64,000 bases of DNA. It comes from Chondrilla cf. caribensis. Its lineage: Eukaryota > Porifera > Demospongiae > Chondrillida > Chondrillidae. The stretch lies in assembly GCA_964020155.1 (NCBI GenBank), contig OZ026548.1:3177397-3241396 (forward strand), in the 5' to 3' direction. Shown in pieces: positions 1 through 64,000 of the stretch. A program made the translations under genes and the position numbers. Each line of letters begins with the position of its first letter. Position 1 is the first letter of the stretch. Below the pieces are notes generated by a model that was not told where the DNA came from, ran no database searches, and worked only from the letters and a program-made list of their open reading frames with translations.

Positions 1-962
1 CAGTAGATTTGCCTTGACATCCTGTTCAGTTATGCACCACAAACACATTGTGTCACTTTCTATAACAGATCTTTCCAAATTTGTCGCAATACTACCAATA
101 CTACTATGTTCATACCTATGTTTCATGCAGATTTGCATTACCTCGTCCTATGTAAACATGATATTGGTGTGGTGTTCTTTACCTGGCACACGATTAATTT
201 ATTAACAACAAAAGGCATTCACAAGGAACAAGTCACGGCCTGTGAACTTTGGGTCAGAAATTCGCACGAATTCGATAAGTGTCTGATATGTGGGATCCCC
301 ATCAATACCAGCTGCATCCTAATCTTGTGCCTACCTGTCCCCCCATAGGGAGGGCCTGGTGGTGTTGTAACTACGTAAGTTGGAAGATTTATTATAAAGT
401 GTGACGCAATGTGCTTGTGACACTATAACTGAACATAATATCGATGTTAAATCTACCGCATTAAATTACACTTACACTACATATTACTAAGGACAGATTT
501 CAGTAGTTGTGGTTTTGAACCTGTACTGACTATTGGAGTGAATAGGATGTTGCCTTACTGTGTATATTTAATATCCTTGTGAAAATCTTCATCTTATGCT
601 CAAGGTCTCTTAATACTTCTCAAAGTGGGTTGTGACAAAATAGAGGGTTAACAATGAAACAATATTAATGACATTGGTACCCATCTCAATGTATTGAATG
701 TTGGTTATACCAGGCTGCATATACATATGCCCATGCGAACAAACAAAATGACAAGCACACACGGGTCATTGAAAATTGAGGGATTTACCAAGAAATTGAT
801 AGTCACACCTTTTTATCAAAATGAAATTGTGATTTTGCAAGGGCCTCATTTCTGCAAGGAGTGGCTACAAGACTAGTTATATCTTGTCTTCTTGGGTGTC
901 ATCCTGATGACTATTATCCACCATAATGTGTGCTGGTTATATCTGTTCTTGTATTCACGCAG
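1..962. other. Upstream part of the SGSM locus, no certain exon
   Basis: This stretch precedes the first clear SGSM exon. A plus-strand frame near 226-290 reads ACELWVRNSHEFDKCL, which vaguely resembles the LW-rich helix of an SGSM RUN domain, but I see no matching splice sites on both sides. No other gene, RNA or transposon end was recognised. Confidence 0.35.
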
Positions 963-3900
963 CTGGACCCATGGTGCTGCGTATCTCAAGGATAAAGCAT
1001 CGTGACTCTGATTTTGTTCCTCCATCACCTCACGAGCTTGTCCATCGACATGCGTAAGTGTAATTGCAGCTTTACATGTGTACACACACAGTAACAGGTA
1101 ATACAAATTATGTATGTATACGTTCGTATCTGTCCATGTGCAGAGTGTTTGATAAAAAGAAGGTATATAAAAGCCATCAGACCATAAGTGATGAGATAGA
1201 CCTTTGGGGTCATGTTAAGTCGTTATATCAAAACCCCAGTTCGACCTGTTTGTATGGCAAGAACAATATCCTAAAGAATTTGGTGAGTGAAAAATTGAGT
1301 TTAGTGATCAGTGTTTGCTTATGATGTGTATGGACTCGCTATTATGTGTGTTGTATACCACAAGGGAACATGTATGTTGGTGGTATGTACATATGGTGTA
1401 TACTATTGAATACATACATCTGTGCACGTTGACACTTTGTACTTGTTATTGATGGACTGGGCCTTATGTATTGTTGTGTTTCCTACTTTGTTCCAGTCAT
1501 ACATGTGTAGGTTCCATGTCATTAGTCCATAGTTCTTTTCAATTGTGGTCTTTTACATGTGAAGGAAACTGAAACTCCCATGCCAATACGTATGGGGAAT
1601 TACGTGAGAGCAAGCGTGTTTGTTCGCGTTTTCTATACGTTTGTTGCTGTTTGCTGGGGTGACTTGAAAAATGACTATTTTCTCTACTATAGGCTCACTC
1701 CGCATATCCGAAGTTTTCCCCAGGTTACCTTTCCCTTCACAAAGGTAACAGGGAGGGCTTGGAACTGAAGTGGATCCCCATAGACATGCTGAATTGCACA
1801 CAGGAAGACCCCAGGGCGGAGCTGACATTGAGGTGTGTTTACCGGTTGTGGTTGTTGCAGTTTGAAGTCATTGTTGGTGTCTGCCCGTTAATAGGGATTC
1901 TTTGAAGTATGTGTTGACCTGTGATATTGAAAAGGATGTGGCACACATTCACTGTCACAGAACTCAAGGTATGTGCCTATGATGATATGTGATATGTATT
2001 CCAAATATTGCTCAGGGTTAGTGTAGATACTGTTAGTTGTGGATATTTATTTTATAAACAGGAAGTAGGCACAATTCCCTTGTCCAGGGTTGCTGATGTG
2101 TATGTACAGTACATATGTATGTAAACAAATATCCACAGAATATTATATGCATGTGATATTAATGTATGCATGCATGTTCAATTTCTAGCATCCAACATGT
2201 ATTGTGGGAATTGTGGATTGAGTTAGAATGAATAAGTATGTCTAAGCTGTAGAATGAGGGTGTATGTGGGTGGGTGTGGGCGTTTGTATTATGTAGGTAG
2301 GTACGTACCTACATGATACAAGCTCATGTATGAGCTCATGTTCATATAATATACGTATACTGGTATACAAATCACTCCATACAATGTAAAGGCTACTCGT
2401 GATATTATTACCCATATATATATATGTAATAATTACATTTGTTGCTTTCAGATAATCAGTATTACATGATACTTGTGGGATATGATGGCATAGCCACTCC
2501 TCCATTGATATTCCATCATCAAAGCTCTCTCCTGGCCTTGTTGGAGTGTATTGACACTGGACTGTTACCCCAGGGTTGTCTGGAACCTCCATTGTGGTTT
2601 TTGAAGAATCAAATTGGTGGTATGTCACTTGGCAACGTTTCTTGACAGACAGATGTCAAGATGTCTGTTAGTCTCCATACGTTACATTTCCATATTTGTT
2701 ATTCAACTTTTATGTATGTAGTGCCTTCTGGTGAAACAGACAAGGACCTTGAACTCTCAGAACCATGGAATCAAGTGTTTCACATACGAACAGTCCATAG
2801 ACGCATCAAAGAAGAGCCTATCCTGCACCCTTCAGTTAGAGGTGAGCATTCGACATGTGTACTAACACAGTACATACAGGTTGAAACCAATGTATATTTC
2901 ACTCTGTAGAAGTTGATATATTGTTGTCCGGATATACATACATACATACGTATATACATGATGTATTGTATAGTGTGTCCATTGTGCGGAATGACATCAT
3001 AGAGTCCTCTGTATGATACATGGCATACAGTACATGCATGTAATGTACAGTATCAGGAGTGTTTGCAAATGTATAAGTTTGTACATGTGATCTGCAAAGG
3101 AATGTTTCTGCTATTTATTCCTTTATTCTGATTATTGCACTGCTTCATAGGAACAATAATGACTGATGATGACCTAGAAGCTTTGAAAAAAATTGGAATG
3201 GAAGATTGGGGACACGACTCTTCTGTAGCTCAAGATGATTCTATGGATGATGTCAACCTGGAGAAGAATGGCCAACCGCCAGAGAAACCACACATTTTAG
3301 CTATGTTGGAAGCAAAGCGTGCTGTAAACAAGTTAGAAACCACTGCAATGGATGAACAATAGGAGTGTATATTGAATTACTATTGTTGAACTCGTAGGGA
3401 GCGCCTGGAAGGTTTTCAAAGCAAGGTGTCAAGACCTCTTGTAGCACGTTACTTCTACAGTTGTGAGTAATGCTTCTGTAGTAGTAGGGTTTATTCACAC
3501 CTGGCATACCTGTCAAAGTGTAGTGTACACCTGACTCATTGTATAGGGAGTGGCACATGTAGTGGGCACTGGATACTGGATTCACTATTCCTTTGTAGGG
3601 CTGTCGTATTGTCGTCACATGTCAAAGGCAAAGAAGCGTGTTTCACACATGACAAACCCCACACCTCCACCCAAACCAGCTAAAGATGGATGCTCTCCTC
3701 TGTCATATGAAGAATGGGAAAGAGTTAAAGAGTCAAAAAGTGTAAGAAAGAAGAATGACATACTCAATGTGTTTATACACTCACAGCATACGATCCTTGT
3801 TACTTCTCACTGCTAGTCTTCTGACTTACAAGAAATCTACAGGAAGATATATCTTGGTGGCATTGACCATGCAGCAAGACGTGAAGTACGTATGCACTTT

Positions 3901-5915
3901 TAGGAAATGGAAGTTTGGTAATTAGTGATTGTTTGTTGATCAATGTACTGTTGTAGGTGTGGCCATACCTTTTGGAGGTGTATCCAACTGGGTTGGTAAA
4001 TTCAAAATTCGATGCTCTCAACCGTGAATATGAACAGGCATATGCAAGTGCATTTGATTCTTGGAGCCAATTAGAATCTGCCCAATCAGCTCTGAAGGTG
4101 CTAATGAAAAAATTGGCAGAAAGTGATAGTATAGATGGTGTGCAAGGAGACCACGAAGCTGGTGAGGAGCGTGTATCCATGTATGTAGAGAGTGATACAA
4201 CTGCTGATAAAACTGACTCAATACTTGGAGAAATCAGCAGACCAGGTGAAGGGAAGAGGACACCATCTGTCAGCACTAACAGCAGTGATGTTGGCTCTCC
4301 GATGAAGAATGGATTTCAGTCTGAAGTGCTGAGTAATGGTGTTGACGGAGAGTGTAACTTGGAGGAGAACTCACTCATCACAATTGAACTAGAAGAGCAT
4401 ACGAAATGTGCAAGTGCCAAAAAAGAAGTAATTTTGATGGAAATGACTGAAATCTTTGAAAAACTTCCATTGGAAATGCGATCGCAATTAGAAACAGACG
4501 ATGACAATAGATGGAACTATCAAAAGTTTCTTGAGGTATGTATGTACGTATGTATAGAGTTCTATGTATAACTGTATGCAGTAATTATTGTGGAGTGGTC
4601 AGATATTGAAAGACGATACCCCTTTAAGAGCAATGATCAAGTTTCAAGGCATTTTAGATTCCTTGTATATACGTATGCTTTTGGAAACAGTACTTTGTAG
4701 TATTTTATGTATACTGTATGTGTGTATACTTGATTGTGTAAAGGAAACAGGTGAGCCGATAAGTTTGCAAGAAAGTATTATATTGGCCAAGTGTCCCAAG
4801 ATGAGTGGGTAGGAAACTAATGCACTCAACTGATTCTTCTCCAGCTTCCCGAAGTGCTCTATCTTACTACTCAATTAATACAACTGGACAAAGATGTTAG
4901 AAGATGTGACAGAGAATTTGCATATTTTCAAGATGAGCAAAACCTGAAAAAAGTCAGAAATATTGTCATGACGTGAGTATTCTGTTTGAATGATTGCATC
5001 TCTAAAGGTAATGTTAAAGTATGTTCATGCAAATTATCCCAGATACTGCTGGATTCACCAAGAGCTTGGATATGTTCAAGGAATGTGTGACATTTTAGCA
5101 CCTCTCCTTGTGTTAATGGATGATGGTGAGTTATGTACTGCCATTACATACAGTGCTATGTTTATAGCACAAGTTTTTCACTGTTTGTCAGCAAACCTTT
5201 ATTATTTTGTTGCAGAGGTTTTAGTGTATCAGTGTTATCTTAAAGTAATGGACCGGATGGAGTGTAACTTCCCACCAAATCTTGGAGTTTCGGACAAACT
5301 CAGTAACCTTAGAGCATTAGTAGAGGTTAGACATAGCAACAAACTGAAGGATTATTACAGTAGCTCTTACATAACTCAACAAACTGTGAATCAAATAAAT
5401 TATTAAAGAACTTGACGTAGTTTTGTATTTGCATTATTATATTGACCTTACTGTAGGTAATGGAGCCAGAATTCTACCAATACTTAAGTCAACAATCAGC
5501 CGGTGAAGATTTCCTATTTACATACAGGTGGTTCTTGCTGGACTTTAAACGAGGTTTGTGGTGTACAGTACATATGAGTGTCCATGCTGTACAACACACT
5601 GCCCTGCACCATCCTCTCAAGCTGTAGTATGCATTTTTACTTATCAGATCTTCTTTAAAGCCATTATTACCTTTGTGGTGTAGAGTTTGGATATGATCAC
5701 ATATTCAGAGTTTGGGAGGTCATTATCTGCTCCGCCCACTGTGCAACACCACTATTTCAGGAATTCTTGGCTCTAGCTTTGATCAAAAAATACATGTGAG
5801 TTAGTCCTACCATAGAACTATGTACTGTAATTACATGTGTCCATACTTTATACCTCAAGGGCTATCATTGTGAGTGACAGTTTGGATTCCAATGAAATTT
5901 TACATTTATTCAATG
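963..5915 (+). CDS. SGSM: SGSM-family Rab/Rap GTPase regulator (RUN-RBD-TBC), partial
   Basis: Spliced gene, plus strand. Exons read by eye: 963-1053, 1144-1282, 1693-1832, 1895-1968, 2452-2619, 2722-2841, 3151-3331, 3398-3462, 3599-3741, 3817-3885, 3957-4535, 4845-4972, ~5016-5125, 5216-5325, 5457-5553, 5684-5795, 5870-5915. Early exons match the end of an SGSM RUN region (HELVHRHA, LYGKNN) and the Rab-binding PH-like domain (PGYLSLH, TGLLPQG.LEPPLW). Later exons give the TBC GAP domain: WLSYCRHMS, GGIDHAARREVWPYLL, the arginine-finger region LDKDVRRCDR and the glutamine-finger motif GYVQGMCD, then YRWFLLDFKR. A Ser/acid-rich insert in exon 3957-4535 splits the TBC domain, as in SGSM1/2. The family binds Rap and Rab GTPases on membranes and can stimulate GTP hydrolysis by Rabs. 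The N-terminal RUN exons and the last exon after residues LHLFN were not found. The donor at 3332 (GTTAGA) and the junction near 4973/5016 are uncertain. Which SGSM paralogue it is cannot be decided here. Confidence 0.87.
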
Positions 5916-6172
5916 GTTAGTTCTCTTCAATTTCATGCTATTGTGGGTCCTTTTTGTACATTACAAGTATCCTAAATGTGAAGTTTTTGCCTTTGAAAAT
6001 ATTAAATTACATACATACACAATCAATGTCTTCTTATCAGAAAAGATTACAGTATGTACATATATGATGTATTCTATATTGTATATTTGTTTGTTGCTCG
6101 ATGACACCTCACATAAGAGGCAATGCTGTAACCTACTGTCGGGGTGATAACCTCATACACACATACAGTATG
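5916..6172. other. Intron or 3' flank of SGSM, nothing recognised
   Basis: Begins with a splice donor (GTTAGT) after the last SGSM exon found. AT-rich, with no coding or RNA signal that I can support. Confidence 0.4.
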
Positions 6173-6768
6173 CAGGGCTCAAATTTAAGGATTTTTCAAG
6201 TTGCCCACAGGGCAACCTAATGAAAAATTTAGGTTGCCCATGGGAAAATTAGGTTGTCCAAAAAATTTGCATAATTATATGTATACTTTGTTGACAACCC
6301 TTAAAAAATACTTTCAGGGACACTTATGTATCTACACCTATGTATCAAATCTTACTATTGCAATTTAGATAACAACTAGAAGATTTGTATAGCTATTATA
6401 ATTGCGATGAACATAATCTGCCATTTTATGACGTCGTATTGCAAATGGCTGTCAAACGCACGGACGAATCGAGAAGCCAATTTTCAAGGGATAATTCGAC
6501 GCTATGCTCCATAGGAAAGTAATTGGGAGTTTTTCCACGTTAGATTGATGAATTGACAACGAAGAATCTACGCAAGTCTTTCAAAGAGCTTTAAAATTTT
6601 CGATCGGAGTACCGAACACTGCCGGATGATTTGTACCCCAATTTACCTGTGTATACAACAGCTACTGTAGCAGGTTGTCCAGCGGGCAACCAAGTAGCTA
6701 ATCTTTCGTTGCCCGAGGGAAGTTTTAGTCGTCTCTGACGACTGGACGACTGTTAAATTTGAGCCCTG
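6173..6768. mobile_element. hAT-like non-autonomous transposon, 596 bp
   Basis: The ends are a perfect 16-bp inverted repeat, CAGGGCTCAAATTTAA at the left and its complement at the right. The interior holds subterminal copies of a GGTTGCCC-like motif on both sides and no transposase frame. The CAGGG end is typical of hAT superfamily elements. The flanks share GTATG on both sides (5 bp) rather than a clean 8-bp duplication, so the superfamily is an inference. It lies in what is probably the last SGSM intron or its 3' flank. Confidence 0.75.
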
Positions 6769-9700
6769 GTATGTATGTACAGTACATGTTTTCTCAAGTT
6801 TAGTTTGAAGTGTCTGGTAATCTTATATTCTTCGGAAAAGTGCTGTTTACAAAGTGTTTTGCACATATATGTGTATGTACATACGTGTAAATGTGTAGGC
6901 ACGTGAATTTACATACGTACATCCATGGTTAATGGTAACGTTTTATAATGATTACTCATTTTTTGAAAGATTCCTTTAGAATGCTGAAATTTAAAATCAT
7001 GACTGGCTTGGTACCATGTACATATATTTCAGATTTGCTTGATGATCTGTAATAGCGATGTCTTGTGGTGGAGTATTTCAGTCTATAGCACACATTAAGG
7101 ATGTGTGGAGCCATTAATTTTGTACTCGATATGCCCTTCGAAAATGTCTGTAGATGATATTCATATTTTCTATGAAAGCAATTAGGTTCTTGAGAGCATT
7201 GATAAACACATTTCTCACCAGTTCTCCTCACTTACAAGCCTGCTGAGGTGGACTACCAGGGTTGGCATGTCCAGAGGTAAATAAAATGTTTGGTTTGAAA
7301 CATTTGCTCGAATACTAATATTGCCTTACATTTATATCCATCATTACTCTTCAATAATTCTTACAGTATATAAGCTGTACATATGTAGGTATAATTCTCA
7401 ATTTACTATCATTATTTTTTACTGGAGTATGAATGTCCAAATGTAAATACTGAAACATACCCACATTTCTACAGCATGTGTATATACTATATCTCTCCAT
7501 GTAATAACCATATACAAACATTTGAATCCCACTTTCATCTGCATAGATCTGTCTGCCAGGGGACATGGTAACACACAGGCCATCATAACTGAAGCGCAAT
7601 CACTAGTTCATCAAGTTTTCATCAATTTTGTTTGCAAAGAATAACTGATTTTGAAAATAACTTCATTATGTAACCATAATGTGATCTTATGCATGTATTA
7701 TTTATTATACATTCATATTACTTCTTATTGTACTGCATATGTATGCATGCGCATATATTACAATTATGTTAGAACACACATTCGACTGCTACTTACATAA
7801 ATATAATATACCTTATCAAGTTATGAATTGTAGCAGAAGGTACATATTAGTAATTTTATGCAGCTGCCTTGTTTTTTTTAGTGTCATCCCTACGTAGAGT
7901 GCACTCTATTATTATGATACAGTATAATATCCAAATACAGTAAATGCAATTGCAAATGTATTATAATATTATTATTTAATATACATAATAATATTAACAT
8001 TTGGTATATTAATGACAATAACTAAACGATGACCAAAATAATAATAATAATATAATATAGCACAATTATAATAATAATAATAAATTAATGTTAGTATTAC
8101 ATCAACTATAATAATAATAATGATAATTGTAATGTTGATTTAGGATGCTGGCACCTGATCATGACCTTCTTGAATGGCCAGGTCAATGGACTCTACGGCT
8201 GTGATCGAGCAATTTGAGGGGAAGATAGAACGTGAGCCACGGATGCACATGATGGCTGATCGTAGTAATGAAAAATTCAAACGACATCTTAGCCATTTAT
8301 TTATGTATTTATATATATATTTATTAACATTTAGGTGCATGCAATATTGCGATTTAAAACTTATTTCAATACATAAATTATTATATATGCATATAAATTT
8401 ATTATACTGTATAATAATAATATTCATATATACAGTAATTTTTAATTTAAACATAATAGGAGTGCATGGTGAAGGCGTTACATATATCCATATTGTAGGA
8501 AAATGGTATATTTCCAGTAGGTGGAAAATGAACTACGTATATTATATTACATTTTACAATGCAATGTTCCGTATAGTCACCATGCTTACAAATCATTATT
8601 CTACTCAAGTTGAAGATTACAATTAGTATTATTCATTTCATGAAAAAAAAACAAAAATTTCATAAAATTCACATTAAAACAATATGACCTGTATTAGGGC
8701 ATCAGCAACCAAGGATCGATGGGCCTTTCATATAGTTCTGTTCATCATTCAATGGTTATAATACATTGGAATGAGGACAGACAGGACAGATATAAATGCC
8801 AAGTTCTGATCCACACACAGGGAACACATTTCATATATGCTATATATTACATACTGTATGAGTCTCCACATATTATATCTGCTATACAGCATTCGATATA
8901 ATATTTCTTATCATAATTCAATATCACATGCAGGAATAATACTATAATATATATTATATATATAATAATAATTATATTGACATAATATGCATTAATATCA
9001 TGATAAAATTACAATTGAGGACAAGTGTAAAAATATAATACTGAGACGTTTCTCTACAAATTGGATGACAGGTTTCATTAGACATGCAGTAAAACTGTTA
9101 ATTTGAATATGTTAAAATCACTAAAATGATTCCATAGCTTGTTGTGTACACAGGACACAGCAGTTGTAACATGCCTTTTGCTATTTACAGAATGACGCAG
9201 TGAGGCGTAAGTAAGTGACTTGACACTTTTAGTGGAGCATTTGGAGTCAAATGTGTCTCGGTGTTGGTGAGGCTACTGCTTGGGTGGTGTGTGGTTCTAC
9301 AGTAGAAGTAGGAAAGTAATTGTGAGTTAAAAATGCATAGACATACAGGGTGTACCATACTGTACGGTGTTACACCAGATAAACTACACTCTGTGTGCAA
9401 GTACAGGGAAATTATATGAGGATCCAACACAAACTGAAAGATGCCGCTAATAATAAACATCAGTTTTGTATCATCAGTGAGGGTTTTTGCGACTATACAA
9501 CGATCTGTTGTAAGTACAAAGGATAGCTTTGTTTTAAACATTTGTGGTTCGAATGGTGAGAGTCCATTTGTTGAGACAGGATGGTACACTAGACCTCTCC
9601 CACATGTGTACAAAAGCTGTGGTACATATTAGTGAAAGAGGAGCACAATTTCTGTGGTTGAGGTATCAATCCCTTGACAAAATAAGGCCTAGTGCAGGAT

Positions 9701-9818
9701 GAAGGGCATGTATGACAATTATATTACACAACGTATATTTTGTAAATTGAGAACCAAATAACAGTTTAAATTTTCATTTTCACAAATGAACAAATTTCTG
9801 CAACTGTATCAATATGTA
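6769..9818. other. Gene-poor AT-rich stretch
   Basis: Very AT-rich between 7600 and 9060, with many ATA/TAA runs. An open piece at 7224-7275 (LLTYKPAEVDYQGWHVQR) between an acceptor and a GTAAAT donor, and a frame from 8174 (MARSMDSTAVIEQFEGK...), could be exons, but neither resembles a family I know and no neighbours confirm them. The missing last SGSM exon was searched for here and not found. Confidence 0.3.
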
Positions 9819-10677
9819 GTGGAACCTGTTAATCCGGGCTCTGGAAAAAGCGGACACCTGCATATAACGGACATTAAACTATTGTCCCGAATCTTTCTCC
9901 ATTTAAAACTGGTATTTAGGCACCTAAAAAATCCGGACACCTCTGTATTCCGTAATCAGGACAGCCATTTACAGTCCCGTTTTACATCATTAGTTCGTAA
10001 AATTACCTGCATATTCCGGACAGTGCTAAATAATATAATTCTTAAAACTGGCAAGAATGCATTGTTCAATTCTATCATAGATACTAGTATCTATGATTCT
10101 ATCGAGAGCTTCTCTCAACCTTTTTAGATACTTCTCAGGACCGTGAAAACAAGTAATTCGAGTTAAAAAACTGCCTTCCCCACATTCGACTTACTTGGGT
10201 GTCTTTCTTAGGTTTAAAAGAACCTTCGCTGAAATTACTATAGTAGGCGAAGCCGTTGCGCTCGAATTCTAGCCCAATTTCCAATCCTCCGCGTTTCGAA
10301 ATCGGCCATCTTTTCTCGCGCAATATAAATTACAATATAAATTTATTGTTGCGGTTACGCTTGGGAATACATATTATATCGGACGAGCGAAAATAGCCAC
10401 ACGAGGTTTTTTAACTTGAACAATATACACCACGGCACTTTTAGACCATATCAAGCTCCACGATTGACCTAAACAGTCCCTAATCACTGATTACTTTTGA
10501 AAACATACTTTTCCTATCATATATAACATGCATATCAGTATATTATTTATTAATGTGTTGAGTAATTGAAGTAAACTCCGTAGTCTAGCGACATGATAGG
10601 CAACCCTGGGAAATCAGGACACCTTTATAATCAGGACACTTCTTACCGGTCCCCAAGTGTCCGCATTATACAGGTTG
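9819..10677. mobile_element. pogo/Tigger-like non-autonomous element, 859 bp
   Basis: The left end reads GTGGAACCTGTTAATCCGGG and the right end, complemented, reads CAACCTGTATAATGCGGACA. These are imperfect terminal inverted repeats of the Tigger/pogo style, flanked by TA at 9817-9818 and 10678-10679. Just inside both ends are repeated blocks of the form GGACACCT with AATCAGGACA, as in related elements. No transposase is left; frames inside are short. Confidence 0.65.
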
Positions 10678-11355
10678 TAACATTAAGTGGTGAAGCTAGT
10701 TTTCAAAGATTTTGGAAAGATAATGATAATGTTTTCAAAAAGTGGTAAAACTGAAGTTCTGTGGAAGTCAGTCAGAGGTCAGAATACAGTACAAGTCTGC
10801 AACATCAACATACATATAAACAGTCCAACCAACGGTGAAGTACATACATACAAGACGATCAACAGTTTGGACCAATGCATTATTGAAGGAACATACGTAC
10901 AGTGCATACATAATAGCGTTTCGGAGCACATGAGTGACATTGAGGAGTTAACCAGTCATACATAGACACTCACTGTTTAGGGTCCATTATCCTGGAGTTA
11001 TTGAGTACCAAGGTCAAATACGTATTGAAGAATTGATTCAATCAGCTAATGTGCTCTGAGCAAGTACAGCTGCATTTTTATACACGTAGTTATGATATTA
11101 TGCTGACACAATGGGACTTTTATTGGTGAATTCCCACAACATGTCCCAAGGATAGAGCATGGCTAAGTGAGTTATTTAGCTATGTTAGCTATTTTAGTGA
11201 GCTATTGTAGATCTATATTTAGAACACTACATCAGCATAATGAACAAATCAATTGACCCTAACGGCTGATCTGGTCATAAGTTTAAAGGTATTCATGGAA
11301 TGTTACAAACACATCAAAGAAACACCATATGCATGTACATCTAAACCATGGCATT

Positions 11356-11358
<3 letters not shown>
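10678..11358. other. Non-coding stretch, nothing recognised
   Basis: No conserved frame, splice-bounded exon or terminal repeat seen. Confidence 0.4.

Positions 11359-11437
<79 letters not shown>
11359..11437. repeat. (AC)n microsatellite
   Basis: About 39 uninterrupted AC dinucleotides. Histidine/threonine-rich frames across it are artefacts of the repeat. Confidence 0.97.
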
Positions 11438-11441
<4 letters not shown>

Positions 11442-13147
11442 CGCACCTATATATGGCTTCATGGACCATATGTTCATTCACTACTGGGACAATGCGGCAT
11501 TAGGGATCATTGCAAAGGAACCCAAGATGACCAAGTAATATCTCACTGAGCTGACTTAACCCTGTACAAATCAGGTGAGTTGTAGAAAATTAGGCATGAT
11601 TTGACATAGGTGCATTGCGGTGTAGGGTAACTAAAGGCCAGAGTTATTGAGGGATAGCGCAGCTGCTAGATTTGATTAATGTCCAGGATGTTTCACCTGA
11701 CACTACACACATTCATTAATAACATTCTGATGTCATGCATGCATTTCTTATTATACCATAGTATGCCATACTCTCCTACTTTAGAAACGGTCTTTGTTAT
11801 GTCATGCCAATTTTATACCGATTGAGGGAGACCTACAGACTGAAAGGTCCCAGACATTGTTTGTTTGCAAAATCCAGCAGCTGTGCTATGGATCAATAAC
11901 TCTGACCTTCAGAAATAGGCATGTTAATAAGCTGCTTTTAGTTACAGTAACGTTTTTGACAGCGAGGACAAGTTTAAGAACTGGCCTAGAACTGGATTGT
12001 CACATGTAGTGGGTTTACAGCCATTCAATGCAATCACATTCATATTGAGATTATTTAGTTTCAATAACCCTTTTGATCATCAAAATTAATGATTCATATG
12101 CATTAAGAAGTGATTCGTACTGTTATTTATTCACAAGTCCTTAATTCCTTTTACATTTATTCCATTACAATAATCAAGTAACATACAGTAAATAACAGAT
12201 AAAATGCTACAACATAAACAAAGCATTTTATAATTGACCAAGAGAAAATAATCCACATTATTACCTTATACACACATAGGTAAACGTATACCATTCCGTA
12301 CATAAGTGTCAATTTGTGTACAACACACATAAAAAACAACAACTGTTATGTGTGTGAACATGTACAAAGTAGTAATTCATCACACAACAGCCATTTATGT
12401 TCATATACATGTGCATGTAAAGCAAACCGTTAGAAACCTGAAAATACCCTTAAAACGAAATTAAAGAAATGTACATGCATACAAACACTGCATCCATCAA
12501 TACAACCCCCAAAAATCAGCTAACTATGATGACATAGTACTATAGTGGGGATTGAAAGAGGGAAGTTACCTCCAAAATACCCCAATGTGGCATGACATCA
12601 TAACGTGTCCAAACCCAGCATCTTAATAATATTATCATGTGATACAGGATGTGTAGGTGGAAGATTTGAATCATCACAGGAAGTTATTATAAATACATGT
12701 GCTTACATTGATTACAATGCAAACAAAGGTTGCATACATGCATACACAGTATGTATGTAGGGTAGTACCTAATACCAAAAAAATTCTCTCTGTAGCTGGG
12801 GTCCATCAGAGATGGCCAAAGAAACCATCACCAACCATCACCACCACCCAGCTATTAAGCCCCCCAGTCATTAGCACAGTACATACATTGCTTATCAACG
12901 TACAAAGTGGAGTAACAAATTACAACTGATGGATTGTCTAAAGTGGGTTGGGCATTACACATTATTGTGCTCTCCAGCCCCCTTGATTTGAATATGAGAA
13001 AGCTGGATGTTGGGTGGATGTAGACAGTAAGCAATAGTTTTACACATATAGGATTTCCCACATGTTTATGCACTACGCACATGCAAACACAAAATGTCAG
13101 CGGAGTATCAAACTAAGTAGACTGCACACAGGAGGCTTGATATCCAA
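11438..13147. other. Gene-poor stretch
   Basis: A frame at 11794-12009 is open but not recognisable. The rest (12.0-13.1 kb) is AT-rich with no exon or element that I can support. Confidence 0.3.
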
Positions 13148-14082
13148 CTAATGGACCTGGTCAGCCTTTTCCATTCCTTCCTTTTCTTGAAGCTTTGAAT
13201 ATAGAAAACATGAAGTAATCAGTCATCCGAACACATAGTCCCTAGGAAGTTTATACTACAAAACAGATAAAGTATAGAGTGTGTATGGTCTGGGCAAAAC
13301 CTAGAAAGTGGTTAAGTAGTGTCAATCACATACAACATACATGTGATATACAATGAAGCATGCTTTGTAAGTACCTTCAAGGGCATACCAAATCTGTACT
13401 TCTTATGTATTCCCTGGGGAATACCCATGCTACATATATTTAGAACCTACAACCATAAACCATAAATAGTGGGGGGCATCACCTTATTTCCAAATAAGGC
13501 AAAAACGTCTTCCACTCCAACACACTTAGCAGTGGGTACAATGGTGCAATTTGAAAATAATGTGGAATATAATAATAGCCACAAGACAGTCCAGCTTGCT
13601 TGGTAAGTACCTTGCAGGTCACACCAAATCTGTACTTCTTATCAGAGATACTTGCTATCAGTACAGGTAGGAACTGAGTTAAGTGTACCCACTAACCAAG
13701 GGTATGCACTAACCCAGGTAGTTACTAAGCAGGTTGCACAGTATAATACAGTATTGCGTTGTATATAGTGGAGTTGTAGAGTCTAAAGATAGGGTCTAAA
13801 AGGGACTGTCTTATGTAGTCCTGAACACTGTATAAATAGTACAATACACTTACTGTAGTTGATAAATAATTGAATGGTAAAAATCATTGTACATACATTG
13901 TAACCTAGAAATATGAGAAATACCTCACAGAGAACACAGTGGGAAACACGTAATTCAAGCCTGGATATTTGTGGGGTTGCCACCGATTGCAAATAACTTA
14001 CTCATGAGCCTTTAAAGCCTCTAAATAGTTTTGGTGAAGTTGCTGGCAGCCCCCAAAACCCCTCAAAAGCATGAGAAATATC
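13148..14082 (-). other. Cluster of candidate minus-strand exons, unknown protein
   Basis: Several short pieces on the minus strand have good acceptors and donors and partly compatible phases. 14002-14082 (..LLRGFGGCQQLHQNYLEALKAHE) joins in phase to 13924-13960 (LELRVSHCVLCE), which could end in a terminal exon near 13783-13827. Separate pieces are 13611-13654 (SISDKKYRFGVTCK), 13483-13524 (CVGVEDVFALFGNK) and 13375-13446 (..SMGIPQGIHKKYRFGMPLK), which join in phase 0. A short piece at 13148-13192 (LQEKEGMEKADQVH, stop) could be a last exon. The KKYRFG piece occurs twice. I do not recognise the family, and the pieces may belong to one or two genes or to a decayed gene. Confidence 0.3.
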
Positions 14083-14681
14083 CTACATTGGAATGTGGGC
14101 GGTTGACATATGATGGGTAATGACTTTATCACCCCCAAGAGTTCATTACTACCACAGTCAAGTGGGAACTGTGATTTACCATGTGAGCATACCAAGGACT
14201 TATGGTCTCGTATCACTTACACTAAAGAGTACCAGTTGAAAGAAGATTAATTTTGCTATGAATAGTGGTAAATGCGGATGAAGAGACTACTGGAAGAAAG
14301 CAACTTGTTGAAAACAAGCAATGTCAAAGAAAGCGATACTATTAACTACATCTATTCAGTAATACTTTTAGTGTTTGCACAAAGGTACACTAATTTAGTG
14401 TTTCACTGGATCATGGATACCAAAATAGCAAACATGGTGTGTGGCGTACGTATGTGATATAGTAGACATCTCTTAATTCCCATTATATCAAAACAGCTTC
14501 CTAAGTACAGCACACACAGAGTGGATCATACATGATGATCACAGATGTACATTACAGCAACTTAATAGTTTATCAAACACACTTGTGTGTGCTCATATAT
14601 AATATGTACTACAGTATTATGTAAATCAACAGGACATGTACATATGAAGTGATATTGAAAGGAGATAGTTATTCATCAAAG

Positions 14682-14682
<1 letters not shown>
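14083..14682. other. No supported feature
   Basis: The minus-strand frame above 14082 stays open to about 14216 but has no convincing exon end. Nothing else was recognised. Confidence 0.3.

Positions 14683-14754
<72 letters not shown>
14683..14754. repeat. (AC)n microsatellite
   Basis: About 36 AC dinucleotides, followed by a less regular CA-rich tail to about 14810. Confidence 0.97.
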
Positions 14755-14756
<2 letters not shown>

Positions 14757-14844
14757 ACACAACATAATATGCAACAACACACCCACACACCCTCACCCAC
14801 ACACATACACCCTACGTCAAACACCATGTCCTGTTAAGATTCAG

Positions 14845-14982
14845 GTTTCAAATAGGTGTCAAAATAATAGATCCAAATGGGTCTGACTATGAAAGACCAG
14901 TTATAGATATATGTAAGTCATATCAACTGCCAATGGCCACAATAACTGCAGTCACTGGGTTCAATGGCGATTATATTAACAG
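14845..14982 (+). other. Candidate pair of plus-strand exons, unknown protein
   Basis: 14845-14912 follows a CAG acceptor, is open (FQIGVKIIDPNGSDYERPVIDI) and ends in a strong GTAAGT donor. After a 39-bp intron, 14952-14982 follows a CAG acceptor, continues in phase (FTGFNGDYINR) and ends in a GTATAT donor. The phases agree (one base left, two bases taken up), which is better than chance, but no further exons were joined and the family is not recognised. Confidence 0.35.
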
Positions 14983-15099
14983 GTATATATTATAATAATA
15001 ATTACTATAATATGAATTTTGAATTATAAAATTATTGCAATCAGAGATTACTTATTAACAGCATTGCATCATGGGACGCTGAAACCATCAGGAGAGGAC

Positions 15100-15196
15100 C
15101 TAGTCTGGCTCGCTAGACCCAATTTCTCATTATCGCGCGGGGGCGAAACCGCGCCCACGCGGTAATGAGAGGTTGAGGTCTAGCGCGCCAGACTAG
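15100..15196. mobile_element. Short GC-rich foldback element
   Basis: Both ends carry CTAGTCTGGC followed by (T/G)CGCTAGACC in inverted orientation, and the inner arms (TCTCATTA.CGCG) continue the dyad, so nearly the whole 97 bp folds on itself. It is much richer in GC and CpG than its surroundings. It is too small to code and looks like a foldback MITE. Confidence 0.65.
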
Positions 15197-15461
15197 AGAG
15201 GACCCCAACTCACGGTCTGCCCTGAGCCCAATGTTATAGTGTACTGTTCTAACATGGTTGCAATTTGGGAAACTTGGCATACTTCCAGGATTCTACTACA
15301 CCTGGCTATACTACATAATACACTCATTCTGTGTCAGTTAGCACCAGGAACAGACATATACAGTATCTTGAGCATATATACAAAACAGAAAGTTGCCAAC
15401 ATTCCCTCCCAAGAGTACAGTATAGATTAATTCAGGGTGTAAACCACATACACCTACTGTA

Positions 15462-16138
15462 CAGTGAAACCTCCCTAATCCGCCAAACCAGCCAATCCAC
15501 CCTAGTTTTCAAAGAACAAATTAATATGTACACGTTTAATATACATCTAATCCGCAATCAGCCAATTCTGCCATCCACCACAATTTTTGATGACGAAATA
15601 GTAGTATTAACTGATAATTTCCCCCCGGAAATCTGCCATGTGATAGACCTGTAGTATGCTTCACCTACGTATATTGCGCGAATAAGATGTCCAATTTCGA
15701 AACGCTGACAATATTTGCGCATCTGCTATGCCGAAAGTTACATCTTCAGAGAAGGTTCTTACAAACTTAAAAAAGACACACAAATAATTTGAATGTGGCA
15801 ATCCTGCGATTCTTTAGCTCGAATTTTAGACTACTTGCTCTGTTTACAACGTGAGTATATTCACCATCTAGGGTCTATGATTCAAGTATGATTCAACTTG
15901 TCCACTGATGTGCACCAACTGAGAACAAAGCAAGCGAAGAAACCTAAATTCGACAAATTAGAACGGGCTATTATTATGGTTACATTATTGTTGCCATGAT
16001 CCTACACATTGATTTTGAGAAGCTTTGTGCACATACCAGAGTGTAGTAGGCTCAAACCTCGTTAATCCACCTACGTACCCTGCTAATCTGCCATAAAATT
16101 GAGACTCCCAATTGTGGCGGATTATTGAGGTTTCAGTG
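15462..16138. mobile_element. Tigger/pogo-like non-autonomous element, 677 bp
   Basis: The left end is CAGTGAAACCTCCCTAATCC and the right end, complemented, is CACTGAAACCTCAATAATCC. These are about 25-bp terminal inverted repeats with few mismatches, flanked by TA on both sides. The TIR style is that of Tigger elements. The interior has a subterminal repeat of AATCCACC/AATCTGCC motifs and no intact transposase. Confidence 0.8.
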
Positions 16139-16140
16139 TA

Positions 16141-17460
16141 CAAATACATATGTGTACACACTCATACAAACATGCATAATATTATACACATGTACACATA
16201 CGTATATGCAATGTTATGCAAAATAGCAATGTTAACTTGTGCTCGTACAGGTGTCCAATTAATGAACAGGTCACTCAAAATCAGTAGTGACAGGAGTTCC
16301 AGCTACCACTACCTCCATCAGTTGCTGGCTTTGTCAACATATGAAATCTCTTAACACAACTAATAAATCCTCACCAAATTTCACTATAGTCATATCCAAA
16401 TTATTCCCATCAGTGATCAGTGGTTTAGAAGGAAATTATCGACATATATCTATAAGGACTATTCTACTGGCATGGTAGCCTTACCATCCCACCTGGAACA
16501 GCATATCTAATCAGGAGCATGTTTAGTGTACTGTGTAGTGTGCATTTCCTGGCACATGTTGAGTCAGCAACAACTCTTGAAGCGTAAATAGTACAGATGC
16601 TTGTGGATTCCATTTGGCATTATTTTAATGACTCAATGATGTCATCTCCTTACAAGTTATTGTAGTACTAAATATAGTGCAATAGTAGACACACAATGAA
16701 TTCCCTACTCTCTAGAAGATGCTTCCACTGCCATGAAAGAATCTTCTAGATTACATGTGTACATTTGATGCCTCATGAAGATAATTCTGATGTCATTTGA
16801 GTACAGAATTCCTGTTGCCGGAAAGTAGACTTTTTATGTGCAATGGTAATGTAGACAGGAAGTACTTAAAGATTGAAGAGCCAGATATAATCAACTACGT
16901 ATGTCATTTCAGCTTTGAATGGCTGGGTCAGCACGATTTCCCATCAATTTTTAAACAATATTATTCAAATTAGTGAATCACGTGTGTGTGAATAATTATT
17001 ATAGTGAAATCTCTCATTGAGGACAGTCCCAAAGACCAAAAGCGTTAGCATGTAAATGTTCAAACAATTTGCCACATTCAATGACAGTCAGATCACTTTC
17101 CAGCAGTACCTTTCAAAAGGACAATCTCTTTCTAACAGCACTTATTGTGGGTACAGATCTATCCACATAGACAGTAATTGAATTGGCTACAATAGCAAAC
17201 AGGTTATAATGGTAAAGGAAGTGATGCACAAAGGATGATGTCATAAAGATGTCCGACTGTAAGGTAAAGTCCTTGTTGAAATACAAACACTCCACTAACC
17301 CACATTGCTGATAGCACTTGATGCACTGACATATTATAGAAGACTAATGAGCATAGTACATTATGTCATAGCGATACATACGTATATACATACAATACTG
17401 CATAAAGCATGTCCTATTATGCTAACAACTCAAGCCATGCAACTCTTTCAAAGGTGGTAT
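16141..17460. other. Non-coding stretch
   Basis: Mixed AT-rich DNA. A GT-bounded open piece near 16250-16350 is too short to call. Nothing else was recognised. Confidence 0.35.
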
Positions 17461-17663
17461 GAGTAGTGGATTATTATCTACCGACTTTAACACCCTATGT
17501 AAAAGTCGCCGCTTGGCCATAAAATCTTTGATTTTTCCCAAAACAGGGCAAGGCTTATCTTCCACGTTTCTGTGGTTATGTTCTAGGCATCAAAAAATAG
17601 TCCTCGGTAGAAAGGACAGTTGTACGTAGGGTGTTAAAGTCGGTAGATAATAATCCACTACTC
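17461..17663. mobile_element. MITE with 37-bp perfect inverted ends, 203 bp
   Basis: Starts GAGTAGTGGATT and continues to AACACCCTA; the last 37 bases are the exact complement. The 129-bp core is unrelated to the arms. The flanks GTAT and GTAC may be a small, imperfect target duplication. There is no coding capacity. The superfamily is not recognised. Confidence 0.8.
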
Positions 17664-18814
17664 GTACTACATCGAACCCTACAGACAATGACCTGATAGG
17701 CTAAAAAGCCCAGCCAATACTCTGCTTAGCTGAGATTGACTACTCAGAACATTACCCAGTACTACTGATGAGGAGTGGTATTCTCTGAAAAGGCCTTAGC
17801 ACATTGGCAAAGAAATGAATATTACCAATTCTGGTCAAAATCCCTTATCCTTCAAAGGTGGCTGCATATGACCTAACTGGTGAAACTAACTGACTATTCC
17901 ACCCTTCAAGATGCAGGTTACATGTATGTACAATTATTGTGATATACATATGATACACTATGAGAACAACAACCATGATACATACATATGTATGTACATA
18001 CTACTATAGTGTACTGTGTGGCTATTCTATAATACACAGTCAAATACAACACACATTATGTTGTGTGTTGACATCCACAATATATTACTGTACATACACA
18101 TACAGTACCAAAGTACACATGTCCAAACCATAACTAATAACAGACCCAAGGTAGACCACCAGGTGTCTAAACTGTTTGTTTAGGTAATTTGATATTATGC
18201 AATTTGACATGATTTTTTCATGGAGGGGATATACTGTACCGAATATTATTAGACACATTACACATAGTGATGAGTAGACAACAAGCCATGAGTAAACCAC
18301 CAACACCTACACCTACGCAAACTACCACAACAATTCCCATAAGGGGAATATTCAAACCAACCCTCGATTGTGGCTGAATACCAAGGAAAGCATGGCTAGT
18401 CAACAGTGCACTAGTACAAGAAAGCTAAAGTAGACAATACTGCATTGGTTCTTTGGTACATGCTACCAATAAACCCAATTTCCAAAAAGGTGCAAACAAG
18501 TTATATAGCTAAGTAAAATGCAGTTAGAAACTGCTCGGTAAGGTTGACAATGTGTGCCTTCATGTCTGTATGAATACAAGACTCTCTTCCAACATGTGTA
18601 TACCGAATGCACACAATAGTCTTACACCTATACCACCTTACACCCCATGGTTACTTGTAGATAGGTTCTGCTGAAGAAGTTCAATCATTTGTACATGTCC
18701 TGCATGGATATATTACTGCTATCTTCCTTACACTATTATACAACATCTTTGTCCACTGGTACAAAAGCCAAGAAATCAATCAAAAAGGTGGCTACATGAC
18801 AAAGTAGATGACGT
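17664..18814. other. Non-coding flank before the tandem array
   Basis: No exon, RNA or element end that I can support. Homology to the array units begins around 18815. Confidence 0.35.
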
Positions 18815-21754
18815 AAGACTATTGATGTTGACATGTAAATACAGCAAGGTGAGTGGAAGGAAGTCCTTATATGGTATTCTAATGTTTACTCAACATGTAC
18901 TGGTGAAGGTTTCATGTCCATTTCAGTTTCATGTTGGAAGGTGGAATTATATTACAAGATCAGAACACCTCTAAATACGTACTGGTTACTACATGTTCTC
19001 TGTGCCGTATTGCGTTTACTGCTCGAGACTCAAGTGCGTGAAGCACCCGAGGGCGAGTGCAGTGAATGGAGCAAGGTAGTAAAGGGTGTGTGTAGTGAGT
19101 GGCTTATCGCAAATACCTGCCAAGAATGTACGCTTGAATTCATATACTATTTCTCCCCCTAGCTTCAATAATTCCAGCAATATCGACTCTCTTCCCACAA
19201 AATGGCCTAGCATAAGGATTTGCAGCCTTCCAGCAGTATTGAAAATCAGCCACTGGCTATTGAGTAAGCGATTTGATTCCGACATGAAGGATGATGATTT
19301 CCAAGAACCATATATGGTAACCACACAAAACACCATATCCTGATCACATAACAGAAGACTTACTTGGTGTATTCCGTTCATTATCCCCCAACAGTATTGG
19401 TATGGGTTGAGGCCAATTCCTATGTCATCTTATTGGTTTAACAAGGTCACTAACATATATATGTAAACCTACTTATTGTATTATTAGGGGAAGTTTCAGT
19501 GTCCACATAATGTATGTAGTGTTTGAGCTCTTAGGCATGCAGACCTTAGTTCGTGTCAACTTCAGTTATTAAATGTTCAACCAATATTAATGTAATATTA
19601 CAGTATGTATCATGTGTTCATACTCTTGTACTAAAACAGCTATTTCATATGTAAATTTGCACATAAGAAAATGATGACAAAAAATACTGAATTTGAAATT
19701 CTGTCACACATAAATTGATTGAAAAGCAATTACAACAATCACTGATACCCCAGCAAAACTCCTTCAATTAACACTGTAGAGGAGTTGAAAGGTATCATTG
19801 CAGACACTTAATTGCCTGCGTGTAATTTGAGTAGAGAGGGTGGGCATTACATAACCCCACAATTCAGTTCAGGGATCACTAATGAGACAGATCTATCATG
19901 ATTACAGGGCAGAGAGAATGATTGCAAAAGTTATAGAGTGAACCATACCAAACATGAGACTGAAGCATATTCGAATCACACTTATCAGTATATCAGTACT
20001 GTAGATCCTGAGTATTGAGCACAAAATACAGTAAAGAAGAACCTGATAAACAAATACAATATACCTACAATTCTCCAACATGCACATAATATTGTACAGA
20101 GTGCAAATAGGTACAGTAATGATATAACAAACCCAAGCCACAAGGATAACTGGAAGAACCATACAAAACTACTGCACTCTGTATTGGTAATGTTTAGGTG
20201 GGGTTATGGTAGGAGGGGCACAATGTTCATCTGCAGAATGGAGATGGGGTTATCATCCTCACTAGAGGACTTCAAAGGTAACAGTCCACTTTCAAAAACA
20301 GCTAAGAGTACCAAGTGGAAATATACAAAGTTTCCCCTCCACTCCACCCTCATCTACGGGGATAATCTGAGGGGGGAGTTCGCCCCATAAGTCTTCTGGG
20401 CAACCCAGCCAGCACACAACAGGATACTTGTGGGAATGTACATTTCCTGTATGTAAGGTTGAGTGGTTTCTCCATTAACCTAGCATAAACAGAAGAAGTA
20501 AGGCTTAGCAATGACTGGCAATGGCATTCGTATGAATTAGAAGTTCTATAGCAGTACAGTACTTACTCGAAAATTTTCCTTATACAGTCTCAGACACAGT
20601 AAATAGCTTGTATAGATGTTTAATGAAAGATTTTCACACAACCCAATCTCAAAAACAGTCAAAATTATAACTCTTATCATGTAGTAGTACAATAAATTAA
20701 TTACATTTGCAAGTACAAAACCTGCCATTATACACTGTACATGGACTTTTCATGTTAGTGCTATACGTACAAGTAACATTAACATTGCAGACTCTATGTA
20801 ACAGATAAGCACATTAAGGAAATACATACACTTCAACCACGCAGACTATACAATAAAGACTCAATATTATACGCCATGTACATACATAATACTCAATACT
20901 AGGACTAAATAAGAAATTTCTCAACAACTATGTACCACACATAAGGTGTGCAAATCAGAGTATGTGTATATTTATAAACAAACAAGACATTCACCAGTAA
21001 GGTTTGATCACTCTACATGGTCAACACTTAAAGTGAATCACTGCTTTATCTGCCAAATCTTTAAACCCACCACAATTTCCCAATACCAATATAATGTACA
21101 AGTATGTACCAATGGATATCCAGTTAATCCACTAAACTCGTTAATCCACGATACTCTTCGACAACGAATTGTGATGGATTAACAAGACTTCACTGTATGT
21201 GTATGCATATGTGTCTATTTGACTAAAACACTATTTATAAACTTTATATCATCTTGTACATACGTATGTAAATTATAACAATATAGTCTATCAGAGTTAC
21301 TAGATATGGAGTAAACCAGTTCAGAGCTTAGGGTAGGCCCACTAACTGTTTACTTGTATGATCTGGGAAGACAGAGGAAATGCTCCCCTCCACTCCCTTA
21401 GCTCACAACAACACCTTGCATACACTGCACTGTGTGATGGTACTACAATACTAGTAGGATTTTACTCTGAGACTTGCATATGTTTGAGGGAGGGGGAGTG
21501 GCTCACTACAAACTATGATGGTGATCAACTTTATATCAATTCTAGCTACTTTGTCAAAGGTATCCTTTTTGGAAGGAATGGGAAATATACCCCAAATTTC
21601 CCCCTAAGTAAACCCTCCTTGAGTATGTACGTCCTGTTTGTTATGGTTGTACAATCAAAAGATTGTACAAAAATCCCTCAATCTCCATTTTACTGATTAC
21701 ATCATATCCTGTGAGATGACCACAGAAACCATCTGTTTAGCTGTCAGAGCTTAC

Positions 21755-21763
21755 TATAAAAGG
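21755..21763 (+). promoter_or_regulatory. TATA box of the CaaX microgene, unit 0
   Basis: TATAAAAGG stands 90 bp upstream of the ATG. The same box is present at 28751, 43130, 50132 and 55816 in the other units, at the same place relative to the reading frame, and the DNA between it and the ATG is almost unchanged. No transcription start can be mapped from sequence alone. Confidence 0.55.
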
Positions 21764-21852
21764 AGCAACAAAAGGGCAGTTGTCATCAGCAGCAAAAGAA
21801 AAACTATTGAAATTTGAAGAATAAGTGGCTTTCCTTACTAAATTCTACAGAG

Positions 21853-22092
21853 ATGGATCCAGTTGTTAAGAAGTGAGTACAACTTTTATGTAACATATGT
21901 ATTATGAATACAGCTGGTAGGGTATCATTATGTACCAAAGTTATTATTGCTGTCTGAATAGTGTGAGGAAACTGGTGCTAATTGTATGCTTTTACTTTCA
22001 ACAGATCAACTCAGGAACCTGCATGCAGCATCCAGATGAATACCAACCCAACAATGTCTGGTGTAACTCCTAGAAGCTGCGTCATATTGTGA
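21853..22092 (+). CDS. Two-exon microgene for a 35-residue CaaX-box peptide, unit 0
   Basis: Exon 1 is 21853-21872, the intron 21873-22004 begins GTGAGT and ends CAACAG, and exon 2 is 22005-22092 including the stop. The joined frame is 108 nt, starts MDPVVKK and ends PRSCVIL. The last four residues CVIL fit a CaaX box; a final Leu favours geranylgeranylation by GGTase-I, so a membrane-anchored peptide is a reasonable inference. The middle is polar with two further cysteines absent from the end box. A TATA box lies 90 bp upstream. The five copies in the window (others at 28849, 43228, 50230, 55914) have identical coding bases although introns and flanks differ by indels and substitutions. I know no family with this sequence; it is not a G-protein gamma subunit, which is about twice as long. 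It could be a real short gene or the surviving tail of a larger prenylated protein. Confidence 0.5.
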
Positions 22093-23145
22093 ACGACTTT
22101 TTTTACAAACAGACCCTGAAACTAACTGTCAACGCAGAACAAAACATACTGACAACATTTTGCCGATTTTGTGTGTCCTATGTCCTCGTCTATTCCTTAA
22201 TTTATTCCTAACTTTCATGTATTTATATTCCTATTTTTACAATGATGGTTTGAACGATGTGAATATTATACCAGTGTGTGATAAAAACAAGCATGTGATA
22301 CTCCGTTACATACGATTGATCCTATCTCGGGCGGCAAATTGTGAGGAAATAAATTTTATATTTATTATAAAAAATACATGGAATTTCCGAGGGAAAGTTG
22401 TAGGGGTAGTATGTTAGATCTAGCGGGGTAAGCATGGATATGCGTCAGTGATAAAGCGATGCAGCTGGTGCAGGTCTTATCAATGTTATTTTCTGACTCA
22501 ATTTGTCGACAGCTATATCGACTTCGATCCAGCACTAAACACAGCACAACCAAAGAGATCTTGATACATAATAAAGTACAGAATTATTTACTTGGCGAGA
22601 TCTTCGTAGCACGTTGTGCCGTTCTGTCATGCTAGAGCGTCCAGAAAATCCAAAGATCCGATGGAACAATCAGAAATAGACCACTACTAAGTCCCACGCC
22701 GAGAGGCATTGTGCAACACACCCTGAGTTCTTCCGATCGCGTGTCGTCCGCGTAACAACTACGTTTGGATAGTCTAACTAGCTAGACTAACGTTTGGCCT
22801 GTGAAAATGTCTATAAAAACTGTTTGAACGGCTCCTATATAAACACACAACATATCACCTTTCATTGAATTCCCAGATCTTAAAGTAGATAAAATGCATG
22901 TATGTAGATATATAGCTACAGATAAAATACATGTTGTCATATAATAGTCATATGCATGTTGTTATTATAATTGTAGAGATCAAAACTTGAACCAATTTTC
23001 GATAGGAACTCCTTATCTCATTCCAATCTTATGACCATATTGCTTGAATGACTGCACCTTTAGGGGGTTCCATTCACCTGCCATACCTTATATTAATCAA
23101 CGGATAAAGTACTGTTGATTACAGAACAATCTCATATCACCGAAT

Positions 23146-23516
23146 CCATTGTTAAACCTATCTATAAGTCTGGTTCTACATCTGACCTAAACAATTACAG
23201 GGGCATTCTCTTACTGAACATGTTGGGTAAAATTATCAATTTCTCAAATAAAGATTTTACAAAGCTTTGATAGCATCCCACATCATAATTCGTGGCTCAG
23301 ACTACAAGAATTAGGAATTAATCACAAGATAACCAGAATCCTACACTCAGTGTATGCCAAAAGCAGAGCTACAGTATTGACCAACAACATGCCACCTTTG
23401 TGATTCAGGAACAAAGTACAATCTGTTTAATGTTTGTAGATGAAATTGTCCTTTTGGCAAATACTCTGGACATGCTGCAGGCTCAACTCAACTCTGCCCA
23501 ATCATTTTTGTACTCT
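23146..23516 (+). pseudogene. Degenerate non-LTR reverse transcriptase, unit 1
   Basis: Frame fragments read PIYKSGSTSDLNNYRGI, then FDSIPHHN.WLRLQELGIN, then MFVDEIVLLANTLDMLQAQL. These correspond to successive reverse-transcriptase blocks of LINE-type elements, including the active-site block where the usual Y.DD is FVDE here. Stops and frame changes interrupt it between the blocks (after about 23268 and at 23400), so it is not functional. Similar relics occupy about 38866-39195, 44521-44890 and 51581-51910. Confidence 0.75.
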
Positions 23517-23783
23517 GAGCAGTCTGAAAGTCAATACCATCAAACAAAAATCAGAAAGGATAGGAAGCTAAGTGACAAACACATAACTTTGAGATACCAT
23601 CAGTGTTGACATGTAAATGTATAGTAGGTAAGTGGAAGAATGTCCTTATATCCTAATGTTTACTCAACATGTACTGGTGGAGATTCCATGCCCATTTCAG
23701 TTTCATGTTGGAAGGTGGGACGTTGATGGCAGAGGAGAACACATCTAAGATACACACACAATATTATACATAATATTATGTAT

Positions 23784-23792
23784 ACACAACAC

Positions 23793-23849
<57 letters not shown>

Positions 23850-24001
23850 CACACACACGCAGACACACACACAAACACACACACACACACGTACACACAC
23901 AAACACACACATACACACACACGCATACACACACACACACAAACACACGCATACATACACACACAAAAATACACACACACACACACACACACAAACACAC
24001 G
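23784..24001. repeat. Compound (AC)n microsatellite, unit 1
   Basis: AC repeats broken by ACGC, AAAC and ATAC variants over about 215 bp. The same interrupted pattern recurs at about 45159-45380 in unit 3, which shows how recently those units duplicated. Confidence 0.95.
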
Positions 24002-24137
24002 GGTGCCAGCACACATATAAACATATACACAGCTAATTTTCACAGTATCTAACGAAACTAATACCATGCACAATAGGTAGATTTGCTTGTTTGTCCTGAA
24101 CATGTAACATGCAATATTCTCATATATCCCGTTTGGA

Positions 24138-24198
24138 TGTGCTGCAGCAGATATAAGGTGTTTGTTTGATTAGCTAACACTTAATCTGCTGCAGTATG
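24138..24198 (+). ncRNA. Pre-miRNA-like 61-nt hairpin, unit 1
   Basis: CTGCAGCAGAT pairs with ATCTGCTGCAG (11 bp), extended outward by about four T-A/G-T pairs. After a small internal loop, AAG(G)TGTT pairs with AACACTT (7 bp, one bulged G). The total is about 22 paired positions around a 13-nt loop. In units 2 and 4 the loop differs (TGTCTAATTAGTT against TGTTTGATTAGCT) while every stem base is kept. That is the pattern of a structured RNA, but a cruciform or a protein site would also fit and expression is unknown. Confidence 0.4.
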
Positions 24199-25465
24199 CC
24201 TAGGCAGGATACAACTTAAATATTATGTCCTGGTATAGACAATTTATACACCTTGTCTCATATATAATAGCATGTGAAATAGAAAGTACTTACCAATTTC
24301 CCACCTGGTTCTCAATCGATTAATCTTAACAATGTGAACCTGTCTGAAGACCTGTGCTGCACCACATATAAGAGCAATCTCCTCTTTGATCCGCATAATA
24401 TCAATCATCCAAAACCAGGATCCAAATCCCCTTCACTGACTCTCAGACTGTCAGACTGTAACTTCCACAATAATCACCATTACCACTTTATTGATTTCAC
24501 CATAATGAAAATTACCTTGTCTAGCATGAAGCCTGACAAGATGCACCTAGTAGTACAGTACATCTTATGTTTCAATTGTAGCAAGCAGGGATTTTGTCAG
24601 AGTGGTAACTTTCTTTGAGAGTGTATGCATATGCTAAAAGGGTACTTACTGAGTAAGTTGTACTGCACTCTCTGTGTAGGTGAATAAGCACACAGAAAGT
24701 ATAATACATACCACGTTTAGGAGCAAACAATACCCTTCAGTACAGATCAACCCACTTTGGAGGTCATCTTACCACAGGACATTTCCAAGTCCCAAATTTC
24801 AAACTATAGCATAGGGCATTTATATTAGATACCACCCATGATATCCAAGAAAAGGAAAAGAATTGTACTTTGTGGATCTTGAGTATTTTGCACCAAATAC
24901 ACTGTGGAGATGAAAAGCCCATAACTTTCTAACATGTATGTACAGTACAGAGTGTGGAAATAGGTACAGTAATAATAGTGAAACCAAACTACAGGAATAA
25001 CTAGCAGGTGGAGTGTTTATCCTCACTTGGGGAATTCAAGGGTAAAAGTCAACTTCCAACCAGCTACGAGTAAATAGTAGTAGCATATGGAACCTCCCCC
25101 CACCCCACCCCATGTTCATCTGTGTACCTAATCAAAGGGTGTAGTTTCCACAAGAAGACTGCAAATCACACCCAAACCAGTACATAACAGGAAGTGGAGG
25201 CGTGAACTTCCTTTATGAGATGGTTGAGTGGTTTCTCCATTAAGTTAGCAAAAACAGAACATGTAAGGCTTAATGACTAGCAATGGCATCCGTATGGATT
25301 GGAAATCTCATTAAAATTTCACACAGTCAAACACGAGCTGTCTATGAAGGACTGTACTTGCAAAAGAGTTGCACCATACCGCTAAACGTGACAGTATGCA
25401 GTCCTATACGAAAGCTAAGTGGAATTCAGCCTGCTGGGAGAGAAAGGAGAAAAGTGAAAACCCGG

Positions 25466-25541
25466 CAACTGCGGGACTCGAACCCAGGGTGTCTAACTAA
25501 AGCCACCATAAAGAGAGTTACACCATACCGCTAAATGTGAC
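25466..25541 (-). repeat. tRNA-like (SINE head) segment, A-unit specific, unit 1
   Basis: On the minus strand TAGCGGTATGG matches a pol III A box and GGGTTCGAGTCCC a B box, about 48 nt apart as in a tRNA. The surrounding ~150 bp are absent from B units and are bordered by two similar copies of GAGTT.CACCATACCGCTAAA, so it looks like a tRNA-derived insertion. I could not fold a complete tRNA cloverleaf, so I call it a SINE head rather than a tRNA gene. Unit 3 has the same at about 46847-46922. Confidence 0.5.
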
Positions 25542-28500
25542 AGCATGTGGTCCTTGTGCCCTTGTTCCCATATGTCACTTCTGCTGGATTTAGCTATGAT
25601 ACAATCCATTGCACATACAGGGAGTACCTATATACTTATTATTCCAACATGAGACTGAAGCATGCCCGAAGGAAAAGGTTCACACTTCACAATTCAGCAT
25701 TGTAGATCTTAAGTATTTTGCTGAGAGTGTTTCAATGACATACATTTATGTGTTCACAGTTGTGCCTGACAATTAACCCCGATATCATCATGGGTATTGA
25801 GTTTACCTTTGCAAATCATACATTACCACAAGTATATAAGTACAGTGATATGCAGTACAAATCGCTATCAAGTACCTTCAATAATGGCAGATCAAGTTGT
25901 ACATGTTTTCAGAGATACGTGAGTACTGGTTGACATTATGTACATGAGGTATGTATGTACGTACCAAGTGAAGTGTACGCATATGTACTATGTACTAGGG
26001 AGGATTTCATGTCCATTTCAGTTTCATGTTGGGAGGTGGGATTATATTACAAGATCAGAACACCTCTAAATACGTACTGGTTACTACACATTCTATGTGC
26101 TGTATTGCGTTTACTGCTCAAGACTTAAGTGTGTGAAGCACCCGAGGGCAAGTGCAGTGAATGGAGCAAGGCGGCAAGGAGGGTGTGTAGTGAGTGGCTT
26201 ATCGCAAATAACTGCCAAGAAAGTACGTTTGAATTAATATACTATTTCTCCCCTCGCTTCAATAATTTCAGTAATTTTGATTCTCTTCCTATAAAATGGG
26301 CTAGGATAGGCATTTGCAGCCTTCCAGCATTATGAAGTAAGCGTAAGCGATTTGATTCCGATGTGGAGGATGATGATTTCCAAGAACCAAGTATGGTAAC
26401 CACACAAAACATGCTATATCCTGGTCACATAACAGAAGACTTACTTGGTGTATTCTGTTCATCATCCCCCAACAGTATTGGTATGGGTTGAAGCCAATTC
26501 CCTCTGTCATCTAATTGGTTTAACAAGGTCACTCACTCACTTATCGTATTATTCGGGAAAGTTTCAATAATGTATGTAGTGTTTGAGCTCTTAGGTATGC
26601 AGACCTTAGTTCATTTCAACTTCAGTCATTAATGTTCAACCAATATTAATGTAATATTACAGTATCATCTGTACGTTTTCACGTACTACAATAGCTATTT
26701 CATATATAAAACTCAAGAAATGATGACAGAATCTTCCGAATTTGAAATTCTGTCGCACATAAGTTGACAGAAAAGCAATTACGATATAATCACTAATAGC
26801 CAAGCAAAAATCCTTTGATTAACACTGTAGAGGAGTTGAAAGGTATCATTGCAGACACTTGCTTGGATGTAATTTGAGTGGAGGGGGTGGGTATTACGTA
26901 ACCCCACAATCAAGGTTCAGGGTTCATCAGGGCAGTGAGAATGATTGCAAGTGTTATAGAGTGAACCACATACTGACGTGAGATTGTAGCATGTCTGAAT
27001 CACACTCTATATCAGTACTGTAGATGCTGAGTGTTTTGCACCAAATACAGTAGAGATATTATATGCCTCCTCTGACATGTACATATTGTACAGAGAGTGA
27101 TAATAGGTACAGTAATGATATACGTAACAAAACCAAGCCACAAGGATAACTGGAAGAACCATACAAAACTACAACACTCTGTACTGGTAATGTTTAGGTG
27201 GGGTTATGGTAGGAGGGGCACAATGTTCATCTGTAGAATGGAGATGGGGTTATCATCCTCACTAGAGGACTTCAAAGGTAACAGTCCACTTTCAAAAACA
27301 GCTAAGAGTACCAAGTGGAAATATACAAAGTTTCCCCCCCACTCCACCCCCATCTATGGGGATAATCTGAGGGGGGAGTTCGCCCCATAAGTCTTCTGGG
27401 CATCCCAGCCAGCACACAACAGGATACTTGTGGGAATGTACATTTCCTGTATGTAAGGTTGAGTGGTTTCTCCATTAACCTAGCATAAACAGAAGATGTA
27501 AGGCTTAGCAATGACTGGCAATGTCATTCATATGCATTGAAAGTTCTATAGCAGTACAGTACTTACTCAAACACTTTCCTTATACAGTTTCAGACACAGT
27601 ATAATAGTTTGTATAGATGTTTAATGAAAGATTTTCACACAATCCAATCTCAAAAACAGTCAAAATTATAACTATTATCATCATAATTATAGTAGTACAA
27701 TAAGTTAATTACATTTGCAAGTACAAAACCTACCATTATACACTGTACATGGACTTTTCATGTTAGTGCTATACGTACAAGTAACATTAACATTGCAGAC
27801 TCTATGTAACAGATAAGCGAATTAAGGAAATACATACACTTCAACCATGCAGACTATACAATAAAGACTCAATATTATCACCATATTAAAGATTATACGC
27901 CATGTACATACATAATACTCAATACTAGGACTAGATAATAAAATTCTCAACAACTATGTACCACACATAAAGTGTGCAAATCAGGGTATGAACAAACAAG
28001 ACATTCACCAGTAAGGTTGATCACTCTACATGGTCAACACTTAAAGTGAATCACTGCTTTATCCGCCAAATCTTTAAACCCACCACAATTTCCCAATACC
28101 AATATAATGTACAAGTACGTACGTACCAATGGATATCCAGTTAATCCATCAAATGCGTTAATCCACAATATTCTTTGACAACGAATTGCACAGATTAACA
28201 AGACTTCACTGTATGTGTATGCATATGTGTCTATTTGACTAAAACACTATTTATAAACCTAAACTTATATCATCTTGTACATACGTATGTAAATTATAAC
28301 AATACAATTACAATACAGACTATCAGAGTTACTAGATATGGAGTGAACCAGTTCAGGGCTTAGGGTAGGTCCACTAACTGTTTACTTGTATGATCTGGGA
28401 AGACAGAGGAAATGCTCCCCTCCACTCCCTCAGCTCACAACAACACCTTGCATACACTGCACTGTGTGATGGTACTACAATACTAGTAGGATTTTACTCT

Positions 28501-28848
28501 GAGACTTGCACTATGTGCACTATGCATTCACTTTACATCAATTCTACTTTGTCAAAGGTATCTTTTGGAGGGAATGGGGAATATACCCCAAATTTCCCCC
28601 TAAGCAAACCCTCCTTGAGTATGTATGTCCTGTTTGTTATGGTTGTACAATCAAAAGATTGTACAAAAATCCCTCAATCTCCATTTTACTGATTACATCA
28701 TATCCTGTGAGATGACCACAGAAACCATATGTTTAGCTGTCAGAGCTTACTATAAAAGGAGCAACAAAAGGGCAGTTGTCATCAGCAGCAAAAGAAAAAT
28801 TATTGAAATTTGAAGAATAAGTGGCTTTCCTTACTAAATTCTACAGAG

Positions 28849-29140
28849 ATGGATCCAGTTGTTAAGAAGTGAGTACAACTTTTATGTAGCAATGAATACA
28901 GCTGGTAGGGAGGTCAATAGTGGGTATCAATGTGCATGGAAATTTTCACCCTGCTGAGATTAATAACACGCATCGTTATGTACCAAAGTTATTATTGCTG
29001 TCTGAACAGTGTGAGGAAACTGGTGCTAATTGTATGCTTTTACTTTCAACAGATCAACTCAGGAACCTGCATGCAGCATCCAGATGAATACCAACCCAAC
29101 AATGTCTGGTGTAACTCCTAGAAGCTGCGTCATATTGTGA
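28849..29140 (+). CDS. CaaX-box microgene, unit 1
   Basis: Exons 28849-28868 and 29053-29140, intron 184 bp. The 35-residue product and all 108 coding bases equal those of unit 0. The intron carries about 50 bp more than in units 0 and 2. A TATAAAAGG box is at 28751-28759. Confidence 0.5.
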
Positions 29141-29937
29141 ACGACTTTTTTACAAACAGACCCTGAAACTAACTGTCAACGCAGAACAAAACATACTGAC
29201 AACATTTTGCCGATTTTGTGTGTCCTATGTCCTTGTCTATTAATTTATTCCTAACTTTCATGTATTTATATTCCTTTTTTACAATGATGGTTTGAACGAT
29301 GTGAATATTATACCATACTGCGTTACATACTATTGATCCTATATCGGGCGGCAAATTGTGAGGAAACAAATTTTATCATTATTATACAAAGCATGGAATT
29401 TCCGAGGGAAAGTTGTAGGGGTAAGTATGTTAGATCTAGCGGGGTAAGCATGGATATGCGTCAGTGATAAAGCGATGCAGCTGGTGTAGGCCCAATCAAT
29501 GTTATCAATTTGTCGACAGCTATATCGACTTCGATCCAGCACTAAACACAGCACAACCAAAGAGACCTACATACATAATAAAGTACAGAATTATTTACTT
29601 GGCGAGATCTTCGTAGCACGTTGTGCCGTTCTGTCATGCTAGAGCGTCCAGAAAATCCAAAGATCCGATGGAACAATCAGAAATAGATCACTACTAAGTC
29701 CCACGCCGAGAGGCATTGTGCAACACACCCTGAGTTCTTCCGATCGCGTGTCGTCCGCGTAACAACTACGTTTGGATAGTCTAGCTAGCTAGCTAGACTA
29801 ACGTTTGGCCTGCGGAAATGTCTATAAAAACTGTACGAACGTGTTCACTAGGTACAGGGGAGTTCGATATAACAGGATCCTAAACACACAACACATCAGC
29901 TTCCATTGAATTTCCAGATCTTAAAGTAGATAAAATA

Positions 29938-30541
29938 CTAGGTGTGAACGTGGTTCAGGACCTCGCTAGTTACGTACGTGAAGTTAAAATGGCGGCATGT
30001 TTGGCGTATGTTTACATCCGATAGATACTGTCACAATGAATTAGTGTATTTTGAAGTTCGAAGGAAGTTATAAAAAGTCATCATTGTGAAGGTATTTGAT
30101 CATCATTAATAGGTGTTATTATGATATCTGTAAAATAATGTTATCTTTATGGTTTGTAGCTAAACTTTGCAAGTTTAATGTGTGGTAGCTCAGTATAATA
30201 ATTTTAGTTTGTAATGAAGTTCAAAATTAAGAATTTGGTTTGAAATTGAAATTAAATCTATAAATTGTATCATAAGAGGAAAAATCCATACAATATTGAT
30301 TTAGTAAAAATTGAAATTAAATCAATAGATTGTAGCTATCATAACATGAAAAATCTGTACAATAAGGATCAGTAATAAATTTGAAAAATCAAGAATTATT
30401 CTTGAAATCGAAATTAAAGGTATGGATTGAATCATCATGGGAATGAAAAGTGTAAGATCAATGTGAATTTCACAAATACAAACACAACAGACAAGTTATT
30501 CCTGGAAACACAAGATCATCTGTTATAAGCTGTTACGATAG
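29938..30541. other. Helitron 3' terminal non-coding region
   Basis: Holds the CTAG terminus and hairpin, a GGCGGCAT motif near 29992, then AT-rich DNA with an imperfect direct repeat of (TTGAAATTAAAT, near 30243-30420, three or four times). No gene was seen. Confidence 0.6.
29945..29957 (-). terminator. Helitron 3' hairpin before the CTAG end
   Basis: 5-bp stem TGAAC/GTTCA with a 3-nt GTG loop, 7 nt from the CTAG terminus on the minus strand. In Helitrons such a hairpin marks the end of rolling-circle transfer. It is shorter than many described ones, so the assignment rests on position. Confidence 0.6.
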
Positions 30542-31672
30542 TTACATTTTGCGATACACTCCACTAAGTGTACTTCCTCTGTATGTCAGGCTGAATGGTT
30601 GAGATAGAAGTAGGGCCTCTTGTGTTACATCCTCTTGTGGGAGGTTAGCAATGGTGGAGAGGTGGAGGCTGCTGGCAAAAAGGTTCAGCGGTGCTGGCAG
30701 GCTTGGTGCTTTAACAAGGATCTTGGCTGTTATGATTGTTTCGCACTGATCAAGTCTTTGAATCATCTGGCAATTTTCGCAAGTTGCTATCTTGCTGTTT
30801 GTAGTAGACATGTTCAATTTTCCCTTGCAATGTCTTGTCAAGCACTTTGCATTTTGCTGGAAATTAGTAATACCAACTACGATGGCATCATCACATTCTT
30901 TGCTGATGTTGTGTGACATTTGCATGTCATCGTCATGGTCTGCAACATTTGCAATATCAGGTATTTGAGTGGCAGATGATTCTGTTGTAAATGTAAAATA
31001 CTTTTCTTGATAAAATTCACCCACGGTAATGTTCGTGAATTGATATGAAGTGCCTTCCTCAAGAGTGTTGATGTCCTCTTCCCACAATTGTAAAGTGGCT
31101 GTTTTTGTTGTATCAGCAATGATTACTTTTTGAATAGTCTTCTTTGTTGCATGTCCCACTGTCATTGGGGTTTTTACAGTTATCACTTTGGCTTTAAAGT
31201 CGACTTTTGTGTACTTCTGAAGCAATGGTGTTTCGTCTAGTGTAATGGTAGTGTTGATCATGCTGCAATCTGGTTTTATGTCATAGACAGAATCAGATTT
31301 TTCAAAGGTAGTTTTTCCAGTGTTAATAAATAGCTGTGTTTCTTTGTCATTCTTCCCTTTGTATAGATTGCAGTTTTTCATTAGGACGGTTTCTCTTGTC
31401 TGATGGAATCTGGCTAAGTCTTCGTGCAGTGCTTCAGAGAATCCCACAAATCTTATCAGCTGCTGACCGTCTGAGAGTTGACCATCAAAGTATGGTGAGT
31501 GGTCTGATCTCTTCTTCTTCATAGGTGATAGATGTGTGACTAAACCTTCAACATTTGCATTACCACGTATGTCGTCCACAATTGCCTTCTTAGGGGAAAT
31601 AGGTACCTCTGGTGCTTGCAAAGTGGTTGTCGCTGGTCGTTTTCCTTTATATTCACTTGAACTTTCAGCCAT
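30542..31672 (-). CDS. RPA-like OB-fold single-strand-DNA-binding protein of the Helitron
   Basis: Intact 376-residue frame. The N-terminal ~55 residues are basic and disordered-looking (GKRPATTT, SPMKKKRSD). The middle holds two OB-like stretches: one around residues 65-125, and one from about 150 to 240 with KKTIQKVIIADTTKTATLQLW and GEFYQEKYFTF, which is the strand pattern of RPA70-type OB folds. A C..C...C..C zinc ribbon (CLTRHC ... CENC, about residues 278-305) resembles RPA DBD-C. Helitrons of plants and some animals carry such RPA genes, thought to coat single-stranded DNA during rolling-circle replication. It is co-oriented with and downstream of the Rep-helicase gene, with 857 bp between them. 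The start is the first ATG after stops. Confidence 0.8.
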   Translation of the reverse strand: MAESSSEYKGKRPATTTLQAPEVPISPKKAIVDDIRGNANVEGLVTHLSPMKKKRSDHSPYFDGQLSDGQQLIRFVGFSEALHEDLARFHQTRETVLMKNCNLYKGKNDKETQLFINTGKTTFEKSDSVYDIKPDCSMINTTITLDETPLLQKYTKVDFKAKVITVKTPMTVGHATKKTIQKVIIADTTKTATLQLWEEDINTLEEGTSYQFTNITVGEFYQEKYFTFTTESSATQIPDIANVADHDDDMQMSHNISKECDDAIVVGITNFQQNAKCLTRHCKGKLNMSTTNSKIATCENCQMIQRLDQCETIITAKILVKAPSLPAPLNLFASSLHLSTIANLPQEDVTQEALLLSQPFSLTYRGSTLSGVYRKM

Positions 31673-32529
31673 CTTTCAATTTTTAATGATAGCTAGCTAT
31701 GTACTAAACAACAAGCAAGATTGATGAAATTCAGTGCAAGCTTTTATATTTGTAGGAAAGGAAATATGAAAGGAAGTACAGAGTTTGACACCTTGGTAAC
31801 AGATATCAAGGAATTAGTAAAGATGTCAATGTGGGGTATAGTATAGGTGGAATGTTGTCAGGGGAAATGAATGGCAATGGGATATTAATAGTTGCCTTGC
31901 AAGCAGGAAGTACAGGAAATAAAACAGGAAGTATAGGAGATAGGAAAAGGAAGTGGAGGAAATAGGATAAGGAAGTACGGAAGAAAAGGGAAATTGATTT
32001 GTAGTACTGTGACTTGTATGTGAAATTTGAATAGGCATTGTATTATGTATAATAATATTATGGATACTTATTACTTACATAGAGATGGGATGTTGAAATC
32101 CATGTATTCAATTTGATGAGTGTATGAAGGTCAGCTTTTGCCAGAAATTGTATCTTCAGGATGTTCTATGGCCTGTATCATGTGTAAAGAAAAGATCAGA
32201 AGTACTGTAGATGTAAATCAAAGTAAGTATTATATGTATGTATGGACATTTATTCACTATAATATTATATATTCACTGACCTTGAACTGATATACCTATA
32301 GATGATAGTATTAACTTAAGTGTATATTATGTGATTTACATAATGTATTATATTAGCTGGAATTCTTCGATGTATTTTTAGATGACCAATTTTGCTACAT
32401 TTGTGGAAGCAATTGACTAAGTAATGTGTTTGTTAATGAATTCAGTTGAAATGGGCTTTGTGATGAAAATATTATGCATATGTGAGATGCAGTTTATTTG
32501 TGTGTACATATTTTGTTTAGTTCATATGT
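31673..32529. other. Spacer between the two Helitron genes
   Basis: AT-rich. Contains a polypurine run on the plus strand at about 31880-31990 (GGAAGTA/AGGAAA repeats) and no supported gene. The promoter of the RPA-like gene presumably lies in its upper part. Confidence 0.5.
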
Positions 32530-35500
32530 TTATGTATGTGTACGAGATGTAGATTGAAGTGTCGCATGAATTGTTTCCAGGCGGTTTTCTTCATTGATTC
32601 TTGCCATGATGTGTTTGCTTTTTGAAATGCTGTCAAGTCTCTTGAAAGTCATTTCTTTGATCAAAATGTCATCAAGTCGTCTTAGTCGTGATAGTGCTAC
32701 GAATGTGAGGCCAGGAGTTCTTTCACTATTTCCCAAATCAATAACAGCTTTTTCTAATGTTTGACCCTGTGATTTATGAATTGTCATTGCATAACACAGT
32801 CTGAGTGGTATTTGCTTTCGTGAATGTATAGTATTAGTCATCCATTCAAATGTAATGGGTGGAATTGGTACCCAGAGAGGATGTTCACTTATGAATGCTG
32901 GTCCTTTGTATTTGTTGAATTCTACTAGTATTGAGATTGGAAGTGAAGGTGGTTTTTGGTTTTCTTTATATAAAATATCTTTTACAATACCTATGGCACC
33001 GTTGCATAGTCCTGTTTGTTGCCATAAGTTTGAAGTTAGCATGACTTTAGAGTTCTTTGATAGGAAAACAATAGAATCTAAATTCCCAGCTTCATCTGAT
33101 TTTGTGGCAGCTGCTATGTTGTCTGAGTTGATGGCTTCAATTTTCGCAATAGGATTTGCAAGTTTTTGTAGCATTTTATAGTTATGTTGTGTAACACTTT
33201 CCTTATCAAAAAATAAGTGAGTAGCATTTTGAAATTCTCTGCAATTAGAAACATTAGTTGGTGTCCTTGTTAAAAGAGTATGCCAATGTTGTTGAGTTAT
33301 GTGTCCATTGCGTATTGCTGTTAATAACTCTCTAAAGTTGTGTGTTGAATTATTTTGCCTCATTTGTTGTTTGAGTTGTACTACAGTATTGAATAGTCTA
33401 AATAGGAGGTACCCATCATTGTAATCTTGGTTCTGTGTATTAGGCCAAATGTATAGAGGTTTGTCACCAACAGGTGGTAATTGTGCAAAGTCTCCAATAA
33501 GTATGATAGATAGTCCACCAAATGGTTGTTCATAATGTCCTGTTGCTTGCTTGAGACGTTTGTTTATCCATGAAAGTCCTCTTTGACCTAACATTGACAT
33601 TTCATCTATGATAATATACTTTTTGTGTTTTAGTTTTTCTTGTAACCGTATAAGTGATGAACCTTTTAATTCTGTATTTCTGAGTTGTCGTATTGGTAAT
33701 TGTAAGAGGGAATGAATTGTCATACCATGTATATTGAATGCTGCTATACCAGTAGTTGCTGTTAGAAAACATGATTCTTTTAGTAATGATGATATTGCGT
33801 GTATGAGGTAAGATTTACCTGTACCGGCTGTACCATATATTATCATATGTAATGCATTAGGTGTTACAGTAGCAGTGTCTTCATTCAAGCTATGTGTGTA
33901 ATGCTTGTGTACTATGTCATAAGCCAAACGTTGTTCGTTGTTCAGTGCACTGATGTTTATTACTGCTGTTGATTCCATTTGATATAGCAAATCAGGATGT
34001 TCCTTCTTTTTGAGATAAATCCAATTGGCACTTTCAATAATTTCTTGTTGTGTGAGACTGGTTTCTGATTGTTGCCAATATAGGTCATCTGCGTCTGAGT
34101 CTACATTTTCACCTTCAGATTGATGCTGAAAAGTCATACTTTGTTGACATAGTAGCATCCACTCATCTTGATCATTGTGTAATGTGTTTTGTGTAAATGT
34201 TATGTCATTTTCTATTTCTTGGTGATCATGAAGATAACGTTCTATGTGTTCAAGCTCTTCTTGTAATTGTGGTAAACATTGCTGTGCATTGACAGTTTTA
34301 AGAAAATCATGATAAGCTGTAATGTATGTGGCATCTGTGTCAGGAAGATTATTCCATGCATTGGACGGCTGTCTATGCCAAGGTTTGTATTTGATAAGTT
34401 GATATTTGCAGTATTGTGGATAATTCTTTCCTTGTGGATGTGAAGAATAGTTAGGAAAAGTACGTACAATAACTTCTTTATTTCGTTTTTTTAATTTATT
34501 TTGATGTACATAGAAATGAGAGGCAAATGTCATTAAGTTCATGTTTTGTATGCTAGTGTCAACTGTTTGTTGAACTCTTTTGGCATAAAAGTCCATTAGT
34601 GATAAGTTTGTTGACAGTTGTAAAGGTGAAGAATTTGGATGAATTACCACACTTCTTGAATTATCCAATAAAATGGTAGTGAAAGTATAAGTGCAACTGT
34701 ATAATGGCAAACCAAGTAACATATGAGCTGTTTCTTGTGCACTAAAATCACGTTCTCCTATAGACTTAATCATAGCTGAGCGAATAGCACTTTGTGTTTG
34801 TGAGGCTTGTGTTAGTTTGGTTACGCATGTTTGAAAAATTTGTTTTGCAGTTTGTGATTGGACTTCAGCTTTGGCAGCATATTTGGTCATATATCTTACA
34901 CAGTCTTCAATGTCTATGATTACTTGTAGGTCTACATTTGCTCTCCAATGTTTGAGCATTGTAGGGTTATGAGTATTTATTAATGGGTCATTTCGCTTAG
35001 TTATCACTCTTGCCCTTGTTCTACCATCAAGCAAAGTTTCAAATTGTATATCAGTTGCATGTTGCATTGGACGTGGATAGTCAAATCTACAAGTTGGTTG
35101 TGATTGGCCGGATTTCTTTTGTAGACAATATGCTGCATTGCATCTTGTATGTCTTTGCACAGTATTTACAAGTGTAATATAATCCTCTTCAGTATCTGTG
35201 ATGTCCAATGGATTTTTTGCTGCTGGGTGATTTTCAGGTGTAGGTGTGCGCCAGTTTTCTGATGGAGTTGAATTGTTGAATGTTGTTGTTAGCCAGTCAC
35301 AGTAATTGATTACAGTTTGTTTGGCTATGTTGCCTTCAATTAGTATTTGTTCTTGTACAGTGGTAGGTATATCATCTATGTTAGTTTGTAAGCTATTTTC
35401 AATTTTCCATGCCAATGCTGCTTTTTTGATCAAATGACAAAGACCAGGATCATTTTTAAGTTTAGCACACCCGTGAACATGTGGACTGCCACGTGATTGA

Positions 35501-38109
35501 TACTCAAATCTATACCAATGCCATTCTGCGTGTAGTGTTTCGTATAGCCAATATTTTACAAAATCTGAGACTCTGTTTGTGAAGTACCAATCTGTGATAT
35601 GGGGATTGTTGATGACAGCTTTTATTCTCATTGGATGTGTTGGTTTATCAGTGTCATGTGGTAGTAATGCATGCAATTCTGGCCAATATGTATCAGCAGA
35701 TGAAACTGTCCAAAAGAATGTTGGTGCACCTTTATTTTGTACCAATGCTTTCAGTTCTAATGAACGTTGATACCAGTATTGTTTGGTGCCCTGTAATTTG
35801 CTAACATATCTCTGTAAGCGTGACATCAACTGTTCTGAGTTCATTTTGCCAACCATGTCTCTCAATTGTTGCACAGTTAGAGTTGCATCAGCAGGGTTTT
35901 GTTTTAGGTATACATTAGCTTGTGTCAGCAAGTGATGTCGTTGTTTCATGTTCAGTGCCCAATATGGGAATCTAGGATGTGATGCAAATCGCCATACAGC
36001 TTTGTTGTTCACTATTTCAGCAAATCGTATCAAATGTTTTAAAAATTCTGTATATGTTACATCATGTTGACGATTTTTTGTAGTTGGATCTCCTGTTCCG
36101 TATGGAAATAATGCTGGGAAAGCCATGGTTGCAAGGCCTTCAGTTTGGAATTCACTGATTGGTGTTTGCGATAATGGAGGCCATTGTAATGGGGAGTTTT
36201 TATTATTGATTATATTTCTTATTGATTCTATCTCATTTTGTTTATGATGTGGTATTGATATAAAAGATGTATAGTTATGTTCTGACAAATCTTGGTTGTC
36301 ATCATTATTTAATCTCATATCAATTTCATCCTTGTCATATGTATTATCAATGTTATTATTGTCATTGGTTTCTGTCATAGTATTAGTTTGTTCACTTTCA
36401 TTACAATTGATGTCATGCTGGGATTCAACAGTGTTGGTTTGTAATACTGTTGGACTAACTGCATTGTTAATCTGAAATATCTCTTCTGGTACACCATTCT
36501 CAGGTAATTGCTGTATGTTGATATGATCAATAACAATAGATTTGTAGAAAGGATTGTTTTTTTGTAACCAAATTAGTGCATTAAGAATCTTGTCTCTGCG
36601 TACTGTAAAATCTGCATAGGTATCATTGGTACCAGATCGTCTTAGTACAAGTATGGGTAAATTATTTATGTTTGGTGGTAGTTTATCAAGTAGTGATTGC
36701 ACATCTTGTGATAAGTTTAATACATGACCTTTATATCCACGTTGACCACCTTGCTTTTTGTAAATGTACATAATGGGTGATGCTCGGGCTATCAACATTT
36801 CTTCAATTTGTGTTAAGTCTTGTAAACATTCTGGTACTGAACCAGGGTTCATATTGTTTGCTTGGGAGTACTTTTTTGGAGTACTTTTGTCACAGGTACA
36901 TCTTTTGCATTCATACATGTGTTTGCATGTTTTGTAACGTGATGGCCACATTTCATGACAAGTTGTGCAAAGGGATTGTTTCCACTGAACTTGTTGGTTA
37001 TGGAAGTTATTCATTGTGTTTGCATGACTTTGACTGTGTTCGCTTGTGCATGATGCATTGTTGCATGATTCTTTTTGCAATTGTTGCGAGACAGTACTCT
37101 CACATTGCATTGACACTTCATCATGAGATGTATTGTCAGATGTGTTTGAATGGACCATAGGTAATGTCTGTGTTTGCATTTCTTTTTGTGTTTGAATTGG
37201 TTTTGTCTGTGTCACACATCGTGTCACAGTGCATGATTGTAATTGATTGTGATGATTAGTTTGCAATGTATTGTTTTGATTTGAGTTTTGCAATATTTGA
37301 TAATTGTTTGATTCTTCTTGCATAGGTTCCATAGAGTGGGAATCTTCCACCTATTTGAAAAAGAATGAGAATTTTATTTCCTCAATGATAGTAAAACATG
37401 TGTTATGCTCTCATCTGTATAGATTATCATATATTAATAAACTTACACTGTCAACTTCCATTTCTTGAGGGAAATGTGCATAAGAATGTTCTTGCAAGAC
37501 GTGCCTCTGTTTTTTACATTTTGTTGAAATAGTTGCAACTGGTTGTGACAATTGTACATGTAACTTAGCGAAGTTCATATTTCTAAGTTTCCTTTTACGG
37601 GTATAAGTACTAGTAGAAGCCACATGGGAACAATTATTACAATACCAGTCGAAATATTTAACTTTTGTTAAGGTGTGGTACGTATCTTCAGACATATTTA
37701 TACATTTAATGTGATACCAAGAGCTGCAGCCGTCGCATAACACTGCAAAGTGCTTAGCAATTACAATCATCTTACAAGCTGGACAAAAATGTTTAGGACC
37801 TGGATTCAATTCAACATCACCACAGAGTATTAGCATAGTATAAACCATTGTCATATAACATTTTTTGGAAGATTTTGCAAATACACATGAAGAATTTGAT
37901 CGCTTTCTACGTCGTTCTAAGTACCTACGCGAGTTATACCGAGTACCATTGCGTTGATCGTTGAAAACTGTTTTCCGATTATTTCCACCATATGATGCAA
38001 AAAGCCCTCTGGGCTGATGTCTTTTCACATGGAAATCACTAGTTTCCACAAAGAGGAAAATTTCCCACAAGATGAGAAAGACCACAACGGAAAAACGTGG
38101 AGTCGCCAT
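32530..38109 (-). CDS. Helitron Rep-helicase with leader-2A-PHD N-terminus (spliced)
   Basis: Exon 1 is 38109-37447 (221 codons) and exon 2 is 37350-32530. The 96-bp intron begins GTAAGT and ends AAATAG, and both phases are 0, giving 1827 residues. Exon 1: hydrophobic N-terminus (residues ~7-22), basic stretch, 2A motif GDVELNPGP (97-105) and a C4HC3 PHD finger (C109, C112, C125, C128, H133, C136, C157, C160). Exon 2, numbered from its own first residue: Cys-rich region ~128-153, Helitron N-domain ~405-470, HUH motif HVH (624-626), paired tyrosines Y820 and Y824 (YMTKY), Walker A GTAGTGKS (1173-1180), Walker B IIIDE (~1246-1250), GDFAQLPPVG, and motif VI FVALSRLRR near the end. It nicks, strand-transfers and unwinds DNA for rolling-circle transposition. 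Exon 2 opens with GTG just after the acceptor and has no upstream ATG in the intron, which supports the splice; an ATG seven codons in would be an alternative start for a leaderless form. Confidence 0.9.
37795..37818 (-). other. 2A (StopGo) ribosome-skipping motif
   Basis: Codes for DVELNPGP, the full consensus D-(V/I)-E-x-N-P-G-P, preceded by LILCG as in other 2A peptides. Translation would be expected to skip the Gly-Pro bond, releasing a 104-residue leader and leaving a 1723-residue PHD-Rep-helicase starting with Pro. Similar 2A-PHD starts are known from some LINE-type retrotransposons of invertebrates. Confidence 0.8.
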
Positions 38110-38605
38110 CTTCTACTACGCAGCAAGGGCTATGACGTCATGTACAAATGTCTGCCAAGATGGACGTCACCATGGCTGACCAATTCGAGCTCCCGAACGA
38201 CGAATTGACGAACCCCCTTTCGGCGCAATGAGGAATCGAAATTCTGTACGTAAAAACTTTGACAGCCTTCCTGATGATCGTTTTAAGCTTACCGACGGCG
38301 CCTCACCCGGAACACCCGGCCCCTGAGTCAAAGAAACGTGAGTGTCATTCTTGTCCCTATCTCGGCAACTGCTGCCGATCTCGACGAAAGTCTTCCACCT
38401 CCGTCTGTGACGCGTCCGTGCCCCCTTCCGACGGGAGGGACGGATCGCGACCAGCCGGTTGTGAACTCGTGGAATTTGCGCACAAAGAAAGTGCAAATGG
38501 GCCATAAATCCGCGAGTGTCCCGACGAAAAGCAATTAGATGCGTGGGCGACCAACTTTCGACTCGCTATGGACCGGAAACAATTAACCTCGCTAACGCTC
38601 GGTAA
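38110..38605 (-). promoter_or_regulatory. Helitron 5' leader and presumed promoter
   Basis: A GC/CpG-rich 496-bp stretch between the 5' terminus and the ATG of the Rep gene, unlike the AT-rich interior. It holds a perfect CRE palindrome TGACGTCA (38133-38140), 24 bases upstream of the ATG, and a second GACGTCAC half at 38163-38170. Open frames on both strands here overlap one another and look like products of the base composition. Confidence 0.5.
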
Positions 38606-38865
38606 TAATATGTATGTAGATATATAATATTATATCTACAGACAAAATACATGTTGTCATATACGTATTAGTCATATGCATGTCGTAATTATAATTGTAG
38701 AGATCCAAACTTGAACCAATTTCTGATAGGACCTCATTATCTTGTGCCAATCTTATGACCTCATTGCGTAGCTGTACCTTTAGGGGTTCCATTCACCTGC
38801 CATTACTGTATATTAATCAACGGATAAAGTACTGTTGATTACAGAACAATCTCGTATCACCAAAT

Positions 38866-39195
38866 ACATTATTAAACCTATCTATAAGTCTACATCTGAC
38901 CTAAACAATTACAGGGGCATTCTCTAACTAAACATGTTGGGTAAAATTATCAATATCTCAAATAAAGATTGTATAAAGCTTTGATAGCATCCCACATCAT
39001 AATTCGTGGCACAGACTACAAGAATTAGGGATTAATCACAAGATAACCAGAATCCTACACTCAGTGTATGCCAAAAGCAGAGCTAGAGTATTGACCAACA
39101 ACATGCCACCTTTGCGATTCAGGAACAAAGTACAATATGTTTAATGTTTGTAGATGAAATTGTCCTTTTGGCAAATACACTGAACATGCTGCAGG
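38866..39195 (+). pseudogene. Degenerate non-LTR reverse transcriptase, unit 2
   Basis: Same RT blocks as in unit 1, with an in-frame loss of GGTTCT near the start and a shorter 3' end (it stops just after the ACATGCTGCAGGC block). Interrupted by stops. Confidence 0.7.
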
Positions 39196-39363
39196 CAAAG
39201 TATAGTAGGTAAGTGGAAGAAAGTCCTTATATCCTAATGTTTACTCAACATGTACTGGTGAAGATTCCATGCCCATTTCAGTTTCATGTTGGAAGGTGGG
39301 ATGTTGATGGCAGAGGAGAACACATCTAAGATACACACACATAATATCATACATATGTATACA

Positions 39364-39364
39364 C

Positions 39365-39461
<97 letters not shown>

Positions 39462-39463
39462 AC

Positions 39464-39517
<54 letters not shown>

Positions 39518-39590
39518 CAAACATACACACACATACAAAAAATACACACACACATACACAAACACACGGGTGCCAGCACACATGTAAACA
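39364..39590. repeat. (AC)n with internal poly-A, unit 2
   Basis: Long AC run with an A17-19 tract near 39499-39517. Unit 4 has the same arrangement at about 52078-52250, with a duplicated ATAATATCATACATATG block. Confidence 0.95.
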
Positions 39591-39710
39591 TATACACACA
39601 GCTAATTTTCACAGTATCTAACGGAACTAATACCATGCACAATAGGTAGATTTGCTTGTTCGTACTGAACATATAACATGCAATAATCTCATATATGTAT
39701 CCTGTTCGGA

Positions 39711-39771
39711 TGTGCTGCAGCAGATATAAGGTGTTTGTCTAATTAGTTAACACTTAATCTGCTGCAGTATG
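39711..39771 (+). ncRNA. Pre-miRNA-like hairpin, unit 2
   Basis: Same stem as at 24138-24198 with base changes confined to the loop. Confidence 0.4.
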
Positions 39772-42387
39772 CCTAGGCAGGATACAACTCAAATAAAATG
39801 CCTTGGTATAGACAATTTATACACCTTGTCTCATATACAATAGCATACGAAATAGAAAGTGCTTACCAATTTCCCACCTGGTTCTCAATCAATTGATCTT
39901 AACAATGTGAACCTGTCTGAAGACCTATGCTGCACCACATATCAGGGCAATCTCGTCTTTGATCCACATAATACCAATCACCCAAAAACCAGGATCCAAA
40001 TCCCCTTCACTGACTCTCAGACTGTCAGACTGTAACTTCCACAATAATCACCATTACTACTTCATTGATTTCACCATAATGAAAATTACCTTGTCTAGCA
40101 TGAAGCCTGACATGATGCACCTAGTAGTACAGTACATCTTATGTTTCAATTGTAGCAAGCAGGGATTTTGTCAGAGTGGTAACTTTCTTTTGAGAGTGTA
40201 TGTATTTGCTAAAAGGGTACATACTGAGTAAGTTGTACTGCACTCTCTGTGTAGGTGAATAAGCACACAGAAAGTATAATACATACCACATTTAGGAGTA
40301 AACAATGCCCTTCAGTACAGATCAACCCACTTTGGGAGTCATCTGACCATAGGACATTTCCAAGTCCCAAATTTCAAACTACAACATAGGGCATTTGTAT
40401 TAGATACCGCCCATGATATCCAAGAAAAGGAAAAGAATTGTACTTTGTGGATCTTGAGGCTTTTGCATCAAATACACTGTGGAGATGAAAAGCCCATAAC
40501 TTTTTAACATGTATGTACAGTACAGAGAGTGGGAATAGGTACAGTAATAATAGTGAAACCAAACTACGGGGACAACTAGCAGGTGGAGTGTTTATCCGCA
40601 CTTGGGGAATTCAAGGGTAAAAGTCAACTTCCAACAAGCTAAGAGTAAATAGTAGTAGCATATGGAACCTTCCCCACCCCACCCCATGGTCATCTGTGTA
40701 CCTAATCAAAGGGTGTAGTTTCCACAAGAAGACTGCAAATCACATCACAACCAGTACGCAACAGGATGTGGGGATGTGAACTTCCTTTATGTGATGGCTG
40801 AGTGGTTTCTCCATTAAGTTAGCATAAACAGAACATGTAAGGCTTGATGACTAGCAATGGCATCCGTATGGATTGGAAATCTCATTAAACTTTCACACAG
40901 TCAAACACGAGCTGTCTATGAAGGACTGTACTTGCAAGAGAGTTGCACCATACCCCTAAACATGACAGTATGTAGTCCTTGTGCCCTTGTTCCCATATGT
41001 CACTTCTGCTGGATTTAGCTATGATGTAATCTGTTGCACGTACAGGGATTATCTATAATACAAATTATTTCAAAATAAAATTAAAGCCTGCCCGAAAGGA
41101 AAGAATCGCACTCCACAAATCAAAATTGTAGATGTCGAGTATTTAATTTCACCAAATACACACAGAGATGAAATATATCCATAATTCTCTAACATGTACG
41201 TACAGTACAGAGAGTGGAACTTGAGTGGAGGGGGTGGGTATTACGTAACCCCACAATCAAGGTTCAGGGTTCATCAGGGCGGAGAGAATGATTGCAAGTG
41301 TCAAAGAGTGAACCATATACTGACGTGAGATTGTAGCATGTCTGAATCACACTCTATATCAGTACTGTAGATGCTGAGTGTTTTGTACCAAATACAGTAG
41401 AGATATTATATGCCTCCAATTCTCTAACATGTACATATTGTACAGAGAGTGATAATAGGTACAGTGATATATTGAAACCAAGCCACAAGGATAACTTGAA
41501 GAACGATAAAAAACTATAACACTCTGTACTGGTAATGTTTAGGCGGGGTTATGGTAGGAGGGCACAATGTTCATCTGTAGAATGGAGATGGGGTTATCAT
41601 CCTCACTAGAGGACTTCAAAGGTAACAGTCCACTTTAAAAAACAGCTAAGAGTACAAAGTGGAAATATACAAAGTTTCCCTGTACTCCACCCCCATCTAT
41701 GGGGATAATCTGATGAGGGAGTTTGCCCCATAAGTCTTCTGGGCATCCCAGCCAGCACACAACAGGATACTTGTGGGAATGTACATTTCCTGTATGTAGG
41801 GTTGAGTGGTTTCTCCAATAACCTAGCATAAACAGAAGATGTAAGGCTTAGCAAAGACTGGCAATGGCATTCATATGCATTGAAAGTTCTATAGCAGTAC
41901 AGTACTTACTCAAACACTTTCCTTATACAGTTTCAGACACAGTATAATAGTTTGTATAGACGTTTAATGAAAGATTTTCACACGATCCAATCTCAAAAAC
42001 AGTCAAAATTATAACTATTATCATCATAATTATAGTAGTACAATAAATTAATTACATTTGCAAGTACAAAACCTGCCATTATACACTGTACATAGACTTC
42101 ACATGTTAGTATTATACATACACGTAATGTTAACATTGCAGACTCTATGTAACAGATAAGCAAATTAAGGAAATACATACACTTCAACCATGCAGACTAT
42201 ACAATAAAGACTCAATATTATCACCATATTAAAGATTATATGTCATGTACATACATAATACTCAATACTAGGACTAAATAAGAAAATTCTCAACAACTAT
42301 GTACTGCACATAAAGTGTGCAAATCAGGGTATGAACAAACAAGACATTCACCAGTAAGGTTTGATCACTCTTCATGGTCAACACATA

Positions 42388-42569
42388 CAGTGAATTCTCG
42401 TTAATCTGCCACTGCTGTACCCACCAAATCTTTAAACCCACCACAATTTCCCAATACCAATATAATGTACATACAAGTACGTACCAATGGATATCCAGTT
42501 AATCCATCAAATGCGTTAATCCACAATATTCTTCGACAACGAATTGCACAGATTAACAAGACTTCACTG
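42388..42569. mobile_element. Short Tigger-like MITE inside unit 2, 182 bp
   Basis: Left end CAGTGAATTCTCGTTAATCTG; right end complemented CAGTGAAGTCTTGTTAATCTG; TA on both sides. The same relic lies in unit 4 (about 55077-55258), and units 0, 1 and 3 hold versions whose left end has decayed. Confidence 0.75.
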
Positions 42570-43227
42570 TATGTGTATGCATATGTGTCTATTTGACTAA
42601 AACACTATTTATAAACTTAAATTTATATCATCTTGTACATACGTATGTAAATTATAACAATATAGTCTATCAGAGTTACTAGATATGGAGTGAACCAGTT
42701 CAGAGCTTAGGGTAGGAACACTAACTGTTTACTTGTATGATCTGGGAAGACAGAGGAAATGCTCCCCTCCACTCCCTTTCCTCACAACAACACCTTGCAT
42801 ACACTGCACTGTGTGATGGTACTACAATACTAGTAGGATTTTACTCTGGGACTTGCATATGTTTGGGGGAGGGGGAGTGGCTCACTACAAACTATGATGG
42901 TGATCAACTTTACATCAATTCTACTTTGTCAAAGGTATCTTTTTTGGAGGGAATGGGGAACATATCCCAAATTTCCCCCTAAGTAAACCCTCCTTGAGTA
43001 TGTACGTCCTGTTTGTTATGGTTGTACAATCAAAAGATTGTACAAAAATCCCTCAATCTCCATTTTACTGATTACATCATATCCTGTGAGATGACCACAG
43101 AAACCATATGTTTAGCTGTCAGAGCTTACTATAAAAGGAGCAACAAAAGGGCAGTTGTCATCAGCAGCAAAAGAAAAACTATTGAAATTTGAAGAATAAG
43201 TGGCTTTCCTTACTAAATTCTACAGAG

Positions 43228-43467
43228 ATGGATCCAGTTGTTAAGAAGTGAGTACAACTTTTATGTAACATATGTATTATGAATACAGCTGGTAGGGTAT
43301 CATTATGTACCAAAGTTATTATTGCTGTCTGAATAGTGTGAGGAAACTGGTGCTAATTGTATGCTTTTACTTTCAACAGATCAACTCAGGAACCTGCATG
43401 CAGCATCCAGATGAATACCAACCCAACAATGTCTGGTGTAACTCCTAGAAGCTGCGTCATATTGTGA
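43228..43467 (+). CDS. CaaX-box microgene, unit 2
   Basis: Exons 43228-43247 and 43380-43467, intron 132 bp. Coding bases are identical to the other units. TATA box at 43130-43138. Confidence 0.5.
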
Positions 43468-44520
43468 ACGACTTTTTTTACAAACAGACCCTGAAACTAA
43501 CTGTCAACGCAGAACAAAACATACTGACAACATTTTGCCGATTTTGTGTGTCCTATGTCCTCGTCTATTCCTTAATTTATTCCTAACTTTCATGTATTTA
43601 TATTCCTATTTTTACAATGATGGTTTGAACGATGTGAATATTATACCAGTGTGTGATAAAAACAAGCATGTGATACTCCGTTACATACGATTGATCCTAT
43701 CTCGGGCGGCAAATTGTGAGGAAATAAATTTTATATTTATTATAAAAAATACATGGAATTTCCGAGGGAAAGTTGTAGGGGTAGTATGTTAGATCTAGCG
43801 GGGTAAGCATGGATATGCGTCAGTGATAAAGCGATGCAGCTGGTGCAGGCCCTATCAATGTTATTTTCTGACTCAATTTGTCGACAGCTATATCGACTTC
43901 GATCCAGCAGTAAACAGCACAACCAAAGAGATCTAGATACATAATAAAGTACAGAATTATTTACTTGGCGAGATCTTCGTAGCACGTTGTGCCGTTCTGT
44001 CATGCTAGAGCGTCCAGAAAATCCAAAGATCCGATGGAACAATCAGAAATAGACCACTACTAAGTCCCACGCCGAGAGGCATTGTGCAACACACCCTGAG
44101 TTCTTCCGATCGCGTGTCGTCCGCGTAACAACTACGTTTGGATAGTCTAGCTAGCTAGACTAACGTTTGGCCTGTGGAAATGTCTATAAAAACTGTTTGA
44201 ACGGCTCCTATATAAACACACAACATATCACCTTTCATTGAATTTCCAGATCTTAAAGTAGATAAAATGCATGTATGTAGATATATATAGCTACAGATAA
44301 AATACATGTTGTCATATAATAGTCATATGCATGTTGTTATTATAATTGTAGAGATCAAAACTTGAACCAATTTTCGATAGGAACTCCTTATCTCATTCCA
44401 ATCTTATGACCATATTGCTTGAATGACTGCACCTTTAGGGGGTTCCATTCACCTGCCATACCTTATATTAATCAACGGATAAAGTACTGTTGATTACAGA
44501 ACAATCTCATATCACCGAAT

Positions 44521-44890
44521 CCATTGTTAAACCTATCTATAAGTCTGGTTCTACATCTGACCTAAACAATTACAGGGGCATTCTCTAACTAAACATGTTG
44601 GGTAAAATTATCAATTTCTCAAATAAAGATTTTACAAAGCTTTGATAGCATCCCACATCATAATTCGTGGCTCAGACTACAAGAATTAGGGATTAATCAC
44701 AAGATAACCAGAATCCTACACTCAGTGTATGCCAAAAGCAGAGCTAGAGTATTGACCAACAACATGCCACCTTTGTGATTCAGGAACAAAGTACAATCTG
44801 TTTAATGTTTGTAGATGAAATTGTCCTTTTGGCAAATACTCTGGACATGCTGCAGGCTCAACTCAACTCTGCCCAATCATTTTTGTACTC
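44521..44890 (+). pseudogene. Degenerate non-LTR reverse transcriptase, unit 3
   Basis: Same fragments and stops as in unit 1, with a few base changes. Confidence 0.7.
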
Positions 44891-45158
44891 TGAGCAGTCT
44901 GAAAGTCAATACCATCAAACAAAAATCAGAAAGGATAGGAAGCTAAGTGACAAACACATAACTTTGAGATACCATCAGTGTTGACATGTAAATGTATAGT
45001 AGGTAAGTGGAAGAATGTCCTTATATCCTAATGTTTACTCAACATGTACTGGTGGAGATTCCATGCCCATTTCAGTTTCATGTTGGAAGGTGGGACGTTG
45101 ATGGCAGAGGAGAACACATCTAAGATACACACACAATATTATACATAATATTATGTAT

Positions 45159-45167
45159 ACACAACAC

Positions 45168-45229
<62 letters not shown>

Positions 45230-45380
45230 ACACACACACGCAGACACACACACAAACACACACACACACACGTACACACACAAACACACACATACACACA
45301 CACGCATACACACACACACACAAACACACGCATACATACACACACAAAAATACACACACACACACACACACACAAACACA
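45159..45380. repeat. Compound (AC)n microsatellite, unit 3
   Basis: Same interruptions as in unit 1, with a few more AC units and one C-to-T change. Confidence 0.95.
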
Positions 45381-45518
45381 CGGGTGCCAGCACACATATA
45401 AACATATACACAGCTAATTTTCACAGTATCTAACGAAACTAATACCATGCACAATAGGTAGATTTGCTTGTTTGTCCTGAACATGTAACATGCAATATTC
45501 TCATATATCCCGTTTGGA

Positions 45519-45579
45519 TGTGCTGCAGCAGATATAAGGTGTTTGTTTGATTAGCTAACACTTAATCTGCTGCAGTATG
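45519..45579 (+). ncRNA. Pre-miRNA-like hairpin, unit 3
   Basis: Identical in stem and loop to the unit 1 hairpin. Confidence 0.4.
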
Positions 45580-46846
45580 CCTAGGCAGGATACAACTTAA
45601 ATATTATGTCCTGGTATAGACAATTTATACACCTTGTCTCATATATAATAGCATGTGAAATAGAAAGTACTTACCAATTTCCCACCTGGTTCTCAATCGA
45701 TTAATCTTAACAATGTGAACCTGTCTGGAGACCTGTGCTGCACCACACATCGTGGCACTCTCCTCTTTGATCCGCATAATATCAATCATCCAAAACCAGG
45801 ATCCAAATCCCCTTCACTGACTCTCAGACTGTCAGACTGTAACTTCCACAATAATCACCATTACCACTTTATTGATTTCACCATAATGAAAATTACCTTG
45901 TCTAGCATGAAGCCTGACAAGATGCACCTAGTAGTACAGTACATCTTATGTTTCAATTGTAGCAAGCAGGGATTTTGTTAGAGTGGTAACTTTCTTTGAG
46001 AGTGTATGCATATGCTAAAAGGGTACTTACTGAGTAAGTTGTACTGCACTCTCTGTGTAGGTGAATAAGCACACAGAAAGTATAATACATACCACGTTTA
46101 GGAGCAAACAATACCCTTCAGTACAGATCAACCCACTTTGGAGGTCATCTTACCACAGGACATTTCCAAGTCCCAAATTTCAAACTACAGCATAGGGCAT
46201 TTATATTAGATACCACCCATGATATCCAAGAAAAGGAAAAGAATTGTACTTTGTGGATCTTGAGTATTTTGCACCAAATACACTGTGGAGATGAAAAGCC
46301 CATAACTTTCTAACATGTATGTACAGTACAGAGTGTGGAAATAGGTACAGTAATAATAGTGAAACCAAACTACAGGAATAACTAGCAGGTGGAGTGTTTA
46401 TCCTCACTTGGGGAATTCAAGGGTAAAAGTCAACTTCCAACCAGCTACGAGTAAATAGTAGTAGCATATGGAACCTCCCCCCACCCCACCCCATGTTCAT
46501 CTGTGTACCTAATCAAAGGGTGTAGTTTCCACAAGAAGACTGCAAATCACACCCAAACCAGTACATAACAGGAAGTGGAGGCGTGAACTTCCTTTATGAG
46601 ATGGTTGAGTGGTTTCTCCATTAAGTTAGCAAAAACAGAACATGTAAGGCTTAATGACTAGCAATGGCATCCGTATGGATTGGAAATCTCATTAAAATTT
46701 CACACAGTCAAACACGAGCTGTCTATGAAGGACTGTACTTGCAAAAGAGTTGCACCATACCGCTAAACGTGACAGTATGCAGTCCTATACGAAAGCTAAG
46801 TGGAATTCAGCCTGCTGGGAGAGAAAGGAGAAAAGTGAAAACCCGG

Positions 46847-46922
46847 CAACTGCGGGACTCGAACCCAGGGTGTCTAACTAAAGCCACCATAAAGAGAGTT
46901 ACACCATACCGCTAAATGTGAC
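46847..46922 (-). repeat. tRNA-like (SINE head) segment, unit 3
   Basis: Second copy of the A-unit-specific A-box/B-box segment described in unit 1. Confidence 0.5.
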
Positions 46923-49900
46923 AGCATGTGGTCCTTGTGCCCTTGTTCCCATATGTCACTTCTGCTGGATTTAGCTATGATACAATCCGTTGCACATACA
47001 GGGAGTACCTATATACTTATTATTCCAACATGAGACTGAAGCATGCCTGAAGGAAAAGGTTCACACTTCACAATTCAGCATTGTAGATCTTAAGTATTTT
47101 GCTGAGAGTGTTTCAATGACATACATTTATGTGTTCACAGTTGTGCCTGACAATTAACCCCGATATCATCATGGGTATTGAGTTTACCTTTGCAAATCAT
47201 ACATTACCACAAGTATATAAGTACAGTGATATGCAGTACAAATCGCTATCAAGTACCTTCAATAATGGCAGATCAAATCTGTACATGTTTTCAGAGATAC
47301 GTGAGTACTGGTTGACATTATGTACATGAGGTATGTATGTACGTACCAAGTGAAGTGTACGCATATGTACTATGTACTAGGGAGGATTTCATGTCCATTT
47401 CAGTTTCATGTTGGGAGGTGGGATTATATTACAAGATCAGAACACCTCTAAATACGTACTGGTTACTACACATTCTATGTGCTGTATTGCGTTTACTGCT
47501 CAAGACTTAAGTGTGTGAAGCACCCGAGGGCGAGTGCAGTGAATGGAGCAAGGTGGCAAGGAGGGTGTGTAGTGAGTGGCTTATCGCAAATAACTGCCAA
47601 GAAAGTACGTTTGAATTAATATACTATTTCTCCCCTCGCTTCAATAATTTCAGTAATTTTGATTCTCTTCCTATAAAATGGGCTAGGATAGGCATTTGCA
47701 GCCTTCCAGCATTATGAAGTAAGCGTAAGCGATTTGATTCCGATGTGGAGGATGATGATTTCCAAGAACCAAGTATGGTAACCACACAAAACATGCTATA
47801 TCCTGGTCACATAACAGAAGACTTACTTGGTGTATTCTGTTCATCATCCCCAACAGTATTGGTATGGGTTGAAGCCAATTCCCTCTGTCATCTAATTGGT
47901 TTAACAAGGTCACTCACTCACTTATCGTATTATTCGGGAAAGTTTCAATAATGTATGTAGTGTTTGAGCTCTTAGGTATGCAGACCTTAGTTCATTTCAA
48001 CTTCAGTCATTAATGTTCAACCAATATTAATGTAATATTACAGTATCATCTGTACGTTTTCACGTACTACAATAGCTATTTCATATATAAAACTCAAGAA
48101 ATGATGACAGAATCTTCCGAATTTGAAATTCTGTCGCACATAAGTTGACAGAAAAGCAATTACGATATAATCACTAATAGCCAAGCAAAAATCCTTTGAT
48201 TAACACTGTAGAGGAGTTGAAAGGTATCATTGCAGACACTTGCTTGGATGTAATTTGAGTGGAGGGGGTGGGTATTACGTAACCCCACAATTAAGGTTCA
48301 GGGTTCATCAGGGCGGAGAGAATGATTGCAAGTGTTATAGAGTGAACCATATACTGACGTGAGATTGTAGCATGTCTAAATCACACTCTATATCAGTACT
48401 GTAGATGCTGAGTGTTTTGCACCAAATACAGTAGAGATATTATATGCCTCCTCTGACATGTACATATTGTACAGAGAGTGATAATAGGTACAGTAATGAT
48501 ATACGTAACAAAACCAAGCCACAAGGATAACTGGAAGAACCATACAAAACTACAACACTCTGTACTGGTAATGTTTAGGTGGGGTTATGGTAGGAGGGGC
48601 ACAATGTTCATCTGTAGAATGGAGATGGGGTTATCATCCTCACTAGAGGACTTCAAAGGTAACAGTCCACTTTCAAAAACAGCTAAGAGTACCAAGTGGA
48701 AATATACAAAGTTTCCCCCCCACTCCACCCCCATCTATGGGGATAATCTGAGGGGGGAGTTCGCCCCATAAGTCTTCTGGGCATCCCAGCCAGCACACAA
48801 CAGGATACTTGTGGGAATGTACATTTCCTGTATGTAGGGTTGAGTGGTTTCTCCATTAACCTAGCATAAACAGAAGATGTAAGGCTTAGCAATGACTGGC
48901 AATGTCATTCATATGCATTGAAAGTTCTATAGCAGTACAGTACTTACTCAAACACTTTCCTTATACAGTTTCAGACACAGTATAATAGTTTGTATAGATG
49001 TTTAATGAAAGATTTTCACACAATCCAATCTCAAAAACAGTCAAAATTATAACTATTATCATCATAATTATAGTAGTACAATAAGTTAATTACATTTGCA
49101 AGTACAAAACCTACCATTATACACTGTACATGGACTTTTCATGTTAGTGCTATACGTACAAGTAACATTAACATTGCAGACTCTATGTAACAGATAAGCG
49201 AATTAAGGAAATACATACACTTCAACCATGCAGACTATACAATAAAGACTCAATATTATCACCATATTAAAGATTATACGCCATGTACATACATAATACT
49301 CAATACTAGGACTAGATAATAAAATTCTCAACAACTATGTACCACACATAAAGTGTGCAAATCAGGGTATGAACAAACAAGACATTCACCAGTAAGGTTG
49401 ATCACTCTACATGGTCAACACTTAAAGTGAATCACTGCTTTATCCGCCAAATCTTTAAACCCACCACAATTTCCCAATACCAATATAATGTACAAGTACG
49501 TACGTACCAATGGATATCCAGTTAATCCATCAAATGCGTTAATCCACAATATTCTTTGACAACGAATTGCACAGATTAACAAGACTTCACTGTATGTGTA
49601 TGCATATGTGTCTATTTGACTAAAACACTATTTATAAACCTAAACTTATATCATCTTGTACATACGTATGTAAATTATAACAATACAATTACAATACAGA
49701 CTATCAGAGTTACTAGATATGGAGTGAACCAGTTCAGGGCTTAGGGTATGTCCACTAACTGTTTACTTGTATGATCTGGGAAGACAGAGGAAATGCTCCC
49801 CTCCACTCCCTCAGCTCACAACAACACCTTGCATACACTGCACTGTGTGATGGTACTACAATACTAGTAGGATTTTACTCTGAGACTTGCACTATGTGCA

Positions 49901-50229
49901 CTATGCATTCACTTTACATCAATTCTACTTTGTCAAAGGTATCTTTTGGAGGGAATGGGGAATATACCCCAAATTTCCCCCTAAGCAAACCCTCCTTGAG
50001 TATGTATGTCCTGTTTGTTATGGTTGTACAATCAAAAGATTGTACAAAAATCCCTCAATCTCCATTTTACTGATTACATCATATCCTGTGAGATGACCAC
50101 AGAAACCATATGTTTAGCTGTCAGAGCTTACTATAAAAGGAGCAACAAAAGGGCAGTTGTCATCAGCAGCAAAAGAAAAATTATTGAAATTTGAAGAATA
50201 AGTGGCTTTCCTTACTAAATTCTACAAAG

Positions 50230-50521
50230 ATGGATCCAGTTGTTAAGAAGTGAGTACAACTTTTATGTAGCAATGAATACAGCTGGTAGGGAGGTCAATA
50301 GTGGGTATCAATGTGCATGGAAATTTTCACCCTGCTGAGATTAATAACACGCATCGTTATGTACCAAAGTTATTATTGCTGTCTGAACAGTGTGAGGAAA
50401 CTGGTGCTAATTGTATGCTTTTACTTTCAACAGATCAACTCAGGAACCTGCATGCAGCATCCAGATGAATACCAACCCAACAATGTCTGGTGTAACTCCT
50501 AGAAGCTGCGTCATATTGTGA
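50230..50521 (+). CDS. CaaX-box microgene, unit 3
   Basis: Exons 50230-50249 and 50434-50521, intron 184 bp. Identical coding bases; the leader has CTACAAAG where the other units have CTACAGAG just before the ATG. TATA box at 50132-50140. Confidence 0.5.
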
Positions 50522-51580
50522 ACGACTTTTTTACAAACAGACCCTGAAACTAACTGTCAACGCAGAACAAAACATACTGACAACATTTTGCCGATTTTGT
50601 GTGTCCTATGTCCTTGTCTATTAATTTATTCCTAACTTTCATGTATTTATATTCCTTTTTTACAATGATGGTTTGAACGATGTGAATATTATACCATACT
50701 CCGTTACATACTATTGATCCTATATCGGGCGGCAAATTGTGAGGAAACAAATTTTATCATTATTATACAAAGCATGGAATTTCCGAGGGAAAGTTGTAGG
50801 GGTAAGTATGTTAGATCTAGCGGGGTAAGCATGGATATGCGTCAGTGATAAAGCGATGCAGCTGGTGTAGGCCCAATCAATGTTATCAATTTGTCGACAG
50901 CTATATCGACTTCGATCCAGCACTAAACACAGCACAACCAAAGAGACCTACATACATAATAAAGTACAGAATTATTTACTTGGCGAGATCTTCGTAGCAC
51001 GTTGTGCCGTTCTGTCATGCTAGAGCGTCCAGAAAATCCAAAGATCCGATGGAACAATCAGAAATAGATCACTACTAAGTCCCACGCCGAGAGGCATTGT
51101 GCAACACACCCTGAGTTCTTCCGATCGCGTGTCGTCCGCGTAACAACTACGTTTGGATAGTCTAGCTAGCTAGCTAGACTAACGTTTGGCCTGCGGAAAT
51201 GTCTATAAAAACTGTACGAACGTGTTCACTAGGTACAGGGGAGTTCGATATAACAGGATCCTAAACACACAACACATCAGCTTCCATTGAATTTCCAGAT
51301 CTTAAAGTAGATAAAATATAATATGTATGTAGATATATAATATTATATCTACAGACAAAATACATGTTGTCATATACGTATTAGTCATATGCATGTCGTA
51401 ATTATAATTGTAGAGATCCAAACTTGAACCAATTTCTGATAGGACCTCATTATCTTGTGCCAATCTTATGACCTCATTGCGTAGCTGTACCTTTAGGGGT
51501 TCCATTCACCTGCCATTACTGTATATTAATCAACGGATAAAGTACTGTTGATTACAGAACAATCTCGTATCACCAAATAC

Positions 51581-51910
51581 ATTATTAAACCTATCTATAA
51601 GTCTACATCTGACCTAAACAATTACAGGGGCATTCTCTAACTAAACATGTTGGGTAAAATTATCAATATCTCAAATAAAGATTTTATAAAGCTTTGATAG
51701 CATCCCACATCATAATTCGTGGCACAGACTACAAGAATTAGGGATTAATCACAAGATAACCAGAATCCTACACTCAATGTATGCCAAAAGCAGAGCTAGA
51801 GTATTGACCAACAACATGCCACCTTTGTGATTCAGGAACAAAGTACAATCTGTTTAATGTTTGTAGATGAAATTGTCCTTTTGGCAAATACACTGAACAT
51901 GCTGCAGGCA
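51581..51910 (+). pseudogene. Degenerate non-LTR reverse transcriptase, unit 4
   Basis: Same relic as in unit 2, including the shortened 3' end. Confidence 0.7.
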
Positions 51911-52151
51911 AAGTATAGTAGGTAAGTGGAAGAAAGTCCTTATATCCTAATGTTTACTCAACATGTACTGGTGAAGATTCCATGCCCATTTCAGTTTCAT
52001 GTTGGAAGGTGGGATGTTGATGGCAGAGGAGAACACATCTAAGATACACACACATAATATCATACATATGTATACACAACACACACACACACACATAATA
52101 TCATACATATGTATACACAACACACACACACACACACACACAAACACACAC

Positions 52152-52210
<59 letters not shown>

Positions 52211-52399
52211 CATACACACACATACAAAAAATACACACACACATACACAAACACACGGGTGCCAGCACACATGTAAACATATACACACAGCTAATTTTCA
52301 CAGTATCTAACGGAACTAATACCATGCACAATAGGTAGATTTGCTTGTTCGTACTGAACATATAACATGCAATAATCTCATATATGTATCCTGTTCGGA

Positions 52400-52460
52400 T
52401 GTGCTGCAGCAGATATAAGGTGTTTGTCTAATTAGTTAACACTTAATCTGCTGCAGTATG
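52400..52460 (+). ncRNA. Pre-miRNA-like hairpin, unit 4
   Basis: Same as the unit 2 hairpin. Confidence 0.4.
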
Positions 52461-55400
52461 CCTAGGCAGGATACAACTCAAATAAAATGCCTTGGTATAG
52501 ACAATTTATACACCTTGTCTCATATACAATAGCATACGAAATAGAAAGTGCTTACCAATTTCCCACCTGGTTCTCAATCAATTGATCTTAACAATGTGAA
52601 CCTGTCTGAAGACCTATGCTGCACCACATATCAGGGCAATCTCGTCTTTGATCCACATAATACCAATCACCCAAAAACCAGGATCCAAATCCCCTTCACT
52701 GACTCTCAGACTGTCAGACTGTAACTTCCACAATAATCACCATTACTACTTCATTGATTTCACCATAATGAAAATTACCTTGTCTAGCATGAAGCCTGAC
52801 ATGATGCACCTAGTAGTACAGTACATCTTATGTTTCAATTGTAGCAAGCAGGGATTTTGTCAGAGTGGTAACTTTCTTTTGAGAGTGTATGTATTTGCTA
52901 AAAGGGTACATACTGAGTAAGTTGTACTGCACTCTCTGTGTAGGTGAATAAGCACACAGAAAGTATAATACATACCACATTTAGGAGTAAACAATGCCCT
53001 TCAGTACAGATCAACCCACTTTGGGAGTCATCTGACCATAGGACATTTCCAAGTCCCAAATTTCAAACTACAGCATAGGGCATTTGTATTAGATACCGCC
53101 AATGATATCCAAGAAAAGGAAAAGAATTGTACTTTGTGGATCTTGAGGCTTTTGCATCAAATACACTGTGGAGATGAAAAGCCCATAACTTTTTAACATG
53201 TATGTACAGTACAGAGAGTGGGAATAGGTACAGTAATAATAGTGAAACCAAACTACGGGGACAACTAGCAGGTGGAGTGTTTATCCGCACTTGGGGAATT
53301 CAAGGGTAAAAGTCAACTTCCAACAAGCTAAGAGTAAATAGTAGTAGCATATGGAACCTTCCCCACCCCACCCCATGGTCATCTGTGTACCTAATCAAAG
53401 GGTGTAGTTTCCACAAGAAGACTGCAAATCACATCACAACCAGTACGCAACAGGATGTGGGGATGTGAACTTCCTTTATGTGATGGCTGAGTGGTTTCTC
53501 CATTAAGTTAGCATAAACAGAACATGTAAGGCTTGATGACTAGCAATGGCATCCGTATGGATTGGAAATCTCATTAAACTTTCACACAGTCAAACACGAA
53601 CTGTCTATGAAGGACTGTACTTGCAAGAGAGTTGCACCATACCCCTAAACATGACAGTATGTAGTCCTTGTGCCCTTGTTCCCATATGTCACTTCTGCTG
53701 GATTTAGCTATGATGTAATCTGTTGCACGTACAGGGATTATCTATAATACAAATTATTTCAAAATAAAATTAAAGCCTGCCCGAAAGGAAAGAATCGCAC
53801 TCCACAAATCAAAATTGTAGATGTCGAGTATTTAATTTCACCAAATACACACAGAGATGAAATATATCCATAATTCTCTAACATGTACGTACAGTACAGA
53901 GAGTGGAACTTGAGTGGAGGGGGTGGGTATTACGTAACCCCACAATCAAGGTTCAGGGTTCATCAGGGCGGAGAGAATGATTGCAAGTGTCAAAGAGTGA
54001 ACCATATACTGACGTGAGATTGTAGCATGTCTGAATCACACTCTATATCAGTACTGTAGATGCTGAGTGTTTTGTACCAAATACAGTAGAGATATTATAT
54101 GCCTCCAATTCTCTAACATGTACATATTGTACAGAGAGTGATAATAGGTACAGTGATATATTGAAACCAAGCCACAAGGATAACTTGAAGAACGATAAAA
54201 AACTATAACACTCTGTACTGGTAATGTTTAGGCGGGGTTATGGTAGGAGGGCACAATGTTCATCTGTAGAATGGAGATGGGGTTATCATCCTCACTAGAG
54301 GACTTCAAAGGTAACAGTCCACTTTAAAAAACAGCTAAGAGTACAAAGTGGAAATATACAAAGTTTCCCTGTACTCCACCCCCATCTATGGGGATAATCT
54401 GATGAGGGAGTTTGCCCCATAAGTCTTCTGGGCATCCCAGCCAGCACACAACAGGATACTTGTGGGAATGTACATTTCCTGTATGTAGGGTTGAGTGGTT
54501 TCTCCAATAACCTAGCATAAACAGAAGATGTAAGGCTTAGCAAAGACTGGCAATGGCATTCATATGCATTGAAAGTTCTATAGCAGTACAGTACTTACTC
54601 AAACACTTTCCTTATACAGTCTCAGACACAGTATAATAGTTTGTATAGATGTTTAATGAAAGATTTTCACACAATCCAATCTCAAAAACAGTCAAAATTA
54701 TAACTATTATCATCATAATTATAGTAGTACAATAAATTAATTACATTTGCAAGTACAAAACCTGCCATTATACACTGTACATAGACTTCACATGTTAGTA
54801 TTATACATACACGTAATGTTAACATTGCAGACTCTATGTAACAGATAAGCAAATTAAGGAAATACATACACTTCAACCATGCAGACTATACAATAAAGAC
54901 TCAATATTATCACCATATTAAAGATTATATGTCATGTACATACATAATACTCAATACTAGGACTAAATAAGAAAATTCTCAACAACTATGTACTGCACAT
55001 AAAGTGTGCAAATCAGGGTATGAACAAACAAGACATTCACCAGTAAGGTTTGATCACTCTACATGGTCAACACATACAGTGAATTCTCGTTAATCTGCCA
55101 CTGCTGTACCCGCCAAATCTTTAAACCCACCACAATTTCCCAATACCAATATAATGTACATACAAGTACGTACCAATGGATATCCAGTTAATCCATCAAA
55201 TGCGTTAATCCACAATATTCTTCGACAACGAATTGCACAGATTAACAAGACTTCACTGTATGTGTATGCATATGTGTCTATTTGACTAAAACACTATTTA
55301 TAAACCTAAACTTATATCATCTTGTACATACGTATGTAAATTATAACAATACAGACTATCAGAGTTATGATATGGAGTGAACCAGTTCAGAGCTTAGGGT

Positions 55401-55913
55401 AGGAACACTAACTGTTTACTTGTATGATCTGGGAAGACAGAGGAAATGCTCCCCTCCACTCCCTTTCCTCACAACAACACCTTGCATACACTGCACTGTG
55501 TGATGGTACTACAATACTACGTAGGATTTTACTCTGGGACTTGCATATGTTTGGGGGAGGGGGAGTGGCTCACTACAAACTATTATGGTGATCAACTTTA
55601 CATCAATTCTACTTTGTCAAAGGTATCCTTTTTGGAAGGAATGGGGAACATACCCCAAATTTCCCCCTAAGTAAACCCTCCTTGAGTATGTACGTCCTGT
55701 TTGCTATGGTTGTACAATCAAAAGATTGTACAAAAATCCCCCAATCTCCATTTTACTGATTACACCATATCCTGTGAGATGACCACAGAAACCATATGTT
55801 TAGCTGTCAGAGTACTATAAAAGGGGCAACAAAAGGGCAGTTGTCATCAGCAGCAAAAGAAAAATTATTGAAATTTGAAGAATAAGTGGCTTTCCTTACT
55901 AAATTCTACAGAG

Positions 55914-56200
55914 ATGGATCCAGTTGTTAAGAAGTGAGTACAACTTTTATGTAGCATATGAATATTAAGGAGGTCAATAGTGGGTGTCAATGTGCATGGA
56001 AATTTTCACCCTGCTGAGATTAATAACACTCATCGTTATGTACCAAAGTTATTATTGCTGTCTGAACAGTGTGAGGAAACTGGTGCTAATTGTATGCTTT
56101 TACTTTCAACAGATCAACTCAGGAACCTGCATGCAGCATCCAGATGAATACCAACCCAACAATGTCTGGTGTAACTCCTAGAAGCTGCGTCATATTGTGA
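55914..56200 (+). CDS. CaaX-box microgene, unit 4
   Basis: Exons 55914-55933 and 56113-56200, intron 179 bp. Coding bases identical to the other four. TATA box at 55816-55824; the sequence around it has lost a few bases compared with the other units. Confidence 0.5.
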
Positions 56201-56843
56201 ACGACTTTTTTACAAACAGACCCTGAAACTAACTGTCAACGCAGAACAAAACATACTGACAACATTTTGCCGATTTTGTGTGTCCTATGTCCTCGTCTAT
56301 TCCTTAATTTATTCCTAACTTTCATGTATTTATATTCCTATTTTTACAATGATGGTTTGAACGATGTGAATATTATATTATACCAGTGTGTGATAAAAAC
56401 AAGCATGTGATACTCCGTTACGTACGATTGATCCTATCTCGAGCGGCAAATTGTGAGGAAACTAATTTTATATTTATTATAAAAAATACATGGAATTTCC
56501 GAGGGAAAGTTGTAGGGGTAGTATGTTAGATCTAGCGGGGTAAGCATGGATATGCGTCAGTGATAAAGCGATGCAGCTGGTGTAGGCCCAATCAATGTTA
56601 TCAATTTGTCGACAGCTATATCGACTTCGATCCAGCACTAAACACAGCACAACCAAAGAGATCTAGATACATAACGTTGCTGTAAGGAGAGACCTAAATA
56701 CATAATAAAGTACAGAATTATTTACTTGGCGAGATCTTCGTAGCACGTTGTGCCGTTCTGTCATGCTAGAGCGTCCAGAAAATCCAAAGATCCGATGGAA
56801 CAATCAGAAATAGGTCACTACTAAGCCCCACACCGAGAGGCAT

Positions 56844-57262
56844 CAGGTATTAAATGCGTGCAAAACGCGTTAAGCCCCACCAAAATTAATACGACATTTA
56901 TATATAACTATACACTGTATAATATACTAAAGTTAGCGCAAGCCCCACAATACCACAGTAGTCATTACACCAGGTATGAAAGTATTGGTGTCATGTAGTA
57001 ATACAGCGCTTTATAATATTGTCTCGTTTACAGCCTCTTTTGAAAGTTTCCTTGTTGATTTTTCCTATTAGTTTAAGGTGGGTTTGAGTCTATATCATTG
57101 AATGAAGGGCTCCATTAAAGGTTATGAATCTGGATACTTAATATTCAGGCACTTATTTTATTAAACTGGCACTGCGCCTTGACCAATATTAAAAGTAACA
57201 AACATAAAATTATCGTTCCAATCCGTGGGGATTAAATCCTTTTTTTCGGGATGTATAAGCCC
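56844..57262. other. Satellite-flanking DNA
   Basis: Contains isolated AAGCCCCAC words and an ATACGACATTTATATATAACTATA block that resembles the sequence right of the satellite (59170-59200), as if one ancestral segment was opened by satellite expansion. No gene was seen. Confidence 0.4.
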
Positions 57263-59169
57263 AGAGGTTGTAAAGAGCACCGATCTACAACCAGTAGGTA
57301 CTATTTACCCTTTACACACACTAGTCCGTGGGGCTTAAATCCCTGTTTTTCGATTTTAAGCCCCACGAGCTGTTTGAAGCATTTATGTACATCTACCAAT
57401 GGATGTACAGTAGGTACTATGTATCTACAACTCACTCTTTACACACACTAGTCCGTGGGGCTTAAATCTCTGATTTTCAATATTAAGCCCCACGAGCTGT
57501 TTGAAGCATTTATGTACATCTACCAATGGATGTACAGTAGATACTACAGTGTCACCCGCTTAATTTACCGCCGGTTAATAGGCCAAACCGTTTATTGTGC
57601 CACAATTTTCTGGCACGAATTCATCAGTATGGGGAAAGTATACGCGTATTGTGCCAACCGCCAAATCCGCCATCCGCCATGTTTTTTTGGTTCCATTAGT
57701 ACGCGTTAGGTCAGTAACATTTATTAGGCCAAAGCTTTCCAGCGATATTCGTTTTCAAGGGAAGATGGCTAATGAGCGCAGAACAGATTCTTTGTAGCCC
57801 GAAAGCAAGAAATTTGTACACTTAAAGAAGTCAATCAGAAGTATAGCCAGGATGCGATCGCAGGGCATTTTTCACGCGAGTGTGCGCTCAAGATCGCTGG
57901 AAGAACAGTCAGCAACATTCTAGAGAGAAAATCTGAATCGGACTTCTATGGAATGTTACCAGGTGAAGGCCAAATGAGCAAGGAAGTCGATATTTATAGA
58001 AGAACCTGCGATGCGGTTTCCAACATCCATTACTGACGCGATACTTATCAAGAAGGCAAAGTAGCTTTCAGAGGGACTCAACTGCGAGGATTCTTTGCCA
58101 TCAGGCGGATGGTTGAACTGTTTTAAGTTTCTAGTACTGCACTTTTATGATGACACTGTGTTTACATGCATGTTTTGGAAGTCTTTTTACTGAAGTTTAT
58201 TTCTTCTGCTATATCTAATAATTATATTACATGTAGTCTATGTGAAATTAACATTGTACTGTGTAATAAGGAGGAATTGGATATTAGGCCAAAATGGATA
58301 ATAGGCCAAAATTTTCCAAAACCAAATGCGGCCAATTAAGTGGGTGGCACTGTATGTATCTACAACTCACTCTTAACACACACTAGTCCGTGGGGCTTAA
58401 ATCCCTTATTCTTGAATTTAAGCCCCACGAGCTGTTTGAAGCATTTATGTACATCTACCAATGGATGTACAGTAGGTACTATGTATCTACAACCCACTCT
58501 TTACACACACTAGTCCGTGGGGCTTAAATCTCTGATTTTCAATATTAAGCCCCATGAGCTGTTTGAAGCATTAATTTTATGTACATCTACCAATGGATGT
58601 ACAGTAGGTACTATGTATCTACAACTCACTCTTTACACAAACTAGTCCGTGGGGCTTAAATCCCTGATTTTCGATTTTAAGCCCCACGAGCTGTTTGAAG
58701 CATTTATGTACATCTACCAATGGATGTACAGTAGGTACTATGTATCTACAACTCACTCTTTACACACACTAGTCCGTGGGGCTTAAATCCCTGATTTTCG
58801 ATTTTAAGCCCCACGAGCTGTTTGAAGCATTTATGTACATCTACCAATGGATGTACAGTAGGTACTATGTATCTACAACTCACTCTTTACACACACTAGT
58901 CCGTGGGGCTTAAATCCCTTATTTTTGAATTTAAGCCCCACGGGTAGTTTGAAGCATTAATGTACATCTACCAATGGATGTACAGTAGGTACTATGTATC
59001 TACAACTCACTCTTTACACACACTAGTCCGTGGGGCTTAAATCCCTTATTTTGAATTTAAGCCCCACGGGTAGTTTGAAGCATTAATGTACATCTACCAA
59101 TGGATGTACAGTAGGTACTATGTATCTACAACTCACTCTTTACACACACTAGTCCGTGGGGCTTAAATC
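57263..59169. repeat. Satellite of ~125-bp units, 9 copies, split by a transposon
   Basis: The word CTAGTCCGTGGGGCTTAAAT recurs at about 57321, 57448, 58383, 58510, 58642, 58769, 58896, 59022 and 59149. Each unit has an internal dyad (GTGGGGCTTAAAT against ATTTAAGCCCCAC) able to form a ~13-bp hairpin, and a conserved TGTACATCTACCAATGG block. Units differ by a few bases. The array is interrupted by the pogo-family element at 57547-58352. Confidence 0.93.
57547..58352 (+). mobile_element. pogo-family element, 806 bp, with remnant CENPB-type HTH
   Basis: Ends CAGTGTCACCCGCTTAATT and, complemented from the right, CAGTGCCACCCACTTAATT; TA on both sides. Other satellite units show the empty site (GGTACTATG), so the TA duplication is directly visible. 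Inside, from about 57785 to 57990, an open frame reads ARKQEICTLKEVNQKYSQD, then IAGHFSRECALKIAGRTVSN, then ILERKSESDFYG. This is the shape of a pogo/CENPB N-terminal helix-turn-helix. The DDE catalytic part is absent, so it cannot move on its own. Near its right end the motif ATTAGGCCAAAA is repeated. Confidence 0.82.
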
Positions 59170-59215
59170 ATACGACATTATATATGGCTATGTATTACGT
59201 AATTTTCCATTGTAG

Positions 59216-60582
59216 CATACTCAATTGGCCATCTCGGCAAGTGAAAGGACATGCATCCTTGACGATGTCTGATGTGTGCAGCCTGCTGGCTAACAACTAC
59301 ATCTCTGGGGAAGTAATAGATTTTTATTCCTTGTGAGTTTATAATGTTACAGTCTAATGGTTATTAATGCAAAAAACAATTTGCATTATCTAACACTGCA
59401 CCTTCACAGCTATCTCAGCGCAAAGCACCCTTCCCAGGCATTCTGCCATTTATCATACAAGGTGTGGGAGAAAATCTCCCCAAGATCTTCCTACTTCACA
59501 AAGAGCAAACCACCAGATAGTGCTCTAATCTACATGATCTCAACCCTTATGTCAACAAATCCTGTTGCTCATGAGGGTGAGGCATGTACACCACACCAGG
59601 GAGATCTAACTGGGGATGGGTTCGTTCTTCCTATATGCATTCAGTGAGTGATTACATTGTCATTGGTGATGAGTCGACGTGAATTGTACGTACATATCAT
59701 TAAATTACTATTTTAACTGTTATACCACAGGAAACACTGGATTGTTGCCGTTTTAACACATGAAAGGTTTGATAATGTCAATGTGATAAAGGTCACTTTA
59801 TAATCCTAATATAATTTGTTTATAATAATATTATAATCAATTGCTACAGCATACTGTTAATGGATTCTATGAGGAGTCCAGCCCGCAGTCCTCCTGAAAT
59901 GTTTACGCAAGTGGGTTCAATCTAATGCAATACCCTTTATATGACAGTACAAATCATACACAACTGAACATTTAATGCGGATATGTGCACGGATGGGTAA
60001 ATGCATACCCGTTCTATTGATTACCCCACATCAACACTTCAAAGTGTGAAATCAAGAATGTTAATCAATGGTAATCAATAGCACTGCATAGGTGCACATA
60101 TTTAACAAACATCATATCAAGTTCGCAACTCATCCACTAAACGACTGTTTCCATTTAGTGGGTACGGGAATAGGTATGCCTGTACTACACCCCTTGAAAG
60201 TTCAGTTTTGTATGACTGCAGGATACAGTGCTAAAACGTTTTATCATTTTAGGTTACACAAGGCAGGAAACTTTTCCAGTGGGACTACCCTAGTGCCTGT
60301 GAATTATGTTCAGGTGCCCATGCAACACAACACATTTGACTGTGGAATACATGCCATGAAAACAATACTGCGTTTATATGAGGTATGTATCATGTTACAA
60401 TACAATTAATATGAATGTTCACAGTTTAATAATAACTTGCCATACAGACCAATCCAAAAACTGCTACAGATGTCATTGAGATGACCAGAAGCTTGACAAC
60501 ATCACGATCTGAGAAGTTGCATGGACAAATTTTGAGATGTGAACTTCTTCAATTAATATATGAGAATAGTACCGACAAATAG
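59216..60582 (+). CDS. Ulp1/C48-like cysteine protease, partial, frame-damaged
   Basis: Exons by eye: 59216-59332, 59410-59643, 59731-59791, ~59850-59940, 60253-60382, 60448-60582 (stop TAG). The catalytic triad is visible in order: His in KHWIVAV (59731 exon), Asp in ILLMDSM (59850 exon), Cys in NTFDCGIHAMKTIL (60253 exon), with the preceding Gln-type region VPMQHN. Ulp1-type proteases remove SUMO or similar tags, and such domains often accompany transposases of KDZ and other DNA transposons. Phase does not fit at the start of the 59850 exon, and after RSPAR the frame must shift by one to give LLKCLRKWVQSN. So this is either a decaying gene or one with small sequence errors. Any N-terminal exons would lie to the left of the satellite and were not found. 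The last exon overlaps the end of the KDZ gene on the other strand by 30 bp. Confidence 0.75.
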
Positions 60583-63227
60583 CATATTAAAAAACATTAA
60601 GTCGGAACACACAATTATTACGTATATTAGGCACCTTTTATAATTTTGTTGATTCCGATAATAGAGGAACAAACTGAGGTGTCGCATGAAATTACGGTGA
60701 TTCATATAAGACAACGATGACTTGAGGTTGTTTAAATCACTGTTGGCTTGTTCTACAACCTGCGTGTTGATATGTTGGTACTGTGGATAAGTGCTGATGT
60801 TATATCCTGTACATGCTGCAGTTTAAAAAAAGATTAGCATATTATTATTGCAAATCATGCTGACATTATGTCAGCATGCACAATATACTACTAAGGTCAC
60901 ATACCTGTATGGTTGTCGATATGGAATCTGTCCACAACAAATTTTGTATTTTGAAATAGCCGGGGATTTCTGTTCAATGCATACTTGTGTAAATTACAAG
61001 CGTTATCGTACACAATCACCTTGGGCACTGTGAAGATAGTAGCATGAAATATAAATACACTGCATACCTTATATAAAAATCAAAAGGACATACTTTCGGG
61101 AAATCTTGTCTGAAAAATAGTAAATTAAAGGTACATTCGGTGATTCACACTGCAACATTACTTCAAATCCATAACATATTCCTGTATTTAAGTTCAAGTT
61201 TTCACATTTAATGTGATTCAGAAGGTAATCTTGAATACACTCACCATGTGGACAGAATATTGTGAATATTCCTGGCAAAAGGGATGGATGGCTAGAGGAG
61301 GACTTGTTACAACGCATTGGCATTGATGCCAGCTTTTTATCAGCCAAATAGTGTCCTCGATCTCTGATGGGGGGCAAGCTGGGGAAAAAAGACTCACTTC
61401 TTTCTTCCTTACAGGCACTCTGTATATATGGAGGTTGTCCACTGAATGGTCTTAGTGCGTAGTCTGCAAGGAGGCCAATCAATTGACGGATTTCCTCGCT
61501 CAGGGAGACAGAACAAACAAGATTAAAAAGGCATGGGCTTCCTTCCTGTAGGATTTTCAACTTCTCTGGATTATCCCGAACATTGCTCCCTTTACAAATG
61601 CTCAACAACACCTGCCTCATCTCCATTGAAGGACGAATCCAAGCACATACCGCAGAAGGTGAAGAAATGGCTGCAATAAACTCTTGTAACTCAGAAGGAG
61701 GGTATTTCTCGTCAGCATACTGACTAATGAAAGTATGAAGAGATTGGCAAAAGGTAGAAGACATAAGCAAGTTTGTAAATTCGGTAGAGCTCAAGGGACG
61801 AGAAGGGGTTGCCTTGGACAATTTGGCCACTAATTTCCGAAGTGACGGATCACTTATGAATACCCTTTCACTGTACCTAGTAAAAATAGAAAGAAAGCCA
61901 AGTACATTCAGCCATCACTCCCTAGTTATAAATCACTGCCAGACGAGGTGTGCACTATCATCAATATACTGCACCTCAATCATTCCACTACCACAGATAT
62001 TATCGTAATATTGCTGCACAATGTAACTGTAACAATTATCGCATGAAACAATTAATGAAATGACTCATCTTCCACACTTCAACTCCTCCTGATCATGGCA
62101 GTCTACATTCATCAATGACTGCAGTGATTCACAGAAATGATGCCGGTATGCCAATGTGGTAGCATCACACAAAACTATTTGAGGACACGATAAACATTGA
62201 GGATTGGAACAAACAAACCCTTTCATTACATCAATATCTAAATTATCGATATAATGATACCATGAGGAACGAAAGTGGTTGTATGACACAATCTCCTCAA
62301 ACTCTGGAGGCAACGTGGAATATTTCCTAGCATGACGATCCTTCAACACCAGAAAGTAGCGATACAAAGGGCATCTACATTGATACAAAGCAAAAGAATG
62401 TGCATGACATTATGTGAAATCTACAAATGACACTAAATTCTATTTCACTGCAAACCTACCATGAACAAAATGCAAAAAATAGTCATAGACTACAAAATGG
62501 GTGATAAGGAATGATCCCATATTCAAAACTCCTTGAGATCCACCATCAAATGGCACTCTGCCCTGACAACTACTGCAAACTAGATCATACACTGTAGAAT
62601 GCACAAACATAGCAAGTGTAAGCAAATTGAGTCCAACTCCATTAGTGCATATTATGGTACAGTCTTGTACCTTCATGCAATCAGTCACATATGATAACAT
62701 TCACAAATGCATAAAATAAGGAATGCCACTCCCTCACACAATATGTACATACACACCTTTAACTGGTAGAACTTTACTCATGGTTATCATAGGATAGAGA
62801 CCAGCATAGCTCCTGTTCTTTTCAGGGCACAGAGACTGCTTACAAGTGGGACAAGCACTTCTAGAAGGGATTGCGTCTGTAAGCTGTAGTGGCTCATCCT
62901 CAATAGGTACATGTGGAATGGGGTCTCTAGATACACCTTTCACAATAGACGTGGATTGAGTTGTACCCCTGTTGGACTTCATAAATAAGAGTTGATCACA
63001 GATATTAAGAAGTCCATTTGGCAAGAGACGAATACTATCCTCATTCTGAGGTGTACTCAAATACTGTTGCACAAGATTGCGATGAGTGCAAAAACTCCTG
63101 CTCACACATGTAAAACATGAAAGGGCACTTCTTTGCACTCCTACCACAGCCAGTGTACTTTCTGAAACAACTCCCACTTGAGGCAATGTACCTGTTGGAT
63201 CCACTTCAAATAAGTCAGATCCATAAC
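60553..63227 (-). CDS. KDZ (Kyakuja-Dileera-Zisupton) family transposase-like gene
   Basis: Minus-strand exons: 63227-62757, 62591-62456, 62374-62078, 61876-61245, 61181-61094, 61027-60905, 60815-60553 (stop). The N-terminal part has paired cysteines (SRSACPTCKQSLC; DLVCSSCQGRVPFDGG; SNPQCLSCPQIVLCDATTLAY), as in the Cys-rich regions fused to KDZ domains. The core is GIFTIFCPHG joined to ICYGFEVM, then ESPN, TRFPE, then PKVIVYDNACNLHKY, FVVDRFH and NTQVVEQAN. The DDE-like acids are D (61005-61007), D (60930-60932) and E (60751-60753). KDZ proteins are RNase-H-fold transposases of a DNA transposon class. In the 61181-61094 exon the frame must change between ESPN and TRFPE: either one extra T in a TTTTT run or a 25-bp intron. 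No terminal inverted repeats were found, so it may be a host gene derived from a transposase. An upstream exon may lie at 63857-63960. Confidence 0.82.
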
Positions 63228-64000
63228 CTATGTACATTTGAGAGAGAAGCTATGTATATATGTACGTACATGCACATACCCAAAAGAGGTGTTTGCAACT
63301 GTTATTGTACATTACATCAGGTAGTTACGGGTATTTGCTTCCACATGTATGTCTATAATATATAGCAATACGGTAGGAAGCAGTGCGGCTGGTAAGGTTT
63401 AGGCTTTACTTTCGAAAATCCAGTTCTGCCATGCATCATTTGATTACATCATAATTCAAATGACATAATGATGTAATCAACCACGGCATCACTATAATAA
63501 TATACATGTCATAGAATTTGTACATGAGCATGGTGCTATCGAAGCCTAAGCAGGACAAATTACAGACTACCTCCATTGGTGAGAAACCTCAACAGCACCT
63601 CCCTTTTCAATCCCCACAACACACATTTGGTAAGAAGAATGGGACAGTTGTTACTCAATCATATACTGTGAAATGTTAAATAAACTAGACTAAGTATGCT
63701 TGTGTGAGTTATTGCAAGCGAAGCGAGTGGAAAATTACTCTATACAGCCTCCAAGTTACCACTTTTCAAATGCTTCCTATGGCCTTGTATAGTAGTACAT
63801 TGTGTGCATGTATGCTGTCAAATCATGTTCACATGTCAAACCTGTGGAAGTTGGAGTTATGCCCATCTGCATTGAGGGAGACAACCCAAGCTCTCTGTCT
63901 ATTCCGTTGAGAATAATTTTGACAACAGAAATGTGGATACACTTGGCAAAATGTGCATCTAAAAACAAAAGATACAGCATATGAGTTTAATATATTTTTA
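63228..64000. other. Right edge, possible further KDZ exon
   Basis: On the minus strand 63960-63857 lies between a TTTTTAG acceptor and a GTTTGA donor and is open in two frames. One is Cys-rich (CTFCQVYPHFCCQNYSQR); the other joins in phase to the next exon as ..TSTGYGSDLFEVD. A dyad TGATTACATCATAA / TTATG.TGTAATCA sits near 63440-63480. Nothing else was recognised. Confidence 0.3.

Follow-up and report, generated by a model that had tools for sequence, protein, structure and literature searches.

How does the transposase of a Helitron, a rolling-circle DNA transposon, come to begin with a hydrophobic leader, a 2A motif and a PHD finger? This question is raised by a minus-strand gene of the sponge Chondrilla cf. 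caribensis. Its features are listed in Table 1, with positions counted in the window, which is the whole stretch of 64,000 nucleotides that was analysed.

Table 1. Features of the Helitron and its genes in the window.
Feature	Position	Strand	Details
Whole Helitron element	29938..38604	minus	~8.67 kb; 5' end uncertain, 38602-38605
3' terminal sequence	29938..29963	minus	short hairpin TGAAC-CAC-GTTCA within AGGT/ACCT; ends CTAG
ORF3	30542..31675	minus	376 aa from Met; probable OB-fold SSB/RPA-like protein
Exon 2	32530..37350	minus	DUF6570, HUH Rep, Pif1-like helicase
PIF1 helicase match	33289..33870	minus	Pfam E 1.3e-29, exon 2 residues 1161-1354
Helitron_like_N (Rep)	35470..35991	minus	Pfam E 2.5e-28, exon 2 residues 454-627; contains GSPHVHG
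DUF6570	36514..36885	minus	Pfam E 2.6e-33, exon 2 residues 156-279
Predicted phase-0 intron	37351..37446	minus	96 bp; 37446-37351 = GTAAGT...TTTTTCAAATAG
Exon 1	37447..38109	minus	leader, 2A, PHD, tail
PHD finger (C4HC3)	37630..37785	minus	Pfam E 5.5e-9, residues 109-160
2A motif GDVELNPGP	37795..37821	minus	final Pro = residue 105
Signal-peptide-like hydrophobic leader start	38041..38109	minus	hydropathy 2.76 over 11 residues, position 8

The element and its split transposase gene

The gene lies in two minus-strand frames, one of 233 aa at 37411-38112, counted from stop to stop, and one of 1606 aa at 32530-37350. When 38109-37447 is joined to 37350-32530 in phase 0, a predicted protein of 1827 aa results. 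The initial annotation had proposed this joining over a 96-bp intron; it is borne out from the sequence, and the arrangement recurs in five copies of the element. Among these copies the putative intron measures 96, 102 or 105 bp, exon 1 differs by a single 6-bp indel, and the splice acceptor is TAG in the window copy and CAG in the four others.

As expected of a Helitron, exon 2 encodes in one frame an HUH Rep domain (Helitron_like_N) and, fused to it, a Pif1-like SF1 helicase. Its translation contains GSPHVHG and YMTKYAAK, which we take to be the HUH Rep motifs. The Pfam matches to exon 2 include no endonuclease such as the C-terminal AP endonuclease of Helentrons, and the endonuclease and reverse transcriptase of a CR1/L2-type LINE were found by Pfam in none of exon 1, exon 2 and ORF3. 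ORF3 itself had no Pfam match. A profile built from the window ORF3 and a fragment from L061 matched single-stranded DNA binding proteins in the PDB (E 0.0095-0.012) and an uncharacterised chain (E 0.004), and ORF3 is probably an SSB-like OB fold; its single-sequence structure model has a mean pLDDT of 30. The frame is present at L040, L048 and L050 and partly at L046.

Homology to the four other copies stops sharply on both sides of the element. The span first given for the locus, 32530..38109, thus holds for the gene; the mobile element is larger (29938 to ~38604) and has one further ORF inside. The copies lie at five loci in the constant order exon 1-intron-exon 2-ORF3; one copy is internally deleted. 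Starts of the form CCGAGC..TTAGC were preceded by TTA in 31 of 31 cases within the loci searched, and matches of the ACNCCTAG type were followed by T in 28 of 29 cases, the exception (L037:2885) being without the terminal sequence. At the 3' end, CTAG and a nearby stem correspond to the CTRR and hairpin of Helitrons, although the loop is shorter and the stem nearer the end than in the canonical Helitron stem described in PMC4067079. Hairpin strength does not exceed that of shuffled sequence (z -0.87, with 46 of 200 shuffles matching it), DNA folding of both element ends gave nothing beyond shuffles, and Rfam at gathering scores had no match anywhere in the window. Instead of the 5' TC and A/T insertion of canonical Helitrons, the 5' end reads (T)TACCGAGC, with a T after CTAG; with TACC taken as the start of the element, insertion between T and T fits. 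In its ends the element resembles the Helentron/Helitron2 type rather than a canonical Helitron and, judged by its sequence, it is a Helitron of the autonomous type.

Leader, 2A motif and PHD finger in exon 1

The initial annotation had also read the product as a leader, a 2A motif and a PHD finger followed by the HUH nuclease and the Pif1-like helicase. Motif, Pfam and hydropathy agree with this order, and the single protein is that of the predicted join. The signal-like character of the leader is judged from hydropathy. GDVELNPGP conforms to the 2A pattern D[VI]ExNPGP behind a suitable upstream stretch (YMTMVYTMLILC), which in the window protein is less hydrophobic than in most other modules. 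A degenerate DNA pattern for DVELNPGP had 13 matches genome-wide against 0 for the backward control, more than expected by chance. The PHD finger shows the C4HC3 zinc-binding pattern (Pfam PHD 36.3 bits; cut-off 24), and among solved proteins the Pygopus PHD fingers are closest to it in sequence (E 9e-6). In the single-sequence model of exon 1 (mean pLDDT 36), moderate confidence was reached solely at the leader start, where residues 4-23 form a helix.

Selection was assessed among near-identical copies. In exon 1, dN/dS was 1.0-1.8 and 14 of 16 changes were nonsynonymous, which fits neutrality (p 0.55); no purifying selection was detectable in this small sample of 16 changes. Exon 2 behaved differently, with 26 nonsynonymous changes among 57 (p 2e-8; Fisher p 0.004 for the difference between the exons). 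Deletion-derivative loci hold the PHD block in 23 of 23 cases and NPGP in 0 of 23, and were for that reason rejected as support for an old 2A.

Near-neutral drift of exon 1 among recent copies and the absence of the 2A stretch from deletion derivatives would both suit a module that was fused to the transposase and is now a relic, its 2A and PHD functionless and exon 1 being lost; moreover, at least some Helitrons apparently work without it. We nevertheless find this improbable. The counts from recent copies are small, the exon 1 frame is open in the window copy, L040 and L050, and over the longer distance to the L060 family, at which synonymous sites are saturated, 27 of 57 PHD residues, 10 of 18 aligned residues of the hydrophobic stretch plus 2A, and every motif residue have been kept.

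Relatives of the fusion and origin of the module

A search of other Helitrons for a 2A upstream of Rep-helicase, as initially proposed, found it in L060, L061, P0017 and P0018, and a variant in P0052. L060 and L061 represent two diverged families of Helitrons in this genome, and both retain exon 1. The exon 2 of L060 is 61% identical, and the leader, GDIESNPGP, the PHD finger and a clean 76-bp phase-0 intron at the matching place are all kept; the decayed L061 keeps GDIETNPGP and the PHD finger. Zinc ligands and G-D-[VI]-E-x-NPGP are conserved in the window protein and both families. On other contigs, P0017 and P0018 carry 2A-PHDx3-DUF6570-Rep-helicase as a single uninterrupted frame, P0052 has GDIHPNPGP-PHD-DUF6570-Rep (the helicase part lies outside the predicted protein), and three further Helitron proteins have a 2A ahead of OTU or OTU-like domains. 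As read from these proteins, the fusion is wider than was first stated, extending to Helitrons on other contigs, some with 2A before OTU-type domains. The leader plan is common to the window protein, L060, P0032, P0039 and the LINEs L041, L042, L044 and L049; in P0018 and P0038 a signal-like start is absent at the expected distance. An exon 1 match was not found in the stretches examined of another Helitron family of the same genome, and no relative was confirmed in viral contigs scanned with exon 2, exon 1 and a six-row Helitron alignment.

Exon 1 could also be a separate small Helitron gene. Its unspliced message would then be translated into 232 aa of leader, 2A and PHD, up to a stop in the intron, and the Rep-helicase would start within exon 2. 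In the window, the exon 1 frame is indeed closed by a stop codon within the intron, and in L060 by one just past the donor; the exon 2 of L060 has an initial ATG at which gene predictions P0001 and P0003 begin, and the unequal selection on the two exons points the same way. We consider two genes unlikely, since nothing interrupts the frame that P0017 and P0018 have for module plus transposase, L060 retains its phase-0 intron with good splice sites, and the acceptor is CAG in four of five copies.

The leader-2A-PHD module, leader included, also occurs in LINEs of the same genome, ahead of endonuclease and reverse transcriptase, both of which are present at L041, L042 and L044. A 2013 report by Odon is said to describe 2A in APE-type LINEs. 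In an unrooted 2A-PHD tree, the window module groups with other Helitron modules, apart from the sampled LINE modules (99/98). That the genome has LINE-type loci with this module could suggest a LINE 5' end adjoining a Helitron by chance or through a chimeric assembly, but present data refute this, and we give it practically no credence: exon 1 falls within the sharp element ends, the module does not group with those of LINEs, and the arrangement recurs at five loci, in two further families and in three proteins encoded on other contigs. An assembly accident is dismissed because the five loci and both diverged families keep the exon.

The module had initially been described as captured by a rolling-circle transposon. 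Acquisition is a fair reading of exon 1 in the Helitron, the module in LINEs, the family in which exon 1 was not found and the single-frame fusions; the tree, being unrooted, allows transfer from LINE to Helitron or the other way. Protein database searches gave three candidates, none scored, for the part of the window protein with 2A and PHD, and two matches, P0018 itself and P0017, for P0018 residues 38-140. Hence the tree could not be widened with LINE relatives from the database.

Proposed mechanism and comparison with known systems

The best explanation, which we hold to be reasonably probable as a whole, is that an N-terminal leader-2A-PHD module of the LINE kind was acquired by the transposase gene and has been retained for a long time, and that the gene product is a spliced, skipping transposase with PHD docking and ORF3 coating. 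The sequence shows the element and its copies, the split gene, and the module with its relatives; splicing, the translation start and the later steps are inferred. The mRNA would be spliced and translation would begin on the leader, which resembles an ER signal over its first 20-odd residues. At NPG|P, some 105 codons in, the ribosome would usually skip the Gly-Pro bond and free the leader as a separate short peptide. The downstream PHD-DUF6570-Rep-helicase, beginning with Pro and leader-free, would be nuclear. Ribosomes that do not skip would produce a leader-bound form directed to membranes and lost to transposition; we therefore propose that the 2A sets the amount of nuclear transposase. 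The PHD finger, with predicted histone reading, may help to anchor the transposase to chromatin at the donor or the target site, and the displaced strand may be coated by ORF3.

Tentatively, and with slightly less than even confidence, leader and 2A can be seen as a mobile control module that crosses classes of transposable elements. Placed ahead of an OTU-type protease or a domain that reads chromatin, it would allow LINEs and Helitrons to release a leader peptide and to divide their main enzyme between the membranes and the nucleus. The 2A-PHD form would be old in Helitrons, because modules of two Rep lineages oppose the sampled LINE modules in the tree. That both element classes have the module suggests that both need to free a nuclear enzyme from a leader of membrane type. 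Dual targeting has a precedent in sea urchin NLR proteins, in which a 2A doubles as a signal sequence (PMC4981915). Both systems combine a 2A with an N-terminal signal sequence; there, the 26-residue 2A is itself the signal, whereas here a separate signal-like start lies ~100 residues upstream. Helitrons are not mentioned in that article.

A 2A-PHD start had been thought new for a Helitron and otherwise LINE-type. The module is found in LINEs of this genome, and no description of a 2A or PHD in a Helitron transposase was found in searches of the open-access PMC literature by titles and abstract starts. If skipping is real, the element would provide the first description of a translational recoding signal for a rolling-circle DNA transposon, as far as these searches show. 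Helitron dose control and Helitron chromatin choice, two open questions, become testable.

With CR1/L2-type LINEs that have an N-terminal PHD (ORF1 type III and others), the element shares the PHD finger, and with LINEs of this genome the leader-2A-PHD order; an endonuclease and reverse transcriptase follow there, a Rep-helicase here. PHD is widespread among CR1 and L2 ORF1s according to PMC4120745, which names neither Helitron nor NPGP. Like animal Helitrons, Helitron2 and Helentrons, the element has an HUH Rep with a Pif1-like helicase, a CTAG 3' end with a short hairpin, non-autonomous deletion derivatives and a probable SSB-like second ORF; unlike them, it adds the N-terminal leader-2A-PHD, and no endonuclease domain was found in exon 2. 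Extra genes associated with Helentrons include RPA, OTU and SET in PMC4067079, where the term PHD is absent. That article also describes the C-terminal AP endonuclease of Helentrons, by which a Helitron transposase has likewise gained a fused domain of LINE type, although at the other protein end and as another module than leader-2A-PHD. If our reading is true, the present fusion would be a second case of a LINE-type module joined to a Helitron transposase, after the Helentron endonuclease.

Architecture of the element and its copies

Re-reading of the sequence bore out the initial annotation in the positions of both frames, the intron and all motifs. Exon 1 encodes a leader, a 2A motif (GDVELNPGP), a PHD finger (Pfam match) and a tail, and exon 2 has Pfam matches to DUF6570, Helitron_like_N and PIF1. 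The window is C3:3177397-3241396 of a genome of 137 Mb in 37 contigs, which was searched, and alignment with four other copies revealed a mobile unit exceeding the annotated gene, with a 3' end reading ...CACCTAG followed by T. Comparison with these copies also placed a third open reading frame, ORF3, inside the unit. ORF3 had no match in a Pfam search. A profile of ORF3 and one fragment of the decayed, diverged family L061 gave weak matches, at E 0.0095-0.012 to proteins that bind single-stranded DNA and at E 0.004 to an uncharacterised chain. ORF3 is thus probably an OB-fold SSB/RPA-like protein.

Features of the element and its surroundings in window coordinates
Feature	Position	Strand
Mobile unit	29938 to about 38604	-
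ORF3	30542-31675	-
Exon 2	32530-37350	-
Predicted intron	37351-37446	-
Exon 1	37447-38109	-
GT/AC microsatellite	39234-39738	
GT/AC microsatellite	45035-45550	

The two microsatellite stretches have similar flanking translations (e.g. FQHETEMGMES..PVHVE) and look as though one had duplicated about 5.8 kb away.

Across the five copies the predicted intron measures 96, 102 or 105 bp, with indels within it; the only indel in exon 1 is 6 bp long. The acceptor is CAG in four of the five and TAG in the window. At the matching position, the diverged family L060, whose exon 2 protein is 61% identical, carries a 76-bp GTATGT...TTCCACAG stretch in phase 0. In the protein P0002 (77% relative), the initial residues read like a pyrimidine-rich acceptor ahead of the homologous exon 2 start, as we infer.

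Both exons are open in the window, L040 and L050. In L048 an in-frame stop falls early in exon 2, at codon 43, and an internal loss in L046 took the exon 2 end together with most of ORF3. Only 2 of 8683 aligned bases differ between L048 and L050, and therefore the family has moved recently. Further element starts adjoin L046 and L048 head to tail; in L050, positions 9286-9345, upstream on the element strand, are the reverse complement of its own 5' end (head-to-head arrangement).

The 2A-PHD module in Helitrons

Seven of the nine Helitron_like_N matches in the genome have a leader-2A-PHD exon upstream, namely the five copies, L060 and L061. For the other two (C21 and C23, 33-34% identical to exon 2), no exon 1 match was found within the L051, L052 and L062 stretches. 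L051 and L052 belong to a second lineage of Helitrons in this genome, in which the frame opens with arginine/glutamate-rich repeats, not a 2A-PHD exon.

The exon 1 search returned 23 further loci (L016-L038), often arranged head to tail. They are elements with internal deletions, about 1.95-2.07 kb long wherever both ends are visible. All 23 contain a PHD block of 115-134 bp (84-90% identical), together with the ORF3 end and a piece of the exon 2 start; the terminal 32-39 bp are present in 22, and the first 606 bp are nearly whole in 19. NPGP was found in none of the 23, the 2A and the rest of the leader being missing or replaced. These derivatives make clear that the PHD exon has moved along with this lineage of Helitrons; they do not show the same for 2A.

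2A was also sought in other Helitrons, as the initial annotation had proposed, using 120 listed of the 167 proteins recovered with exon 2 residues 430-900. GD[VI]ExNPGP occurred in five of the 120 (P0017, P0018, P0032, P0038 and P0039; 1.6e-5 expected from composition, none in reversed sequences), and P0052 carries a variant. Its absence from the remaining surveyed proteins is no proof, because many predicted proteins start inside the gene; P0001, with 99% identity to the window across the region, is one of these and lacks the separate exon. In both P0017 and P0018 a single unbroken frame runs from 2A through three PHD fingers and DUF6570 to Rep and helicase, which is the strongest evidence that module and transposase make up one protein. 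The three consecutive fingers suggest local duplication. In P0052, GDIHPNPGP is followed by one PHD, repeats, DUF6570 and Rep, and the predicted protein stops before any helicase match. In P0038, an OTU protease lies directly behind 2A. In P0032 and P0039, 2A directly precedes a domain that the database's own annotation calls PF04843, absent from our rescan at E 0.001.

A Rep tree was made by a quick method from 113 of 124 rows, the coverage of the 11 others being too short; it has some long branches. One 39-row clade (99) takes in the window family (8 rows, 100) as well as the P0018 group (6 rows, 99) but does not place them as sisters. A different clade of 61 rows (100) holds the 2A-OTU-type rows, and therefore at least two distant groups of Helitrons have the 2A.

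Leaders were compared by hydropathy alone. The window, L060, P0032 and P0039 share one plan: a Met at 97-105 residues from the 2A end (103-105 in P0032 and P0039) opens a hydrophobic signal-like start, followed by a basic middle, a hydrophobic stretch and 2A; the fit of P0039 needs a Met downstream of the predicted start. A signal-like start was not found at that distance in P0018 and P0038, and P0052 is too short for comparison.

Relation to LINEs and constraint on exon 1

The exact 2A pattern occurs thirteen times in the genome, five of them in the Helitron copies. The remaining eight (L039, L041-L045, L047 and L049) are LINE-type loci that begin in a signal-like manner. In all of them PHD-type sequence comes after a leader and 2A, and in L039 the frame breaks off partway through it. 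Endonuclease and reverse transcriptase were present in all three loci tested by Pfam (L041, L042 and L044), whose PHD matches are weak, one above and two just below the curated cut-off. L041, L042, L044 and L049 follow the leader plan of the Helitrons at 106-119 residues, in most cases with a less basic middle. Exon 1 has 113 matches in the genome, a minority of which were inspected individually.

A tree was built from 79 columns of 15 2A-PHD modules, 12 of them different; five of its nine inner branches are unresolved. One branch (99/98) parts the seven Helitron rows from the eight LINE-locus rows, which argues against fresh capture of the module from these LINEs. The tree gives no direction of transfer because it is unrooted and its LINE rows come from one genome.

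Among copies, dN/dS was 0.18-0.24 for exon 2 and 1.0-1.8 for exon 1, the latter from few changes. Between the window and L050, exon 1 has 14 nonsynonymous and 2 synonymous changes and exon 2 has 26 and 31 (Fisher p 0.004). The 14 are spread over leader (6), hydrophobic stretch plus 2A (1), PHD region (4) and tail (3). Against L060, a distance at which the synonymous sites of exon 1 are saturated, the PHD region shares 27/57 residues, the hydrophobic stretch plus 2A 10/18 aligned residues, the leader 17/53 aligned (31 more gapped) and the tail 15/48 aligned. Over this distance no zinc ligand is lost, and GD-[VI]-E-x-NPGP is retained. The exon 1 core has thus been under long-term constraint, lately with none detectable, which counts against exon 1 being essential now.

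Proposed mechanism and comparison with known elements

Most likely, the leader is shed by skipping and the PHD-Rep-helicase goes to the nucleus. Ribosomes on the spliced mRNA would translate the leader first and then skip at NPG|P; this would free the leader peptide, and the Pro-starting PHD-Rep-helicase would enter the nucleus, the unskipped product being diverted to membranes. The nucleus/membrane partition is suggested by analogy with 2A signal sequences of sea urchin (PMC4981915). A chromatin role for the PHD would fit its family and agrees with what has been suggested for the PHDs of LINEs (PMC4120745).

PMC4120745 mentions neither Helitron nor NPGP. Helentrons are described as carrying RPA, OTU and SET as well as an endonuclease that is most similar to the one of CR1 LINEs (PMC4067079); a term count in that paper gave zero occurrences of PHD. 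Titles and abstract starts of the open-access PMC literature yielded no 2A or PHD in a Helitron transposase.
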